Shown: one piece after another, positions 1 through 64,000 of the stretch
Layout of the letters: every line of letters starts with the position of its first letter
Position numbering within the stretch: the stretch's first letter is position 1
DNA from: Acinetobacter bouvetii DSM 14964 = CIP 107468
GTDB taxonomy: Bacteria; Pseudomonadota; Gammaproteobacteria; Pseudomonadales; Moraxellaceae
Length of the DNA: 64,000 nucleotides
Direction of reading: 5' to 3'
NCBI RefSeq assembly: GCF_000368865.1
Contig: NZ_KB849727.1
Span: forward strand, 362,176 to 426,175
The notes under the pieces: generated by a model
What the model was told of the DNA's origin: nothing
Database searches by the model: none
The model's input: only the letters and a program-made list of their open reading frames with translations
Translations under genes and position numbers: made by a program

Positions 1-3000
1 CTGCTTTGAGGCGGATTTGATGCACAGCGAACAGCTGTTTGACCGGCTGCGGCGGCACACCAAAACGGTCGATCAGCTCCATCCGGATATTATCCAATTT
101 GTCTGTGCTGTCTGTATTGCTGATACGTTTATAGAACAGCAGGCGCTGATGCACATCACCCAAATATTCATCTGGAATTAAAGCGGGCATATGCAAAGTA
201 ATTTCTGCAGTCAATGACAATGGCGCATCGAAATTCGGGGCTTTGCCCTTTTGAATGGCCTTTGTGGCTTTTTCAAGCATCTCCATATACAGGCTGTATC
301 CAATGGCCTGCATCGAACCGCTTTGCTGTTCACCCAGCAGTTCACCTGCGCCGCGGATTTCCAAATCTTCTGTCGCCAGCATGAAGCCCGCGCCTAGGTT
401 TGACGCACGGCTGATCGCATCAAGGCGTTTCTCCGCATCGCCTTTTAAGCCTTTTATCGACGGTACAAGCAAGTAGGCATAAGCTTGATGATGAGACCGG
501 CCAACCCGTCCGCGCAATTGATGCAGCTGTGCCAAACCCAGCTTATCCGCCCGTTCAATCAATATGGTGTTGGCATTTGGCACATCAATGCCTGTTTCAA
601 TGATGGTTGAACACACCAGCACATTGTATTCTTTATGGTAGAACTGCTGCATGACCTGTTCCAGCTCACGCTCGCGCATCTGGCCATGCGCTACGGCTAC
701 ACGCGCTTCCGGCACCAAGTCTCGAATATTCTCGGCTGTGCGCTCTATGGTGTCTACTTCATTGTGCAGGAAATACACCTGACCGCCGCGGAGCAATTCA
801 CGAAGAATCGCTTCTTTAATAGATTCAGCCGTATGTTCCTGCACAAAAGTTTTTACAGCTAAACGGCGGGCGGGCGGCGTCGCAATAATCGATAAATCCC
901 GCATGCCGCTGAAAGCCATATTCAGCGTCCTCGGAATTGGGGTTGCGGTCAACGTCAGCATATCCACATCTGCGCGCAGGGCTTTGATCCGCTCTTTGTC
1001 ACGCACGCCAAAGCGGTGCTCTTCATCAACAATCATCAGTCCCAGATTTTTGAACTGCACATTTTCCTGCAGGATCTTATGTGTGCCAATCACAATATCC
1101 ACTTTGCCTTCAGCCAAATCTTCAATCGTTTTCGTATGTGACTTGGATGTGCCAAAACGCGATAACACCTCGATCCGTACCGGCCAATCGGCAAAACGGT
1201 CTTTAAATGATTCGTAATGCTGCTGTGCCAATAAGGTTGTTGGCACCAGAACGGCAACCTGCTTGTTATTTTGCACGGCAACAAAGGCCGCCCGCATTGC
1301 CACTTCTGTTTTGCCAAAACCGACATCACCGCAGACTAAACGGTCCATCGGTTTGGCTAACTGCATGTCATGCAGCGTGGCTTCAATTGCATTGGCCTGA
1401 TCCAATGTCTCTTCATATGCAAAACCGCTGGCAAACTGCATATATAGACTATGATCCAGCTCAAATCCAAAACCCGGCTTAGACTGGCGGCGCGCCTGAA
1501 TATGCAAAAGCTCTGCGGCCACATCATGGATCTGCTCCAGGGCTTTGCGTTTTGCTTTATTCCAGGCATCTGTACCCAGCTTATGCAAAGGCGCTAAATC
1601 AGGATCACCGCCGCTGTAACGGCTGATCAGATGCAAGTTGGTCACCGGCACATAAACCTTGGCGGCATCTGCATAATCCAGCTGTAAAAACTCATGATCC
1701 TGATCATCAATGCTTAAGGTGACTAACCCGGCATAACGGCCTACACCATAATCGATATGCACGACGGGAGCGCCCAGGCTCAGCTCGGTTAAGCTGCGGA
1801 TTAAAAACTCTTCGGAAACATCCTGCTGACGTTTGCGGCGGCGCTGCACCACACGGTGTTCATACAGCTGATTTTCTGAAATGACGGTAATCTTGCCGGG
1901 CAGCAATAAACCGCGCTCTAAAGGCGCATTGGTAATGGCAACAGCCTGCATTGATTCGATAAAATCATTAAAATTCGAGACGTACGGAATATCACCTAAA
2001 GACGGACGCAAAGCATCTTTCAATGTTTCACGCCGGCCGGCGCTTTCTGCAACCAGCAGCACTGGGTGGCCGCTGCGGTCTATATAATTTTTAACTTCGG
2101 CAAATGGCTTTTCCCGCTTTGGATCCACAGGTAGCCTAGGCGGCAACTCCGACTCAATATTCAGCACACCCGGTTTTTCTTCAAAGCATTCACTTGATGC
2201 AATCACCCGGCCAAAAAGATTCAACTGCTCCAGCACTTGACTCGGCTGCATAAACAGATGTTCTGGCGCTAAAATCGGATGGTCAACATTATGCCGGCGG
2301 TCTTCATAACGGCGCACAGCTTCTTTCCAAAACTGGGTCAAACCCTCATCTACGTCTTTATCTGTAATGACAATGCCATTCTTGGGTAAGTACGCCATCA
2401 GCGTACTTTGGCTTTGCATCGCTTCAGCGCTGAAAAACAAAGGCAGATAAAACTCTAGCCCAGGAGATGCAATGCCTTCTAAAACATCCTGATAAATTGG
2501 ATTTTTCTTTGGATTAGCTGCTGGAAACATATCCGCATAGCGGTCGCGGAATACAGCCCGGCCTTCTTTTAATGGAAATTCTTTAGCCGGAAGCACCGTA
2601 AAATTTTGCAGTGTTTCTGAAGTGCGTTGCGTTTCAGGATCAAAAAATTTCAGAGTTTCAATTTCATCATCAAACAAGTCTATGCGTATAGGCGCGGATT
2701 GACCTGAGGCATAGATATCCATGATGCTGCCGCGTACCGCAAATTCTCCATGATCATATACCGTATCGACCAGATGATAGCCCGCTTGAATCAGTTTGAG
2801 TTTTTGCTGTTCTAAATCAAATTTCTGTCCGACTTTAATATCAAAATGTTCACCCAGCACCCATGAAGCCGGCGCAATGCGCTGCGCTAAAGTAGACGCA
2901 GAAATCAGCAGCACGCCTGATTTCGGCATATTTGATAAAATTGCCAAACGTTCCGACACAATATCCTGATGCGGTGACAGGCGGTCATAAGGCAAAATTT

Positions 3001-3226
3001 CCCAATCCGGAAAAATTGTGGGCTTTATTCCGTAAAATTCCAGCTCACTTTCCAACTGGCCTAGATGCTGGCTGTTGCGGGCGACAATGACAAACAGCTG
3101 CTTATTCTGCGCTGCAATTTCTTTAAACAGCAGACCAGCCGCTGAGCCTTGCAAATTGCCAATCCAGCGCTTTTCACCAGCCTTGAGCTGGCCAAGTTTC
3201 AGTTGTGATATTTCTTGTTGGAACAT
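1..3226 (-). CDS. mfd: Transcription-repair coupling factor Mfd (3' end outside window)
   Basis: Superfamily 2 DNA translocase that removes RNA polymerase stalled at lesions and recruits UvrA. About 1075 codons are present from the ATG at 3226; the family is usually near 1150 residues, so only the last part of the C-terminal domain is missing at the window edge. The N-terminal UvrB-like part (IFPDWEILPYDRLSPHQD) comes first, then the RNA polymerase interaction region (VVHIDYGVGRYAGL), then the helicase motor with Walker A GDVGFGKTEVAMRAAF near residue 630, the DEEHRFG box and the TATPIPRT motif, and the TRG-type QLRGRVGRS segment. No frameshift was seen. The gene upstream on the same strand is a small hypothetical with a 125-base gap. 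Confidence 0.96.
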   Translation of the reverse strand, partial: MFQQEISQLKLGQLKAGEKRWIGNLQGSAAGLLFKEIAAQNKQLFVIVARNSQHLGQLESELEFYGIKPTIFPDWEILPYDRLSPHQDIVSERLAILSNMPKSGVLLISASTLAQRIAPASWVLGEHFDIKVGQKFDLEQQKLKLIQAGYHLVDTVYDHGEFAVRGSIMDIYASGQSAPIRIDLFDDEIETLKFFDPETQRTSETLQNFTVLPAKEFPLKEGRAVFRDRYADMFPAANPKKNPIYQDVLEGIASPGLEFYLPLFFSAEAMQSQSTLMAYLPKNGIVITDKDVDEGLTQFWKEAVRRYEDRRHNVDHPILAPEHLFMQPSQVLEQLNLFGRVIASSECFEEKPGVLNIESELPPRLPVDPKREKPFAEVKNYIDRSGHPVLLVAESAGRRETLKDALRPSLGDIPYVSNFNDFIESMQAVAITNAPLERGLLLPGKITVISENQLYEHRVVQRRRKRQQDVSEEFLIRSLTELSLGAPVVHIDYGVGRYAGLVTLSIDDQDHEFLQLDYADAAKVYVPVTNLHLISRYSGGDPDLAPLHKLGTDAWNKAKRKALEQIHDVAAELLHIQARRQSKPGFGFELDHSLYMQFASGFAYEETLDQANAIEATLHDMQLAKPMDRLVCGDVGFGKTEVAMRAAFVAVQNNKQVAVLVPTTLLAQQHYESFKDRFADWPVRIEVLSRFGTSKSHTKTIEDLAEGKVDIVIGTHKILQENVQFKNLGLMIVDEEHRFGVRDKERIKALRADVDMLTLTATPIPRTLNMAFSGMRDLSIIATPPARRLAVKTFVQEHTAESIKEAILRELLRGGQVYFLHNEVDTIERTAENIRDLVPEARVAVAHGQMRERELEQVMQQFYHKEYNVLVCSTIIETGIDVPNANTILIERADKLGLAQLHQLRGRVGRSHHQAYAYLLVPSIKGLKGDAEKRLDAISRASNLGAGFMLATEDLEIRGAGELLGEQQSGSMQAIGYSLYMEMLEKATKAIQKGKAPNFDAPLSLTAEITLHMPALIPDEYLGDVHQRLLFYKRISNTDSTDKLDNIRMELIDRFGVPPQPVKQLFAVHQIRLKA

Positions 3227-3351
3227 GTATATAGCTTTAAAGTCTAAACAACATGTGTATTATTTTAGCACGATGTTTTTATTCCTCACCTGCTTTTTGC
3301 CTGCCAGCTTAAAGTTTCATTTTCTTTGCTGGCAAGACGGCAGATGCAGTC

Positions 3352-3711
3352 TTATTTACGGTCGCGCAGAAACTCTCTGTAATAGTCATTTAATATTTTT
3401 AGACAGCGCTTTAATTCCAGCAGATTTTCTTCAGTATTGCCCAAATGCGCTGTAAAACGCTGATGAGCAATTTCCAAATCAATTTTCTCATTAATAATGA
3501 TAGCTGCGCTATATAAAGCTTTCAAATCATCAAAACTTGAAATACGGCGATTAGACAAATGCTCTAAGCGCTTACCATGCTCTTGATTCAGCAGAATACC
3601 CTTGATGATATAACCCGCACCTTCTTCAAATGAAATCTGATGCTCTTCCTTATACAGCTGCTCAGCTGTTGGCTTATTGCTTTTAAATATGGAGGAAATT
3701 TTGTCGAACAT
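3352..3711 (-). CDS. Conserved hypothetical protein, 119 aa
   Basis: I do not recognise a family. The protein is soluble, acidic to neutral, and mostly helical in appearance, starting MFDKISSIFKSNKPTAEQ, with a charged C-terminus ending YYREFLRDRK. There is no signal peptide and no membrane segment. It lies between aspA and mfd on the same strand; a bidirectional terminator at about 3792-3820 separates it from aspA, so it probably has its own promoter in 3712-3790. It reads as a real gene because the codon use matches the neighbours and the start has a purine-rich GGAGG-like stretch just upstream. No function is proposed. Confidence 0.75.
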   Translation of the reverse strand: MFDKISSIFKSNKPTAEQLYKEEHQISFEEGAGYIIKGILLNQEHGKRLEHLSNRRISSFDDLKALYSAAIIINEKIDLEIAHQRFTAHLGNTEENLLELKRCLKILNDYYREFLRDRK

Positions 3712-3791
3712 AACTATCTATGGATTCAGCAGCAAAACACTATTCTAGAACGAATCAGCGGCTTCAGATTCAACTGTTTTCTGCATTCATA

Positions 3792-3820
3792 TAAAAAGCA
3801 GCCAATTCGGCTGCTTTTTA
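3792..3820. terminator. Bidirectional intrinsic terminator downstream of aspA
   Basis: Stem AAAAAGCAGCC / GGCTGCTTTTT with a five-base loop, with A-run and T-run on the two sides. It can end aspA transcription on the minus strand. Confidence 0.85.
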
Positions 3821-3892
3821 TAGGGCACTTTATTCAAAACTGACTACACTTGAACTTTTAAAGCGCATCACAGCTGCAGTCATCGATTTTCA

Positions 3893-5341
3893 TTAAGAGA
3901 CCTGAGCCAATGCAGACTGCCCAAACTTTACTTCTGACACTAAGTTTTCAAAAGCAAAAATATGATCCAGCTGCTGCTGTGTCAGCAAGCCCTGCTCTAA
4001 AACCACCTGCTGAATGGTTTTATTTTCGGCGATACACTGCTTGCCAATTTCATCACACTTGGCATGCCCTAAAATTGGATCCAGCAGTGTGACAATGCCG
4101 ACGCTGCGCATGACGGCATCATAACAAGCCTGTTCATTCGCCTGAATGCCTTGAATGCATTTTACATCTAAGGTTTGAATAGCCTGACACAGCAAATTAA
4201 TCGATTCATTAATGGATACGGCAATCACAGGTTCCATCACATTCAGCTGCAATTGGCCAGCTTCGGCAGCCAATGTCACCGTCAAATCATTGCCGATTAC
4301 TTTAAATGCAATCTGATTGACCACCTCAGGAATCACCGGGTTGACCTTGGCCGGCATAATTGAAGAACCCGCCTGCAGCTCAGGCAAGCGGATTTCAGCC
4401 AAACCTGTACGCGGACCAGAACTCAACAGGCGCAAATCATTGCTGATTTTGGATAATTTGACAGCAAGACGCTTTAATGTGCTGGATAAAATAATAAACA
4501 CGCCGCAATCGCTGGTGGCTTCAACATAGTCTTCCGCGCCAATCAGCGCCAAACCTGTAATCTCTTTTAATGACTGAACTGCCTGCTCAGCGTAGCCTGC
4601 TGGCGTATTCACCCCTGTGCCTATCGCTGTCGCGCCTAAATTGATTTCTAGCAGCAGCTGGCGGGTTGCATCAATCAGCTTTAAGTCTTCTTTTAATAAA
4701 GTCGCAAAAGCGCGGAATTCTTGCCCTAATGTCATCGGCACAGCATCCTGCAGCTGCGTACGGCCCATTTTTATCACAAACTCGAATTCAGCGGCTTTTG
4801 CGTAAATGCTGTCAATAATTGTGCGCAAGACAGCCAGCAATTGATCCAAGCTGTAATACACCGCTAAACGCAAAGCGGTTGGATAAACATCATTGGTAGA
4901 TTGTGACTTATTGACATGATCATTCGGATGAATATGTGAATAGCTGCCTTTATGCAACCCCAGCTGTTCCAATGCAATATTGGCAATGACTTCATTGCAG
5001 TTCATATTAATCGATGTCCCTGCGCCGCCCTGATACACATCCAGCGGAAAAGCATGGCTCCACTGTTCAGGTTCTGCAATTAAGCAGTCACAGGCCTGCT
5101 GTATTGCCGTACTGATTTCTGCTGAGATTTTATCAAACTGCAAATTGGTTTTTGCCGATGCTTTTTTCACCTGCGCTAAAGCGCGGATAAAAGGCAGGTT
5201 CTCACCGACCTTACTCGAAGAAATTTGGAAATTTTCCAATGCCCGCAAAGTATGAATGCCGTAATAGCTTTCTACTGGGACTTCTTTGGCGCCCAGCAAA
5301 TCACGTTCTATTCTTGTTTTTTCCAATTGAACCATCGACAC
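3893..5341 (-). CDS. aspA: Aspartate ammonia-lyase (aspartase)
   Basis: Reversible deamination of L-aspartate to fumarate and ammonia; a cytoplasmic homotetramer of the fumarase/aspartase superfamily. The protein has 482 residues (E. coli AspA 478). The superfamily signature GSSIMPAKVNP is at about residues 324-334, on the flexible loop that carries the catalytic serine, and the substrate-binding segments GGAGTSINMN and KSQSTNDVYPTALR are intact. The first possible start is a GTG at 5341, preceded by AGAGAG at good spacing; an ATG two codons later (MVQLEK) is the alternative. It is divergent from putP, so two amino-acid catabolic functions share one intergenic control region. Fumarase is the nearest alternative, but length and sequence favour aspartase. 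Confidence 0.93.
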   Translation of the reverse strand: MSMVQLEKTRIERDLLGAKEVPVESYYGIHTLRALENFQISSSKVGENLPFIRALAQVKKASAKTNLQFDKISAEISTAIQQACDCLIAEPEQWSHAFPLDVYQGGAGTSINMNCNEVIANIALEQLGLHKGSYSHIHPNDHVNKSQSTNDVYPTALRLAVYYSLDQLLAVLRTIIDSIYAKAAEFEFVIKMGRTQLQDAVPMTLGQEFRAFATLLKEDLKLIDATRQLLLEINLGATAIGTGVNTPAGYAEQAVQSLKEITGLALIGAEDYVEATSDCGVFIILSSTLKRLAVKLSKISNDLRLLSSGPRTGLAEIRLPELQAGSSIMPAKVNPVIPEVVNQIAFKVIGNDLTVTLAAEAGQLQLNVMEPVIAVSINESINLLCQAIQTLDVKCIQGIQANEQACYDAVMRSVGIVTLLDPILGHAKCDEIGKQCIAENKTIQQVVLEQGLLTQQQLDHIFAFENLVSEVKFGQSALAQVS

Positions 5342-5418
5342 GTTACATACTCTCTATAAATGCACCATAGTTGTGCAAAATTATCGTATCTTGTCTTATA
5401 GCCGACTCCACAACATTT

Positions 5419-5437
5419 TTATTTCATTATGAAATAA
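5419..5437. promoter_or_regulatory. Perfect 19-bp palindrome, candidate operator
   Basis: TTATTTCAT, one central base, ATGAAATAA: nine-base arms match perfectly. It lies about 80 bases upstream of the aspA start. It shares the core TTTCA...TGAAA with the palindrome at 5517-5534, which suggests binding of one dimeric regulator. Regulator unknown. Confidence 0.45.
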
Positions 5438-5516
5438 ATTATTAACAGTAAAGCCTTTACGTAAATACTGTGACAATTCGTAAATTAGCTGATACTCCTT
5501 CCTTTAGCGTCTTGCG

Positions 5517-5534
5517 TGATTTCAAATGAAATCA
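5517..5534. promoter_or_regulatory. Perfect 18-bp palindrome, candidate operator
   Basis: TGATTTCA, AA, TGAAATCA: eight-base arms match perfectly. Core shared with 5419-5437; centres are about 98 bases apart. It is about 110 bases upstream of the putP -35 candidate. Confidence 0.45.
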
Positions 5535-5643
5535 AATTGAAGTTTACATCATCTTATTTTCAAAACAGCTCGACCGGCTGGATAATATTCATACATATAG
5601 CCAAATTTAGAAAATCAATGAATTTCTTTTCTTTGTAACCAAA

Positions 5644-5671
5644 TTTACAAACAGTTTCACAAAACTATAAT
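5644..5671 (+). promoter_or_regulatory. Candidate sigma-70 promoter of putP
   Basis: TTTACA (5644-5649), 16-base spacer, TATAAT (5666-5671). The -10 is a perfect consensus match. The predicted leader to the putP ATG is about 120 bases. Confidence 0.55.
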
Positions 5672-5796
5672 AAATAGCACTCAACTGTAACAGAGCGTAA
5701 TTTTTAAATTATGGTTGAATCTGCACCTCGGTCATATCGAACAATAATTCATCTTTGGAAAGATGGTCATTTGAACAGACAATGGATGGCATAGTT

Positions 5797-7311
5797 ATGA
5801 GCCAACTCAATCCAACGCTAATCACGTTTATTTTCTATATCGTGGCAATGCTTGGCATCGGGCTTTACGCCTACAAGGCAACGACAAATTTTGACGACTA
5901 TATTTTAGGCGGGCGCAGCTTAGGCAGCGTCGTTACCGCACTCTCTGCTGGCGCATCTGACATGAGCGGCTGGCTGCTGATGGGTTTGCCTGGCGCAATT
6001 TATTTATCCGGCTTATCAGAAGCATGGATTGCAATTGGTTTAATTATCGGTGCTTGGCTCAACTGGCTGCTGGTCGCTGGACGTCTGCGTGTTCATACCG
6101 AAGTACAGCATAATGCGTTAACATTGCCAGATTATTTCACCAGCCGTTTTGGTGATACTAAAAAAATTCTGCGCATTATTTCAGCATTTGTCATTCTTAT
6201 CTTTTTTGCCATTTATTGCGCTTCCGGCATGGTTGCAGGCGCGCGCCTGTTTGAAAGCCTGTTTGGCTGGAATTACACTTCTGCACTTTGGATTGGCGCA
6301 ATCGCCACGATCAGCTATGTCTGCATTGGCGGGTTTCTTGCCATCAGCTGGACAGACACTTTCCAAGCAGGCTTAATGATTTTTGCTCTGCTGCTGGCGC
6401 CCATCATGACCTATATGGCAATTGGCGATCATGCGCAGCAAGTTACGGCTGTGGTTGAATCAGTGCGCCCATTGGCAAATAATATGATTTCCGATTTGGG
6501 CGTAGTCGCAATTTTATCATCTATGGCATGGGGCTTGGGCTATTTTGGCCAGCCGCATATTCTTGTGCGCTTTATGGCTGCGGATTCCGTAAAATCCATT
6601 CCATCTGCGCGCCGCATTGGCATGACGTGGATGATTCTTTGCTTAGGCGGCGCAGTTGCCGTGGGCTACTTAGGCATCGCCTACTTCAACATTCATCCGG
6701 AGCATGCCGCCGCAGTGACTGCGAACCCTGAAACAGTGTTCATGGAATTGACTAAAATCCTGTTCAACCCATGGGTTTCAGGCGTAGTATTGGCTGCCAT
6801 TTTAGCGGCAGTCATGAGTACGCTCAGCTGCCAGCTTTTGGTCTGTTCAAGCACATTGACCGAAGATTTATACAAAGCTTTCATCCGTAAAAATGCGTCT
6901 CAAAAAGAATTAGTTTGGATTGGCCGTTTGATGGTGCTTGCCATTGCGGTGCTTGCCATCATTCTGGCCCTCAATCCTGAAAGCAAAGTTCTTGGACTGG
7001 TGGCTTATGCATGGGCTGGGTTTGGCGCTGCATTTGGCCCATTGATTCTCCTGTCTTTGTTCTGGAAGCGCATGACATTGAATGGTGCGATTGCAGGCAT
7101 GATCGTAGGCGCTGCGACGGTAATTTTGTGGAAAAACATGATGGCGGATACAGGCATTTATGAAATCATCCCTGGCTTTATTTTCTCCCTGATCAGCATC
7201 GTTATTTTCAGCTTAATCAGCAAAACGCCATCGAAAGAGGTCACTGACCGTTTTGACCAGGCCAATGCTCTGTATGAAAAAGAAATGCTTGAGCTTAAAT
7301 CTAAGCAATAA
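5797..7311 (+). CDS. putP: Sodium/proline symporter PutP
   Basis: Inner-membrane Na+-coupled proline uptake carrier of the sodium:solute symporter family; 504 residues from the chosen ATG (E. coli PutP 502). It starts MSQLNPTLITFIFYIVAMLG, aligning directly with the first helix of E. coli PutP, and continues with the highly conserved FDDYILGGRSLG and SAGASDMSGWLLMGLPGA segments. About 13 hydrophobic helices are apparent. An upstream TTG at 5755 would give 14 extra residues, but the family alignment and the purine stretch GGATGG favour 5797. The gene is followed by a bidirectional terminator and by the regulator and putA, so uptake and catabolism of proline are neighbours, in separate transcripts. 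Confidence 0.95.
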   Translation: MSQLNPTLITFIFYIVAMLGIGLYAYKATTNFDDYILGGRSLGSVVTALSAGASDMSGWLLMGLPGAIYLSGLSEAWIAIGLIIGAWLNWLLVAGRLRVHTEVQHNALTLPDYFTSRFGDTKKILRIISAFVILIFFAIYCASGMVAGARLFESLFGWNYTSALWIGAIATISYVCIGGFLAISWTDTFQAGLMIFALLLAPIMTYMAIGDHAQQVTAVVESVRPLANNMISDLGVVAILSSMAWGLGYFGQPHILVRFMAADSVKSIPSARRIGMTWMILCLGGAVAVGYLGIAYFNIHPEHAAAVTANPETVFMELTKILFNPWVSGVVLAAILAAVMSTLSCQLLVCSSTLTEDLYKAFIRKNASQKELVWIGRLMVLAIAVLAIILALNPESKVLGLVAYAWAGFGAAFGPLILLSLFWKRMTLNGAIAGMIVGAATVILWKNMMADTGIYEIIPGFIFSLISIVIFSLISKTPSKEVTDRFDQANALYEKEMLELKSKQ

Positions 7312-7329
7312 GATTTGATTTAAGCATTT

Positions 7330-7362
7330 AATATAAAAGGGGCGCTCAGCCCCTTTTATATT
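7330..7362. terminator. Bidirectional terminator between putP and the Lrp-type regulator
   Basis: Arms AATATAAAAGGGGC / GCCCCTTTTATATT with a five-base loop. It serves the two convergent genes. Confidence 0.85.
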
Positions 7363-7377
7363 GCCTGTACAGAACTG

Positions 7378-7869
7378 TTATTTTTTCAGCGGCTGCTTGA
7401 TCTCAATCTGGGAAGACTCCTTAATCACTTCCATGACAGGGTAACTGCGGGTTTCCTTCACCCCCGGCAGCTGCCACAGCACCTGACCTGATATTTTTCT
7501 GAATTCTTCCATGCTGGCGCAGCGGATTTTCACCACAAAATCAAATCCCCCGCTGATCATGTGGCATTCCACAATTTCAGGATATTGAATAACGGCATCG
7601 GTAAATTCTTCCAGAACATTGGGCGTGGTTTTATCCAAAAGAATTTCGACAAAAACGACAAAACTTTTATTCAGCATGTCTGGATTGAGCTTTGCTTCAT
7701 AGCCTAAAATAAACCCATCTTTCGTGAGTTTCTGCACTCTCGCCAAGGCTGCTGTGGGTGACAGATTCACCATTTCCGCCAGTTTAATATTCGAAAGCCG
7801 TCCATCTTTTTGCAGAATATCCAATATTCTGATATCTGTACGGTCCAACGTCATGATTGGGCTCGCCAT
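7378..7869 (-). CDS. Lrp/AsnC-family regulator, probably of proline catabolism (PutR-like)
   Basis: Transcription factor of 163 residues (E. coli Lrp 164). An N-terminal helix-turn-helix (RTDIRILDILQKDGRLSNIK, then LAEMVNLSPTAALARVQKL) is followed by a RAM/AsnC ligand-binding beta-alpha-beta domain (FDFVVKIRCASMEEFRKI, PGVKETRSYPVMEVIKES). It is transcribed away from putA with 125 bases between the starts, the usual arrangement for a local activator. The PutA here has no N-terminal ribbon-helix-helix domain and so cannot repress its own operon as in E. coli, which makes this protein the likely proline-responsive regulator of putA and perhaps putP. The specific target is inferred from position only. 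Confidence 0.88.
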   Translation of the reverse strand: MASPIMTLDRTDIRILDILQKDGRLSNIKLAEMVNLSPTAALARVQKLTKDGFILGYEAKLNPDMLNKSFVVFVEILLDKTTPNVLEEFTDAVIQYPEIVECHMISGGFDFVVKIRCASMEEFRKISGQVLWQLPGVKETRSYPVMEVIKESSQIEIKQPLKK

Positions 7870-7994
7870 TTGAATTTTTCCCTAAAAATTAAGCAAAATA
7901 TAGTGAGTTGTACGCCATATTTTCTGTGATCATAAATTAAATAAACCCGAATACTCAATTTAAATTTTCACTGTCACAGGATGTTGGCGTAAAA

Positions 7995-10900
7995 ATGATG
8001 GAAGCAAGATCTCAATTCAGCGAAGCCCAAACGCAGCCCGGTTATATCACCCCTTTTGATGTAAAAACCGAATATGAAATGGAAATCAACCGCGCATGGC
8101 GCCGTGATGAAAGTGAAACTGTCGAAAATTTGCTGGAAAACAGCAAAATCGATCCGGAAATTTCAGACCGTATTTACAAGCTGGCATTTGACTTAGCGCA
8201 CAGCTTGCGTGAGCGCAAAGGCGATTCAGGCAAAGCCGGTATCGTGCAAGGGCTGCTGCAAGAGTTTTCTTTATCCTCTCAAGAAGGCATTGCACTGATG
8301 TGCTTGGCTGAAGCGCTGCTTCGCATTCCGGATACCGCCACCCGTGACTTATTAATTAAAGACAAAATCAACCAAGGCAACTGGAAAGACCATTTAGGTC
8401 AAAGCAGCCTGATGTTTGTCAACGCGGCGGCCTGGGGCTTAATGCTGACTGGGAAATTAATGGAAACGCCAAAATCCAACAGTCTGTCTGGCTTGCTGAC
8501 CGGCCTATTGGCGCGCAGCGGCCGCGGCATTATCCGCAAAGCTGTTGACGCGGCAATGCGCATGATGGGCGAACAGTTTGTGACTGGGGAAACCATCAGC
8601 GAAGCGTTAAAAAATGCTGAAACCTTAGAAGATAAAGGCTTCCGCTATTCTTACGACATGCTGGGCGAAGCGGCTTTAACCGACCCTGATGCAGAACGCT
8701 ATTATGATGATTATACCAATGCCATTCATGCCATTGGCCAATCCTCTGCCAATAAAGATGTTTATGACGGCCCTGGCATTTCTATCAAGCTTTCTGCGTT
8801 GCACCCGCGCTATCAGCGCGCTCAGATTGAACGCGTGCAAGACGAGCTGTATGACAAAGTGCTGAAGCTTGCTGTATTGGCAAAGCATTACAATATTGGC
8901 TTGAATATTGATGCTGAAGAATCTGAACGTTTAGAAATTTCACTGCAGCTTTTGGAACGGCTGTGCTTTGAACCGCAGCTGGAGGACTGGAAAGGCATCG
9001 GCTTTGTGATTCAAGCGTATCAAAAACGCTGTTTCTATGTGGTCGATTATGTGGTCGATCTAGCCAAACGCAGCCAAAAGCGCTTAATGATCCGATTGGT
9101 GAAAGGCGCGTATTGGGACAGTGAAATTAAGAAAGCGCAGATTGACGGCATGGCGGATTACCCGGTCTTTACCCGCAAAGTGCATACAGACCTGTCTTAT
9201 ATTGCCTGCGCCAAAAAGCTGCTGGATGCGCCTGAATTGATTTACCCGCAGTTTGCAACGCATAACGCGCAAACACTGGCAACAATCTATCATTTGGCAG
9301 ATCCAGCAAAATACTATGCCGGCCAATACGAATTCCAATGCCTGCATGGCATGGGTGAGCCGCTGTATCAGCAAGTTGTCGGAGATAAGGAAGATCAAAA
9401 ATTAGGCGTGCCTTGCCGTATCTACGCACCTGTGGGCAACCATGAAACTTTATTGGCTTATTTAGTGCGCCGCTTGCTGGAAAACGGCGCAAATACTTCT
9501 TTTGTAAACCGTATTGCAGATAAAACTTTACAGATTGATGACTTAATCGAAAACCCGCGCATTACTATCGAAGATGCCGCGCAAGCTGAAGGCAAAGCCG
9601 GCTTGAAGCATCCAGCGATTCCATATCCTGCCCATTTATACGGCGATATGCGCAAAAATTCTGCCGGTTTTGACTTAGCCAATGATCGCGACCTTTCGGC
9701 GCTAGACGCTACTGCGCAAGCGCTGCATCAGCAGCAATGGCAAGCCGCGCCTATGGGCGGCAATTTGCGGGCAGCTGCAGACGCAACATCTATTGTTGTG
9801 CTGAATCCAGCTGATCATTTAGATGTTGTGGGGTATGTGACTGAAACGACTTTGGATCAAGTGGATTCTGCTTTAGCCAATGCAGAAGAAGCGCAGCAGG
9901 CGTGGAAAAGTTTAGCGAAGAATGACCGCGCAGCCTGCCTGCAGCGCGCCGCTGACAGCATGGAAAACAATCTGCAGCAGCTGATGGTTCTGCTTTGCCG
10001 TGAAAGCGGTAAAACTTATGCCAATGCCATTGCCGAAGTCCGCGAAGCTGTTGATTTCCTGCGCTACTATGCGGCGCAAATCATTGACTTGAATGATGCC
10101 GTACAAATCGAACCGTTAGGCACGGTGCTGTGCATTAGCCCATGGAACTTCCCGCTGGCCATTTTTTCAGGCCAAATTGCGGCGGCATTAGCCTCTGGCA
10201 ACACGGTCATTGCCAAACCTGCTGAGCAAACTCCGCTGATTGCAGCGCAAGCTGTGCAAATGCTTTGGGATGCAGGCGTCCCTCCATCTGTATTGCAGCT
10301 ATTGCCTGGCCGAGGCGAAACTGTCGGCGCCAAACTGAGTGCGGATGAGCGTGTGCAAGGCATCATGTTTACCGGATCGACTGAAGTTGCCAGAATTTTG
10401 CAAAAGACCGCAGCGCAGCGCTTGAGCCGTTCAGGACAGTCTATTCCGCTGATTGCGGAAACTGGCGGGCAAAACGCCATGATCGTGGACTCATCGGCAT
10501 TAACAGAACAGGTCATTTTAGATGTAGTGAATTCAGCCTATGACAGTGCAGGCCAGCGCTGCTCTGCCCTGCGCATTCTTTGCGTGCAGGAAGACAATGC
10601 GCAAAGCGTGATTGCCATGCTCAAAGGCGCAATGCAGCAGCTGAATGTCGGCAAACCGTATTTATTAAATACGGATATTGGCCCAGTCATTGACCTTGAA
10701 GCCCAAGGCATTATTGATACGCACATTGATAAAATGCGCGCCAAAGGCCATCAGGTTCATCAATTCATGCGCAATAGCGATCAATCTGCCTTAACCTCAG
10801 GCACTTTTGTTGTGCCAACCCTGATTGAGTTGCCAAACTTAAATGATCTGGAACGTGAAGTCTTTGGCCCAGTCCTGCATGTCATTACCTATAAATACGG

Positions 10901-11741
10901 TGAGCTTAATCAGCTGATTGATCAAATCAATGCCAAAGGTTATGGACTGACCATGGGCCTGCATACCCGTATTGATGAAACCATTCAAACGGTCATCAGC
11001 AAAGCGGAAGTCGGCAACTTATACATTAACCGCAATATTGTCGGCGCAGTGGTAGGCGTGCAGCCATTTGGCGGCGAGGGCCTGTCAGGCACCGGCCCTA
11101 AAGCGGGCGGCCCGATCTATGCTTACCGCTTAATGCAGCATTGCAGCCATAAAAAACTGGCTCAGCCTTTTGCTGTAGGCAAAGCTGAAGCTCTGCCGAA
11201 TCATCAGGCGCTGTATGAGCAATTCAAGCAATGGGCAGAACACATGTTTCCGCAGCATTCATTACAGCTGCCAGAAGACTTCTGCGCAGGCCAAAGTTTT
11301 GAACTGCAAGGCCCAACCGGTGAAAGCAACCAGTATGCTGTATTGCCGCGCAGCCGCGTACTGATGCTTGCAGAGCAAGAGCTGGATTATATCCATCAGC
11401 TGCTTGCAATCTTAAAAGTCGGTGCACAGCCTGCGGTCTTGGCAGAAAACACCTTCATTCTTAAATATTTGCAGCAAATGCCTAAAGCCGTTGCCGCCCG
11501 CATCGCCGTGCTGGCCACGATTGAAACAGGCAAGTTTGATGCCGTGCTGCTGCATGGCACAGAAGCGCAGCTGCTTCAGCTGCAAAAACAAATTGCTGCA
11601 CGTGATGGCGCGATTATCGGCATTACTCGCTTAGAACCGGGCCAGTATGATATTCCGCTGGAACGTTTTGTCATCGAACGCGCGGTCAGCATCAATACTG
11701 CTGCTGCTGGCGGCAATGCCAGCCTGATGACTATGAGCTAA
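7995..11741 (+). CDS. putA: Bifunctional proline dehydrogenase / L-glutamate gamma-semialdehyde dehydrogenase
   Basis: Oxidises proline to glutamate in two steps: an FAD-dependent proline dehydrogenase barrel, then an NAD-dependent aldehyde dehydrogenase with substrate channelling. 1248 residues. The dehydrogenase part shows RLVKGAYWDSEIKKAQ and EFQCLHGMGEPLYQQ (about residues 360-460). The aldehyde dehydrogenase part shows FTGSTEVARILQ, AETGGQNAMIVDSSA and the catalytic cysteine in GQRCSALRIL (Cys856). After about residue 1040 there is an extra C-terminal domain of the kind found in long PutAs. The N-terminal ribbon-helix-helix repressor domain of E. coli PutA (1320 aa) is absent. Start ATGATG at 7995; AGG lies 14 bases upstream, a rather long spacing. 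A four-codon reading frame (ATG TTG GCG TAA, 7981-7992) lies just before the start. Confidence 0.96.
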   Translation: MMEARSQFSEAQTQPGYITPFDVKTEYEMEINRAWRRDESETVENLLENSKIDPEISDRIYKLAFDLAHSLRERKGDSGKAGIVQGLLQEFSLSSQEGIALMCLAEALLRIPDTATRDLLIKDKINQGNWKDHLGQSSLMFVNAAAWGLMLTGKLMETPKSNSLSGLLTGLLARSGRGIIRKAVDAAMRMMGEQFVTGETISEALKNAETLEDKGFRYSYDMLGEAALTDPDAERYYDDYTNAIHAIGQSSANKDVYDGPGISIKLSALHPRYQRAQIERVQDELYDKVLKLAVLAKHYNIGLNIDAEESERLEISLQLLERLCFEPQLEDWKGIGFVIQAYQKRCFYVVDYVVDLAKRSQKRLMIRLVKGAYWDSEIKKAQIDGMADYPVFTRKVHTDLSYIACAKKLLDAPELIYPQFATHNAQTLATIYHLADPAKYYAGQYEFQCLHGMGEPLYQQVVGDKEDQKLGVPCRIYAPVGNHETLLAYLVRRLLENGANTSFVNRIADKTLQIDDLIENPRITIEDAAQAEGKAGLKHPAIPYPAHLYGDMRKNSAGFDLANDRDLSALDATAQALHQQQWQAAPMGGNLRAAADATSIVVLNPADHLDVVGYVTETTLDQVDSALANAEEAQQAWKSLAKNDRAACLQRAADSMENNLQQLMVLLCRESGKTYANAIAEVREAVDFLRYYAAQIIDLNDAVQIEPLGTVLCISPWNFPLAIFSGQIAAALASGNTVIAKPAEQTPLIAAQAVQMLWDAGVPPSVLQLLPGRGETVGAKLSADERVQGIMFTGSTEVARILQKTAAQRLSRSGQSIPLIAETGGQNAMIVDSSALTEQVILDVVNSAYDSAGQRCSALRILCVQEDNAQSVIAMLKGAMQQLNVGKPYLLNTDIGPVIDLEAQGIIDTHIDKMRAKGHQVHQFMRNSDQSALTSGTFVVPTLIELPNLNDLEREVFGPVLHVITYKYGELNQLIDQINAKGYGLTMGLHTRIDETIQTVISKAEVGNLYINRNIVGAVVGVQPFGGEGLSGTGPKAGGPIYAYRLMQHCSHKKLAQPFAVGKAEALPNHQALYEQFKQWAEHMFPQHSLQLPEDFCAGQSFELQGPTGESNQYAVLPRSRVLMLAEQELDYIHQLLAILKVGAQPAVLAENTFILKYLQQMPKAVAARIAVLATIETGKFDAVLLHGTEAQLLQLQKQIAARDGAIIGITRLEPGQYDIPLERFVIERAVSINTAAAGGNASLMTMS

Positions 11742-11763
11742 CCAGTCCTCTACCCTCAGAGGA

Positions 11764-11795
11764 AGCAAACCCGTATCCGTACGGGTTTGCTTTTT
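11764..11795 (+). terminator. Intrinsic terminator of putA
   Basis: AGCAAACCCGTA / TACGGGTTTGCT stem, TCCG loop, then TTTTT. It starts 23 bases after the putA stop codon. Confidence 0.9.
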
Positions 11796-11907
11796 ATGCC
11801 AGCTGAAAATGATAAAAAAATGGCTATTTTGAAAGAATAATTTGACCGTTGAAGTTCAATCTTTGCTACCATCCCAGCTTTGAACATGTTTGTGATTTTT
11901 TCTGTAT

Positions 11908-12990
11908 ATGACTTCATCTTATCAGCAACAACTTGATGCAAAAGTTGAGCGTATTTCAGCGCAATTTGCCGAATTTAATCCTCCCTCATTAGAAGCTTTC
12001 AACTCACCAGAGCAAAACTTCCGCATGCGCGCAGAATTCCGTATTTGGCATACTGAAGATGATATGTTCTATGCGATGTTTGAACGTGATGCAGACGACC
12101 AAAAGAAAGTCATCGAAATCAAAGATTTTCCAATTGCGGATCAAAGCATTAATGCACTAATGCCGGTATTGCTTGATGAATTAAAAGCCCAAAAAATTCT
12201 CTCGAACCGCTTATTTGAAGTGCACTTTTTAGCAACGCTAAAAGGCGAAATGCTGGTGTCTTTGGTCTACCGCTGCCCGCTCAATGCAGAGTGGGAAACT
12301 GCCGCCAAGGCATTATCCAATAAACTGAATATTAAAATTTACGGCCGCAGCCGCGGACAGCGTGTCATTTTGACCGATGACTATGTGGTTGAAGAACTCA
12401 GCGTTTTCGGCCGTAGCTATCAATACAAGCAAATTGAAAGCAGCTTTACCCAGCCCAATGCAAAAGTGTGCCAGAAAATGCTGGAATGGGCCTGCAATGC
12501 AGCGCAGCATTCCAACAAAGACCTGCTGGAGCTTTACTGCGGCAACGGCAACTTTACACTGCCATTATCTACGCGCTTTAACCGTGTTTTAGCCACTGAA
12601 TTGGCAAAGTCTTCGGTTTATGCTGCGAAGTGGAATATTGAAAAAAATGCCATTGATAACATTCAAGTTGCCCGCCTGTCTGCAGAAGAATTTACCCAAG
12701 CCTATAATGGCGAACGTGAATTCCGCCGCTTAGAAGAAGCTGGCATTGATATGAGCAGCTACGATTTTGACACGGTCTTTGTCGATCCGCCGCGCGCCGG
12801 TATTGATGATGAAACCCTCAAACTGCTGCAGCGTTTTGAACGTATTATCTATATCTCATGCAACCCGGATACCTTGCATGACAATTTGAAAACGCTATTG
12901 CAAAGCCATAAAATTGTGCAGTTTGCAATGTTTGACCAGTTCCCATACACCCATCATGTGGAATCTGGCGTTTTGCTGGAAAAGATTTAA
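11908..12990 (+). CDS. trmA: tRNA (uracil-5-)-methyltransferase TrmA
   Basis: SAM-dependent C5 methylation of U54 in tRNA (T loop) and U341 in tmRNA. 360 residues (E. coli 366). The N-terminal RNA-binding part includes [18 protein letters not shown]. The Rossmann methyltransferase domain shows the SAM site [15 protein letters not shown], then [11 protein letters not shown] and YISCNPDTL carrying the catalytic nucleophile cysteine, all diagnostic of the RumA/TrmA family. The absence of a TRAM domain and Fe-S cysteines separates it from RlmD. It is a single-gene unit between two terminators; its promoter must be in 11796-11907. Confidence 0.95.
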
Positions 12991-13021
12991 ACAATTTATT
13001 TCCAGTCATACTAATGCCATA

Positions 13022-13052
13022 AAAAAGGGTTTTATCTAAAACCCTTTTTATT
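13022..13052 (+). terminator. Intrinsic terminator of trmA
   Basis: AAAAAGGGTTTTA / TAAAACCCTTTTT with a two- to three-base loop, followed by an AT-rich tail. Confidence 0.8.
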
Positions 13053-13141
13053 TTATTAAAAATGAGTCACTTAAGCATTTACATACAATAAGATTCAGAA
13101 ATTTCGCTTATTAAAGGCCTATCAATCGGAAAAAACAGCAT

Positions 13142-13213
13142 TTGATTGATGCTTTTATCTCTCTTGTCGGCTTGCTTTATTTACTGGTTTGGATATATTT
13201 CGTCCTATGTTAG
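13142..13213 (+). CDS. Possible 23-residue membrane peptide upstream of 13232
   Basis: Reading frame from a TTG codon gives a short very hydrophobic segment (LIDAFISLVGLLYLLVWIY) ending FVLC and a TAG, 18 bases before the next gene's ATG. In the same frame before the TTG lies the basic stretch NRKKQH, so the shape is basic residues followed by one membrane helix. No ATG is available and the ribosome site (GGA) is weak. It could be a real tiny protein, a leader peptide or a gene remnant. Confidence 0.25.
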   Translation: MIDAFISLVGLLYLLVWIYFVLC

Positions 13214-13231
13214 GCTGCAGATGAAGGCTCT

Positions 13232-13456
13232 ATGAGTTTTTGGCAAAAACTGTTTTCGAATGAACAGGAAAACGAGCATAAAAATCAAATTGCTTGTGTT
13301 GAAAATGATTGTTCTTGCAAAACCAATGAACAGCTTCTTCAAGCGTTAGCGAAAGCCGCCGATGAAGATGTCATTATTGGCATTAAAAAAGTGTTAGCTT
13401 CTCGAGGCTACAGCCGCAAAGAGCTCAATGAACTTCAGCACTTGCCGCTTCAATAG
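13232..13456 (+). CDS. Small hypothetical protein, 74 aa, cysteine-containing
   Basis: Not assigned to a family. It begins MSFWQKLFSNEQENEHKNQ, then a short cysteine cluster (IACVENDCSCKTNEQ), then a helical segment with alternating leucines (LLQALAKAADEDVIIGIKK) ending in a charged tail. Soluble and without signal peptide. The three cysteines (CvendCsC) could bind metal or Fe-S, but this is only a suggestion. It is bounded by terminators on both sides, so it is monocistronic apart from the possible tiny frame just upstream. GGCTCT just upstream is a weak ribosome site. Confidence 0.7.
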   Translation: MSFWQKLFSNEQENEHKNQIACVENDCSCKTNEQLLQALAKAADEDVIIGIKKVLASRGYSRKELNELQHLPLQ

Positions 13457-13471
13457 CAGGTCTGAGTTTCA

Positions 13472-13506
13472 AAAAAAGGCATTTAGCATACTAAATGCCT
13501 TTTTTA
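13472..13506 (+). terminator. Intrinsic terminator
   Basis: AAAAAAGGCATTTAG, CATA loop, CTAAATGCCTTTTTT. It ends the 13232 gene. Confidence 0.9.
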
Positions 13507-13669
13507 TTGAATGAATACTATCAACCTAACTTTGCTTTTATCTTTATTAAACAGTTATCTTGTTCTATATTCTCTGCTGTATTAAAAAACAACTCTAAAA
13601 AGCTTGAACAGCATTTTTTACTCGATGCCGTTTCAACATAAAAAACCATTCAATAATTATAGGGCAATC

Positions 13670-13924
13670 ATGAAATCATTTAGCGTCATTACCAGCAGTA
13701 TGGTTATTCTCAGTCTAAGCGCATGCAGCCAAGTGCCGAAGGAATGCAGCGAATCCTGGAAAAAGATCGAATCCCTTTCTAAGCAGATGGGAATGCCAGA
13801 AGATCAAATTAAAGCGCATAAAAAAGAGTTTGAAGACAGCATCAAGGGATTAAGCAAAGAAGATGCTGTTCAAGCCTGCAATATGCAAAGCGCATTTCTG
13901 AATATGGCATCTAAACAGCCTTAA
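13670..13924 (+). CDS. Small putative lipoprotein, 84 aa
   Basis: Starts MKSFSVITSSMVILSLSACS: a lipoprotein signal peptide with lipobox LSAC, so the mature protein is lipidated and anchored in the envelope. The mature part is about 65 residues with two further cysteines (KECSESW and VQACNMQ) that could form a disulfide, and a helical, lysine/glutamate-rich middle. I chose the ATG at 13670, which has AGGG five bases upstream; an in-frame ATG at 13604 would put 22 residues before the signal sequence and is unlikely. It resembles small DUF5339-type proteins of Acinetobacter, a resemblance from memory that I cannot confirm. Confidence 0.8.
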   Translation: MKSFSVITSSMVILSLSACSQVPKECSESWKKIESLSKQMGMPEDQIKAHKKEFEDSIKGLSKEDAVQACNMQSAFLNMASKQP

Positions 13925-13958
13925 AGTCTGCTTAAGTTAAAGCTTGCCCCAATTCAGC

Positions 13959-14723
13959 CTATTTACACGCTGACGGCTCACTGTATGCAAGCATCGGTCC
14001 TAAATCCCGCGATGCATCATGCAAATTTAAGCCGGTTGAATATATGCTGGAAATGCTGCCATCCAAATACAGCGCATTGTCTGTTTTCAAGCTGTCTTTG
14101 AAGTAGGATGCAAACTGATAAAATGTGACTGGCTCACGGCTGATGACAAAATACAGCTTCTGATCCTTAATACCAACCCCATTGCGGATTTTATGAGAGC
14201 TGGCATCCTGCAGGAAGTTGGTATTGATCCTGCCGTTAATCACCAGCATTGGGCCAGATTGCGTTGCATATTTGGCTTTAAAATGATTCCGCTGAAAAGC
14301 CTCAGTGGTCTGAATCAGCGCTTTTTGATCATTCCATGCCAAGACCCCGTTGGGCTGAATGAAAAAGTTGCCAAATCCATGTTTTGCCTTGTTCAGCTCG
14401 CGCAGCTGCTGACCATTTTCAACATACAGCCCCACTGGTGAAAAGTCGGAATGATACATGCCTGCATTCATGGCAAATTGCATACTTCTACAGCCTTTGC
14501 GCAATGCAGCTTCCAGCCTGCTGAACGTTAGATAAGGCGTGTTCTGAGGGCTGTAAAGGTACAACCCTAAGTTTTTAAAGTCCCGCACTTCAACGACTGC
14601 GCTCTGAATAGGTTCTTCAGATTCCCAGCTGCGCAGTTTTGCGGGTGCCTGCTGCGCAGCAAAAAGGCTCAACGCCAAGAAACTCGCCTTCACAGGCAGA
14701 TTCCATATATTTAATAATTTCAC
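13959..14723 (-). CDS. Phosphodiester glycosidase family protein (NAGPA/DUF2233 type)
   Basis: A 254-residue secreted protein with an N-terminal signal peptide (about residues 1-28, cleavage after APA). The mature domain carries the family pattern of the uncovering-enzyme fold: FAMNAGMY, then GNFFIQPNGVLAW, then ATQSGPMLVINGRIN, then RNGVGI and ALYLDGSISS. The family acts on phosphodiester-linked sugars; the bacterial substrates are mostly unknown, and a role in envelope glycan turnover is only inferred. It converges with the small lipoprotein gene upstream and no partner gene is apparent. The catalytic aspartate in LDG is present. Confidence 0.82.
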   Translation of the reverse strand: MKLLNIWNLPVKASFLALSLFAAQQAPAKLRSWESEEPIQSAVVEVRDFKNLGLYLYSPQNTPYLTFSRLEAALRKGCRSMQFAMNAGMYHSDFSPVGLYVENGQQLRELNKAKHGFGNFFIQPNGVLAWNDQKALIQTTEAFQRNHFKAKYATQSGPMLVINGRINTNFLQDASSHKIRNGVGIKDQKLYFVISREPVTFYQFASYFKDSLKTDNALYLDGSISSIYSTGLNLHDASRDLGPMLAYSEPSACK

Positions 14724-14829
14724 TGCAGAATGCCCATCCCCATTAATTCCAAAATAGTCGATTAATTCGCAGAAAAGAAGTAGACTAGATCATAAAAATA
14801 CACTTGCAGCTTTATTGGTAAACGTCTAC

Positions 14830-15366
14830 ATGCACCAGCAGACACCACGGATTCCTCTAGGGGCGCATTTAATCATTAAGCATCTTGGTTATAGCCATCA
14901 TGGAATCTATGCAGGACGAGGCAGAGTAATTCATTACTCAGGTTTCGCTCATCTCTTCAAAAAGCACCCCATCGAAATCACTTCTTTGGAGGCTTTTTGC
15001 CATGGTAAAAAATTTAAAATCCAGCCTTACCGCGCGCCTAAATATACTGGCCGTAAAGTTGTACGCCGCATGCGCTCGCGCATGCATGAAAATAATTATC
15101 ATCTGATCATCAATAACTGTGAACATCTATGCACTTGGGCCATTACAGGTGTAGAAAGCAGCCCTCAAGTCGTGCGCATGATGAACCGACTGACAACCAT
15201 CGGCTATGTCAGTTCCGCAATGAGTTTTATGAACAGCATGATGCTGACCGTAACCACAACTTGTTTCGCCCTGGTCTTTTATATTAAGAAGAAATTACGC
15301 GAAAAAGCCAAAATGCAAATATCCGTTTATACAGAATTAAAGCAGCAGGAACATAAAAAACACTAG
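14830..15366 (+). CDS. LRAT-domain (NlpC/P60-superfamily) acyltransferase-like protein
   Basis: 178 residues from the ATG at 14830; an upstream TTG at 14815 would add five, and neither start has a strong ribosome site. The LRAT core is clear: GAHLIIKHLGYSHHGIYAG with the catalytic histidine, VIHYSG, and the nucleophile cysteine motif NNCEHLCTWAITG. After the domain comes a hydrophobic segment (SSAMSFMNSMMLTVTTTCF) ending in a lysine-rich tail, so the protein is probably membrane-anchored with the catalytic part in the cytoplasm. Eukaryotic members transfer acyl chains from phospholipids; bacterial ones are little studied. A lipid-modifying role is an inference from the fold. Confidence 0.85.
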   Translation: MHQQTPRIPLGAHLIIKHLGYSHHGIYAGRGRVIHYSGFAHLFKKHPIEITSLEAFCHGKKFKIQPYRAPKYTGRKVVRRMRSRMHENNYHLIINNCEHLCTWAITGVESSPQVVRMMNRLTTIGYVSSAMSFMNSMMLTVTTTCFALVFYIKKKLREKAKMQISVYTELKQQEHKKH

Positions 15367-15409
15367 CTGAGATCTTGATGCGGCTATTGGATAAACTCCA
15401 CTGTATTTT

Positions 15410-15856
15410 TTAGAATGGCGGAAACTTATCCTGCACAAAGTTCGCGTGAATACCATGTTCCAAATGTATTTTTGCAACATCCAGCACAGTCGTAAAACCG
15501 CCCGTACTGTCGATCACAAAGTTCATTAATGCATCTCCTTCAAGGGGGATATCATAATTTTTAATCGTCACATAGGTTTCCAGAGCCGAAATTTTTTCAA
15601 ATACAAAATCAACTTTGCTTTTCGGCTCACCCCATATAATGCGAATTAATTTATTTTCTTGGATATCCAGCACATGCACATTGGATACTGCATTATATTT
15701 TTGCCATGTCCATTGTACAGACTTGCCTTTTTCCAAATAACCAGTGGATTGGCTAAACCAAAACTGTGTCGTGATTAGCGGATCTACAAAAGCATTAAAA
15801 ACGATATTGGCTGATTTCCGTATCAGCATTTGGGTTTCAATCACTATGCTCATCAC
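15410..15856 (-). CDS. SRPBCC/AHSA1-family protein
   Basis: 148 residues of the START-like SRPBCC fold, related to the C-terminal domain of the Hsp90 activator Aha1. The typical opening (IVFNAFVDPLITTQFWFSQS) and the strand pattern toward a long C-terminal helix (FTTVLDVAKIHLEHGIHANF) are visible. Members bind hydrophobic ligands or act in stress resistance; the ligand here cannot be told. Two consecutive ATG codons mark the start. It is transcribed from its own short upstream region beside the bestrophin gene on the same strand. Confidence 0.82.
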   Translation of the reverse strand: MMSIVIETQMLIRKSANIVFNAFVDPLITTQFWFSQSTGYLEKGKSVQWTWQKYNAVSNVHVLDIQENKLIRIIWGEPKSKVDFVFEKISALETYVTIKNYDIPLEGDALMNFVIDSTGGFTTVLDVAKIHLEHGIHANFVQDKFPPF

Positions 15857-15964
15857 TTCATCCTTCCAAGTCTTACTGTTCGAGATCTTTCTGTGATAAC
15901 ACAGCTTTAAGCAGGCTTCATATCACAGAATTGTTATCTTCAAAATTGGAAGGCACAGCATTTT

Positions 15965-16876
15965 TCAGCTTAAATTACTCTTATGCGCATGGATGACTGG
16001 CGGCAGTTCAGCCCCTATTGATGTAAGCATTTCACGCTCAATATTGCGCACAATTGAATCCAGCGGCAGATCATTTTCCTGCTCACCAAAGGGCTCTTCC
16101 AGCTCAGCGCTGAGTGCATCCAGCCCTAAAAAAAGATACGCAATCAGCGCCACAATGACCGGCGTCCAAATGCCTAAGCTGGATTCCAAGCTGAACGGCA
16201 GAATAAAGCAGAAGGAATATACGGCGCGGTGCAGCAACACAGAATAGGAAAATGGCAGCGGTGTCGATGAAATGCGGTCACAGCCCGCATGAATATCGCC
16301 CAATGCGATGGTATGCCTGGTTAATGCGCTGTAGATAATATCGGTGATCAATCCTTGCTTATAAAAGCCAGCTAGATCTTTTTGCACAATTTCCATGACG
16401 TATTGCGGCGGGTTCAAATGCGCCTGCAATGTCTGCCACTGCTGCTCACTGAACAGAATATGCTTTTGGTAATGATCATACGCCGCATGTGATTTGCGCA
16501 GGCGGTCACGCAGCAAGTGCGTAAACAGCATCACACGGTAGATCATCACTTCACGCGCATCATCCTCCAGCACATATGTATCGCGTATGATATGCCGTGT
16601 ATTTGCAATCAGTGCGCCCCAAAGCTTGCGCCCTTCCCACCAGCGGTCATAACAGGCGGTATTGCGGAAGCTTAAGAAGATGGAAAGAATGACCCCAAAA
16701 ATGGTAAAGCCAATTGCGGGCACCTCCGGAACAGCTACGTAATGCCGAGCCGCCATATAAACCAAACCGGCAGATATCAGCACCACAACCAGCAATGCAG
16801 GAAAAACTTTTGGCAAAATTGTGCCATGCCATGCAAACAGCAATTTAAAGCTATTGGTTTTGTCTCGGATAATCAC
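15965..16876 (-). CDS. Bestrophin-family ion channel (UPF0187)
   Basis: 303-residue inner-membrane protein, close to the length of the structurally known Klebsiella bestrophin. Family markers are the N-terminal helix region followed by SFRNTACYDRWWEGRKLWGA, the ANTRHIIRD segment and the C-terminal acidic segment EELEEPFG/ENDLPLD-like (SAELEEPFGEQENDLPLD). Bacterial homologues form pentameric channels, some passing cations rather than chloride, so ion selectivity is not called. It stands alone between the AHSA1-type gene and glnS on the same strand. No truncation seen. Confidence 0.88.
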   Translation of the reverse strand: MIIRDKTNSFKLLFAWHGTILPKVFPALLVVVLISAGLVYMAARHYVAVPEVPAIGFTIFGVILSIFLSFRNTACYDRWWEGRKLWGALIANTRHIIRDTYVLEDDAREVMIYRVMLFTHLLRDRLRKSHAAYDHYQKHILFSEQQWQTLQAHLNPPQYVMEIVQKDLAGFYKQGLITDIIYSALTRHTIALGDIHAGCDRISSTPLPFSYSVLLHRAVYSFCFILPFSLESSLGIWTPVIVALIAYLFLGLDALSAELEEPFGEQENDLPLDSIVRNIEREMLTSIGAELPPVIHAHKSNLS

Positions 16877-16988
16877 AGCTGTTCCTTTTGTTTTACAGAT
16901 GAAGCGGCATGAAAAAGCCCAACCGAAGTTGAGCTTGATCTTAACCTATTTAGAATTCAAAGGTGAATCCCATTGAAAACACGAGGTT

Positions 16989-18713
16989 TTATTTACCTGG
17001 CTTGAAGCTGTCTTTTAAATCCAAGATGCGGTTAAACACCGGTTTGCTGCTTGTATGATCGTATTGATCTGCAACAAAGTAGCCTTCACGTTCAAATTGG
17101 AACCGGTCTTCAGGCTGCGCTTCTGCCAATGTAGGCTCAATCACCGCTTCAACAATCGTTAAAGAATTTGGATTTAAATTATCAAGGAAGTCTTCGCTAA
17201 CTTCAGGGTCTGCTTCTGTGAATAAACGGTCATAAATACGCACTTCAGCTTTCACGCCTTTAGTCGCAGATACCCAGTGCACAACACCTTTCACCTTACG
17301 GCCTTCAGGGTTTTTGCCTAGAGTTTCCGGATCGATCGAGCATTTAAGCTCAATAACTTCACCATTTTCGTCTTTAATCACTTCGTCACACTTAATTACA
17401 TAAGCATGGCGTAAACGCACTTCACCGCCCGGAATTAAACGCTTAAAGCCTTTTGGAGCAATTTCTTCAAAGTCTTTACGGTCGATATAAAGGTCTTGCG
17501 TTAATGGAATGATACGCTCGCCCATGTCCACGTTTGGATGGCGCGCATGCACCAAATCCATTGCTTCAGGCAAATTCGTTAAGGTCACTTTCAATGGATT
17601 TAACACCGCCATGCCGCGGCTTGCGGTATTTTCCAAAGACTGACGGATACAGAACTCAAGCATTGCCACATCTACAATACTGCCATCGACTTTTGTAACA
17701 CCCACACGCTTACAGAATTCACGCAGGCCTTCTGCAGTAAAGCCGCGGCGGCGCATCCCCACAACTGTAGGCAAACGCGGATCGTCCCAGCCATTCACAA
17801 AACCGCCATCCACTAAACGGCGCAATTTACGCTTAGAGGTAATGGTGTAATCAACATTTAAGCGGCTTGATTCATACTGACGCGGCACAGAGGGTGATTT
17901 CACCTTCTCGATCACCCAGTCATAGAACGGACGGTGATCAACAAACTCTAATGTGCACAATGAATGCGTAATGCCTTCAATCGCATCAGATAAAGGATGC
18001 GCATAGTCGTACATTGGGTACATTTTCCATTTATCACCCGTTTGATGATGCTCTGAATGCAGTACGCGGTAAAGAATCGGATCACGCATGTGAACGTTAG
18101 GAGAAGTCATATCAATTTTGGCGCGTAAAACCGCCTGACCTTCACCCAGTTCGCCATTACGCATTTGTTCAAAGCGCGCTAAGTTTTCTGCAACCGTTGC
18201 ATCACGCTGCGGTGAGTTTTTGCCCGGCTCTACAAAGTTGCCGCGGTTTAAACGAATTTCTTCAGGGCTTTGCAAGTCAACATACGCATCACCTTGCTCA
18301 ATGAGCTGCACCGCCCAGGTATAAAGCTGGTCAAAATAGCTTGATGCATAGCGCGGTTCGCCATTCCATTCAAAGCCTAACCATTTTACGTCGTTGGCAA
18401 TACCATCGACATATTCTTGTTCTTCGGCATCCGGGTTTGTATCATCAAAACGCAGGTTGCATAAGCCATCAAATTCTTGTGCAATACCAAAGTTCAAGCA
18501 AATTGCTTTTACATGGCCAATGTGCAGATAGCCATTCGGCTCTGGCGGAAAACGTGTAACCACTTGCTGCGTACGGCCAGAAGCCAAATCATCGGTAATC
18601 ACTTGACGCACAAAGTCTAAGCCTGGCTGTTGTTCCTGCTGCACAGTGTCGACGGCGTTGCTATTTGGTGTCGGGGTGTTCGGCAGTGTTGAAACAACAT
18701 CATTTGGCTTCAT
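16989..18713 (-). CDS. glnS: Glutaminyl-tRNA synthetase
   Basis: Class I aminoacyl-tRNA synthetase charging tRNA-Gln. 574 residues (E. coli 554); the difference is mainly a 30-residue N-terminal extension rich in N, T and P before [16 protein letters not shown]. The HIGH signature is in [18 protein letters not shown] and the KMSKS-like signature is [11 protein letters not shown]. The C-terminal anticodon-binding beta-barrels are present ([18 protein letters not shown]). It is divergent from ppiB with 166 bases between the starts. A glnS gene means Gln-tRNA is charged directly here. Confidence 0.97.
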
Positions 18714-18879
18714 AACAGTAAAATCACTTTTAAAATAAAAATTAAGAGAATTAAAACGCTATTTGATCATTTTAACAAAGAAAATAACGTTTTTACTTGC
18801 CTTGTAGTTTACAGTTTGCTTATGCTTCTCACAACCAAAAAACCCATGGCTTTGCAGGCCATGTTCAGGAGATTACACC

Positions 18880-19389
18880 ATGAGTTTTCCTCAAGTCGAA
18901 TTAAACACCACTAAAGGCCGTATTGTGCTTGAGCTTAACAGTGAAAAAGCGCCAAAAACTGTTGCTAACTTTTTAGAATATGTTCGTGACGGTTTCTACG
19001 ACGGCGTGATTTTCCACCGTGTGATTGATGGCTTCATGATCCAAGGCGGCGGCATGGATGAAAACTTCAAAGAAAAAGCAACACGTGATGCAATTGAAAA
19101 CGAAGCTGACAACGGCTTGACCAATGACCTTGGCACAATTGCTATGGCGCGTACACAAGCACCTCACTCTGCATCTGCGCAATTCTTTATTAACGTTGGC
19201 AACAATGCTTTCCTGAACCACTCTGGCAAAAATGCACAAGGCTGGGGCTACGCAGTTTTCGGTAAAGTTACTGAAGGCCTAGATGTTGTAAACGAAATTA
19301 AAGGCGTTCGCACTGGCAACCGCGGTTACCACGCTGATGTGCCGCTAGAAAATGTTGTGATTGAATCTGCTAAAATCATTTCTGAATAA
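18880..19389 (+). CDS. ppiB: Cytoplasmic peptidyl-prolyl cis-trans isomerase (cyclophilin B type)
   Basis: Cyclophilin that accelerates proline isomerisation during folding. 169 residues (E. coli PpiB 164), no signal peptide, hence cytoplasmic. Active-site segments are present: [15 protein letters not shown] with the catalytic arginine, [17 protein letters not shown], and [12 protein letters not shown]. The ATG has AGGAGA nine bases upstream. A REP-like element lies between it and lpxH, the next gene on the strand. Confidence 0.93.
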
Positions 19390-19395
19390 TTTTTA

Positions 19396-19486
19396 AATCC
19401 TCCCCAGCCCTCCTTTAATTAAGGAGGGCGCTTCTTGACTAGATGCAAGTACACCTCCCTTTATCAAAGGGAGGCTGGGAGGGATT
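19396..19486. repeat. REP-like composite palindromic element
   Basis: Nested inverted repeat of about 91 bases. Outer arms AATCCTCCCCAGCC (19396-19409) and GGCTGGGAGGGATT (19473-19486) pair at 12 of 14 positions. Inside are two separate hairpins: CCCTCCTT / AAGGAGGG (19408-19428) and CCTCCCTTT / AAAGGGAGG with a three-base loop (19454-19474). The two hairpins are variants of the same sequence in opposite orientation, as in BIME-type REP pairs or a small MITE. It ends about 20 bases before the lpxH start. Confidence 0.7.
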
Positions 19487-19506
19487 CTAAAATAAGGAAA
19501 AGATTC

Positions 19507-20226
19507 GTGACCTACCTGTTTATCGCAGATTTACACTTGTCACCAGATCACCCTCGGCTCGTTCGGGGGTTTCTAGATTTATTAGATGCTTATAAAAACA
19601 ACAACACCCAGCTGTATATTTTAGGCGATTGGTTTAATGCATGGATTGGCGATGACTACAGTGCGCCATGGCTGGATGAAATCATCACTGCCTTAAAGCA
19701 GTTTAATGATGCCGGCAATCAAATTTACTTTTTATCCGGCAACCGCGACTTCGCATTAGGCAAAACATTTCTGCAAAAATTTGACGGCACATTGCTAAAT
19801 GACATCGAATATTTAAAAATTGCACACTCCATTATCCGTTTAGAACACGGCGACCTGCTCTGTACCGATGATGTGTCTTATCAAAAATTCCGTAAAATTA
19901 TCCGCAATCCGCTGTTACTGGGCTTTTTAAAGAAAATGCCTTTAAGCTTCCGGCAAAAACTCGCCAATGGCTTCCGCAAAAAAAGCCAGCAAGCCAATCA
20001 AATCAAAAGCTATGACGTTATGGATGTCAATCAGCACGCTGTTGAACTTGCTTTGTCAGATGCGGATATTTTAATTCATGGCCACACCCACCGCCCGCAA
20101 ATCCATGATGTGCACGGCAAGCCGCGTATTGTTTTAGGCGACTGGCGTGAACATGAAGCGCTGATATTAGAGCTGGATCCGCAAAATCCTGAGCTAAATT
20201 TAAAGCTAAAAAAATGGCACTATTGA
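19507..20226 (+). CDS. lpxH: UDP-2,3-diacylglucosamine diphosphatase LpxH
   Basis: Lipid A pathway step 4: hydrolyses UDP-2,3-diacylglucosamine to lipid X and UMP at the inner face of the membrane. 239 residues from the GTG at 19507 (E. coli 240). That start is supported by AAGGAAA about seven bases upstream and by the family N-terminus TYLFIADLHLSPDHP; the frame stays open 24 codons further, through the REP-like element. Metallophosphoesterase motifs: FIADLHL, GDWFNAW, LSGNRDF, LEHGD and HGHTHRP. The stop codon lies inside the loop of the downstream terminator hairpin. Confidence 0.95.
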   Translation: MTYLFIADLHLSPDHPRLVRGFLDLLDAYKNNNTQLYILGDWFNAWIGDDYSAPWLDEIITALKQFNDAGNQIYFLSGNRDFALGKTFLQKFDGTLLNDIEYLKIAHSIIRLEHGDLLCTDDVSYQKFRKIIRNPLLLGFLKKMPLSFRQKLANGFRKKSQQANQIKSYDVMDVNQHAVELALSDADILIHGHTHRPQIHDVHGKPRIVLGDWREHEALILELDPQNPELNLKLKKWHY

Positions 20227-20237
20227 TGCCATTTTTT
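20208..20237 (+). terminator. Intrinsic terminator overlapping the lpxH stop
   Basis: AAAAATGGCA / TGCCATTTTTT; the loop contains the lpxH TGA. Confidence 0.8.
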
Positions 20238-20261
20238 AAATCACTCATTATTCAGCCAGAT

Positions 20262-20489
20262 TTACTTCAAACGGAATAGTTGATTCTGTCCAATGTAAAA
20301 ACTGGATCCGTCTAAATTCATAGGAACTGTTTGACCAGATTCCAATAAGATTTCTTCTCCTACCGGAACCCAAATAAAGCCGCCTACCGTATTTTGCTTA
20401 CGGTTAAGCGGAACCACTTGTACTTGTACAATATCGCCATTTACGGCTATGGCTGTACGCCATTGATTTAAAATTTCCAAGATATTCAC
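20262..20489 (-). CDS. Small hypothetical protein, 75 aa
   Basis: Not recognised. The sequence begins MNILEILNQWRTAIAVNGDI and is rich in short beta-type stretches (QVQVVPLNRKQNT, GGFIWVPVGEEILLE, SFYIGQNQLFRLK). No signal peptide or membrane helix. It has the look of a small soluble beta protein. It converges with lpxH and shares the terminator region. The ATG at 20489 has no strong ribosome site, but the codon use is like its neighbours. Confidence 0.65.
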   Translation of the reverse strand: MNILEILNQWRTAIAVNGDIVQVQVVPLNRKQNTVGGFIWVPVGEEILLESGQTVPMNLDGSSFYIGQNQLFRLK

Positions 20490-20819
20490 TCAACAATTGA
20501 GCTTTTTGTGACACAACAAAGAGGATTAATAAACGGGTTTGGAATAATAATTCTTCGACTGCAGCCATGCAGTTTTCTACACAGTTTTTAGGCCATTTGG
20601 CTATAAACTAATAAATCACAATCAGCTATAAAAAATTAAACAGGCAGATCGCCCATTCTTAAATAGGTTTTTATTATACATTGTCATTACAATATATGCA
20701 AAGCTTAGAATTAATCACTTATTATTCCAAACTTTGCATATATTAAATGCTCAATTTATAGGTACTACAGCATCCATATAAACACCCAAACGGCTGCTCT
20801 CTGCGCAATGCTGCTGGGC
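20490..20819. other. 330-base gap with an inverted repeat
   Basis: No gene seen. AT-rich. It contains the 13-base inverted repeat at 20691-20744 and probably the promoter for the 75-residue protein. Confidence 0.6.
20691..20744. repeat. Perfect 13-base inverted repeat
   Basis: AATATATGCAAAG (20691-20703) and CTTTGCATATATT (20732-20744) with 28 bases between. There is no T-run after it, so it is not a standard terminator. It lies 76 bases downstream of the aldolase gene stop. Confidence 0.55.
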
Positions 20820-21617
20820 TTAATAGCCGCCTTCTGAACGGATGGATTCTGCATCTGGCTTATATTTTTGCAAAAGTTCACGCAGTGAATTCATCAATAC
20901 ACTGGTATCTACACCAACCGCAACAAATTCTGTTCCAAGCGCCATATATTGCTGCGTCGCTTCATGCTGTGTAGATAATATGCCAGCAGCCTTACCCGCT
21001 GCACGAATGCGCTGTATAGCATCAATGACAGCTTTTTGCACTTCCGGATGATTGGGATTGCCTTCATAGCCCATGGTTGCTGACAAATCAACAGCCCCGA
21101 TAAATACCCCATCAATCCCGTCAATCTTCAGAATGTCATCTAGATTTTCCAATCCCGTGACTGACTCAATCTGAATCAGCAGGCAGATATTTTCATGCGC
21201 AGTGGTGTAATAATCAGGAATACTGTTCCAGCGCGTTGCCCGCGCTAAGGCTGCCCCCACGCCGCGCACGCCCATAGGCGGATAATGCACGGCTTTTACC
21301 ATCATCTGTGCCTGCTCTACTGTTTCCACCATGGGAATCAGCAACGTCTGCGCACCTATATCCAGCAGCTGCTTGATCAGCTGCACACTGCCGATCGGCG
21401 GGCGCACAACCGCTTGTGACGGATAAGCAGCAATACTTTGCAGCTGCGCCAATGTGGTTCTTAAATCGCTGGGCGCATGTTCGCCATCAATCAGCAGCCA
21501 GTCATAGCCGGCGTTGGCCGCGATTTCAGTGCCGTACGCATCCGCCAAACCCACCCATAAGCCAATCTGCTGCTGGGTTTTCAATTTACGCTTAAAGTAG
21601 TTTGTATAATCAATCAT
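20820..21617 (-). CDS. HpcH/HpaI-family aldolase
   Basis: Class II pyruvate-type aldolase of the HpaI family; 265 residues from the ATG at 21617 (E. coli HpaI about 262-267). The frame stays open 21 codons further upstream, but the family N-terminus fits MIDYTNYFKRKL. Motifs: GLWVGLADAYGTEIAANAG, WLLIDGEHAPSD, the metal-binding glutamate in LLIQIESVTGLEN, and GVFIGAVDLSATMGYEG. Family members cleave 4-hydroxy-2-oxo acids. HpaI itself belongs to homoprotocatechuate breakdown, but no hpa genes are nearby, so the substrate is open. Confidence 0.87.
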   Translation of the reverse strand: MIDYTNYFKRKLKTQQQIGLWVGLADAYGTEIAANAGYDWLLIDGEHAPSDLRTTLAQLQSIAAYPSQAVVRPPIGSVQLIKQLLDIGAQTLLIPMVETVEQAQMMVKAVHYPPMGVRGVGAALARATRWNSIPDYYTTAHENICLLIQIESVTGLENLDDILKIDGIDGVFIGAVDLSATMGYEGNPNHPEVQKAVIDAIQRIRAAGKAAGILSTQHEATQQYMALGTEFVAVGVDTSVLMNSLRELLQKYKPDAESIRSEGGY

Positions 21618-21880
21618 GTACACACTCAATGCAAGATGAGATATTGATTTGATTAAACCCCTTTTAGCTAGAAGTACCAATAGTGAATTGCTATGTCCTC
21701 ATTGAAATGAACTATAAGTCCGTGTGTAAATCAGCAGGAATTCATCCTTGCTCACCGGCGGCTTTCAAGACTTCTTTCTGGATTTTCTTTATCAGCTCTA
21801 AGTTATATGAAAATTCTTCTCATCTATTTGTCATTCGAATCAGGTAAGATAAAGCAAATTGATTAATGGAGAGCGCATTC

Positions 21881-22534
21881 ATGGATTTGCTGAACGTTTC
21901 GAAAACCCGCTATACCACTAAAGCTTATGATCCTGCTAAAAAAATCCCTCAGGCACAGTTTGAGCGCCTGCTAGAAATCCTGCGGCTTGCCCCATCTTCC
22001 ATTAATATTCAGCCTTGGCATTTTTTCATTGCAGACAATACGGCAGCGAAAGAGCGCATTGCCAAAGCGCTCGTTGGCAAATATGCATACAATGCCCCTA
22101 AAGTTTTAGATTCATCGCACACGATTTTGTTTTGCACCAAAGCAGACATCAGCGAAACCCATCTTGAAAATCTGCTGAACCGCGATGAAATCAGCGGACG
22201 CTTTAAAGATGAAAAAGCCAAGCAAGGTCAAAAAGACAGCCGCACAGGCTATGTCGATTACTACCGCAATGAAAAAGGTGATATTCAGCGCTGGGCAGAA
22301 AATCAGACTTTTATTGCGCTGGGCCAGGCCTTATTGGCAGCAGGCATTGAAGGCATCGATGCCACGCCTATTGGCGGCTTTGATGAGTCTATTCTTACAG
22401 AAGAACTGGGCTTGGCTGAAAAAGGCCTGATTCCATCCGTACTGCTGACATTGGGTTACCGCAGTGAAAATGACTTCAATGCAAAGCTGCCAAAATCACG
22501 CCTCGTGAAAGAAGATATTTTCACGGCGCTTTAA
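21881..22534 (+). CDS. nfsB: Oxygen-insensitive NAD(P)H nitroreductase NfsB-like
   Basis: FMN-dependent nitroreductase family enzyme, 217 residues from the ATG at 21881, the same length as E. coli NfsB. Shared segments: STKAFD-like YTTKAYDPAKKI, APSSINIQPWHFFIAD, LDSSHTILFCTKADI, and the C-terminal DFNAKLPKSRLV. The earlier ATG at 21866 is in frame, but its GGAGAG serves as the ribosome site for 21881. Natural substrates are quinones, pterins and nitroaromatics. It forms its own unit closed by the terminator at 22553-22577. Confidence 0.9.
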   Translation: MDLLNVSKTRYTTKAYDPAKKIPQAQFERLLEILRLAPSSINIQPWHFFIADNTAAKERIAKALVGKYAYNAPKVLDSSHTILFCTKADISETHLENLLNRDEISGRFKDEKAKQGQKDSRTGYVDYYRNEKGDIQRWAENQTFIALGQALLAAGIEGIDATPIGGFDESILTEELGLAEKGLIPSVLLTLGYRSENDFNAKLPKSRLVKEDIFTAL

Positions 22535-22552
22535 TTTATAAATAAAAACGAT

Positions 22553-22577
22553 GAAAGGGAGAATTTCTCCCTTTTTC
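22553..22577 (+). terminator. Intrinsic terminator of nfsB
   Basis: AAAGGGAG / CTCCCTTTTT with a short AATTT loop. Confidence 0.85.
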
Positions 22578-22649
22578 TGTCATTTCAGGACTTATTTTTT
22601 AAACAATAATCGAGTATATTTTGCGCAAATACAAAATAGGTCACTCATT

Positions 22650-22874
22650 ATGCCTGTTGCACCAAAATTACCCATGAAATTCAAATGTACAGCATGCAAA
22701 ACTGTATATATGCATAAATACAATTCAGACGCATTTTTAAACTACCCAGCTTGCCCGAATTGCCAGAACGCAGGCCAATTGCAAGGCACAATCGAAACCC
22801 ACGACCTTTTCAAATACCCGCTGGCCATCGCAAAGAGCTATTTGCAAGATTCTATGCTGCGCTTTAACCGTTAA
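22650..22874 (+). CDS. Small zinc-ribbon protein, 74 aa (paralogue of 23060 gene)
   Basis: Soluble 74-residue protein with two CxxC pairs, KCTAC and ACPNC, separated by about 23 residues: a zinc-ribbon spacing. The order is MKFKCTACKTVYMH, YPACPNCQNAGQLQG, then a helical tail (DLFKYPLAIAKSYLQDSML). It is clearly paralogous to the protein at 23060: both share MKF-C-AC, Y-H-Y, YPACPNCQ-AG-LQG and ET-DL. I chose the ATG at 22650; the frame is open 33 codons upstream, but those codons run back through the nfsB terminator. Function unknown. Confidence 0.8.
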   Translation: MPVAPKLPMKFKCTACKTVYMHKYNSDAFLNYPACPNCQNAGQLQGTIETHDLFKYPLAIAKSYLQDSMLRFNR

Positions 22875-22916
22875 TATTGACGCCTAAATTCAACTGAAGC
22901 ATTCGATTGATCAACA

Positions 22917-22947
22917 AGCGCCTCCCTTAAATGCGAGGCGCTGTTTT
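22917..22947 (+). terminator. Intrinsic terminator
   Basis: AGCGCCTC / GAGGCGCT, ten-base loop, then GTTTT. Confidence 0.8.
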
Positions 22948-23059
22948 ATCTGTACTTTTAGCTAAGCATCAGTTTAAAAAATCAATGGATTCGAATCATT
23001 TGGCCCAAGTTTTGCTTATTCCTTAAACACATACCAATTGCCTGATTGTGAGGTGTCCA

Positions 23060-23317
23060 ATGGCTTTGAGCGTTCTTAGACTAAGTTTCACTCCTGCGCT
23101 ATTCAACATGCCTATGAAGTTTGAATGCGCAGCATGCCATCAAAACTATTTGCATCCTTATACATTAGATGCCCATCATTACCCTGCCTGCCCTAACTGC
23201 CAGCAGGCGGGCCTGCTGCAAGGCCTTGCAGAAACAGAAGACTTAATTTATCATCCCATTCAATTTTTATCAAACTACAGGCGCATGCTGAAATCCGCAT
23301 GCGACCAATCCAATTAA
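23060..23317 (+). CDS. Small zinc-ribbon protein, 85 aa (paralogue of 22650 gene)
   Basis: 85 residues from the ATG at 23060, which has GAGGTG five to six bases upstream. A hydrophobic stretch (MALSVLRLSFTPALFNMP) precedes the part homologous to the neighbouring protein: MKFECAACHQNYLHPY, YPACPNCQQAGLLQG, ETEDLIYHP. Translation could instead start at the internal MPMKF, which would match the paralogue's N-terminus (MPVAPKLPMKF). Cysteine pairs CAAC and CPNC suggest zinc binding. The two genes lie 185 bases apart, each with its own start, and probably arose by tandem duplication. Confidence 0.75.
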   Translation: MALSVLRLSFTPALFNMPMKFECAACHQNYLHPYTLDAHHYPACPNCQQAGLLQGLAETEDLIYHPIQFLSNYRRMLKSACDQSN

Positions 23318-23350
23318 GGCCTTGGCTTTTTATTGCATGGCGAAAGGCAT

Positions 23351-23373
23351 AAAAAAAGCCTGCTTCAGCAGGC
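23351..23373 (-). terminator. Intrinsic terminator of the DMT transporter gene
   Basis: On the minus strand GGCCTGCT GA AGCAGGC is followed by seven T. Confidence 0.85.
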
Positions 23374-23405
23374 CCTCTATTCTACAGATACGGCTATATC
23401 CAGTT

Positions 23406-24263
23406 TTAAAACATCGTGTAGGCCAAACACAATACACTCACAATGCCTAGGCACAATCCCAGACCAGACCAAATCCTTAATTTCTCTTTAAAAATAACAA
23501 GGCCGCTGAGTACACCAAACATCACCACTAAAATATTCACCCCTGCAAAGACAACGGCTGGAGTGTCTTTCAGGAGCATGTGGGCTTTGACATATAGCGC
23601 AATATTGGCAAAATTCAGCACCCCCAATCCCAGACCCGCAAGAATGTCCCTTCCAGCGCCAATGCTTTTATGCCGTACAGTGGTGTACAAAATAGATAAG
23701 GCAAAGGCATAAATAAAGACCAAATTCAGCGCCACTGAGAATTGCAGTCCCAAACCTGTCGTATATTTAAGCAGCACATCAATCAGCGCATAACCGACCC
23801 ATACACCTGTTAAATATAAAATGGCATAGGGGCCTTCTGTTCTTTCTTCATCAGCACGGTGCGAAAGCAAAATGCACAGCACACTGCTGAGCCCCAATAC
23901 AACACCGATAACTTTAAGCTGATTAAACTGCTCTTGAAATACAAAATACGCGGCCATTAAAGACAACACTACGGAAAGCCGCTGCGCAATTTCAGTTTTT
24001 AAAATGCCAGCGGTCTGCAGCGACTTCGCCAAACACAAAAAAATAGACGGCAATAAAATGCCTAAAATCAGGATCAGCCACCACGGCGTATGCTGCATCG
24101 AGATATGCTGTAAATCCGGCTTAAACCATAAAAAACACAAAATGCTCGCGGCTGCATAATTCCATGCAATCATCTGAAATGTGTTAAAGCCTTTTTCTTT
24201 GCAAATTTTAAGTAAAATAGATACTGCCACACTGCATAACGCAGCGGCAAAAATCAGTTCCAT
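23406..24263 (-). CDS. EamA/DMT-superfamily transporter
   Basis: 285-residue inner-membrane protein with about ten hydrophobic helices, arranged as two EamA repeats (residues about 1-135 and 145-285). The second repeat ends with the typical FKEKLRIWSGLGLCLGIVSV, and the first with VVLGLSSVLCILLSH. DMT proteins export amino acids or other metabolites; the substrate cannot be told. The start at 24263 gives a first helix directly (MELIFAAALCSVAVSILLK). Monocistronic between two terminators. Confidence 0.88.
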   Translation of the reverse strand: MELIFAAALCSVAVSILLKICKEKGFNTFQMIAWNYAAASILCFLWFKPDLQHISMQHTPWWLILILGILLPSIFLCLAKSLQTAGILKTEIAQRLSVVLSLMAAYFVFQEQFNQLKVIGVVLGLSSVLCILLSHRADEERTEGPYAILYLTGVWVGYALIDVLLKYTTGLGLQFSVALNLVFIYAFALSILYTTVRHKSIGAGRDILAGLGLGVLNFANIALYVKAHMLLKDTPAVVFAGVNILVVMFGVLSGLVIFKEKLRIWSGLGLCLGIVSVLCLAYTMF

Positions 24264-24322
24264 GACAATCTCTTTATCATTAAGTCATCGCTAACGCGCT
24301 ATATTTTCAATGCTTCAATAAA

Positions 24323-24357
24323 AGAAAAGCCCACATAGTGTGGGCTTTTCTGAAAAA
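24323..24357. terminator. Bidirectional terminator downstream of fba
   Basis: AGAAAAGCCCACA, TAG loop, TGTGGGCTTTTCT. Confidence 0.85.
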
Positions 24358-24372
24358 ATAATCTATAGCAGA

Positions 24373-25410
24373 TTATTTATAGCGGTCGACCATTTTCTCT
24401 AAAGAAATTGGACGAATCTTGTCTGCATTGCCCGCTGTGCCGAAAGCTTCGTAACGGTCAACACAGATCTGTTTCATGGCTTCAACAGTTTGAGCGAAGA
24501 ATTTGCGCGGGTCGAATTCGCTTGGTTTTTCAGCCATCATACGGCGCATTGCGCCTGTAGAGGCTAAACGCAAGTCTGTATCGATGTTGATTTTACGGAC
24601 ACCGTGCTTGATTGCATCAACCAGCTGTTCAACAGGAACACCATACGTTTCTTTTATGTCGCCGCCGTATTGGTTAATGATTGCAAGCCATTCTTGAGGA
24701 ACAGAGCTTGAACCGTGCATTACAAGGTGCGTATTTGGCAGCGCCGCATGAATTTCTTTGATGCGGTCAATAGCCAAGATATCGCCTGTAGGCGGACGCG
24801 TGAACTTGTAGGCGCCATGTGAAGTGCCTACAGCGATCGCTAAAGCATCAACATTGGTATCCGCAACGAATTGACGCGCTTCTTCAACAGAAGTTAAAAG
24901 CTGTGAATGGTCAAGTACGCCTTCTGCGCCTACGCCGTCTTCTTCACCCGCCATGCCGGTTTCCAGACTGCCTAAACAGCCAATCTCACCTTCTACAGAA
25001 ACACCGCAGGCATGCGCCATAGCAACTGTACGGCGTGTTACGTCTACGTTGTATTCATAAGTTGTCGGTGTTTTACCGTCTGCACCCAGAGAACCGTCCA
25101 TCATGACTGATGAGAAGCCCAATTGGATCGAACGCTGACATACATCAGGATCTGTACCATGGTCTTGATGCATCACGACAGGAATGTGTGGCCATTCTTC
25201 AATCGCAGCTAAAATAAGGTGACGCAAGAAAGGTGCGCCTGCATATTTGCGCGCGCCCGCAGAAGCTTGCACAATAACAGGTGAGTTTGTTGCATCTGCT
25301 GCAAGCATAATTGCGCGCATTTGTTCTAAGTTGTTTACGTTAAACGCTGGTACGCCGTAAGCATGTTCGCCGGCGTGATCCAAGAGCTGGCGCAATGAAA
25401 TAAGAGCCAT
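24373..25410 (-). CDS. fba: Fructose-bisphosphate aldolase, class II (CbbA/Fba type)
   Basis: Zinc-dependent cleavage/formation of fructose 1,6-bisphosphate. 345 residues, the length of the Calvin-type class II subgroup. Motifs: [17 protein letters not shown], the zinc histidines in [45 protein letters not shown] and the phosphate/Schiff region [19 protein letters not shown] lies just before the ATG. It lies downstream of pgk on the same strand, with a small lipoprotein gene between them, so glycolytic/gluconeogenic enzymes are grouped. In a genus without complete glycolysis its main role would be gluconeogenesis (inference). Confidence 0.95.
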
Positions 25411-25487
25411 AGTGTCCTCCCAGGTAATGCGACATATTCTACATGCACAATGGTTTCAAATCAGCATCAAAAAGCCGTTTTATAAAA

Positions 25488-25513
25488 AAAATCCCTGCTT
25501 ATGCAGGGACTTT
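25488..25513 (-). terminator. Terminator of the 25533 lipoprotein gene
   Basis: TCCCTGC / GCAGGGA with a short loop; on the minus strand it runs into TTTTTTTT. Confidence 0.8.
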
Positions 25514-25532
25514 TAAAATAAAAACAACAAAC

Positions 25533-25787
25533 TTAGTGAGCTTCCGCATCCGCCGTTGCTGCATCTGCCGGCGCATTGGCCACTTCAGCAGGCACATCCT
25601 GATTCTTTTCATCAAGTACAGGCTTGTCCAGCGCATCAATTTTAGCTTGCTGTTCCAGTGTAGTTTGTTCATCGGCAGCGGGTGCAGATGCTTCAGTTTC
25701 AGCTTTTGACGCTTCTTCTTTCTTAGAACATGCTGTTAATGCAAGTGGCGCAATGATTAATGCAGCAAGTGCCAGTTTAAGATTCAT
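25533..25787 (-). CDS. Small lipoprotein, 84 aa, alanine/glutamate-rich
   Basis: Lipoprotein signal peptide with lipobox LTAC (MNLKLALAALIIAPLALTAC). The mature part of about 64 residues is very rich in Ala, Glu and Asp (KKEEASKAETEASAPAADEQ) and looks disordered. Lipidation predicts envelope anchoring; a serine-free +2 position cannot be judged for sorting. It lies between pgk and fba in the same direction and has its own terminators on both sides, so it is an independent unit. Function unknown. Confidence 0.82.
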   Translation of the reverse strand: MNLKLALAALIIAPLALTACSKKEEASKAETEASAPAADEQTTLEQQAKIDALDKPVLDEKNQDVPAEVANAPADAATADAEAH

Positions 25788-25893
25788 CAGATTTTCCTAC
25801 AGGTGGATGAGTAACTGCAGAAAATTTTATTGCAGTTATATTTCATTTTGATGACTATAAAATGAATCGTTTAAATATCAAAAAAAGAGCAAT

Positions 25894-25924
25894 AAAAAAG
25901 GCTGAACATCTGTCAGCCTTTTTT
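25894..25924. terminator. Bidirectional terminator downstream of pgk
   Basis: AAAAAAGGCTGA / TCAGCCTTTTTT with a seven-base loop. Confidence 0.88.
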
Positions 25925-25939
25925 AACGTGCTTTACGCT

Positions 25940-27127
25940 TTAAGCGCGTTCAAGCAATACCGCTACCGCCGGTAACGTTTTGCCTTCTACAAACTCAAGG
26001 AACGCGCCGCCACCAGTCGAAATGTAGCCAATTTTGTCTGCAACGCCATATTTATCAATTGCCGCTAAAGTATCACCGCCGCCGGCAATAGAGAATCCAT
26101 TTGATTCAGCAATCGCTAAAGACAATGCTTTCGTGCCTTCACCAAATTGATCAACTTCAAAAACGCCGACTGGGCCATTCCAAAGAATGGTTTTAGATGT
26201 TTTTAGAATCTCTGCAAATGCTTTTGCAGTTTCTGGGCCAACATCCAAAATCATGTCATTGTCTGCAACATCTTCTACTTTCTTAACGACAGCTTTCGCT
26301 GCAGCCAAAGAACCTAAGAAATCGTCAAAGTTGATTTCAGAGGCATCCGCAACCACAACGTCTGTTGGCAGCGGAATAGAAACTTTTGCAGCAATGGCTT
26401 TTGCTGTATCAATTAAATCATGTTCGCACAATGATTTACCGACATTGAAACCTGCAGCCGCAAGGAATGTGTTGGCAATGCCTCCGCCTACAATAATTTG
26501 ATCGCAAATGTCTGAAAGAGATGTCAAGACGTCCAATTTTGTCGAAACTTTAGAACCAGCAACAATGGCAGCCATTGGCTTTTCAGGTGTTTTCAGCGCA
26601 CGGCCGAGTGCATCTAATTCAGCAGCCAGCAATGGACCTGCAGCCGCAACTTTCGCTAAACGCGCCACGCCTTCAGTCGATGCTTCTGCACGGTGTGCAG
26701 TACCAAAGGCATCCATCACAAATACATCGCAAAGCGCTGCATATTTTGCAGCCAGCTCTGGGTTGTTTTTCTTTTCGCCCGTATTGAAACGGCAGTTTTC
26801 AAGCAGGACCACTTGACCTGGCTGAACGTCAACGCCATCTAAGTAGTCAGTGACTAATTTCACTTCTTGACCCAATGCTTCTGTTAAATAAGCAGCCACT
26901 GGCGCCAAAGACTGTTCAGCTTTTGGTTCACCTTCAACAGGACGGCCTAGGTGAGAATAAACCATTACAGCTGCGCCTTTTTCCAAAGCAGCTTTAATTG
27001 TGGGCAATGCAGCGCGAAGGCGCGCATCGCTGGTAATCACACCGTTTTTAACAGGAACGTTTAAATCTTCACGGATTAGTACACGCTTGCCTGCTAAATC
27101 AAGGTCAGTCATACGCTGAAAGTTCAT
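25940..27127 (-). CDS. pgk: Phosphoglycerate kinase
   Basis: Reversible phosphate transfer between 1,3-bisphosphoglycerate and ADP. 395 residues (E. coli 387). Two-domain kinase: the N-domain begins with [16 protein letters not shown] and includes [15 protein letters not shown] and the substrate-binding DAFGTAHR; the C-domain carries [26 protein letters not shown] and the nucleotide-binding [12 protein letters not shown]. The protein is complete. It is divergent from the DUF2237 gene, with the promoters in 27128-27266. Confidence 0.96.
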
Positions 27128-27266
27128 GTATAGCTCTCTTTATTGATATCAAAACGCGGAGATTTTAAATGATTATGCAGAAAAAGGTTAGCTTCTTTTG
27201 CAGAAAAGGCATCGAAAGCCAAACTTTTGCTATCATAGTCAAAAGCCCCTTTAAGATTCAGAGCTT

Positions 27267-27650
27267 ATGTCAATTCATCCAGATCCAAATATTAACCGTT
27301 TAAACGTCTTAGGCGAGCCTTTAGCCAGCTGCTGCTATGACCCGATTACCGGATATTTCCGCAACGGTTTTTGCCATACAGCTGTGACTGATTTGGGACA
27401 GCACACCATGTGCGCTGAAATGACTTCTGAATTTTTAAGCTTTTCTCAAAAAGCAGGCAATGATTTAACCACACCGCTGCCTGAAGTCGGTTTTCCTGGC
27501 CTGCAGCCAGGCGATTTTTGGTGCATCTGTGTGACCCGTTGGGTGGAAGCATACCAAGCAGGCATTGCTCCGCCTATTAAAATACAAGCATGTCATCAAG
27601 CTGTACTTTCTTATGTACCGCTTAATGTCCTAATGGAATATGCAGTGTAA
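27267..27650 (+). CDS. DUF2237 family protein
   Basis: 127-residue soluble protein with the full DUF2237 pattern: RLNVLGEPLASCCYDPITGY, FRNGFCHTAVTDLGQHTMCA, KAGNDLTTPLPEVGFPGL and GDFWCICVTRWVEAYQAG. Several cysteines and histidines are conserved in the family, suggesting metal or redox chemistry, but no biochemical role is known to me. Its stop codon overlaps the ATG of the following maf gene by one base (TAATG), so the two are translationally coupled. Confidence 0.9.
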   Translation: MSIHPDPNINRLNVLGEPLASCCYDPITGYFRNGFCHTAVTDLGQHTMCAEMTSEFLSFSQKAGNDLTTPLPEVGFPGLQPGDFWCICVTRWVEAYQAGIAPPIKIQACHQAVLSYVPLNVLMEYAV

Positions 27651-28243
27651 TGAATACTCACAAGATCATTTTGGCGTCCAGCAGCCAAACCCGTAAAGAT
27701 TTGATGGATCGTTTACGGATTGATTACCTGTCTATAGTGCCTGATATTGATGAATCGCCGCGCGGTGAAAGCCATGCCGATGATTTGGCCATGCGCTTGG
27801 CTTTAGAAAAAGCAAAATGCATTGCTGAACAGCATCCTGATGCGATTGTGATCGGTTCAGATCAGGTGGCTTGGCGTGAAGGCGCGCCAGATATCTTCAT
27901 CGGCAAGCCGCTCAGTGCTGAGAAAGCGGTCAAGCAGCTGCAAGCCAATTCAGACAAGATTGTGTATTTCAGTACGGCGCTCAGCGTTCAGCGCTTAGCG
28001 TCTGGGTTTGAACAGACACTGGTCGAGCATTACAAAGTAAAGTTCCGCAAACTCAGCCTGCCGGAAATTGAACGCTATGTTGAAATAGAACAGCCTTTAC
28101 ATTGCGCGGGCAGCTTTAAATGTGAAAGTTTGGGCATCAGCCTATTTGAAGAAATGATCGGCCATGACCAAACGACCCTGATGGGCATGCCGATGATTCA
28201 GTTATGCAGCATTCTGCGCCAGCTGAATGTTTTAGTCCCTTAA
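27650..28243 (+). CDS. Maf-family nucleotide pyrophosphatase (YceF-like)
   Basis: House-cleaning nucleotide diphosphatase, 197 residues. Motifs: IILASSSQTRKDLMDRL at the N-terminus, the catalytic region IVIGSDQVAW, the KPLSAEKAVKQLQ segment and the C-terminal CAGSFKCESLGISLFEEM. E. coli YceF prefers 7-methyl-GTP, and the CAGSFKCE form fits the YceF rather than the YhdE branch (inference from memory). Start overlaps the stop of the DUF2237 gene. Confidence 0.9.
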   Translation: MNTHKIILASSSQTRKDLMDRLRIDYLSIVPDIDESPRGESHADDLAMRLALEKAKCIAEQHPDAIVIGSDQVAWREGAPDIFIGKPLSAEKAVKQLQANSDKIVYFSTALSVQRLASGFEQTLVEHYKVKFRKLSLPEIERYVEIEQPLHCAGSFKCESLGISLFEEMIGHDQTTLMGMPMIQLCSILRQLNVLVP

Positions 28244-28582
28244 GGTCTTGCATTCCCCGCGTGATATTCAATCAGTCAGCGAACAGTATGTTATAGCTAT
28301 TCGCTGACTTTCCTCGAAAGATGCATTCCTTAGCAATAAATTACCAGCAGGCAATATGCTTAATCCTCTTTTTAGAATATCTAACGAGTGGATGCTGACA
28401 TGTGCAGTTCAAAAAAAGCGTAAAAGTAAAATTCAATCATTCAATAAGCAGCCTTCATGCAATACTGACTGATTTGCAAATACCCCGCCGCGTATTTAAA
28501 TAATGATATAACTGCTTGCGCCGCTCCCTTTGATCATAAGACAATAAGCCAATCTTGATTTAAGTTTGCTTAGGCTATTTTC
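28244..28582. other. 339-base gap between maf and roxA
   Basis: It holds a ten-base hairpin (28274-28309). A 38-codon frame at 28356-28472 with AGCAGG before its ATG is possible but has no recognisable content. The roxA promoter should be in the last 100 bases. Confidence 0.5.
28274..28310 (+). terminator. Hairpin, probable terminator of the DUF2237-maf unit
   Basis: AGTCAGCGAA / TTCGCTGACT with a 16-base loop, followed by only TTTCC; the weak U-run lowers confidence. Confidence 0.5.
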
Positions 28583-29752
28583 ATGTCTCAACCATTAGAC
28601 GTTCTCGGCGGCATTAGCGCCGAGCAATTCCTTGCCGAATATTGGCAAAAAAAACCGCTCCTGGTCCGCAATGCACTTCCTGAAATTGCAGGCATGCTAG
28701 AACCCAATGACGTTATGGAATTGGCGCTGGATGAAAATATCACCGCCCGCCTGATCAAACAGAAAGACCGTGATCCAAACCAGTGGTCCGTCAAAACTTC
28801 ACCGCTGCTGAAAGCAGATTTTCAAAAAATGCCAAAACTCTGGACGCTGCTGATTCAAGCGGTTGACCACTACTCTTTTGACTTGGCTGAGCTATGGAAG
28901 AAGTTTCCTTTCATCCCGCAATGGCGCCGCGATGACATTATGGTGTCTTATGCACCTCAAGGCGGCTCTGTAGGAAAACATTTTGATTTTTATGATGTGT
29001 TCCTTGTGCAAGGGCACGGCCACCGCCGCTGGCAGCTGGGTCAAATGTGTGATGCAGATACAGATTTTATTGCGGGCCAGCCCTTAAAATTGCTGCCTGA
29101 AATGGAGGTGCATTTTGATGAAGTGCTGGCACCTGGCGATTTACTGTATGTACCGCCCGGCTTATCTCATTACGGCGTTGCGGAAGATGACTGCCTCACC
29201 TTTTCTTTCGGTTTCCGCATGCCGAATGTTCCAGATATGATGGATCGCATCTGCGACAAATTCTCTGAAAATGATCTATTGAAAAATCCGCTTCTTGATA
29301 TTGTCCGCAGCCAGCAAAGTTCAATGGGCCAAATGACGCAAAATGAGCTGGAATACTTAAAAGCAAAAATCTTCGAACAGCTGCAAAATTCTACAGTGAT
29401 TGAAGATGCTATTGTCAGCTTAATGTCTGAACCCAAGTATCCTGAGAATATTCCAGAAGCTGAAGCCATTGGCACAGGAGATCTGGAAGAAGCCTTGGAA
29501 CAGGGCTATCTGTTAATGCTTGAGCCTGCTTCACGCTTACTCTATACCGATCAGGACGGTGAGCTGCTGTTTTGGGCAAATGGTGAAAGCATCTGCATCT
29601 CAGAACAGTTTGCGCCGCATCTAAAAAAATTGGCCGACGGTCAGGCGATTGCCCTGAATGAAACTTTATTTGATCAAGATATTTTAGAAGATATTGCACA
29701 GCTGATGAATGAATCAGTACTCATGCTGCTGCCGGCAGATTCTGAAGAGTAA
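28583..29752 (+). CDS. roxA: Ribosomal protein uL16 3-hydroxylase RoxA (YcfD-like)
   Basis: JmjC-type 2-oxoglutarate/Fe(II) oxygenase that hydroxylates an arginine of ribosomal protein L16. 389 residues (E. coli YcfD 373). The iron-binding HxD is in GKHFDFYDVFLVQ and the distal histidine in PPGLSHYGV; the fold begins with FLAEYWQKKPLLVRNALP, typical of the family. The C-terminal winged-helix dimer region follows (SICISEQFAPHLKKLADG). The substrate is inferred from overall similarity to YcfD. Monocistronic, ended by the terminator at 29764. Confidence 0.9.
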   Translation: MSQPLDVLGGISAEQFLAEYWQKKPLLVRNALPEIAGMLEPNDVMELALDENITARLIKQKDRDPNQWSVKTSPLLKADFQKMPKLWTLLIQAVDHYSFDLAELWKKFPFIPQWRRDDIMVSYAPQGGSVGKHFDFYDVFLVQGHGHRRWQLGQMCDADTDFIAGQPLKLLPEMEVHFDEVLAPGDLLYVPPGLSHYGVAEDDCLTFSFGFRMPNVPDMMDRICDKFSENDLLKNPLLDIVRSQQSSMGQMTQNELEYLKAKIFEQLQNSTVIEDAIVSLMSEPKYPENIPEAEAIGTGDLEEALEQGYLLMLEPASRLLYTDQDGELLFWANGESICISEQFAPHLKKLADGQAIALNETLFDQDILEDIAQLMNESVLMLLPADSEE

Positions 29753-29763
29753 TATTTCATGCG

Positions 29764-29797
29764 GAAAAAAGAGGACATTCTGTCCTCTTTTTTTTAT
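29764..29797 (+). terminator. Intrinsic terminator of roxA
   Basis: AAAAAAGAGGACA, TTC loop, TGTCCTCTTTTTTTT. Confidence 0.9.
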
Positions 29798-29829
29798 TAA
29801 AAAAACACCACTATTCGGCTCTTTTGCGC

Positions 29830-31710
29830 TTATTGCAATGTAATGATGGCATGTATCTGAGTGAACCCCTTACCTGAATGAATGCTTAATTGCCCGCCCA
29901 TTCTTTCAATCCGGCTCTGCATACTGCGCATGCCAATACTCATGCCATTTTGTTTCACACAATCCACATCAAAACCAACGCCATTATCCTGAATAATCAA
30001 CTCCAGCTGCCTTGGACTCGTATAATACATGCTGACTTTAACCTGAATCGCCTGACTGTGTTTAATAACATTGGTCAAACTCTCTTCTAATACGCGGATT
30101 AAATTCAAGCATTGCAAGGCCGAAGGCTCTGCTTCCCACTGCTCTGCAAAACGCCACTCCGCATGAATATCCATTTCATCCATCAGCTGGCTGAAACGGT
30201 GGCGTACAGGAGCGGCCCAGAGCACAGGCGTTTCAGGAATCTTGCCATCCAATGCAGAACCGCTGTCGATAATTTGACGTAAATCATCACGCATGAGTTT
30301 CAGCATGGATAAGAATTGCTGATTGGGAATTTTCTGCTCACATTGATCGACTAAAATCATAGAGCGCACAATAGATGAACCCAATCCATCATGCAGGTCA
30401 TGCGACAGTTTCATCCGCTCTTGTAACCGTGCATTAAAGACTTCCAAACGGTGCTGATCATTTAAACTGCTGCTTAAATCCAAACTGACCTGCTGTATTT
30501 TTGTAGACAGCTCTACATTAAACTGTTCAATCTTTTTAATGTTGCGGTCTAAGCGTGAACCAAGAATAATGACGATAAACAGCGTAAATAGCGGCGAAGT
30601 ATATGGCGATAAAGGCATAAGGTCATAGCCGGGACCTAAAAAGGCAATTCTTAAATCATAGATGGAAATCAAGACAATGGCTGTCATGCAGATCGCCAGC
30701 AGAATATAATCTGAGCGCCTTACACGCCATGCGACCCAACACAAATAAAGATAAGTCGCAAAATAAATACAGCAATACACTAAGAATATAAAATTAAACA
30801 GCATTTTCATTTGAGCCAATGAAACTGTCCAAATACTGAGAATAAATACTGCAGTGATTATCAGAAAGAACCGTTCAATTTTGGGTTTTTTTACCTGTAT
30901 AAATCTCAGCAAATATGTACAAAAACACAAAATATATAATAAAAAAACAATCAAATTAATGCGTGATGAAACGATAGAACTTGAAAACACATAAGTTTCT
31001 GTAGCTAAAATATTGGATATAAAGTAGATCCATAACAATGAGCTGAGTGCAAACCAGCCAAAACTAGTTTCTGAACGGCGGTACAGCCAGATCACAAAGC
31101 AAAACGTGCCGAGCGTAGCAGACAAAATTAAATTAATTTGAAAAAGTGTCCGCGTATTCCATATTCTTCGTTCATTCAAGGTATTGGCATTAATGGCATT
31201 ATCAAAACTGATTTTGCCAATCCCCGCGCTCATTGCCGAGTAGCCTGTTACATATATCAGTATCTCATTGTCATTTTTCTTTAGGCCTGAAACTGGCATG
31301 ATCCAAAATCTAGGCATGTTCCAGCTTCTAGACAAGGGCTCTTGCAGATTCTTATCCCGCCAAAGCAAATCACCATTTAAAAAAAGCGCACCCGCGGAAT
31401 TAATATAACTAATGGAAAACGCAATAGGATCTGTCAGACGCGAATTGTTTTGGCAATTCCAATCCCAGATCAGCTTATACCATGCGCCTCCGGAGTACCC
31501 CGGCCACGTTCCATCCCAGTGGTCAGGCAGCTTTCTCACCGGTTCCCAGCCCTGCTGAGGCAACTCTAAATCTGATGATGTTTTTACTTTACTGATGCTG
31601 TTCAGCTGAACTTGGCATTGACTGTTAATTTCGTAGGAAACAGATGCGCGGCATATCGTACTGATCAGGCAGCACAAACATATACAGCATATATATTTCC
31701 ATAAACCCAT
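29830..31710 (-). CDS. Sensor histidine kinase with periplasmic domain and 7TM region (HisKA_3 type)
   Basis: 626 residues. Signal peptide (about 1-22), then a periplasmic beta-rich domain of about 165 residues (GTWPGYSGGAWYKLIWDWN, AGALFLNGDLLWRDKNLQEP) like the ligand-binding domains of 7TMR-DISM proteins, then about seven membrane helices (residues 195-405), a coiled-coil (IKKIEQFNVELSTKIQQVSL), a HisKA_3 dimerisation helix with the phospho-acceptor in LSHDLHDGLGSS (His440) and a HATPase_c domain (LEESLTNVIKHSQ, IIQDNGVGFD, MRSMQSRIERMGGQLSIHSG). It follows the response regulator directly: the regulator's TAA is next to this ATG. The signal is unknown; the periplasmic fold suggests a carbohydrate-like ligand. 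Confidence 0.88.
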   Translation of the reverse strand: MGLWKYICCICLCCLISTICRASVSYEINSQCQVQLNSISKVKTSSDLELPQQGWEPVRKLPDHWDGTWPGYSGGAWYKLIWDWNCQNNSRLTDPIAFSISYINSAGALFLNGDLLWRDKNLQEPLSRSWNMPRFWIMPVSGLKKNDNEILIYVTGYSAMSAGIGKISFDNAINANTLNERRIWNTRTLFQINLILSATLGTFCFVIWLYRRSETSFGWFALSSLLWIYFISNILATETYVFSSSIVSSRINLIVFLLYILCFCTYLLRFIQVKKPKIERFFLIITAVFILSIWTVSLAQMKMLFNFIFLVYCCIYFATYLYLCWVAWRVRRSDYILLAICMTAIVLISIYDLRIAFLGPGYDLMPLSPYTSPLFTLFIVIILGSRLDRNIKKIEQFNVELSTKIQQVSLDLSSSLNDQHRLEVFNARLQERMKLSHDLHDGLGSSIVRSMILVDQCEQKIPNQQFLSMLKLMRDDLRQIIDSGSALDGKIPETPVLWAAPVRHRFSQLMDEMDIHAEWRFAEQWEAEPSALQCLNLIRVLEESLTNVIKHSQAIQVKVSMYYTSPRQLELIIQDNGVGFDVDCVKQNGMSIGMRSMQSRIERMGGQLSIHSGKGFTQIHAIITLQ

Positions 31711-32400
31711 TTATAAAATCCCTAAAGAACGTGCAGCGCTGACTGCCTTCGTTCGCTTGGTCACCGACAGTTTTCGGTAAATATGCTTAATATGGCTTTC
31801 TACTGTATAGCGCGAGACAAATAGTTTCTCCGCAATTTCACGGTTACTCAAGCCCTGCGCCACTAAACCCAAAATTTCTTTTTCACGAATCGTCAGCAAG
31901 CCTTGATCTGCGTCATTGCTGCTGGTTTCCGCTTCAGTCTGCGGCTCTGCCTCCAAGACAGCAATTTGCTTAAGAATTTCACGCGCAATAAAAGGATCAA
32001 TTGGCGCACCGCCGCGCAGAATACTGCGGATCGACAGCAGAACTTCAGCATCATCACGCTCTTTCAGCACATAGCCTGTCGCGCCAGCTTTAATCGCACT
32101 AAACAGGCTTTCCTGCGTACTCCATGCAGAAATCACCAGAATCAGCGCGTTGCTTTCAGAGGCTCGAATTTTTTCAATAATTTCCGTACCATGCCCATCA
32201 GGCAACCCCAAGTCAATCAAAGCCAGCGAAATAGGCTGCTGCTGCAAAATATCAAACGCCTCTTTTACATTTTTTGCAAACAGCAGCACGTCATTGGCAT
32301 AGCCCAAATCAAGCAAAATTTTACGAAGCCGCAATTGGATAATTTCTTCATCTTCAACGACCAGAACTGGTACCGGTAAAACCACTTCCATAGCCATCAC
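31711..32400 (-). CDS. NarL/LuxR-family response regulator
   Basis: 229 residues. Receiver domain with the acidic pocket VVEDEE and phospho-acceptor in LALIDLGLPDG (Asp63), switch region LVISAWSTQ and KAGATGYVLKERDD; then a linker rich in Glu, Ser and Ala, and a LuxR-type helix-turn-helix (LTIREKEILGLVAQGLSNRE, then FVSRYTVESHIKHIYRKLSV). It is the first gene of the two-gene operon with the 7TM kinase, its evident partner. Targets cannot be predicted. The ATG at 32400 is followed by a second ATG two codons later. Confidence 0.93.
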   Translation of the reverse strand: MMAMEVVLPVPVLVVEDEEIIQLRLRKILLDLGYANDVLLFAKNVKEAFDILQQQPISLALIDLGLPDGHGTEIIEKIRASESNALILVISAWSTQESLFSAIKAGATGYVLKERDDAEVLLSIRSILRGGAPIDPFIAREILKQIAVLEAEPQTEAETSSNDADQGLLTIREKEILGLVAQGLSNREIAEKLFVSRYTVESHIKHIYRKLSVTKRTKAVSAARSLGIL

Positions 32401-32568
32401 TCCTATTGCTCAAAACTATTTTCCAATTCTAAACAATTCGAAAACTGCACAACATCCCTATAATTAAGTATATTCCTGTTTATTCAGAAATTATTTTTAG
32501 CCTTTAACATTTTGATGATTCTGGCATGGCCTTTGGCTTTCATGACGCTAGCCATTGAATTTAAGCAG

Positions 32569-33354
32569 TTAAACCATATTGCTGTATTGCTGTTTTAAAT
32601 ATTTTACAATTTCGGCCGATTCAAATAATTTAACACCGGTATTGGGATCAACCAAATACGGCACTTGAATATTATCTCCCATAACCTTCAGCACCTGCTC
32701 ACGCTTACCGCCCGGCAGTGGCGTATATTTGCCAGGTTTTAGGCGCAGAACAGCGGGACCTTGATCTTGCCAGCGCTCTTTTGCAGCATTGTGAAACGTA
32801 TAAGGCAGCTCCAATTCAGTTAGTTCCGCGCGGACAATTCGTGTAAATGGGCTGGCCTCAAATCCCCACAGCTCTAAAAGCTGCTGTGGCGCTTCACGCT
32901 GTAAAATAGCCTGATTCACCCATACGCCGCGGGCACCATTTATAATCGTCCCAGCCAGCGCTGCGACAGGAATTTTTGGATAATGCGAATATTTCTTAGG
33001 TGTCTGTCCCGAATGCCCATAATGCTTAAATAAATGATGAATAATCTGCTGTGACTCATACAGCTGATCACCTGTATTGTCATCCACCAAAAAAGGAAAT
33101 TGGGTTTTGCCGCCCAATTTCTTCATTTCATTTCGATAGCGCTGACCGCCTTTCGGGCAAGGATATACTTCATAATCTATATTTAAGGTTGTCAGCACTT
33201 CCCTGACCCGGCGGCAAAAAGGAGAACCTTCAAATTCATATAGTTTTAATATTTTGTCCGGCTGAATAGGATGCGGTGTGCCGCTTGTGCCGCGGCCGCC
33301 TGCGGCAAGGCTTGAAAGCAGAGACTGCGCCACTTTTATTTGATGTTTGAGCAT
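32569..33354 (-). CDS. Protein with two tandem GST-N (thioredoxin-fold) domains
   Basis: 261 residues. Two copies of the GST N-terminal thioredoxin fold: the first around residues 35-115 (KLYEFEGSPFCRRVREVLTT, with a CxxR-like cysteine; FPFLVDDNTGDQLYESQQII) and the second around 160-255 (LWGFEASPFTRIVRAELTEL; VPYLVDPNTGVKLFESAEIV). The second copy lacks the cysteine. There is no normal GST C-terminal helical domain. Such double-domain proteins are known in bacteria and plastids; the role is probably thiol/redox but unproven. An N-terminal stretch of 30 residues (AAGGRGTSGTPHP) is low complexity. Confidence 0.85.
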   Translation of the reverse strand: MLKHQIKVAQSLLSSLAAGGRGTSGTPHPIQPDKILKLYEFEGSPFCRRVREVLTTLNIDYEVYPCPKGGQRYRNEMKKLGGKTQFPFLVDDNTGDQLYESQQIIHHLFKHYGHSGQTPKKYSHYPKIPVAALAGTIINGARGVWVNQAILQREAPQQLLELWGFEASPFTRIVRAELTELELPYTFHNAAKERWQDQGPAVLRLKPGKYTPLPGGKREQVLKVMGDNIQVPYLVDPNTGVKLFESAEIVKYLKQQYSNMV

Positions 33355-33474
33355 ATTTATTTTCCATCGTGCATAGCTGTTTTATTTTTTTGCTTGTCTA
33401 AAATAACACATAAATGGCTTCACACATTCACAGCCTATCCAGAAAAGTGAAAGATAACATAAACCTAGAACATT

Positions 33475-33504
33475 GTGCATCAGCCGATCTTTCGGCTGAT
33501 GCAC
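33475..33504. terminator. Strong hairpin downstream of rraA
   Basis: GTGCATCAGCCGA / TCGGCTGATGCAC, perfect 13-base arms and a four-base loop. A short TTTT follows only on the plus strand, so whether it ends the minus-strand rraA transcript is uncertain. Confidence 0.5.
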
Positions 33505-33582
33505 TTTTGACAGAACTTAGGCGCAGCATCATCTAAGCCGCCTTGAATACCCCGGAATGACCTGATGACTGCGCAAAAAAGC

Positions 33583-34110
33583 TTAAAGCGCAACCAGCGG
33601 TTCTTTTGCAATGACAATGCCATTATTGTCTGCATATACATAGTCGCCAGATTGAATGCTGACACCGCCAAATTCGAGCTGGATATCGGTTTCCCCAGCG
33701 CCTTTGCGGTTGCTCTTTTTCGGAGTAGAGGCCAAAGCGTGCACACCTAGATCCAAGGCTGCTATTGCATCGACATCACGGACACAGCCATAAATAATCA
33801 CGCCATTCCAATGATTTTTTACTGCGGATTCAGCAATTAAATCCCCCATCAATGCACAGCGCATCGATGCGCCGCCATCCACAACCAAAACTTTGCCTGC
33901 GCCTTCAGTCGCCAATAGTTCTTTTACACGTGAATTATCTTCAAAACATTTGACTGTCACTGCCTGGCCGCCAAAGCTTTTGCGCGCGCCATAGCTTTTA
34001 AAAAACTTCCCGTCCATCGACGGCGTAACCACCTGAATGTCTTTTTCAGGATGATCATCCAGCAAATCACAAGTTACAAAAGGCACTGTAGACACGGTTT
34101 TATCCCTCAT
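33583..34110 (-). CDS. rraA: RraA-family protein (regulator of RNase E activity)
   Basis: 175 residues, trimeric RraA/MenG fold. Motifs: VPFVTCDLLDDH, FGGQAVTVKCFEDNS, VLVVDGGASMRCALMGD and GVIIYGCVRDVDAI, ending GVSIQSGDYVYADNNGIVI. RraA binds RNase E and lowers its activity; some family members are instead oxaloacetate/HMG aldolases with the same fold, which the sequence alone does not exclude. The start overlaps the stop of the upstream NAD(P)-binding gene by four bases (ATGA), so the two are translated together. Confidence 0.88.
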   Translation of the reverse strand: MRDKTVSTVPFVTCDLLDDHPEKDIQVVTPSMDGKFFKSYGARKSFGGQAVTVKCFEDNSRVKELLATEGAGKVLVVDGGASMRCALMGDLIAESAVKNHWNGVIIYGCVRDVDAIAALDLGVHALASTPKKSNRKGAGETDIQLEFGGVSIQSGDYVYADNNGIVIAKEPLVAL

Positions 34111-34772
34111 TTGGTTTTTTGTATGCGTAAATTATCATAAATCTGAAATTTTTCAGTTTGAGTTTGTCCAGCCTCGACCATAGTATGAGCCACCTGTGAT
34201 GCTGTTACTGGCTTGTATTTAAAAGTATCCGGCACTAAATGCGAAAAACGCTGATAAAGCTTTTGCGCTGCATCTTCCAGCTTGCGCTGCTCTTGCCGCT
34301 GGCCCAGCAGCAAAGAAGGCCGAATGATGGAGGTACAAGGCAAATCCAAGCTTTTCACATAGTATTCCAGTTCGCCTTTAACCCGATTATAAAAAAAAGG
34401 GGATTTAGAATCTGCGCCTAATGCGCTGAGCAAAAGATAATGCGTATTCATATTTTCCAGCAGCTCAGCAAAATGCGCGTTAATCACAAAATCGGTATTG
34501 TAAAAATTCTCTTTTGAACCCGCCTGCTTCATTGTTGTGCCCAGACAGCTGAAAGCGTGAGTATATCCGCTGACATCCTGCTCATTCAGCATCAAGAAAT
34601 CCGCCAGCTCAAATTGCTGCACTTTTTCCAAATGGTTAAATTCTTCGTCGCGCTTGCGGACTACCGCCGTAATATTTACACAATCTACATTTTGACTCAG
34701 CTGCCGAACCAGCTCCCGCCCAATTAAACCAGTCGCCCCGATCACAATCGCATTCTCAATAAATTTAATCAT
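34107..34772 (-). CDS. NAD(P)-binding oxidoreductase (atypical SDR, HTATIP2-like)
   Basis: 221 residues with an N-terminal Rossmann motif AIVIGATGLIGRELVRQL and the atypical-SDR features SCLGTTMKQAGSKENFYNTD, YLLLSALGADSKSPFFYNRVK and TSIIRPSLLLGQRQE. This is the group of NAD(P)H-binding proteins related to TIP30 and E. coli YraR; the substrate is unknown. It is the first gene of a two-gene unit with rraA. There is no signal peptide. Complete. Confidence 0.85.
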   Translation of the reverse strand: MIKFIENAIVIGATGLIGRELVRQLSQNVDCVNITAVVRKRDEEFNHLEKVQQFELADFLMLNEQDVSGYTHAFSCLGTTMKQAGSKENFYNTDFVINAHFAELLENMNTHYLLLSALGADSKSPFFYNRVKGELEYYVKSLDLPCTSIIRPSLLLGQRQEQRKLEDAAQKLYQRFSHLVPDTFKYKPVTASQVAHTMVEAGQTQTEKFQIYDNLRIQKTK

Positions 34773-34861
34773 TTTTTGAACAATCTCCCTTCGATATCAT
34801 TAATCTAACGTTTTCTTAGGAATTTTTCTTCAACTAAAATGTTGTCAAAGCATGTCAAGAC

Positions 34862-34890
34862 TTGACTTAACTGCATAATCTAATCAAAAT
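34862..34890 (+). promoter_or_regulatory. Weak candidate promoter of rpsT
   Basis: TTGACT, 17-base spacer, CAAAAT. The -35 is good and the -10 poor (four of six). It leaves a leader of roughly 90 bases. Confidence 0.3.
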
Positions 34891-34986
34891 ATGGCACTTG
34901 TTTACGGGCTGGTGATAGTTCTTCTGATGTTGGTTTTCAGTTGAGTTTCAGCCCGCCCAGACCAATCTATTTCAAGGAGTGCACGA

Positions 34987-35253
34987 GTGGCAAACTCTGC
35001 TCAAGCTAAAAAACGTGCCCGTCAAAACGTTAAAGCACGCAAACACAACGCTAGCTTACGTTCTATGGTTCGTACTTATCTTAAACGTACAGTAGCGGCT
35101 ATTGCTGCTGGCGATTATGCTGCTGCTTCAGAAGCATACAAAACTGCGGTACCTGTAATTGACCGTATGGCTGATAAAGGCATCATCCATAAAAACAAAG
35201 CTGCTCGTCATAAGAGCCGTTTAAATGCACAAGTTAAAGCTTTAGCTAACTAA
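34987..35253 (+). CDS. rpsT: 30S ribosomal protein S20
   Basis: Small basic protein binding 16S rRNA; 88 residues (E. coli 87). Starts [20 protein letters not shown] after the initiator, typical of S20, and ends [19 protein letters not shown]. The initiator is GTG at 34987, with AGGAG eight bases upstream. E. coli rpsT also uses a non-AUG start, which takes part in its autogenous control; the same could apply here. Strong terminator directly after the gene. Confidence 0.97.
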
Positions 35254-35267
35254 TTTGTTGCAAAATA

Positions 35268-35294
35268 AAAAAAGCCCTTTTTAGGGCTTTTTTT
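35268..35294. terminator. Terminator of rpsT
   Basis: AAAAAAGCCCT, TTTT loop, AGGGCTTTTTTT. It is A-rich/T-rich on both sides, so it also fits the minus-strand methyltransferase remnant. Confidence 0.9.
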
Positions 35295-35478
35295 ATTGCT
35301 TTTTAATCGCATAAAACCAATAACGTTCACTTTTCAAAATATCAAATAATTCAATTTTCATCAGCTTAAAGTCAAACAGCTGCAGCACTCACATAAAAGT
35401 ATCCAAAAAACTCGATCTGGCATTTTTCATGAAATGCGCGGTACGCCATTTTACGACTTGAGATTTATAAAATGCTGC
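35293..35478 (-). pseudogene. 3' remnant of a probable SAM methyltransferase gene
   Basis: The minus strand carries a 61-codon frame that reads like a protein C-terminus, interrupted once by TGA: first KWRTAHFMKNARSSFLDTFM, then the TGA, then VLQLFDFKLMKIELFDILKS and ERYWFYAIKKQ with a final stop. The last part resembles C-terminal ends of class I methyltransferases (FDILKSERYWFYAI). There is no start and no upstream continuation: the frame begins right at the terminator hairpin of the metalloprotease gene. It looks like an ancestral gene that lost its 5' part when the 35.5-38.2 kb segment arrived or was rearranged. Family assignment is from memory. Confidence 0.5.
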
Positions 35479-35511
35479 TTATTGCAGAAAACAATGTATC
35501 TGCAATAAGCA
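35476..35511 (-). terminator. Hairpin terminator of the M66 protease gene
   Basis: TGCTTATTGCAGA / TCTGCAATAAGCA, perfect 13-base arms with a ten-base loop, and TTTT three bases beyond on the minus strand. It lies 13 bases after the stop codon. Confidence 0.65.
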
Positions 35512-35523
35512 ATTGAATTACGC

Positions 35524-38241
35524 TTATTTAGCAAGCAGCTTCAAATTCTGCGGCTTCAAATACGCTAGAATTAAGCTTTGATTCGCAGTCAAATTTGTCC
35601 ATTTTTGATTGGCATTATTATCACCACACCCATAACGAATCAGTATTTGACGGTTATTCACCAAATGTCCTGTATTTAAGTCCATACATTGCCCATCTTG
35701 GCGAATGGTTCCAGTGCCAGGGTTCATTGTCCAAACTTGAGTGTTCAAATTTGTGCCGCACTTACTCATGATGACCTTGCTGGCTGAACCGCCCGTACTT
35801 GTCAAACACTGATCAATCGCATTTTTATTATGAATACGGCCTAAGCCATCATATATCCACTGTTCTGTACTATCCGCCTTACAACCAGATGCGCCGCTGA
35901 TGTAAAGATCATATTCACCATTGGCCAATGACGCACCTTTCAAGCAATTGCTGCCATTTTTGATCGGCGAGGCATTTTTAAACACATTGTCTTCTGCCAA
36001 ACCCAAAGATGTCTTGAACTTATCAAGTGCTTCTATTGCCTTAGGCTTTTGTGCTTCCAAGTCTTTAGAATATACATTCATCCAACGGTTTAACCGGTAC
36101 ACTTTAGACTGTTGATCTTCAAAACGGCGCAACTCAGCCTGCGCAGCTCCAGACAGCTCATGAGCAAAAGTTTTATACGATTCATACAATGCGAAATTCG
36201 ACGGCGACAAAGCGATAATCGCATTGCTTGATTGATTTACCAGCGCTTGTTCAAGCTCTGGAAGTTCAATCTTGCGTAAAGCGCTATACCCCGCTTCACG
36301 GCCGATTTTCACAGCCGGCTTGATCGTATCTGCATATACAGGAATATCAATTGTAGATAACAGCTTTTCAGCCTCATTGGCTTTTTTACAATACAGGTCT
36401 ACTTTCTGAGGATGGTCAGCCAATGATAAATTGACATGCAGCTTATTCGCATTGCCTTCCGGTTTGTCTGTTATCCAAAGCCTTTGCGGCGCAAGTGCAA
36501 TATTTGTCGATTTACCAGAGTACTGAACATTTAACCAACAAGATGCCTGTCCAATCGATGTATTCGCGCTTGGCAAGTCATAGACATTCCCCCAGTTAGA
36601 ACGTGCAGCTGGATACAATAAGCCAACCTGAGCCACCGGGTCATAGCCGCCAAGAATCGTCAGTACCGGCTGACCAAAAACGCGAGGACGGGGATAATTT
36701 TGATTTGCGCTATACCATACCGGTGACGTGGAGTTTGGCATAACAGGCTGCGCGACTTCCATCTGACGTTTATCTTTATTCCATTTTTTATAGCCTGTAG
36801 GTGATTGTTCATCCCACACATAACGGTCAAAATGAGGCTGGATTTTTAAAAATGTACTGTAGCCCGTGTAATGGGTATATTTGGATATGCTGCTGTCTGT
36901 ATAGCCACCCGACATCGCATCTTTACCGTAAGGGAACAGATTTTTAAAGTTTGGAATGCCATTCGAACCATCCCATTTCCACGTCGCAGTCCAAGATAAA
37001 TTGCCGCGCATTTTGTTGCGGTAGCCGATATACCCCCACCCGCTGTCTGCATGATGCGCTGCCCAAAAATCATTTACTGTAGTTTTATCAATTTCAACAC
37101 GGCCTGGGTAATGCCCTAAACCATAATGGTGGCCAATTTCATGACTAAACTCGTTACCTACAGAATCATACAGGGTCAGCATGCCGTTACCGCCGCTCAG
37201 ACCATGACCTTTCACCCCATTGCTATAAACTCCCTGAGCATGATGCGCGATGACTGATTCAGTCAGCTGCGGCTGGCTCTGATCGCTCATAGATGCACTG
37301 GTCACGCCCCAATTCGCTAAATTAATACCAACACTAAACGTCGATTTCGCTGTATCTCCACGCATATCTCCAGAATAGGCGTCACCCTCTGTACTGCTTG
37401 CACTGCTGTAAATCGTGCCATTTGACACCATAACACGCGGTAAGAAAACATCGTCGTACTTCGCAACAATCATTTGAGCTGCTGGAATAGTCTGGAAATA
37501 ATCTGTCCCTGCTTTCTCAGGCTCCAACAACATATAATGCCCATTCGAAACAGGCGCGGACGTCAACATTCCGATACGGATGTTATTCAGCACCAATTCA
37601 CCTGGGGAAGCAAAATCAATCTTGCTTTCCGCCAGCTCACCTTGCCTGTTTTCTGAATCGATGAATTTAATATGTAAGCCAGGCTGAACTTCGTTCCAAG
37701 CGAGTTTGGTTGACCACGCCCGCTGGCTGTAAACAACAGATGGACGATTTTGAATAATGTTTTGATCTGAAGCCGGAATATCCTCAGGCGGAGATAAATC
37801 AACGGTTCTTAATAAAGTGCCATTACGATAAATTTCAACTTTTAGATTCGTTACAGACTGCAGTGCTTTTACAGGAGTGACTAATAACAGCGCCTCGCGT
37901 TCAGCAGTCAGCCTAGGCATTTTCTTTTTCTCATTGCCATTCGGGTCGACCACATGCCCCTGTCCAAATTGCACCATTGCCTGAAAATCCCCTTCTAAAT
38001 CAGGGCGAATTTCACGCTCTTTATCATCCGCATTAAAGTCATAAAAACCAATACTTGCCGTATCAGCAACATCCTTCTCAGGTTCAGGATAGCTTTCGGT
38101 TCCGTCAGAATTCGATGAATCCCCACTTCCACCCGATGCAGATGCACCGTCGCTTGCCCCACCGCCACCGCATGCACTCAGCATCAGCGCTAAGATACAA
38201 ACACTCAGCTTGCTAGACGTAAAATCAATCACACTTTTCAT
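35524..38241 (-). CDS. M66 (StcE-like) zinc metalloprotease lipoprotein with ricin-type lectin domain
   Basis: 905 residues. The signal peptide ends in lipobox LSAC (Cys24), followed by a Gly/Ser/Asp linker (GGGGASDGASASGGSGDSS), so the protein is lipidated and probably surface-exposed or released. The catalytic motif HEIGHHYGLGH (His367, Glu368, His371, His377) is the extended zinc site of the M66/StcE group, which cleaves mucin-type glycoproteins. The C-terminal 140 residues form a ricin B-type beta-trefoil (CLKGASL, QWIYDGLGRIH, QVWTMNPGTGTIRQDGQCMD, NQKWTNL), likely carbohydrate binding. A role in degrading host or environmental glycoproteins is inferred. It is alone between a promoter region and a terminator, next to a gene remnant. 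Confidence 0.88.
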   Translation of the reverse strand: MKSVIDFTSSKLSVCILALMLSACGGGGASDGASASGGSGDSSNSDGTESYPEPEKDVADTASIGFYDFNADDKEREIRPDLEGDFQAMVQFGQGHVVDPNGNEKKKMPRLTAEREALLLVTPVKALQSVTNLKVEIYRNGTLLRTVDLSPPEDIPASDQNIIQNRPSVVYSQRAWSTKLAWNEVQPGLHIKFIDSENRQGELAESKIDFASPGELVLNNIRIGMLTSAPVSNGHYMLLEPEKAGTDYFQTIPAAQMIVAKYDDVFLPRVMVSNGTIYSSASSTEGDAYSGDMRGDTAKSTFSVGINLANWGVTSASMSDQSQPQLTESVIAHHAQGVYSNGVKGHGLSGGNGMLTLYDSVGNEFSHEIGHHYGLGHYPGRVEIDKTTVNDFWAAHHADSGWGYIGYRNKMRGNLSWTATWKWDGSNGIPNFKNLFPYGKDAMSGGYTDSSISKYTHYTGYSTFLKIQPHFDRYVWDEQSPTGYKKWNKDKRQMEVAQPVMPNSTSPVWYSANQNYPRPRVFGQPVLTILGGYDPVAQVGLLYPAARSNWGNVYDLPSANTSIGQASCWLNVQYSGKSTNIALAPQRLWITDKPEGNANKLHVNLSLADHPQKVDLYCKKANEAEKLLSTIDIPVYADTIKPAVKIGREAGYSALRKIELPELEQALVNQSSNAIIALSPSNFALYESYKTFAHELSGAAQAELRRFEDQQSKVYRLNRWMNVYSKDLEAQKPKAIEALDKFKTSLGLAEDNVFKNASPIKNGSNCLKGASLANGEYDLYISGASGCKADSTEQWIYDGLGRIHNKNAIDQCLTSTGGSASKVIMSKCGTNLNTQVWTMNPGTGTIRQDGQCMDLNTGHLVNNRQILIRYGCGDNNANQKWTNLTANQSLILAYLKPQNLKLLAK

Positions 38242-38670
38242 AATCCCCCCGAATTATCAAGCATTTTCACATTAAAATGTGAGTTAAAATTAACACATAA
38301 AATCAATAATTTATTTGAAAACATATAGTATAAAGATTCAGTATTAATTACAAATGGCGTGATTTGTCACAAAAAGACAATTTAAAAATTTAATCCATAA
38401 AAACGATTATTAATCAAAAAGATTGTGAGACAGAGATCTTCTTTTTTAATCACAATACTGCATAGCGCAGTATTATTTATGCTGATACAGTGTCAAAAAA
38501 AGTCATTATTTTTTTAACACAGCTCTTTATTTTTATAAAAACTTAACAAGCCATTTTCGGCGGGCTACGATTCTTTTGAGTTTTTTTAATCCGCCCAAAA
38601 TACCCATAAAAAAATTATGGTATTCTCTGTTCAGAACTGAGAAACATTGAAAATAAAACAGGTGCATCTG
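38242..38670. other. AT-rich intergenic region upstream of the M66 gene
   Basis: No gene seen in about 430 bases. It contains a hairpin AATACTGC / GCAGTATT (38454-38474), runs of A and T, and the divergent promoters of the protease gene and the 38671 gene, which I cannot pin down. Confidence 0.6.
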
Positions 38671-39111
38671 ATGATTAATAAATTTCTGCCAACACTTGAA
38701 AAATTTCAGCCTGCTGAACAGCAATATATTGAATACTTCACCGCAAAAGGCGAAAAGGATATTTTGGGTAAAGTTATTTCCAATATGAAAGGCACAGCAG
38801 AAATTCAAGCTTCGCAAGGTGTAGATGCCTGGCTGAGCTATGGCGTGTATTTACCCGCTATCGAGCGCATATTCGCGCTGCATCAAGGGGAAACTGAAGA
38901 AGGCTTCTATGCGCGCACGCAATATCCGGAAATAGTGATTAATGCTTATACTATTCCAGATCACCATATTGCAACTCTGATTGCTGCAGATAAATACAGC
39001 CGCCTGCATCAGCAGAGTACTCCTGTGAATACGTCCATCTGGCCTTTAAATGATGAAGGGCTGGCTATTGACCTGCAGGATTTTCCGCACCGGCTGAAAG
39101 CTAAAATTTAA
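38671..39111 (+). CDS. Hypothetical protein, 146 aa
   Basis: No family recognised. The start is the ATG at 38671 with AGGTG about seven bases upstream; the frame stays open eight codons further to a TTG. The soluble protein begins MINKFLPTLEKFQPAEQQYI, then KGEKDILGKVISNMKGTAEI, and has aromatic- and histidine-containing segments (AYTIPDHHIATLIAADKYS). No signal peptide or membrane helix. It is closed by a terminator at 39130, so it is a single-gene unit divergent from the M66 protease. Function unknown. Confidence 0.75.
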   Translation: MINKFLPTLEKFQPAEQQYIEYFTAKGEKDILGKVISNMKGTAEIQASQGVDAWLSYGVYLPAIERIFALHQGETEEGFYARTQYPEIVINAYTIPDHHIATLIAADKYSRLHQQSTPVNTSIWPLNDEGLAIDLQDFPHRLKAKI

Positions 39112-39129
39112 TACTGGAATAGCTGTAAA

Positions 39130-39167
39130 AAAGGCGCTAAAAAGAACACGATCTTTTCAGCGCCTTT
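39130..39167. terminator. Terminator between the 38671 gene and the histidine phosphatase
   Basis: AAAGGCGCT / AGCGCCTTT with an inner AAAAGA / TCTTTT pairing. Confidence 0.7.
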
Positions 39168-39177
39168 GAGATATGGA

Positions 39178-39915
39178 CTATATTTCCAGTTTTTGGAAGT
39201 CCTTAATATTCAGTTCATTAACTTCACCGCGCCACACCCATTTCAGCTTGGATTCCAGGAAAACATCCCCTTCAAACCAGACAAATAAGCCTTCCATCAT
39301 TTTTGGCCAGTCATCTCTCGTCACAATATGCTTGCCTGAAATGACCGCTAAGATCGCAGCTAAAATAGTATCATGGCTTACAGCAAGGCTTAATCCATAT
39401 GGATTCGTTGGGTGAGTGTTATAAATCAGCTCCAGCACATCAACCACGCCGCTAATCGGATGTTTCATGCCCGGCAATGCATTGTTTACAAAACTGTTGA
39501 TAAAACCCAAAGCACCCTGTTTTTGAAAGTATGGGCCAGCCTGCTTAATATCCAGCACAAAACTGCCGGGTTCAACCAGCAGCCCCTGCTCAATAATTTC
39601 AATATGATGGGTATTGGGTTCTACCGTTTGCACATCCGCGCCTTGGATCATTAACGCAGCCGTATCTACACAGCGCTGTATCGGGCTGGAAATGCAATGC
39701 TGAATCACACGGTCTGTATTATCAATTAAATAAGAACCCCATGCTTGAGCCAAATCACGCCCTTGATTCGTCAGCTGCAAATCATAGCCCGCAAGCCCTT
39801 GCCCTGTTACCACTTCACGAATCGAATGCCGCGTGAACAAAGTGACAGGTGTTTTTGCGTCCGGCAATAAGTCTATTGCTTTGAACATACTGGGCGGGAG
39901 CAAATCTAAGGGCAT
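39178..39915 (-). CDS. Histidine phosphatase superfamily protein
   Basis: 245 residues. The N-terminal catalytic motif appears as LFTRHSIREVV (RHS in place of the common RHG), followed by the phosphate-binding arginine in SSPIQRCVDTAALM and the second catalytic histidine in LAVSHDTILAAIL. This is the branch-2 acid-phosphatase-like pattern without a signal peptide, so probably cytoplasmic. Substrate unknown. The frame has an ATG at 39915 and a possible later start at MFKAIDL. It is upstream of nothing on its strand but shares the region with cysQ behind it. Confidence 0.82.
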   Translation of the reverse strand: MPLDLLPPSMFKAIDLLPDAKTPVTLFTRHSIREVVTGQGLAGYDLQLTNQGRDLAQAWGSYLIDNTDRVIQHCISSPIQRCVDTAALMIQGADVQTVEPNTHHIEIIEQGLLVEPGSFVLDIKQAGPYFQKQGALGFINSFVNNALPGMKHPISGVVDVLELIYNTHPTNPYGLSLAVSHDTILAAILAVISGKHIVTRDDWPKMMEGLFVWFEGDVFLESKLKWVWRGEVNELNIKDFQKLEI

Positions 39916-39967
39916 AATTCATTAAACTCAATAATTCAAAACCACTATAGCATGAACAGTTTTTTGC

Positions 39968-40819
39968 TCAATGGCGTTTCTGCATCAATGCCAGCGCCTG
40001 TAGCGCAATATTTTTCATCTCTTGATTTTTAAATGCCATAAACCCCCCATTCAGCAATGTATCACGCTGATTATATGTAAAGGGGCGCCCCTCAAAATCA
40101 ACCAGCCCGCCGCCAATGCGTTCGATCAGGCATTGCCCTGCACTGGTATCCCACTCGCAGGTTGGATGAAAGCGCGGATAAATATCCACCCGGTCTTCCA
40201 GCATCATGCAAAACTTATAGGCGCTGCCTGCCTTAAAGACACTGAATTCCGTTAAGGTTGATAAATATTCCAAATATTCAGCATATTTCGGCTTATTTTG
40301 ACTGCTTTGGCTTAATCCGATCTGCACATTATTTTCATGATCTGCTGCGTAATAGATAGACCATTGCGCTGTCTTATAATTCAGCTTGAGCGGCATACCT
40401 TGTTCAGGGCAAAAATATATTGTCTGTTCGCCCGGTATCGCCAGTACAGCAAATACTGTTGCCGCGCCATCGACCAAGCTTAAATTGATGGTAAATTCAG
40501 GCCGCTTGTGCAAAAACTCCTTGGTGCCATCCAAAGGATCCAGCAGCCAAAATTTTTGCCACTTTTCACGCGCGCCTTTTTCACCCTCTTCCGACAGCAG
40601 CGGCAAGTCAGAAATTTTGGCCAGTTCACGTGTAATATAACTATTAGCACGGTAATCCGCCTGCGTGACAGGTGAATGATCCTCTTTTTCTTCCACATCA
40701 AATGCATCACCCGAACAATATCGCTGATATTCTTCTCGCAAAATTTCACAGGCCTGTGTCACAATGGGCACCAGCTGTAAAATCATCGGATCTTGCGGCG
40801 ACGCTGCAGTTTTAAACAT
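39968..40819 (-). CDS. cysQ: 3'(2'),5'-bisphosphate nucleotidase CysQ
   Basis: Inositol-monophosphatase superfamily enzyme that removes the 3' phosphate of PAP, a by-product of sulfate assimilation. 283 residues (E. coli CysQ 246, so about 35 longer). Metal-binding motifs are present: LLSEEGEKG, WLLDPLDGTKEFLHKRPEF and the C-terminal CEWDTSAGQCLIERIGGGLV. FTINLSLVDG matches the CysQ branch. It is divergent from yrfG, whose ATG lies 14 bases from this one, so their promoters overlap the coding starts. Confidence 0.92.
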   Translation of the reverse strand: MFKTAASPQDPMILQLVPIVTQACEILREEYQRYCSGDAFDVEEKEDHSPVTQADYRANSYITRELAKISDLPLLSEEGEKGAREKWQKFWLLDPLDGTKEFLHKRPEFTINLSLVDGAATVFAVLAIPGEQTIYFCPEQGMPLKLNYKTAQWSIYYAADHENNVQIGLSQSSQNKPKYAEYLEYLSTLTEFSVFKAGSAYKFCMMLEDRVDIYPRFHPTCEWDTSAGQCLIERIGGGLVDFEGRPFTYNQRDTLLNGGFMAFKNQEMKNIALQALALMQKRH

Positions 40820-40832
40820 AGAAAGCCTTTAT

Positions 40833-41519
40833 ATGCCAAATTATTCAGAAAAACCCGTCATCATCTTTGATATGGACGGCACACTGCTTGATCTTGCCTA
40901 TGATGATTTCATTTGGAATCATTTACTTCCAATCCGCTATGCGGAAACACATCATTGCTCGTTAGAACACAGCAGGCACACCCTGTCCGAATTCTACCAA
41001 GAGCATAATCATACCTTAAATTGGTACTCTTCACGCTTTTGGACAGCTAAAGTCGGCGTAGATGTATTGGCGATGCAAATCGAACATAAAGCGCGCGTCG
41101 CATTGCGCGAAGGCTGTCTTGAGTTACTGGCGTATTTAAAAAATAATGGCTATCCAATATGGCTGGCGACCAATGCAGATGAAGCTGGACTTGCATTCAA
41201 GCTTGAAAAAACAGGCATTGGCAAATATTTTGACGTCATGGTCAGCAGTGAAACCTTGGGACATGCCAAAGAATTCCAGCCCTTCTGGGAAAAACTGCAG
41301 GCCACCCATCCGTTCAATGCATCCTTCTGCTACTTTATTGACGATACCGAGAAAGTGCTGCATGGCGCAAAAAACTTCGGCATTGAAAATCTCTACAGCA
41401 TTGCACAGCCATCTTCCGCCAATGCGCCAAGAAGCTCTTGCAATTACCCAATGCTGGACGCATTAACAGACTTAATCCCTATTTTAGAAAGCGCCGAGGA
41501 ACAAAAGAAATATGCGTAA
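40833..41519 (+). CDS. yrfG: HAD-family GMP/IMP nucleotidase YrfG-like
   Basis: 228 residues (E. coli YrfG 222). HAD motifs: the nucleophile aspartate in VIIFDMDGTLLDLAYDDF, motif II threonine in IWLATNADEAGL, motif III lysine in GHAKEFQPFWEKLQ and the acidic FIDDTEKVL. In E. coli yrfG precedes hslR; here the last eight bases overlap the hslR start, so the same pairing is kept. I chose the ATG at 40833; the frame is open 23 codons further, into cysQ. Confidence 0.9.
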   Translation: MPNYSEKPVIIFDMDGTLLDLAYDDFIWNHLLPIRYAETHHCSLEHSRHTLSEFYQEHNHTLNWYSSRFWTAKVGVDVLAMQIEHKARVALREGCLELLAYLKNNGYPIWLATNADEAGLAFKLEKTGIGKYFDVMVSSETLGHAKEFQPFWEKLQATHPFNASFCYFIDDTEKVLHGAKNFGIENLYSIAQPSSANAPRSSCNYPMLDALTDLIPILESAEEQKKYA

Positions 41520-41955
41520 ATCAAATCTGGCCGAAGATGCGGTTGGAATGCGTATAGACAAATGGCTATGGGCTGCGCGTTTTTTCAAGACCCGCTCCAT
41601 TGCTAAAAATGCCATTGAAGGCGGTAAAGTCCATCATAATGGCGAGCGGGTGAAAGTTTCGCGTGAAGTCCGCGTCGGCATGGAGCTGACGATTGTGCAA
41701 GGCATTGAGAAAAAATCGGTCGTGGTTAAGGCGCTTTCCGATGTGCGCGGGCCGGCTCCCGCGGCACAGCTCCTATACGATGAAACAGAAGCCAGCATCA
41801 GCAAAAGAGAGTTGCTTGCATCACAGCGAAAGCTGCATAATCTGGCACGTCCAGATCATCGCCCAAGCAAAAAAGACCGGCGTGATATTGGCAAGTTTAA
41901 AAGAGAAAATGATCAGCAGTTTGACCAAAATTGGTCTTATAATGATGATGAATAA
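41512..41955 (+). CDS. hslR: Heat shock protein 15 homologue (S4-domain RNA-binding protein HslR)
   Basis: 147 residues (E. coli 133). The S4 RNA-binding domain opens with MRIDKWLWAARFFKTRSIAK and continues NAIEGGKVHHNGERVKVSRE; the C-terminal part is a basic helical tail with RPSKKDRRDIGKFKRE. Hsp15 rescues stalled 50S subunits carrying nascent chains. Overlap with yrfG by eight bases indicates coupled translation. A hairpin plus TTTTT follows at 41962, before the recA promoter. Confidence 0.92.
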   Translation: MRKSNLAEDAVGMRIDKWLWAARFFKTRSIAKNAIEGGKVHHNGERVKVSREVRVGMELTIVQGIEKKSVVVKALSDVRGPAPAAQLLYDETEASISKRELLASQRKLHNLARPDHRPSKKDRRDIGKFKRENDQQFDQNWSYNDDE

Positions 41956-41961
41956 AGAGCG

Positions 41962-41991
41962 TCACAATATGTCGCATGTGTTGTGATTTTT
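41962..41991 (+). terminator. Probable terminator of yrfG-hslR
   Basis: TCACAATATG, TCG loop, CATGTGTTGTGA with a bulge, then TTTTT. It overlaps the -35 of the recA promoter candidate. Confidence 0.5.
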
Positions 41992-42009
41992 ACTGTACAT
42001 AAGGATAAT
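41981..42009 (+). promoter_or_regulatory. Candidate sigma-70 promoter of recA
   Basis: TTGTGA (41981-41986), 17-base spacer, GATAAT (42004-42009). Transcription would start near 42016, giving an 80-base leader. Confidence 0.5.
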
Positions 42010-42012
42010 TTC

Positions 42013-42078
42013 TGTCACTATAGCCCTGTGGAAAAAGTTTTAAGCACATACATCCACTTGAGTATATAGTTTGTGACA
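42013..42078 (+). promoter_or_regulatory. Structured 5' leader of recA
   Basis: TGTCACTATA (42013-42022) can pair with TATA...GTGACA (42065-42078) with a four-base bulge, closing a loop of about 42 bases just before the recA ribosome site region. No LexA-type box is seen, as expected in Acinetobacter. Confidence 0.45.
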
Positions 42079-42096
42079 TCGTATTGAGGTTGTAAG

Positions 42097-43140
42097 ATGG
42101 ATGATAATAAAAGCAAGGCGCTGAATGCGGCTCTCAGCCAAATTGAAAAGCAATTCGGCAAGAACACGGTAATGCGTCTTGGTGACAATACTGTTCAGGC
42201 TGTTGAAGCAGTATCAACTGGCTCGTTAACTCTAGATATCGCGCTAGGCATTGGCGGCTTACCTAAAGGCCGTATTGTTGAAATTTATGGCCCTGAATCT
42301 TCAGGTAAAACCACTATGACACTGCAAGCCATTGCGCAATGTCAGAAAACTGGCGGAACTTGCGCATTCATCGATGCCGAACATGCGCTTGATCCTCAAT
42401 ATGCCCGCAAACTGGGTGTAGATATTGACAATCTTTTAGTTTCTCAGCCAGATAACGGCGAGCAAGCTTTAGAAATTGCCGACATGCTGGTTCGCTCTGG
42501 CGCAATCGACATGATCGTAGTCGACTCCGTAGCGGCATTAACGCCGCGCGCTGAAATTGAAGGCGAAATGGGTGATTCACACATGGGCCTGCAAGCGCGC
42601 TTAATGAGCCAAGCGCTACGTAAAATCACAGGTAATGCAAAGCGTTCAAACTGCATGGTGATTTTCATTAACCAAATCCGTATGAAGATTGGCGTGATGT
42701 TCGGCAGCCCTGAAACAACAACTGGCGGTAACGCGCTGAAATTCTATGCATCTGTACGCTTAGACATCCGCCGTATTGGCCAGGTAAAAGAAGGCGACGA
42801 AATCATTGGTTCAGAAACCAAAGTCAAAGTCGTTAAAAATAAAATGGCGCCCCCATTCCGCGAAGCCATCTTCCAAATCCTTTACGGCAAAGGCGTAAAC
42901 CATTTGGGCGAATTGATTGACCTCGCTGTACAGCAAGAAATCGTGCAAAAAGCTGGTGCATGGTATTCATACCAAGGCGATAAAATTGGCCAAGGTAAAA
43001 ACAATACAATCCGCCATTTAGAAGAGCATCCTGAACTTGCGCAAATCATTGAAAAAATGATTCGTGAGCAGCTTTTGACTACAGGCAATGTGCCAGTAGA
43101 AGATAAAGATGAAGTCGAGCCTGATTTTCTAGATGCTTAA
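42097..43140 (+). CDS. recA: Recombinase RecA
   Basis: ATP-dependent strand-exchange protein and DNA damage co-regulator. 347 residues (E. coli 353). Walker [10 protein letters not shown] at about 67-75, Walker B-type [10 protein letters not shown], loop L1 [20 protein letters not shown], loop L2 [20 protein letters not shown], and an acidic C-terminal tail ([11 protein letters not shown]). The start follows GAGGTTGTAAG. A strong terminator lies between recA and recX, so recX expression depends on read-through or its own signal. Confidence 0.98.
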
Positions 43141-43212
43141 GCTTTTTAGCTTAACGCAAGAATACTTAAACTTGAAAAGCTGACCGTATTGCCTTTTCAG
43201 GTTAAACTGGTA

Positions 43213-43234
43213 AACGCCCTTCGGGGCGTTTTTC
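43213..43234 (+). terminator. Intrinsic terminator of recA
   Basis: AACGCCC, TTCG tetraloop, GGGCGTTTTT. It lies 20 bases before the recX ATG. Confidence 0.92.
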
Positions 43235-43253
43235 TATCTAAGCATATACCGCA

Positions 43254-43862
43254 ATGAATGATTCAAAATTTCCTAAACTACTCGATTATCAAGCGCTGAA
43301 ACAGCAATTCGGCGATGATGGCAGCCAGCCTGCCGTCAGCAGCGCAGCAGAAAATTCAGCCGCTGATCATGCCTTAAGTTTCGAAGCAAAAGAAGCTGAG
43401 AAAAAACCGGGCCTGCAAGGCTCCCGTTTGCGTTCTTACGCATTTGCCGTCCTGACCCGCAAGGAATACTCCAAAGCTGAGTTGATTGAAAAACTGGCCT
43501 TATATGCAGAATCGCGAGATGAAGTGACAACACTCGTGGATGAGCTTTCGCGTGAAAACTATCAAAGTGACCAGCGTGTCGCAGAAATCATGCTGTCCAG
43601 CCAGAAGCGTAAAGGCAAAGGCCCGAATCAAATTAAAATGAAGCTGAAAAATAAAAAAATTGATACTGCCCTAATTGCGGAAGAACTCAAAGAAACCGAT
43701 TGGGTTCAGCAGGCTTACGAACTGAAAGTCAGAAAGTATGGAACTGAAGTCACAAAAGATCCTAAAATCAAAGCCAAGCAGATTCGTTTTTTAATGTATC
43801 GAGGATTTGAAATGGATGCGATTATGAAAGCGATTTCACGCAAAGAAGATGATTTTCAATAA
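43254..43862 (+). CDS. recX: RecA modulator RecX
   Basis: RecX binds RecA filaments and limits recombinase activity. 202 residues, longer than the common 150-165 because about 55 residues, rich in Ala, Glu and Ser, precede the conserved core. The core begins LRSYAFAVLTRKEYSKAELI and shows the helical-repeat pattern KLALYAESRDEVTTLVDELS, YQSDQRVAEIMLSSQKRKG and GPNQIKMKLKNKKID. The ATG at 43254 lies closely after the recA terminator with no evident ribosome site (GCATATACCGCA), which suggests low translation. Confidence 0.9.
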   Translation: MNDSKFPKLLDYQALKQQFGDDGSQPAVSSAAENSAADHALSFEAKEAEKKPGLQGSRLRSYAFAVLTRKEYSKAELIEKLALYAESRDEVTTLVDELSRENYQSDQRVAEIMLSSQKRKGKGPNQIKMKLKNKKIDTALIAEELKETDWVQQAYELKVRKYGTEVTKDPKIKAKQIRFLMYRGFEMDAIMKAISRKEDDFQ

Positions 43863-43964
43863 AGCTAGGAAAAAACCAACACTGAAAGCAGCTTAGGCAA
43901 ATAAAAAATTGAAGAAAAACTAATGGATATAAAAGCAGAGAAAAATCGAATTATTATATAACTG

Positions 43965-44077
<113 letters not shown>

Positions 44078-44089
44078 TTGCAAGAACAG

Positions 44090-44117
44090 AGTATAGAGAT
44101 TTTTAATGAACTTGCAA
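44090..44117 (-). promoter_or_regulatory. Sigma-70 promoter of ffs
   Basis: Read on the minus strand: TTGCAA (44117-44112), 16-base spacer, TATACT (44095-44090). It is followed by about a dozen bases to the mature 5' end. Confidence 0.6.
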
Positions 44118-44357
44118 GGCAAATTGCTGAATTTCACTAAGCCACTCATTCGTTTGATTATTTATACAGCAGATTGCCAGTTTTTGATGCAAAAACACCC
44201 TAAAACATCAGGTAAGGATTTACTTTAAAACACAACAAGTTTGCAAAAGATTATTGCTTTTCAGACCTTTGACGTTTTTAATGTGCTTATCTCATTCAGA
44301 CAAAGATGAATTTTTCTTGCGAGAAATAAGACATCTGCAAAACAATACGGAAATTTT

Positions 44358-45242
44358 ATGATGTTACGTAAGCATGTTTTGGGCGCCATCGCCTTATTAT
44401 GCTCCGCCCCTGTTCTGGCAAATGTTCCGATTGAATCCCGCGGCTTAAGCCAAAGCAGTTCCAGTTACAGCTCGAATACCCCTGCAGCTTATGCTTCAGG
44501 CAGCAGTACAGCCGCAGACAGCACACCAATTTCAACCAATTTGAACTGGCAGCTGATGCAGAAAAATCAGCAGCTGGAGAATGACCTGCGTACGCTGCGC
44601 GGAAAAATTGAAGAACAAGACAATGAAATTTCTCAATTAAAAAATGAACTCACTAACCGTTATGCTGATTTAGATCAGCGCCTAGAATTACTGCAGCAAA
44701 AAGTTGATCCAGCTTCAGAAGATAGCCATGCGGAGGATAACCAACAGGATACTGCACCCAGCAGCACTGCCAGCCAACCCGCAGCCTTAAAATCGCCAGC
44801 AGCAGCCAGTGCCGCGGCTCCTGCTCATACGCCTGCCATACAGCCGCCATCTGCGGGAAGTACACCGCAAACAGCCGCCGAATTGGATAAAGCCGCCTAT
44901 ACGGTTGCCTTGGATGCTTATAAGCAAGGTGGCGCTAAGAAAGCCATTGCGCCAATGCAGAACTTTATCAAAAACAACCCAAACAGCGTGTATATCAGCA
45001 ATGCCCACTTTTGGCTAGCAGAATTCAACCTTGCAATTGAACCAACCAACTATGCAGAAGCGAAGCGCAACTACAGCATTGTTATCAACAAATATCCCAA
45101 CTCATCACGCGCCTCACGGGCACTGTATCAGCTTTACAGCATAGCCAAAGATGTAGACCGCAATACAGCCCAAGCCGGACAGTATAAGCAAAAACTGTTA
45201 AAGAGCTATCCTCAATCCGAAGAAGCCAAGTATTTTAAATAA
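44358..45242 (+). CDS. cpoB: Cell division coordinator CpoB (YbgF-like)
   Basis: 294-residue periplasmic protein: signal peptide (about 1-22, cleavage after VLA), a Ser-rich stretch, an N-terminal coiled coil for trimerisation (LMQKNQQLENDLRTLRGKIE), a long Ala/Pro/Ser linker (residues 130-175) and C-terminal TPR repeats (AYTVALDAYKQGGAKKAIAP, HFWLAEFNLAIEPTNYAEAK, YPNSSRASRALYQL). CpoB links outer-membrane constriction by Tol-Pal with peptidoglycan synthesis. In many gammaproteobacteria it follows pal; here no tol-pal genes are nearby. Confidence 0.88.
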   Translation: MMLRKHVLGAIALLCSAPVLANVPIESRGLSQSSSSYSSNTPAAYASGSSTAADSTPISTNLNWQLMQKNQQLENDLRTLRGKIEEQDNEISQLKNELTNRYADLDQRLELLQQKVDPASEDSHAEDNQQDTAPSSTASQPAALKSPAAASAAAPAHTPAIQPPSAGSTPQTAAELDKAAYTVALDAYKQGGAKKAIAPMQNFIKNNPNSVYISNAHFWLAEFNLAIEPTNYAEAKRNYSIVINKYPNSSRASRALYQLYSIAKDVDRNTAQAGQYKQKLLKSYPQSEEAKYFK

Positions 45243-45256
45243 GCGCATTAGAAATA

Positions 45257-45284
45257 AAAAAACCGCCTTTAGGCGGTTTTTTAA
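45257..45284. terminator. Bidirectional terminator between cpoB and lpxA
   Basis: AAAAAACCGCC, four-base loop, GGCGGTTTTTT, shared by the convergent genes. Confidence 0.92.
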
Positions 45285-45296
45285 TGAGAAACTGTA

Positions 45297-46085
45297 TTAA
45301 CGCACAATACCGCGTTTAGACTGTTCTACAGAGTCAATCAGCAGCTGCGCTTCAGAAACCTCCGGTAAGATTTCTGCACGGATCTTTTGAAGAGCCTCGT
45401 CTGTGGTCAGGCCTGACTTATAAATCAATTTGAATGCTTCCCGCAGGCCTTGAATCACATCTTTAGACCAGCCTTTGCGGCGCATGCCTTCAACATTCAT
45501 TGCAAATGCATGCGCAGGATTGCCTGAAACCATAACATAAGCAGGAACATCCTTAAGAATAAGCGATGCTCCGCCAATCATGCTGTAAGAATCAATTTTA
45601 CAGAATTGATGAATGCCTGAGTTGCCGCCGACAATTACATAATCGCCGATATGCACATGACCAGCTACGCCCACATTATTTGCAAAAATATTATGGTCGC
45701 CTACAACGCAATCGTGCGCAATATGCGTATTCACCATCAATAAATTATGGCTGCCTACCTTGGTCAGGCCTTGATCTTGAACTGTGCCGCGGTGCAAGCT
45801 GCAATGTTCACGAATTGAATTATAGTCACCAATTTCCAGCCAAGTTTCCTCGCCTGCGTATTTCAAATCCTGGCAAACTTCACCGACACTGGCAAACTGA
45901 AAAATTTCATTGTTTTGACCAATACGGGTATATCCGCCAATCACAACATGTGAATGGATTTTTGTACCTGCGCCGATTGTGACATTTGGGCCAATAATCG
46001 AGTATGGGCCAATCTGCACATCTGGCGCAATTACTGCAGATGAGTCAATAATAGCGGTTGGGTGAATAAATTCGTTATTACTCAT
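45297..46085 (-). CDS. lpxA: UDP-N-acetylglucosamine acyltransferase LpxA
   Basis: First committed step of lipid A synthesis: transfer of a 3-hydroxyacyl chain from acyl-ACP to UDP-GlcNAc. 262 residues, same as E. coli. Left-handed beta-helix of hexapeptide repeats (IIDSSAVIAPDVQIGPYSII), the catalytic histidine region NTHIAHDCVVGDHNIFANN, and GVAGHVHIGDYVIVGGNSGI. It is the last gene of the cluster; lpxB, which often follows, is absent here. Its ATG overlaps the fabZ stop by four bases. Confidence 0.96.
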   Translation of the reverse strand: MSNNEFIHPTAIIDSSAVIAPDVQIGPYSIIGPNVTIGAGTKIHSHVVIGGYTRIGQNNEIFQFASVGEVCQDLKYAGEETWLEIGDYNSIREHCSLHRGTVQDQGLTKVGSHNLLMVNTHIAHDCVVGDHNIFANNVGVAGHVHIGDYVIVGGNSGIHQFCKIDSYSMIGGASLILKDVPAYVMVSGNPAHAFAMNVEGMRRKGWSKDVIQGLREAFKLIYKSGLTTDEALQKIRAEILPEVSEAQLLIDSVEQSKRGIVR

Positions 46086-46573
46086 GCTTGCTCTGTTGTT
46101 TTCTGTTGCGTAATCATAATTTCCGCAGTCGCAGCGACAATGCCATCAACTGTAGCAATACAGTTGTATTTATAAATGCCGCGCTTCTGCATCACGAGCT
46201 CTGATTTTAAAACAAGCTGATCACCTGGCACAACCTGCTTTTTAAAACGAACGCGTTCTGCGCCTGCAAATAAGAAAATTTTGTCACTCGATGGTTTCTG
46301 ATTATTCATGACAAAACCAAGAATGCCTGAAATTTGCGCCATTGCTTCAACAATCAGCACACCAGGCATAATAGGAAAGCCAGGGAAATGTCCTTGTAAA
46401 AATTCTTCATTCATCGAGACATTTTTATAGCCGACAATGCCTGAATCCGTAATATCAGTCACACGGTCTACAAGTAAAAACGGATAGCGGTGCGGCAAAT
46501 ATTCACGAATAGTTTGAATTTGCATTGGCAGTTCAGGCTTTGTGAATGCGGGAGTATTCGACTCAGTCATCAT
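46082..46573 (-). CDS. fabZ: 3-hydroxyacyl-[ACP] dehydratase FabZ
   Basis: Hot-dog fold dehydratase of fatty acid elongation, removing water from 3-hydroxyacyl-ACP, the same pool LpxA and LpxD draw on. 163 residues (E. coli 151, longer at the N-terminus). Catalytic histidine in LPHRYPFLLVDRV, catalytic glutamate in GHFPGFPIMPGVLIVEAMAQ, and FFAGAERVRFKKQV-like FLFAGAERVRFKKQVVPGD. Two bases separate it from lpxD upstream. Confidence 0.95.
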   Translation of the reverse strand: MMTESNTPAFTKPELPMQIQTIREYLPHRYPFLLVDRVTDITDSGIVGYKNVSMNEEFLQGHFPGFPIMPGVLIVEAMAQISGILGFVMNNQKPSSDKIFLFAGAERVRFKKQVVPGDQLVLKSELVMQKRGIYKYNCIATVDGIVAATAEIMITQQKTTEQA

Positions 46574-46575
46574 AA

Positions 46576-47646
46576 TTATTTACGCAATTTAAAAGTTGAT
46601 TCAAGGGACTCTACTTGAGACTGCATATGATCAAGTTTTTTCATCAATTGGGTCAATGGCACATCTGCTAATTGTTTAAAGCGCACAGCTGCGCGTTTCC
46701 AATGCAGGCTTTCCAGCATAGGTGTGCCGGAAGAATAGCTTCCAGCTTCAGAAATACTTTTTGTGACCATTGACATCCCGGTAACTGTTACGTTATCGGC
46801 GATATTAATGTGGCCTACCACACCTACTGCACCCGCAAAGATGCAGTTTTTGCCAATTGTGGTGCTGCCCGCAATACCGCATTTGGCTGCCATCGCCGTA
46901 TTCGCGCCGACTTTAACATTGTGGGCAATTTGCACAAGGTTATCAAGAATGACGCCATCTTCCAAAATCGTGTCATCCAATGCGCCGCGATCAATACTGC
47001 AGTTGGAGCCAATGCGCACGTCATTTCCAATCCGTACAGAGCCTAACTGCGCAATTCGATGCCACTTGCCTTGGTATGGAGCAAAGCCAAAGCCTTCACC
47101 GCCAACCACTGTATTGGCATGAATCCGCACACGGTCACCTAATTTGCACTGCCCTGTCAGCACGACATGCGAATCAATCAAGCACTGCTTGCCAATTTCA
47201 ACGCCATCATCAATTTTGCAGTGCGATTGGATGACCGTTTCATCACCGACCACACAATGCTCACCAATGACGGCATAATGGCCAATATAGGCTGAATCAG
47301 AAATAATTGCAGAGGCGTCAATTTGCGCTGTGCTTTCAATGCCTGTTTTGGTGTGCTTTTTCTCAAATACGTGCGTCAAAATTGCAAAAGCCAAATAGGG
47401 ATTGGCAACCACAATAAAATTCTGTTTTGATTTAATTTGTTCTTTTAAGGCTGCAGTCACAATCAAAGCGCCTGCTTTCGACTGCTCTGCTGAATCAATA
47501 TACTTCTCGGCATTTACAAAAGCCAAATGCTGTGGCGCAGCATGCTCTAAGCTGGCGAGGCCCGCAAGCTGAAGGTCATGCTGACCAACACACTCGCCTT
47601 GCACAAGACGAGCGAGTTTTTCTAAGCTGAAATTTTGAGGATTCAT
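46576..47646 (-). CDS. lpxD: UDP-3-O-acylglucosamine N-acyltransferase LpxD
   Basis: Third lipid A step: N-acylation of UDP-3-O-acylglucosamine. 356 residues (E. coli 341). N-terminal uridine-binding domain ([31 protein letters not shown]), then hexapeptide repeats with the catalytic histidine region [20 protein letters not shown], and a C-terminal helix ([20 protein letters not shown]). Upstream gene is skp with three bases between. Complete. Confidence 0.96.
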
Positions 47647-47649
47647 TGA

Positions 47650-48147
47650 TTATTTGATTGCATTGACCTTTTGAATCATTTTATCAGTTAAATCATACTT
47701 AGGGTCATAGGCAAGCGCTGAATTTTTATTCAAAACAACATCAAGATTATTCTCTTTACGCAATTGTTCAGCTGCTTGCTTAATTCTTGAGTCCATCGTT
47801 CTGTTTAGAGCCTGAATATTGGTCTCTACCGCACCCTGAACTTTTTGCTGCAAAGCATTCAACTCTTGCAGTTTGCTTTGATATTGCTGAGTCATGGTCT
47901 TCTTTTCAGCATCAGACAATTTTGCACCTTGCTGCGCGCGCTGCTGCAAAGATTCAAGCTCTTTGGTTAAGCTTTCAATTTTTGAGGTTTGCGGCTTGAT
48001 CTGCTGCTGCATGCTGGCATTTTGCTGCTTAATATAAGCACTTTGCTCAACAATTTTTTCTAAATCCACGATACCGTAACCTGCTGCATGGCTCACCGAT
48101 GTACACAGCATGCTCAAGGCAATTGCGCCGCCAAAATATTTTTTCAT
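47650..48147 (-). CDS. skp: Periplasmic chaperone Skp/OmpH
   Basis: 165 residues with a signal peptide (about 1-21, ending SHA). The mature part begins AGYGIVDLEKIVEQSAYIKQ and is a long helical coiled coil rich in Gln (QQNASMQQQIKPQTSKIESL) before ending with LDVVLNKNSALAYDPKYDLT. Skp trimers hold unfolded outer-membrane proteins on their way to BamA, its neighbour upstream. Complete and in the usual order bamA-skp-lpxD. Confidence 0.94.
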   Translation of the reverse strand: MKKYFGGAIALSMLCTSVSHAAGYGIVDLEKIVEQSAYIKQQNASMQQQIKPQTSKIESLTKELESLQQRAQQGAKLSDAEKKTMTQQYQSKLQELNALQQKVQGAVETNIQALNRTMDSRIKQAAEQLRKENNLDVVLNKNSALAYDPKYDLTDKMIQKVNAIK

Positions 48148-48193
48148 ATTATTCCCTGAGTTTAAGTTGTTTTTTCAGCCGAAAAGGCCGTAC

Positions 48194-50782
48194 TTAGAAA
48201 GTACGACCAATTTCAAATTGGATTTCTTTAGTTTCATCACCGGCTTTATCATTCAGCGGGAATGCATAGCTGAGTGACAGTGGGCCAATCATCGTAATCC
48301 AAGTAAAGCCTACGCCAACACTGTAACGCATATTGTTCATGTCGAAACCGAAGTTATCTTCACAGTATTGCTTAGCATCTACGCCTTGATCATTTACGCC
48401 ACCCGACAAATAAAGCTTGCCAGATGGAATATCACATTGTGTATCAAAGACTTGAGCGCCTTCAGCAAACAACACCGGACGGACTTGGCGAGTCCAATCC
48501 CCTTTAAACGGCAACGGCAGCGCTAATTCAGCACCAAATTGCACTAAAGCATTACCGCCCACTTCTTCCGGATCATAATCTTTTTTGTGTGACTCGTTAT
48601 ATGTCACACCAGGATATTTTGGCCCTAGTGTACTGTTGTCATAACCGCGCACCGAGCCAAAACCGCCAGCGTAGAAGTTCTTAAAGAATGGCAAGTCATT
48701 ACCATAACCCAACTTACCATAACCGCGCAGAACAAAATCTTTACCCAATGGGAAGAAAGCCTGCGCATCATAGGTCAATTTCTGATATTCAACATCACTG
48801 CCTGGCAAAGCAATTTCACCATTAATACGGTGAGACATACCGCTAGTAGGGAAAACTGGACGGTTTAACGTATTGTATGACCACCCCAAGTTCAAATTGT
48901 ATGTTAAAAAATCACCAGAAAATTCATCATCAAATGAAGTAAAACCAACATCTGCATTCGTGCTGCTTACACAAAGTGAATCATCATAACCCGCAGGAAT
49001 CGGATTAGGCTCCACATAATTGGCCCCATCTCTAGCTTTTTCAATCTCACGCTGAGACATCAACTTATCAGTCGAACAGTATTGACCCTGCCCTTTGGCC
49101 TTTCCGCCATTTTTAAGCAAATAGTCACGAACATAGGTGGACACATAAGGTCCTGTTGTTACTTCCGTTTGGTCAATATTCAAACCGGCGCTGATGCTTT
49201 GATTTTCATCAATTGGATAACCAAAGTTGATCCCGCCGCCAAAACTGTCTGTTACGTAGTTGTTAACGTTATAGTCATCATTCAGTTTTGTTTTGCGGTA
49301 GTACATATTGTAACCGCGGCGCACACCATCAATGGTAAAGTACGGATCCGTTACACTGAGGTTATAGTAATCTTGAGTCTCAGAACGCGACAAATCCACA
49401 GAGACTGAATTACCTGTACCCAAGAAGTTCGTTTGACTTAAGCCAGCCTGGAACGTTACACCGCCGCTTTGCGAGAAACCAACCGCCAATGTACTGGTAC
49501 CTGAATGCTGCTCTTCTACATTCACGTTCAAATCAATCTGATCCGGTGAGTTTGGAATGCGCGCCGGCTTAATATCAACAGTTTTAAAGAAGCCCGTACG
49601 CTCTAGACGCACTTTAGACAAATCAATTTTTTCATTGCTTGCCAATGCGCCTTCCATTTGGCGCATTTCACGACGCAGGACTTCATCTGCCGTTTTAGAG
49701 TTGCCGGTAAAGTTAATTCGGCGAACCTTCACCTGCTGACCTGGGTTAATATAGTAATTTAAATCAACAACTTTAGTTTGATTATTAATTTCAGGCACGA
49801 CGTTTACTTCGGCAAAGTAATATCCCGCATTACCATATTTGCGCAGCATAAGCTGCTTCACGCCATTCACTTTTTCCTGTGAATATAAATCACCATCTTT
49901 ATACAGCTGCAATGGCTTCAATTCATCTTGCGTATAAAGCGCATCGCCTAAAAATTTAGTTTGGCCGAATTTAAACTGCTCGCCTTCATCAACAGTCACT
50001 TCAATAAAGACATGCTTTTTGTCTTCACTTAAGTTCAGGCTTGAATTGGTGATATTGAAATTGATATAACCTTTATTCAAGTACATTGCACGCAATGCTT
50101 CCAGGCTAGCCGCCATTTTTTCACGCGCATAGCGGTCATTGCGTGAAACAACTGAGCTCCAGCCGCTTTCTTTAACAGCAAAGGCTTGCTTAATTTCGCT
50201 ATCTTTAAATATTGTATTGCCAATGATATTGATATCAAAGACTTTAGCAGCTTTGCCTTCCTCAAATTCAATCAATAAATCTACACGGTTATTCGGCTTA
50301 GGCGTGGTGGTTACAGTCACGTCCGCATCATAGCGGCCTTGCTGCATGTACTGCTGTTCCAGCTCGGTTTCTACAGTCTGCAATGCAGACTGCTTTAACA
50401 CTTCACCTTCAGCCAACCCCATTTTTTTCAAGCCCTCTTGGAGCGCTTCTTTAGGAATCAGCTTATTGCCCTTCATTTCAATTTTAGAAATGACAGGGCG
50501 CTCGACAACCTTAAATACAAGCGTATTGCCTTCCTGAGCCGCTTTAATATCATCAAATAGGCCCGTGGCATATAAAGTACGTATCGCATTCGCAATCACT
50601 GGGTCATTAACGCGGTCACCGCTAGTCACCGGCAGCATGCCGTATACGCTTTCTGGCGTTAAACGGACCAAGCCGTCTACTCTTACATCCTGTACGATAA
50701 AATCATCTGCCGCATATACTTGTTGTGCTGCTGTCATAGCACTAACCAGTGCCAGAGGCATAAATAAATGTGTGTGCTGCAT
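48194..50782 (-). CDS. bamA: Outer membrane assembly factor BamA
   Basis: 862 residues (E. coli 810). Signal peptide (cleavage after VYA), five POTRA domains beginning FIVQDVRVDGLVRLTPESVY and ending near residue 420, then the 16-stranded Omp85 barrel with the lid-lock motif GGFGSVRGYDNSTLGP and the C-terminal strand KEIQFEIGRTF ending in phenylalanine. It carries an insertion in the barrel (region around residues 580-610, with LMSQREIEKARDGANYVEPN and cysteines) compared with E. coli. Essential for insertion of outer-membrane proteins. It lies between rseP and skp. Confidence 0.96.
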   Translation of the reverse strand: MQHTHLFMPLALVSAMTAAQQVYAADDFIVQDVRVDGLVRLTPESVYGMLPVTSGDRVNDPVIANAIRTLYATGLFDDIKAAQEGNTLVFKVVERPVISKIEMKGNKLIPKEALQEGLKKMGLAEGEVLKQSALQTVETELEQQYMQQGRYDADVTVTTTPKPNNRVDLLIEFEEGKAAKVFDINIIGNTIFKDSEIKQAFAVKESGWSSVVSRNDRYAREKMAASLEALRAMYLNKGYINFNITNSSLNLSEDKKHVFIEVTVDEGEQFKFGQTKFLGDALYTQDELKPLQLYKDGDLYSQEKVNGVKQLMLRKYGNAGYYFAEVNVVPEINNQTKVVDLNYYINPGQQVKVRRINFTGNSKTADEVLRREMRQMEGALASNEKIDLSKVRLERTGFFKTVDIKPARIPNSPDQIDLNVNVEEQHSGTSTLAVGFSQSGGVTFQAGLSQTNFLGTGNSVSVDLSRSETQDYYNLSVTDPYFTIDGVRRGYNMYYRKTKLNDDYNVNNYVTDSFGGGINFGYPIDENQSISAGLNIDQTEVTTGPYVSTYVRDYLLKNGGKAKGQGQYCSTDKLMSQREIEKARDGANYVEPNPIPAGYDDSLCVSSTNADVGFTSFDDEFSGDFLTYNLNLGWSYNTLNRPVFPTSGMSHRINGEIALPGSDVEYQKLTYDAQAFFPLGKDFVLRGYGKLGYGNDLPFFKNFYAGGFGSVRGYDNSTLGPKYPGVTYNESHKKDYDPEEVGGNALVQFGAELALPLPFKGDWTRQVRPVLFAEGAQVFDTQCDIPSGKLYLSGGVNDQGVDAKQYCEDNFGFDMNNMRYSVGVGFTWITMIGPLSLSYAFPLNDKAGDETKEIQFEIGRTF

Positions 50783-50825
50783 GCCAGTCTTTTCCGCTGT
50801 TAATTTATTTCATCTTCTATGCGTT

Positions 50826-52181
50826 TTATAAACGCATAAAATCATTAAAAAGTGCCAGCAGCATCATGCTGCCAAGCAGTACCATACCAATTTTCAGTCC
50901 AACCAATTGTATTTGTTCAGAAACAGGTTTACCACGAATTAATTCAACCAAATAGTACACCAAATGTCCGCCATCCAGCATTGGAATTGGCAGCAAATTC
51001 AGAATACCCAAACTCACGCTCATCAGCGCCATGAATGAAATAAAGGTTTGCCAGCCCATTTCCGCACTTTGACCTGCGACTTTCGCAATGGTGATGGGCC
51101 CTGACAAGTTATCGAAACCAATCAGCCCGCGCACCATTTTGACAATGGAATTCAGAATCATACTGGAAATTTGCCCAGTTTTATCCACTGCCATTGTAAA
51201 CGCTTCTACTGGGGAATATTGTATGGTCTGCTTATATTCTGCAGGAATTGTGACTTTGCCTGGATCACTCTGCACTCCCAGCACACCCGTCACCTTACCC
51301 ATATTATCCCGTTTCCCTTGCGGCATAACCTCAAGATGAAGCAGTTGATTATTTCTTAAAACATCAATCTTGAGCAATTTTTCAGGAGATGCCTGTACAA
51401 CCTGCACCACATCAAACCACTCATTCATTTTTACGCCATTGATTGCCACAATTTTATCGCCAGCTTTCATGCCTTGACGAATCGCAGCGCCGTCTTTGCT
51501 GACGTCAGTCACGACTGCCGGAAAATGCGGGCGGTAAGGAATGAAACCTACAGCATCTAATGGTGATTGAGATTGATCTTTTAAAAAATTTTGAATCGGC
51601 AAATTAAAATTCTTGGTTTCACCCGCACGCTCTGCAGCAACAGCAATGCTGCCAGTTTCGCCAACACGGTCTACCAAAGCAAAGTTTAATTTTTCCCAAG
51701 TTGATACTGGCATGCCGTCAATTGCCGTAATTTTATCGCCTGCATGCATTTGCGCGGCAGCAGCCGGTGTATTCGGCAATACTTTGCCGACACGCGTGTT
51801 CAATTGCTCTTGCGCAGGCAGCAATAGAATCCAAAAAAGCACAACTGCAAATGCCAGATTGATCAGCGGGCCTGCAGCTACGATTGCAATTCGCTTCCAG
51901 GGATTTTGACGGTTGAATGCATAAGGCAAGTCCTGCTCAGCAACGCTGCCTTCACGCTCATCGAGCATTTTGACATAACCGCCCAGGGGTAATGCAGAAA
52001 TTTGGTATTTAATGCCAGACTTCTTCGATGTCCATTTCAGCAATGTCGGGCCAAAACCAATGGAATACACTAAAACCTTTACGCCCAGTTTCCGCGCAAC
52101 AATGTAATGGCCAAATTCATGTATCGCAATGAGCGGCCCTAACAAAAAAATTGCAGCGAGTATAATAAACAAGGCATTCAT
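50826..52181 (-). CDS. rseP: Site-2 protease RseP
   Basis: Inner-membrane zinc metalloprotease. 451 residues (E. coli 450). Active-site HEFGHYIVARKLGV in the first helix, the second zinc motif NLLPIPMLDGGHLVYY near the C-terminus, and two PDZ domains in the periplasm (TRVGKVLPNTPAAAAQMHAG and FPAVVTDVSKDGAAIRQGMK). In E. coli it cleaves RseA in the sigma-E response and clears signal peptides; the pathway in this organism is not shown by the window. Four bases separate it from dxr. Confidence 0.95.
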   Translation of the reverse strand: MNALFIILAAIFLLGPLIAIHEFGHYIVARKLGVKVLVYSIGFGPTLLKWTSKKSGIKYQISALPLGGYVKMLDEREGSVAEQDLPYAFNRQNPWKRIAIVAAGPLINLAFAVVLFWILLLPAQEQLNTRVGKVLPNTPAAAAQMHAGDKITAIDGMPVSTWEKLNFALVDRVGETGSIAVAAERAGETKNFNLPIQNFLKDQSQSPLDAVGFIPYRPHFPAVVTDVSKDGAAIRQGMKAGDKIVAINGVKMNEWFDVVQVVQASPEKLLKIDVLRNNQLLHLEVMPQGKRDNMGKVTGVLGVQSDPGKVTIPAEYKQTIQYSPVEAFTMAVDKTGQISSMILNSIVKMVRGLIGFDNLSGPITIAKVAGQSAEMGWQTFISFMALMSVSLGILNLLPIPMLDGGHLVYYLVELIRGKPVSEQIQLVGLKIGMVLLGSMMLLALFNDFMRL

Positions 52182-52185
52182 CGTT

Positions 52186-53382
52186 TCAGCTTCCTTTATT
52201 CATTACAAATTGCTGAGCAATAGCGCGCGCCGCCTGGTCAGCCTGCAAAATTACATCAATCGTGTCGGCTGTAGCATTTTCCATCCGATTCAGGGTTTGC
52301 TCAACAATTTGAGGAATCTGAGTAAATCCTATCTGATTATTTAAGAAAGCCGCAACTGCTATTTCGTTCGCTGCATTTAAAATTGCTGGCGCCAGACCAC
52401 CCGATTTCATGGCTTGACGCGCCAGTTTCAACGCAGGAAAACGGGCCGTATCCGGTTCTTGGAAATTTAAATGTGAATGTGCAAATAGATCCAAAGCAGG
52501 CACATGCGTCTGTATGCGCTTCGGCCATGCCAAAGCATGCGCGATTGGCGTACACATATCAGGGTTGCCCATTTGCGCCAAAGTTGAACCATCCACATAT
52601 TGAACCATGGAGTGAATGATACTCTGCGGATGAACAACAACTGTTACAAAATGTTCTGAAATTGCAAAGAGATGGCAGGCTTCAATTAACTCTAGTCCTT
52701 TATTCATTAAAGTAGCTGAATCTACTGAGATTTTTTGCCCCATCGACCAGTTCGGATGCTTGCATGCTTGTGCAGGCGTCACACTTTGCAGCTGTTCAAT
52801 TGTATGATTTAAGAACGGGCCGCCTGATGCTGTCAGCAAAATACGGGAAACCCCCATTTTAGGCTGGCCATTGCGTTCAGCTTGAAAATACCCATCCGGC
52901 AGGCATTGAAAGATCGCATTATGTTCAGAATCTACTGGCAGCAAAGCAGCATGGTGATCTTTTGCCGCCTGCATCATGATATCGCCAGACATGACCAGCG
53001 CTTCTTTATTGGCTAAAAGCACCCGCTTGCCCGCTTTGACCGCGGCCAAAGTCGGCAGTAATCCCGCAGCGCCTACAATCGCCGCCATCACCACATCTAC
53101 TTGCGGATGCTCAGACACAGCGATCAATCCAGCTTCGCCATGCAGGATTTCAATCTCTGTTAAACCGTCTTGAATCAGCAGCTGATGCAGCTCATCTACT
53201 TTATGCGATGGCACAACAGCGATTTTCGGTCGGTACTGTTTGCAAATTTCTGCCAATTCTACAATTCTGCTATGCGCTGTGACTGCAAAAACGGAATACT
53301 CTTCTGGGTGGCTGTCCAAAATTTTTAAGGTACTTTGACCAATGGAACCTGTGACGCCCAATATGCAAACAGACTGTGACAT
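52186..53382 (-). CDS. dxr: 1-deoxy-D-xylulose 5-phosphate reductoisomerase
   Basis: Second step of the MEP isoprenoid pathway. 398 residues (E. coli 398). NADPH site CILGVTGSIGQSTLKILDSH, ALLPVDSEHNAIFQCLPDG with metal ligands, VSRILLTASGGPFLNHTIEQ, and KISVDSATLMNKGLELIEAC. It supplies isoprenoid precursor for UppS two genes upstream in the operon. Start ATG at 53382 directly abuts the cdsA stop. Confidence 0.97.
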   Translation of the reverse strand: MSQSVCILGVTGSIGQSTLKILDSHPEEYSVFAVTAHSRIVELAEICKQYRPKIAVVPSHKVDELHQLLIQDGLTEIEILHGEAGLIAVSEHPQVDVVMAAIVGAAGLLPTLAAVKAGKRVLLANKEALVMSGDIMMQAAKDHHAALLPVDSEHNAIFQCLPDGYFQAERNGQPKMGVSRILLTASGGPFLNHTIEQLQSVTPAQACKHPNWSMGQKISVDSATLMNKGLELIEACHLFAISEHFVTVVVHPQSIIHSMVQYVDGSTLAQMGNPDMCTPIAHALAWPKRIQTHVPALDLFAHSHLNFQEPDTARFPALKLARQAMKSGGLAPAILNAANEIAVAAFLNNQIGFTQIPQIVEQTLNRMENATADTIDVILQADQAARAIAQQFVMNKGS

Positions 53383-54207
53383 CTATAAATCTACACCTAT
53401 AAGTTTTAAAACATATACGCCTGCCGCAAAAATTGGCGCTGCAGCAAGCAATGAATCAATACGGTCAAGCACGCCGCCATGGCCTGGCAAAATTCGGCCT
53501 GAGTCTTTAATGCCGGCGCGGCGCTTAATCATTGATTCAAATAAATCACCCAATACTGAACTGAATACCGTAATGACTGAAAGAATAAGGAAAAGGACAT
53601 GCTCGGCTAAACTTAAATCCAAGTAAAGCACTTCAACAGCAATCACAATGACCATGGCCGTTGCAATACCGCCATACAAGCCTTCTACAGATTTATTCGG
53701 GCTGACATCTGGCGCAAGTTTTTTCTTGCCCAATTTACGCCCGACAAAATATGCACCGCTGTCTGCGCCCCAAACCAGCAGAAACAGGTACATCAGCCAC
53801 CACGGGGAGCTTTGCCAAACAGCAAATATCGCCGTAACGGCTGCAGAAACTAGGATTAAGCCAATAAATTTTAATGAGTTATTATACCAGCTGTCATAGT
53901 CAGGATATGACTTCACCCAATAAACACTTAAGATCCAGGTGAAAATAGAGGCGATCCACAGCAGCAATGCAAAATCGCTGTACTGCAAAGCCAATGCAGA
54001 TAAAACCGCAGTCACCAATCCATAGCCCCAGGCAAACGGTTTAATTACATTTTTTGATTTTCTAGGCATGAGTTTAAACCACTCATATCCAGCAACCCCT
54101 GCTGCAATGATCATCAGCATATACATTGGATAATGTGACTGCGCAGCAAACATACAGCTCAGTACAACTGCGACCAAAACCAATGCGGTAATAATCCGCT
54201 CTAACAT
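53383..54207 (-). CDS. cdsA: Phosphatidate cytidylyltransferase CdsA
   Basis: Makes CDP-diacylglycerol from phosphatidic acid and CTP in the inner membrane. 274 residues with about seven or eight hydrophobic helices. The family signature is complete: SMIKRRAGIKDSGRILPGHG then GVLDRIDS; GADSGAYFVGRKLGKKKLAP and VSPNKSVEGLYGG are also typical. Three bases separate it from uppS. Complete. Confidence 0.95.
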   Translation of the reverse strand: MLERIITALVLVAVVLSCMFAAQSHYPMYMLMIIAAGVAGYEWFKLMPRKSKNVIKPFAWGYGLVTAVLSALALQYSDFALLLWIASIFTWILSVYWVKSYPDYDSWYNNSLKFIGLILVSAAVTAIFAVWQSSPWWLMYLFLLVWGADSGAYFVGRKLGKKKLAPDVSPNKSVEGLYGGIATAMVIVIAVEVLYLDLSLAEHVLFLILSVITVFSSVLGDLFESMIKRRAGIKDSGRILPGHGGVLDRIDSLLAAAPIFAAGVYVLKLIGVDL

Positions 54208-54210
54208 TTA

Positions 54211-54963
54211 TTAATTCTCAAGTTGCTCTTGTTGAACTTGCTCTGAAGTTTTACCAAAGCGGCGTTCGCGCCCTGCAAAGACAGAAAAGGCATCATCCAA
54301 TTCTTCAATGGTAAATTCAGGCCACAATGTTTCCGTAAAGTACAGCTCAGCATACGCCGCCTGCCACAACAGAAAATTTGAAAGCCTAAAATCACCGCCT
54401 GTACGAATTAACAAATCCACAGCCGGCAGGTCATTCAAGCTGACATATTGACCAAACAGGTCTACATCAATTGTTTCAATATCTATTTTTTTACTGAGGA
54501 CATCTGCCGCAATCTTTTTTGCAGCCTGCGCCATATCCCACATTCCGCCATAACTGATCGCGATCGTTAAAGTCATGCTTGTGAACTTAGCAGTACTTTC
54601 TTCGGCATGCAACATTAAGTCACAAAGCTCCGCTGACAACCGCGAGCGGTCACCAATAAAACGCAAAGCGATATTAAATTCTTCCATGCGCGGCAATTGC
54701 TCGCGAATGGTTTCTTCAAGCAGCTTCATCAGCAAATCAACCTCAAACTGAGGCCGATTCCAATTTTCACTTGAAAAGGCAAAAACAGTTAAAGCTTGAA
54801 TATGATGAGAACGGCAATGCTCAACGATTGGATCCAGGACACTTTTACCTTCACGGTGCCCATCGCCTTTCTGCATTTGATTTTTTTTGGCAAAACGGTT
54901 GTTGCCATCCATGATGATGGCAACATGTTTTGGAAGACAGGAAGTTTCTTCAGTTGAAGTCAT
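54211..54963 (-). CDS. uppS: Undecaprenyl diphosphate synthase
   Basis: Cis-prenyltransferase making the C55 carrier lipid of cell-wall and O-antigen synthesis. 250 residues (E. coli 253). Catalytic aspartate in HVAIIMDGNNRFAKK (Phe where Trp is common), FAFSSENWNRP, and the substrate-binding RTGGDFRLSNFLLWQAAYAE (Gly-Asp where many have Ser-Glu). These variants keep the catalytic Asp and the arginine pair, so activity is expected. Its position between frr and cdsA is the classic order. Confidence 0.96.
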   Translation of the reverse strand: MTSTEETSCLPKHVAIIMDGNNRFAKKNQMQKGDGHREGKSVLDPIVEHCRSHHIQALTVFAFSSENWNRPQFEVDLLMKLLEETIREQLPRMEEFNIALRFIGDRSRLSAELCDLMLHAEESTAKFTSMTLTIAISYGGMWDMAQAAKKIAADVLSKKIDIETIDVDLFGQYVSLNDLPAVDLLIRTGGDFRLSNFLLWQAAYAELYFTETLWPEFTIEELDDAFSVFAGRERRFGKTSEQVQQEQLEN

Positions 54964-54969
54964 TAAAGC

Positions 54970-55524
54970 TTAGACCTTCAACAATTCAGCTTCTTTGGCA
55001 GCTAAACGCTTATCAACTTCTGCAACAAATTTATCCGTGATTTTTTGAATGTCGTCACTTGCGCGGCGCTCATCATCTTCAGAAATTTCTTTTTCTTTCA
55101 ATAATGCTTTGATATCGCCAAGCACGTCACGGCGGATGTTGCGGATTGCAACTTTAGCGTTTTCCGCTTCGTTACGCGCAACTTTCTGCATATCGCGGCG
55201 TGTTTCCTCAGTCAATGCAGCCATTGGCACTCGGATCGCATCTGCAGTAATTGGGTTTAGGCCCAAATCTGATTCACGGATAGCTTTATCAATGGCAGCA
55301 ACCATTGTGCGTTCAAACGGCTGAACCAGAAGTGTGCGTGAGTCTTCAACACCCACGTTCGCTACTTGGTTTAATGGAACGTCTGAACCATAGTAAGGAA
55401 CCATCACACCATTTAAGATAGATGGGTGCGCACGGCCTGTACGTACTTTAGCAAAACCATGTTCTAAAGACTCTAAAGTCTTATTCATGCGGTCTTCGCT
55501 GTCTTTTTTAAGATCGTTAATCAT
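54970..55524 (-). CDS. frr: Ribosome recycling factor
   Basis: Splits post-termination ribosomes together with EF-G. 184 residues (E. coli 185). Three-helix bundle hallmarks: [40 protein letters not shown], and the long C-terminal helix [21 protein letters not shown]. Good AGGAAG ribosome site before the ATG. Intergenic gap to pyrH is 78 bases, the widest inside this cluster, with no clear terminator. Confidence 0.97.
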
Positions 55525-55602
55525 GTGATCTTCCTTACTTAATTTTAAAAGATGTAATTTACAAAATAGTTTGCAGTATAAAACGCTTTCAGGCTCACGT
55601 CA

Positions 55603-56331
55603 TTATTTGGTAACGTGAGTACCCTCTTTTTCGCCCATAACAACAGAAAGCAATGAACCGTTCTTATTCATATCAAATACTTGAAGCGGCACATTGTGAT
55701 CACGGCATAAGCAAATTGCGGTTAAATCCATTACACCCAGCTTTTCATCCAGCACTTGATCAAACGTTAATGTGTCATATTTAACAGCATCATCATACTT
55801 GCTTGGGTCTTTGTTATACACACCGTCAACTTTTGTCGCTTTCAAGATTAAGTTCGCTTCAATTTCAATACCGCGCAAGCAAGCTGCTGTATCCGTAGTA
55901 AAGAATGGGTTGCCTGTACCGGCAACAAACACACACACTTCACCTTGAGTTAAATGACGGATCGCATCACGGCTAGAATATGATTCAACGACCGCGCCAA
56001 TCGGCAAAGCAGACATCAAACGGGTTTTGATGTTGCGGCGGACCAAAGCATCACGCAGCGCCAAGCCATTCATCACTGTTGCCAGCATACCCATTTGGTC
56101 GCCCGTTACACGGCCAACCAAGCCGTCTTGCTGCAGCTGACTGCCGCGGTACAAGTTGCCGCCGCCCACAACAATACCCACTTGAACGCCCAAACCGACT
56201 AAATGCGCAATAGCCAAAGACATCTGATCGAGCACTTGCGCATCGATACCCATCTCTTTGTTGCCTGCAAGCGCTTCGCCTGACAATTTCAGCAAAATGC
56301 GTTCATAACGCGGTTTTTTTGAGTCCATCAT
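55603..56331 (-). CDS. pyrH: Uridylate kinase PyrH
   Basis: Phosphorylates UMP to UDP; bacterial amino-acid-kinase fold hexamer. 242 residues (E. coli 241). [20 protein letters not shown] at the N-terminus, [13 protein letters not shown], the UMP-binding [20 protein letters not shown] and [19 protein letters not shown]. In many bacteria rpsB-tsf precede pyrH; here rimO lies upstream instead. Complete. Confidence 0.97.
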
Positions 56332-56378
56332 CTAAAATACCTATATCTAATCTAAAATTTTATTCGTATATGCTGCTT

Positions 56379-57722
56379 TTAAGCAGATTTAATGCGGATC
56401 AGCTTGGCAAACAAGTCATACTCATCTGCATCAGTAATTTCAACTTCTAGCAAATCACCGGCTTTAATTTGCGATTTATCGATATCTTCGACAAAAACAT
56501 TGCCGTCAATTTCTGGCGCATCAGCATAAGAACGCGCGACAGCCACCGGAAACTCTTCTTCAAAATCATCAACCAGCACCGTCATGGTTTGACCAATGCG
56601 CTTTTGCAGTTTCGCCGCAGAAATAGCCTGCTGCACTTCCATAAAGCGCTCATAGCGCTCTTGCTTCACGTCGTCAGGCACATGATCCGGCAAATCGTTG
56701 GCTGTTGCGCCTTCAACTGGAGAATAGGTAAAGCAGCCCACGCGGTCCAGCTGCGCCTCTTTCAGCCAATCCAGCAGCATTTGGAAATCTTCTTCAGTTT
56801 CACCTGGAAAGCCGACCACAAAGGTTGAACGGATGACTAAATCCGGACATTTTTCACGCCATACTTTTAAACGATCCAATGTATTTTCACTGTGAGCTGG
56901 TCGCTTCATCAATTTTAAGATGCGCGGACTGGCGTGCTGAAAAGGAATGTCTAAATATGGCAGAATTTTACCCTGCGCCATCAAATCAATCACTGCATCC
57001 ACATGCGGATACGGATAGACATAATGCAAACGCACCCAGATACCCAGCTGACCCAATGCTTCACACATATCGTAAAACTTGGTTTTTACTGGCTGGCCAT
57101 TCCAAAAATCCAGTTTGTATTTAGTATCTACGCCATAAGCAGAAGTATCTTGGGAGATTACGAGTACTTCTTTTACTCCGGCTTTTTTCAGCGCCTGCGC
57201 TTCACTCAGCACAGAACCAACTGGGCGTGACACCAAATCACCGCGCATGCTTGGAATAATGCAGAATGTGCAGCGGTGGTTGCAGCCTTCTGATATTTTT
57301 AAATATGCATAATGTTTTGGCGTCAGGCGAATGCCGTGATCCGGAACTAAATCGATAAATGGATTATGTTTTGGCGGTTCTGGAACATACTCGCGTACTG
57401 CTTCCATAACTTCTTGATATGCCGCTGCCCCGGTTACTTTTAAAACATTTGGGTGCATTTGGCGAATTTTGTCTTCATCTTTACCTAAACAGCCGGTCAC
57501 AATTACGCGGCCGTTTGAGCTCATGGCTTCGCCAATCGCATCTAAAGACTCTTGCACTGCAGATTCAATAAAACCGCAGGTGTTTACAACAACTAAATCT
57601 GCACCATCATAATCTGATGCAACATCATAACCTTCAGTCTTCAACTGAGTTAAAATTCGTTCGGAATCTACCAATGCCTTAGGACAACCTAAAGAAACAA
57701 AACCGACTTTGGGGGATTTCAT
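56379..57722 (-). CDS. rimO: Ribosomal protein S12 methylthiotransferase RimO
   Basis: Radical-SAM enzyme adding a methylthio group to an aspartate of ribosomal protein S12. 447 residues from the ATG at 57722 (E. coli 441); GGAG lies nine bases upstream, whereas a GTG at 57737 would add five residues. N-terminal UPF0004 domain with cysteines ([39 protein letters not shown]), radical-SAM cluster motif [17 protein letters not shown], and a C-terminal TRAM domain ([20 protein letters not shown]). [13 protein letters not shown] is the RimO, not the MiaB, form. Confidence 0.96.
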
Positions 57723-57803
57723 GAATCTGCGCTCCACTAGAATCCGCGTATTGTATGTCTTTTCGTATCATAAAAACAGGTAGAATCATCACTCTTTACA
57801 CCA

Positions 57804-57820
57804 CGCACTAAAATAATGCT
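57804..57820. promoter_or_regulatory. NtrC-like binding site 1
   Basis: CGCACTAAAATAATGCT matches the enteric NtrC site TGCACTAAAATGGTGCA at 13 of 17 positions. Centre about 158 bases before the sigma-54 -24 element. Confidence 0.5.
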
Positions 57821-57845
57821 ATAAATTCACCCACATAATATTCAA

Positions 57846-57862
57846 CGCACCATTTTGGGACA
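57846..57862. promoter_or_regulatory. NtrC-like binding site 2
   Basis: CGCACCATTTTGGGACA matches the reverse form TGCACCATTTTAGTGCA at 13 of 17. Centre 42 bases from site 1, about four helical turns. Confidence 0.5.
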
Positions 57863-57967
57863 TTATTTATTTACAGCCCTCATCAAATCCGCTATACATT
57901 TTTAAATCAGTCCACTTTCAGCGCATTTTTCAAAACAAGCACCAAAACTTAGTCATTTTTATAAAAG

Positions 57968-57984
57968 TTGGCGTGTATTTTGCA
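57968..57984 (+). promoter_or_regulatory. Sigma-54 promoter of glnL
   Basis: TTGGCGTGTATTTTGCA: GG (57970-57971), exactly ten bases, GC (57982-57983), matching the -24/-12 consensus. Predicted start near 57995, about 70 bases before the glnL ATG. Confidence 0.65.
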
Positions 57985-58064
57985 TCATATCAGGCCTTAT
58001 GAGATTAAACCGCCCGATTTATGAAGATGCCATTGCGCTATTTTAATACAGGAAACCATCGCTA

Positions 58065-59174
58065 ATGGATCATCCTATCGCTATCGATTACCGCTTGCTG
58101 GTCGACAACTTAACCACAGCCATTCTACTGGTCGATAGCAATTTGAACATATTTTATCTGAATTCTGCATGTGAAGCGCTGTTTGACATCAGCCTGCTGC
58201 GCGCCTCTGGCATGCCTGTGCTGAATCTGCTGCACATGCCAAATGATGAATTCAACACTGAAGAAGCGCTCAAAAACACATTGCACTCCGGTCAGCACTA
58301 CACCCGCCGAGAAGCCACCATCAATGTCAATTTCAAAGACATTCATGTGGACTATACCGCCTCACAGCTGAATTCCGGAAAGCCTTACCACCCGCTGCTA
58401 TTGATTGAGTTAAATCAAATTGACCGCATGCTGAAAATATCAAAAGAAGAAAACCTGATTCAGCAGCATCAAGTTGCCCGCCAGCTGATCCGCGGCGTAG
58501 CGCATGAAATTAAAAATCCTTTAGGCGGCATCCGCGGCGCCACACAGCTTTTAGCGCGCAGCCTGAATGACCCGAAATACAGTGAATTCACCGACATCAT
58601 CATCAGCGAAGTCGACCGCCTGCGTAATCTAGCCGATACCATGCTCGGTTCGCGCCAGCTGCCAAGCTATGAACCGGTCAATGTGCATGAGCCGCTAGAA
58701 CGGGTACGCGCGTTGATTGTCAATCAAACCAAAAAGAAGATAAAAATCACCCGCGATTACGACTTGTCACTGCCAGACGTATTGGCGGACCGCGATCAGT
58801 TGATTCAAGTCATGCTGAACATCAGTGTCAATGCCGTGCAAGCCATGACTGAAAATAAAGAATTTTTTATAGATCATCAGCCGGAACTCGTTCTTAGAAC
58901 CCGCATTCAGCGCCTTGTGACCATTAATGGCGTCCTGCAGCGCTCGGCCGTGCGCATTGACATCGAAGACAATGGGCCTGGTGTTCCCGAAGAAATCCTT
59001 GAATCAGTGTTCTACCCGCTCGTGACAGGCCGCGCAAAAGGAACAGGCTTAGGATTAAGCATTGCGCAAAACATTATGCATCAACATAACGGAATGATTG
59101 AATGTCAATCAGTTCCTGGAAAAACAGTATTTAGCTTATATTTACCTTGGGAGTCAGACCATGTCGCGAAATAA
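58065..59174 (+). CDS. glnL: Nitrogen regulation sensor kinase GlnL (NtrB)
   Basis: Cytoplasmic histidine kinase/phosphatase controlled by PII. 369 residues (E. coli 349). N-terminal PAS domain (LLVDSNLNIFYLNSACEALF), HisKA with phospho-acceptor in RGVAHEIKNPLGGIRGATQL (His147), and HATPase_c with N-box MLNISVNAVQAM, DNGPGVPEEILE and GTGLGLSIAQNIM. The stop overlaps the glnG start by 14 bases, so the partners are co-translated. There is no glnA directly upstream, unlike the enteric glnALG operon; the pair seems to have its own sigma-54 promoter. Confidence 0.95.
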   Translation: MDHPIAIDYRLLVDNLTTAILLVDSNLNIFYLNSACEALFDISLLRASGMPVLNLLHMPNDEFNTEEALKNTLHSGQHYTRREATINVNFKDIHVDYTASQLNSGKPYHPLLLIELNQIDRMLKISKEENLIQQHQVARQLIRGVAHEIKNPLGGIRGATQLLARSLNDPKYSEFTDIIISEVDRLRNLADTMLGSRQLPSYEPVNVHEPLERVRALIVNQTKKKIKITRDYDLSLPDVLADRDQLIQVMLNISVNAVQAMTENKEFFIDHQPELVLRTRIQRLVTINGVLQRSAVRIDIEDNGPGVPEEILESVFYPLVTGRAKGTGLGLSIAQNIMHQHNGMIECQSVPGKTVFSLYLPWESDHVAK

Positions 59175-60639
59175 AATATGGGTAATTGATGATGACCGCG
59201 CCATGCGATGGGTGCTGGAAAAAACATTCAAAGAAGAAGGTTTTGATGTCACCAGTTTTGAAGAAGCCCAATCTGCGCTTGATCAGCTGAGTACAGATGC
59301 GCCGGATGTGATTCTAACCGACATCCGCATGCCGGGCATTGATGGCTTAACCTTCCTTGGCAAAGTCAAAGCCAACTATCCCGATTTGCCTGTCATCATT
59401 ATGACGGCTCATTCAGATCTAGAATCTGCGGTTTCAAGCTACCAAACTGGCGCTTTTGAATACCTGCCTAAGCCGTTTGATATTGACGAAGCTTTGGCTT
59501 TAGTAAACCGCGCCATTTTACACATTGCCAAACTGCAGCAGCAGGAATCGGCAAAGACTGCTCCGCCAATTCAATCGACAGAAATTATCGGTGAATCACC
59601 TGCCATGCAGGAAGTATTCCGCGCGATTGGCCGCCTCTCTCAATCGCACATCACGGTATTGATTAATGGCGAATCCGGCACCGGCAAAGAATTGGTCGCG
59701 CATGCACTGCACCGTCACTCTCCGCGCAGCAGCAAGCCTTTTATTGCGCTGAATATGGCGGCCATCCCTAAAGACCTGATCGAAACAGAATTGTTTGGTC
59801 ATGAAAAAGGCGCGTTTACTGGTGCAAACACCCAGCGTCAGGGACGTTTTGAGCAAGCCAATGGCGGCACACTGTTTTTAGATGAAATCGGTGACATGCC
59901 TTTTGAAACGCAAACGCGCTTATTGCGTGTTTTGGCGGACGGTGAATTCTACCGCGTGGGCGGACACATCCCCGTCAAAGTGGATGTGCGTATTGTGGCA
60001 GCGACGCATCAGGACCTAGAGAAGCTGGTGCACGAAGGCCGCTTCCGTGAAGACCTGTATCACCGTCTAAACGTAATCCGCATTCACATTCCAAAACTGG
60101 CGCACCGTAGTGAAGACATCCCTATGCTTGCGCAGCACTTCTTGGCCCGCGCTGGCAAAGAACTCGGTGTCAGCCCTAAAATTTTACGCCCTGAAACTCA
60201 GGAATACATGCAGAAATTGCCATGGCAAGGCAATGTGCGCCAATTGGAAAACACTTGCCGCTGGCTAACAGTCATGATCACTGGCCGCGAAGTATATCCT
60301 GAAGATTTGCCTTCTGAATTAAAGCAAATTCCAATTCATCAAAGCGGTGAAGGCGCTCAAGCGCCGCAAACCATTGACCGTGTTTCCATCCATCATTGGG
60401 ATGAAATGCTCGGTCTATGGGCAATACAAAAACTAAAAAATGGCGAGATGAAAATTCTTGATATTGCCACGCCAATGTTCGAACGCACCCTGATTAATGC
60501 GGCGCTGCAGCAAACCCGCGGCCGCAAGCGTCACGCTGCAGAACTTCTAGGCTGGGGACGCAACACACTGACCCGCAAGCTGAAAGAACTGGGCATGGAC
60601 AGTGCGGAAGATGATGTTGAAGAAGAGTTAGAAGGTTAA
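59161..60639 (+). CDS. glnG: Nitrogen regulator GlnG (NtrC), sigma-54 activator
   Basis: Sigma-54 dependent response regulator; 492 residues from the ATG at 59161 (E. coli 469). Receiver domain with VIDDDRA and phospho-acceptor Asp54 in VILTDIRMPG; AAA+ domain with Walker A NGESGTGKELVA, the sigma-54 contact GAFTGA in HEKGAFTGANTQRQG and Walker B GGTLFLDEIGD; C-terminal Fis-type helix-turn-helix (HAAELLGWGRNTLTRKLKEL). An in-frame ATG at 59098 is inside glnL and unlikely. Expected targets are nitrogen assimilation genes, and probably its own promoter. Confidence 0.97.
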   Translation: MSRNKIWVIDDDRAMRWVLEKTFKEEGFDVTSFEEAQSALDQLSTDAPDVILTDIRMPGIDGLTFLGKVKANYPDLPVIIMTAHSDLESAVSSYQTGAFEYLPKPFDIDEALALVNRAILHIAKLQQQESAKTAPPIQSTEIIGESPAMQEVFRAIGRLSQSHITVLINGESGTGKELVAHALHRHSPRSSKPFIALNMAAIPKDLIETELFGHEKGAFTGANTQRQGRFEQANGGTLFLDEIGDMPFETQTRLLRVLADGEFYRVGGHIPVKVDVRIVAATHQDLEKLVHEGRFREDLYHRLNVIRIHIPKLAHRSEDIPMLAQHFLARAGKELGVSPKILRPETQEYMQKLPWQGNVRQLENTCRWLTVMITGREVYPEDLPSELKQIPIHQSGEGAQAPQTIDRVSIHHWDEMLGLWAIQKLKNGEMKILDIATPMFERTLINAALQQTRGRKRHAAELLGWGRNTLTRKLKELGMDSAEDDVEEELEG

Positions 60640-60657
60640 TTCCTTTTAGCTTCATAT

Positions 60658-60688
60658 AAAAAAGCCAGTCAAATGACTGGCTTTTTTT
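60658..60688 (+). terminator. Intrinsic terminator of glnLG
   Basis: AAAAAGCCAGTCA, AA, TGACTGGCTTTTTTT. Confidence 0.9.
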
Positions 60689-60709
60689 GCAATGCGGTCT
60701 AGCACCATT

Positions 60710-61036
60710 TTATGCAGTAAAACCGATATAACGTGAATAACCTTCAATCCCCAAATCAGACTGATAAATCGTGAATTCAGGATATTGCGCCGCCATTAAT
60801 TCCGCAATCACACTGACCTGATCATCATTGGCATGCAGGTCATCCACTGTACGGCGCATGGTTTGCTCAAACTCATCTGTAATGTATTCAAAGCCAATAT
60901 CCATAGCAATAAAGAGTGTATGCTCGCATGGCTGTACATATTGTTCTTCAGCCCAGTTAATTACTTGCTGCCGGCAATGCGGGCACTGAATATTATCTGT
61001 TGCCTGTATATCAAGCTGAACCAATTGATAAGCCAT
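60710..61036 (-). CDS. Hypothetical protein with a CxxC motif, 108 aa
   Basis: Soluble 108-residue protein not assigned to a family. The N-terminus carries one CPHC pair (DNIQCPHCRQQVINWAEE) and a further cysteine and histidine in QPCEHTLFIAMD, together a plausible zinc-ribbon ligand set (C, C, C, H). The rest is acidic (ITDEFEQTMRRTVDDLHAND) and ends SRYIGFTA. It converges with glnG and uses its own upstream region of about 130 bases. Codon use matches the neighbours. Confidence 0.72.
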   Translation of the reverse strand: MAYQLVQLDIQATDNIQCPHCRQQVINWAEEQYVQPCEHTLFIAMDIGFEYITDEFEQTMRRTVDDLHANDDQVSVIAELMAAQYPEFTIYQSDLGIEGYSRYIGFTA

Positions 61037-61119
61037 AAAATCACATTTTCAAAAAAACTGCCGTAGTGTATCAAAAAACTTAAAAAAAGAATCATCAGGT
61101 AAAACTGGATCTTAAAACG

Positions 61120-61146
61120 CAAAAAGGAAGCCTGAGCTTCCTTTTA
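61120..61146. terminator. Terminator of the MFS transporter gene
   Basis: AAAAGGAAGC, CTGA loop, GCTTCCTTTT; T-rich on either strand. Confidence 0.85.
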
Positions 61147-61166
61147 TCTGAATAAATCACATCAGT

Positions 61167-62369
61167 TTATTTCTTGCTTGCCTTATAAGCAGATAAAGCA
61201 GCTACAGCAATCGCTGACAATACAATGCCCGGCGCGCTGGCAGCCAAAATACCGGTTGTACCCAAACCTAAGGCCAAAATTTTACCCGTCAGCAATGGAC
61301 CAGTCATTGCGCCTAATCGTCCCAGAGAAATTGCACTGCCCACGCCTGTCACCTTGCCTGCATTTGAGTAAAATATTGGTGAAATGCCATACAGAATCGA
61401 TTGACCGCCTGTAGAGAAAATACCGCCTATTAAGCCCGCAAAGATCAAGAGTAGAATCGATTTGGTCGTAAAGAGAATCAATACTGCAATAAATAGACCT
61501 GTATAGATAATCACCGCCATTTGCCACAACTTTAAGCGATCCAGCAAGTAACCTAAGCCAAGCGTACCAATCACTGCACCCACCTGGAAAATCAGCATAA
61601 TCATAAATGCTTGCGGTTTTTCTAAGCCTTGCTCCATAAGCAAGTTTGGCAGCCAGCTGATTAAAATGTAGTTCACCATCAGCGTAAAGAAGAAGCTCAC
61701 CCACAATAGCAATGTGTATTTATAGCGATTTTCAGCAAACAATACTTGCGCCATTGGCGGGACAGCCTCCACGGGCGCTGATTCTGCTTTTTCCGTGCGC
61801 TTATCTTTTAAGATAATAGCCATGAACGGAATCAACAGCAATGGGGTTAAACCGCCAATCAAAAACAGCGTATGCCATGAAATATCTTTAAAGATAATAG
61901 CCAAGCCTGCAACAAAGATTGCACCGACCGGCAAGCCGCAGTACATCAAGCTATTAAGTTTACCCCGGTTTGCTTCTGTTGCCTCATCACCAACCACTGA
62001 AATCATGGTTGGCATTGCAGCCCCCAAACCCAAGCCTGTAAAGAAGCGCGCTGCATATAAAACTTCAACACTTGGCGCCAATGCCGTAATTGACATAAAG
62101 AGGCCAAAAATTGCAATTGATAACATCAGGACTTTTTTCTGTCCTAAATAATCCGCTACACGGCCGCCAAAAAATGCGCCGAATAACATACCAAATACGC
62201 CCAGACTGAACACATAGCCCATCTGAACTTGATCTAATGAAAATGTCGCCGCGATTCCCTTTGCCGCGATTCCAGGCGCTTGAAGATCAAAACCTTCAAA
62301 GAATGCGACCCAGAAACACAAAAATACCGTTAAAAATTTTTGCATTTTTCCAGTTTGTACTTGTGCCAT
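61167..62369 (-). CDS. MFS transporter, aromatic acid:H+ symporter (MhpT-like)
   Basis: 400-residue inner-membrane transporter with 12 predicted helices. The opening (VAFFEGFDLQAPGIAAKGIA) and the loop 2-3 signature GGRVADYLGQKKVLMLSIAI place it in the aromatic acid/H+ symporter group, closest in memory to the 3-(3-hydroxyphenyl)propionate carrier MhpT (E. coli 403 aa). The central loop is short and charged (KDKRTEKAESAPVEAVPP). No aromatic catabolic genes lie nearby in the window, so the substrate is not fixed. The ATG at 62369 has a GGAG-like stretch upstream (GGACGGAGTTTAATC). Confidence 0.87.
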   Translation of the reverse strand: MAQVQTGKMQKFLTVFLCFWVAFFEGFDLQAPGIAAKGIAATFSLDQVQMGYVFSLGVFGMLFGAFFGGRVADYLGQKKVLMLSIAIFGLFMSITALAPSVEVLYAARFFTGLGLGAAMPTMISVVGDEATEANRGKLNSLMYCGLPVGAIFVAGLAIIFKDISWHTLFLIGGLTPLLLIPFMAIILKDKRTEKAESAPVEAVPPMAQVLFAENRYKYTLLLWVSFFFTLMVNYILISWLPNLLMEQGLEKPQAFMIMLIFQVGAVIGTLGLGYLLDRLKLWQMAVIIYTGLFIAVLILFTTKSILLLIFAGLIGGIFSTGGQSILYGISPIFYSNAGKVTGVGSAISLGRLGAMTGPLLTGKILALGLGTTGILAASAPGIVLSAIAVAALSAYKASKK

Positions 62370-62736
62370 GATTAAACTCCGTCCATAGTAAACAAATTAC
62401 CCCGCAGTAACTTGCCTCACTATTTTCAGTTCAATCTTTTAAAATAAATACCACTACAATGGTCGGGTTTAATGTGCTGTACATCAAAGAAAACCATTCA
62501 AATTAGACATAAAAGATTAAACAAATAAACATCACAGATCTTAATATTATTTATTATATATAATTTTCAAATACTTATGTTTTCAGTAGTTATTTATGAT
62601 CAAACCATAGTCAAAAGCAATGGTTTAAAATTAAACGATAAAAAAACCCTCATTACGCGGGCTTTTCATTAAAAATCCTATCAAATAAATTTAGTTCATT
62701 TATAATAAAAATATATTTTTTAACAACTTATAAACA
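62370..62736. other. AT-rich junction between core genes and the SIR2 gene
   Basis: No gene. It contains a seven-base inverted repeat AAACCAT / ATGGTTT (62602-62626), an imperfect hairpin with CCC/GGG pairing and flanking A/T runs (62640-62667) that looks like an eroded terminator, and TATAAT at 62701-62706 as a possible -10 for the SIR2 gene without a good -35. No SD sequence is visible before the SIR2 ATG. Confidence 0.5.
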
Positions 62737-64000
62737 ATGAGCTTTACAGTAAAAGATATTGCAAAAACCTTAAGAGATAGCAAAAAACAAGGAACTCCAG
62801 TAATTGTTTTTACTGGTGCTGGTTGCTCAAAAAGCGCAGGCATGCCTTTAGCAAGCGAACTAATTACTGAAATCAATAAAAAATTCAAAGGTAATCTCAA
62901 AAGTTTAACTGAAGAACAAAGGAAAGATTACGGTGTGTGTATGAGTAAGCTCACACCTCATGAGCAAAAAATATTAATTGAGAAACACATTTCTAAAGCA
63001 AAGATTAATTGGGCTCATATTGCTTTAGCCAGCCTGCTAAAAAATGGTTATTTAGGAAAGGTGCTTACGTTTAATTTCGATAATATTTTGAATCGTGCAT
63101 GTAGCTTAGATAACTTCTACCCTCCTACCTATGACTTAAAGGTTCTTTCAGAAGAGTATTTCTCTGCTATCCCGACTCAATCCATTGTTCACCTACATGG
63201 ACAATGGAGTGGGTTTCAACTAGCCAATTCTGATATTGATACTGAAGCGCAAGCCAACAAATTAAAAAACTATATTAAAACCACTATTAATACATCACCA
63301 ACTCTTTTTATTGGTTACAGTGGTGGTGCTGATGCCTTCTTCAAACTTGTAGAAGAAGGTTTCATTGGCCAACATCGTTTATTCTGGGTTGATTACGCTA
63401 AAAAACCCAATATGAATGTCAAAAAATTTATTGATGCAAATCCCAATCACAGAAATTTCATTTCAGAGCAAGATGCTGACCAATTTTTATTAGAATTAGC
63501 AATGGAGTTAAAATGCTTTCCTACAAATATGTTTGAAGACCCTATTAAACATATGCAAGAAGTTTTCGAGCTTATTAATGATTTCCCTCTTTCAGCAAAA
63601 AATGATCAAGTTGATATTCTTCAAGATACAAAAAGAACCCTAGAGATCACAAATCAAGCTAAACCTGCAATTGCTACAATCAAATTAGCTGAATTACTAC
63701 ATTATAAAAAATTTGATACTATTATTAATCAAACAACTTCATTAAATGTAGAGCATGAACCAGTCAGTAAAATATTAGCTTCCGCACATCTTGGCAAAGC
63801 CTTATCCTTTCTAACAAAGGATGACAATCAATTTGAGAAATATTTTAATAAAGCTACAGAAATAAACCCTAAATTTTATCAAGCTTATGCTCAAGTAGCT
63901 ATTACATTAACTCGTACACCAAAAGATTCTTTTTTAGAACAATCCATTTTTTATTATGAGAAATGTTTAACAATAAAACCTAATTTCAAGGATGATTTTT
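62737..64000 (+). CDS. SIR2-domain protein with TPR-like C-terminal region (3' end outside window)
   Basis: 421 codons are visible from the ATG at 62737 and the frame is open at the window end. Residues about 20-260 form a SIR2-like NAD-binding domain: VIVFTGAGCSKSAGMP (25-37 region), VLTFNFDNILNRA with Asn113 and Asp115, SIVHLHGQWSG with His152/His154, and LFIGYSGGADAFFKLVE. The Asn/His positions resemble the catalytic pair of the Thoeris NADase ThsA (Asn112, His152). From about residue 310 the protein is helical, with a TPR-like repeat (KYFNKATEINPKFYQAYAQV, then YYEKCLTIKPNF). Base composition is near 32% GC in sampled lines, below the neighbours, suggesting acquisition. Role in phage defence by NAD depletion is inferred. 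Confidence 0.85.
   Translation, partial: MSFTVKDIAKTLRDSKKQGTPVIVFTGAGCSKSAGMPLASELITEINKKFKGNLKSLTEEQRKDYGVCMSKLTPHEQKILIEKHISKAKINWAHIALASLLKNGYLGKVLTFNFDNILNRACSLDNFYPPTYDLKVLSEEYFSAIPTQSIVHLHGQWSGFQLANSDIDTEAQANKLKNYIKTTINTSPTLFIGYSGGADAFFKLVEEGFIGQHRLFWVDYAKKPNMNVKKFIDANPNHRNFISEQDADQFLLELAMELKCFPTNMFEDPIKHMQEVFELINDFPLSAKNDQVDILQDTKRTLEITNQAKPAIATIKLAELLHYKKFDTIINQTTSLNVEHEPVSKILASAHLGKALSFLTKDDNQFEKYFNKATEINPKFYQAYAQVAITLTRTPKDSFLEQSIFYYEKCLTIKPNFKDDF

What the first reader, a model, noticed from the sequence alone, without database searches (positions are those of the whole stretch)
62737..64000. SIR2 NADase-like domain fused to a TPR-like helical region at a composition break
The sequence shows a SIR2 fold with the GAG, TFNFDN and VHLHG motifs and a helical repeat region after it. 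SIR2 domains in Thoeris ThsA, DSR and SIR2-HerA kill infected cells by NAD depletion after a sensor part is triggered. Here the sensor part would be the TPR region, and the gene begins right after core genes in DNA of about 32% GC. A single-protein or multi-gene defence system that is not one of the common named types is possible. The gene is cut, so the full architecture and the partners are unseen.
Basis: partly seen in the sequence, partly recalled or inferred. Interest (0 to 1): 0.75.

Follow-up and report, generated by a model that had tools for sequence, protein, structure and literature searches.

The report
SIR2 immune gene with shuffled sensor
In several Acinetobacter species one gene beside mnmG joins a SIR2 enzyme head, nearly unchanged among close relatives, to a string of repeats that can differ almost completely between them; it is likely a phage-sensing immune receptor predicted to shut infected cells down by destroying their NAD.

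Summary
Observation confirmed. The ORF at 62737 is a SIR2_2 domain followed by TPR helices, in 32% GC DNA (window 44%). In the assembly it is a lone gene between an MFS gene and mnmG; its 3' end carries the family's C-terminal cap, but 1018 bases between are withheld. NAD-site residues are invariant; the HG-motif histidine is H154, not H152. Fold matches are SPARSA, DSR2 and ThsA SIR2 NADases; no STAND, SLOG, HerA or Argonaute was found. New points: (1) 10 of 11 fetched Acinetobacter copies sit at the mnmG 3' end; the eleventh is truncated there. (2) Two SIR2 heads (45-48% identical) occupy that site. (3) In six head-B proteins heads are 86-97% identical, caps 47-85%, arrays 24-90% (median 33%); for one pair DNA identity falls to about 50% in the array between flanks of 95%. 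(4) The window gene is a mosaic: head 97% to a relative whose cap is 58%; cap 90% to a strain whose head is 45%. (5) A relative sits in a prophage between integrase and CI repressor. Most likely a single-protein NADase immune receptor with a recombining TPR sensor; function untested, and Rhizobiaceae copies show no such array variation.

The parts
62737..64000 (+). SIR2-TPR gene, 5' part (421 codons; runs off the window, continues at G000:C3:426176)
   Evidence: ORF and Pfam; continuation
62737..63522 (+). SIR2_2 head, about residues 1-262, predicted NAD+ hydrolase
62812..62829 (+). TGAGCS, NAD-binding GAG motif (residues 26-31)
   Evidence: G27-A28-G29 in 63 of 64 aligned rows, one gap
63067..63084 (+). 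TFNFDN with N113 and D115
   Evidence: N113 and D115 in 64 of 64 rows
63196..63201 (+). H154-G155, HG motif
   Evidence: 64 of 64 rows; aligned with the HG of SPARSA SIR2
63523..63822 (+). helical linker, about residues 263-362
   Evidence: model secondary structure
63823..64000 (+). start of the TPR array, residues 363-421
   Evidence: TPR hits and helices
62636..62666 (.). left copy of a hairpin like the mnmG terminator; a second copy lies after the gene's stop (L002:9458-9482, outside the window). The 13 empty sites shown have one
   Evidence: alignments to empty sites, read by eye; the pattern scanner did not report either copy
62667..62736 (+). upstream region shared, with the first codons, with the head-B strain ANC 3903
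   Evidence: alignments
61167..62369 (-). MFS transporter (named by eye), left neighbour of the site
   Evidence: ORF; next to mnmG in 16 of 30 loci

Best explanation
A single-gene SIR2-TPR protein, lodged at the 3' end of mnmG in some Acinetobacter, most likely acts as an immune receptor: its TPR array would bind a phage protein, and the SIR2 head is then predicted to hydrolyse NAD+ and stop the infected cell. Shown: the head-array-cap order, invariant NAD-site residues, the predicted NADase-type fold, the shared site, two head types at it, a near-constant head against a strongly variable array in head-B proteins, and mosaic identity patterns. Inferred: NAD+ hydrolysis, phage triggering, activation by assembly as in DSR2 or ThsA, and homologous recombination through flanks and repeats as the cause of the mosaics.
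For: SIR2_2 domain and motifs; no CxxC pair in the visible 421 residues, cysteines of the first 300 only at 30, 68, 122, 260, so no sign of a deacetylase-type zinc module. Foldseek top hits are anti-phage NADases: SPARSA E 2.4e-9, DSR2 7.7e-9, ThsA 6.6e-8, HAM-SIR2 2.4e-7, with TM-scores by query length of only 0.39-0.51 because the head alone fits. TPR-S sensor family PF20308, 42.4 bits against 27.6, in relative P0008. Prophage copy L057 lies between a phage integrase and a CI repressor, beside an Apea-like HEPN gene. Variable array: ANC 4173 v ANC 4910 head 97%, array 26%, cap 80% at equal array length; DNA 89-100% over the first 300 codons, 46-57% in codons 351-550, 84% in the last bin, mnmG 95.2%, upstream 95.6%. 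Mosaic of the window gene. Mismatches between similar repeat units gather at TPR ligand positions, 36% against 17% expected, 0 of 100,000 random position sets as high (positions recalled). Two other copies are broken, L041 and G064.
Against: No direct evidence of NADase activity or defence. In 15 of 19 neighbourhoods outside Acinetobacter I recognised no mobile or defence gene (by eye). Rhizobiaceae copies L043, L044, L053 have arrays about as conserved as their heads (89-91% v 91-95%), so array variation is not general; ANC 4178 and G097 also share much of an array (90% gapped; 74% over 151 residues by BLAST). pN/pS within arrays is below 1 (0.47 at ligand positions, 0.30 elsewhere) and synonymous change is also higher at the ligand positions (0.65 v 0.38): no positive selection shown. 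AU tests do not reject the non-mosaic clades: p 0.054 for caps, 0.067 for mnmG. The window copy may be frameshifted in the withheld part.
Confidence: 0.6

Rival explanations
1. The SIR2-TPR protein guards against plasmids or other incoming DNA, or against non-self cells, rather than phages; the variable array would recognise plasmid or partner proteins, as in SPARSA-like or fungal incompatibility systems.
For: The best PADLOC scores are to SIR2 proteins of Argonaute systems and the top fold hit is SPARSA. Repeat arrays of high internal conservation occur in fungal non-self receptors (listing and abstract starts only).
Against: Prophage carriage between integrase and CI fits anti-phage use. I recognised no Argonaute gene by eye in the neighbourhoods read.
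Confidence: 0.17
2. A housekeeping or stress regulator: the SIR2 head modifies or deacylates proteins chosen by the TPR array, with no immune role.
For: Lone gene at a shared site also in Psychrobacter (2 loci) and Rhizobiaceae (3 loci); weak NCBIfam similarity to CobB, 32.6 bits against a cut-off of 320.
Against: No zinc-type cysteine pair; patchy, 9 of 149; low GC; head and array not inherited as one block.
Confidence: 0.13
3. A decaying foreign gene with relaxed constraint on the array; variation is neutral and the window copy a pseudogene.
For: Frame offset across the withheld stretch; broken copies in L041 and G064.
Against: Array DNA identity near 50% between flanks of 95% (ANC 4173 v ANC 4910) is hard to get by neutral point change alone; the six head-B proteins compared keep an open frame through the array to a recognisable cap.
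Confidence: 0.1

Closest known systems
SPARSA (short Argonaute with SIR2-APAZ)
   Different: No Argonaute gene beside it; a TPR array follows the head in the full-length relative.
DSR2 / DSR1 defence-associated sirtuins
   Same: Single-protein SIR2 NADase with a C-terminal helical sensor (fold hits; function recalled and from listings).
   Different: Dsr1 NCBIfam 13.3 bits against a cut-off of 1400; here TPR units of 41 residues with an end cap; DSR chains are about 900-1000 residues.
Avs5 (SIR2-STAND-repeat)
   Same: SIR2 effector whose Asn and Asp are needed for defence (PMC12931631, passages).
   Different: No STAND ATPase hit in the full-length relative.
Fungal NLRs with repeats of high internal conservation
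   Same: Effector plus repeat array of high internal conservation in non-self recognition (PMC4986451 and PMC12222747: listing and abstract starts only; constant effector with recombining repeats is recalled).
   Different: Bacterial, SIR2 head, no NACHT/STAND hit.
SIR2_2 / SIRim proteins with TPR named in the FAM118 tree legend
   Same: SIR2_2 with TPR is named there among extra domains (PMC12700824, passages).
   Different: That legend gives a label only; I saw no function, site or array variation in the passages.

Membership tests
SIR2_2 (Pfam PF13289) | score over the curated cut-off | tested here: met
   33.8 bits against 24.5
SIR2_2 (Pfam PF13289) | NAD-site residues (GAG, N and D of the NFD motif, HG) | tested here: met
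   N113, D115, H154, G155 in 64 of 64 rows; GAG in 63 of 64, one gap
TPR-S sensor (PF20308) | score over the curated cut-off | tested here: inconclusive
   met by the relative P0008, 42.4 against 27.6; prophage relative L057 scores 24.5, below it; the window's own array is mostly withheld and its 421 residues gave no such hit
TPR end-of-group (NF047558) | score over the curated cut-off | tested here: not met
   30.7 (P0008) and 29.9 (L057) against 32; near miss at the cap
Thoeris | ThsB partner and SLOG domain | tested here: not met
   no partner gene beside it; no SLOG hit in P0008 at E 0.01
SIR2-HerA | adjacent HerA ATPase | tested here: not met
   neighbours are the MFS gene and mnmG, named by eye
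SPARSA | short Argonaute gene beside it | tested here: not met
   none among the ORFs around the gene
SPARSA | APAZ region after the SIR2 head | tested here: inconclusive
   PADLOC SIR2-Ago hits end by residue 382 in the window part and by 272 in P0008; TPR hits follow; APAZ was not searched for by itself
Avs5 | STAND NTPase domain | tested here: not met
   no such Pfam hit in P0008 at E 0.01
DSR1 | NCBIfam Dsr1 cut-off | tested here: not met
   13.3 against 1400
PDC-S65 (PADLOC candidate) | match along the model | tested here: not met
   model positions 126-291 of 592 only, E 2e-9
anti-phage defence protein | protects cells from phage | not testable with these tools
   needs a bench test

The most novel reading that the evidence does not exclude
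A STAND-free bacterial immune receptor that diversifies like fungal and plant receptors: at one chromosomal slot, recombination swaps SIR2 killer heads and TPR sensor arrays between strains, so each species carries its own recognition specificity on a near-constant NADase.
Probability: 0.35. Interest if true: 0.75.

Novelty: new variant of a known kind. Interest (0 to 1): 0.52.

Why it matters
If right, it is a natural series of single-gene receptors with nearly the same effector and different sensors at one site. That would make a hard question directly testable: which part of a repeat sensor decides which phage protein is seen. It would also give a bacterial, ATPase-free counterpart to repeat-bearing receptors of fungi.

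Tried and rejected
Multi-gene defence system: rejected, no partner gene recognised in the Acinetobacter loci read. Diversity-generating retroelement as the source of variation: no reverse transcriptase family PF00078 in the own genome, 0 of 1, while 3 of 14 control genomes rang; the relatives were not searched. Positive selection on ligand positions: pN/pS below 1, not shown. Formal rejection of non-mosaic trees: AU p 0.054 and 0.067, not rejected. Array variation as a family-wide rule: rejected by the Rhizobiaceae trio. Plasmid carriage: 2 weak records of 72,556. Pattern scans for promoters and terminators gave nothing above chance in the two stretches tried. Structure families not listed are not excluded by it. 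Papers: the term SIR2-TPR gave 0 papers and a five-term search 0; some searches listed papers, of which I read passages of six and found no description of this family in them. The scan of genome contigs used two peptide patterns, so its 32 loci are a lower bound.

Full report
What is in the window. The ORF at 62737 (+) starts with ATG and runs off the window's end after 421 codons. It scores as SIR2_2 and TPR. GC is 32.3% against 44.3% for the rest of the window up to 62369, and none of 306 equal-sized windows there is as low. ARAGORN finds no tRNA in the window or in the 40 kb fetched around the gene's right side.

What lies beyond. The window is G000:C3:362176-426175. To the right the gene continues; 1018 bases (L002:8177-9194) are withheld. 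The visible 3' end codes a cap whose stop lies 43 bases before the mnmG stop codon. If the withheld run is exact in length, the 5' and 3' parts are one frame apart; whether that is a frameshift in the strain, an assembly error among repeats or an inexact mask I cannot tell. mnmG follows on the other strand and an MFS gene stands on the left (names by eye). So it is a lone gene.

Array and cap. In 38 relatives searched with a profile built from the units of P0002, 37 have 1 to 9 ungapped units of 41 residues; L042 has none ungapped. Psychrobacter and Aeromonas proteins have 43-residue units. Units one period apart can be over 90% identical. Between units of one protein that are at least 65% identical (147 pairs in 21 proteins; pairs are not independent and a few proteins are near-duplicates, for example L028 and P0054), 36% of mismatches fall on seven positions recalled as TPR ligand contacts, 17% expected. 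The positions were mapped after the counts were seen. pN/pS stays below 1 at both classes of position (33 pairs with DNA).

Site. Of 149 genus genomes, 20 have any match and 9 a match at E 1e-70 or better. Those 9 plus two loci from named contigs (L035, L041) make the 11 Acinetobacter copies whose loci I read; other Acinetobacter proteins have no locus here. In 10 of 11 the stop lies 40 to 47 bases from the mnmG stop (for the window copy the stop is that of the visible cap, and L041 has its frame broken). In the eleventh, G064, transposase-like ORFs stand where the 3' part should be and mnmG is not seen. Of 60 genomes searched with MnmG, 59 have it; of these, 3 carry SIR2-TPR beside it (and for the rest). 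In 16 of the 30 with loci the MFS gene is next to mnmG at about 310-400 bp, and one more is seen (L103, under 300 bp); in three (L091, L092, L093) other ORFs stand between mnmG and MFS. The others have other neighbours or a contig end. Alignment to empty sites shows the window gene between two copies of a terminator-like hairpin, of which the 13 empty sites printed have one (by eye); ANC 3903 shows the same left copy, and the other 8 of 10 occupied loci do not within the 130 bases printed.

Mosaics. Two head types, 45-48% identical, occupy the site; they are separate clades with support 100/100. Among six head-B proteins (15 pairs): head 86-97% (median 89), residues 301-370 54-91% (73), array 24-90% (33), cap 47-85% (62). 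Left out of these: ANC 3903, also head B, whose array is 43 residues long and whose cap is diverged (heads 80-84% to the six), the broken L041 and the truncated G064. ANC 4173 and ANC 4910 have arrays of equal length, 26% identical, with heads 97%; DNA identity per 50 codons runs 100, 100, 98, 93, 92, 89, 85, then 53, 46, 53, 57, then 84, with mnmG 95.2% and upstream 95.6%. Import of another array is the simplest cause (inference). Results the other way: ANC 4178 and G097 share much of an array (90% gapped; 74% over 151 residues), the closest array found for ANC 4173 among the proteins held is only about 31% identical, so no donor is identified, and in the Rhizobiaceae trio array and head are about equally conserved. 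The window gene has a head 97% identical to that of Acinetobacter sp. 226, whose cap is 58%; its cap is 90% identical to that of ANC 4178, whose head is 45%; its upstream DNA and first codons align with head-B strain ANC 3903, while the match to head-A A. piscicola begins at the ATG. In the cap tree own and ANC 4178 pair with support 95/94, but the AU test does not reject a clade of own with the three head-A Acinetobacter-type caps (p 0.054), nor own plus A. piscicola in mnmG (p 0.067).

Defence evidence. Among 74 pattern stretches in viral contigs one relative was confirmed, L057: phage integrase, Apea-like HEPN gene, SIR2-TPR, CI repressor. P2-like phages are known to carry anti-phage genes in hotspots (PMC9122126, passages). 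More distant SIR2 homologues (23.5-27.9% identity) stand near integrase genes in 3 of 50,697 phage records; one of the three, a pleolipovirus, also has TPR hits. Against: of the 25 loci outside Acinetobacter I listed the neighbours of 19, L057 included; hints of mobile or defence genes were seen in four (L026, L033, L051, L057), of which L033 rests on reading by eye and L026 and L051 on partial or weak PADLOC matches. In the other 15 I recognised none; some are short contigs.

Verdict. A SIR2 NADase-type receptor of a known kind, in a STAND-free TPR form, with a head and sensor that appear to recombine at a fixed site in Acinetobacter. Defence is likely, not shown.

Noticed in passing
L127-L135 (nine Acinetobacter loci): A second SIR2 family (about 30% identical, 489-547 residues where not broken) lies upstream of the genes read by eye as glyQ-glyS in 9 of 9 loci fetched; in L133 it is interrupted by transposase-like ORFs. 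PADLOC PDC-S65 scores 3.2e-24 on the L127 copy.
   Followed up: partly
L090, L091, L092 (mnmG 3' flank): The same slot beside mnmG holds ADP-ribosylglycohydrolase genes in two genomes and a Sel1-repeat protein in another, so it takes accessory genes other than SIR2-TPR.
   Followed up: partly
L030/L031 (Psychrobacter) and L043/L044/L053 (Rhizobiaceae): SIR2-TPR genes of these groups also stand alone, each group at a shared site; the L031 copy has 1014 residues with a long array of nearly identical 43-residue units.
   Followed up: partly
L002:19716-20000 and L003:1-822: About 8 kb to the right of mnmG an ORF of lower GC (0.36 in the last 500 bases of L002) crosses the join of the two loci; not examined.
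   Followed up: no
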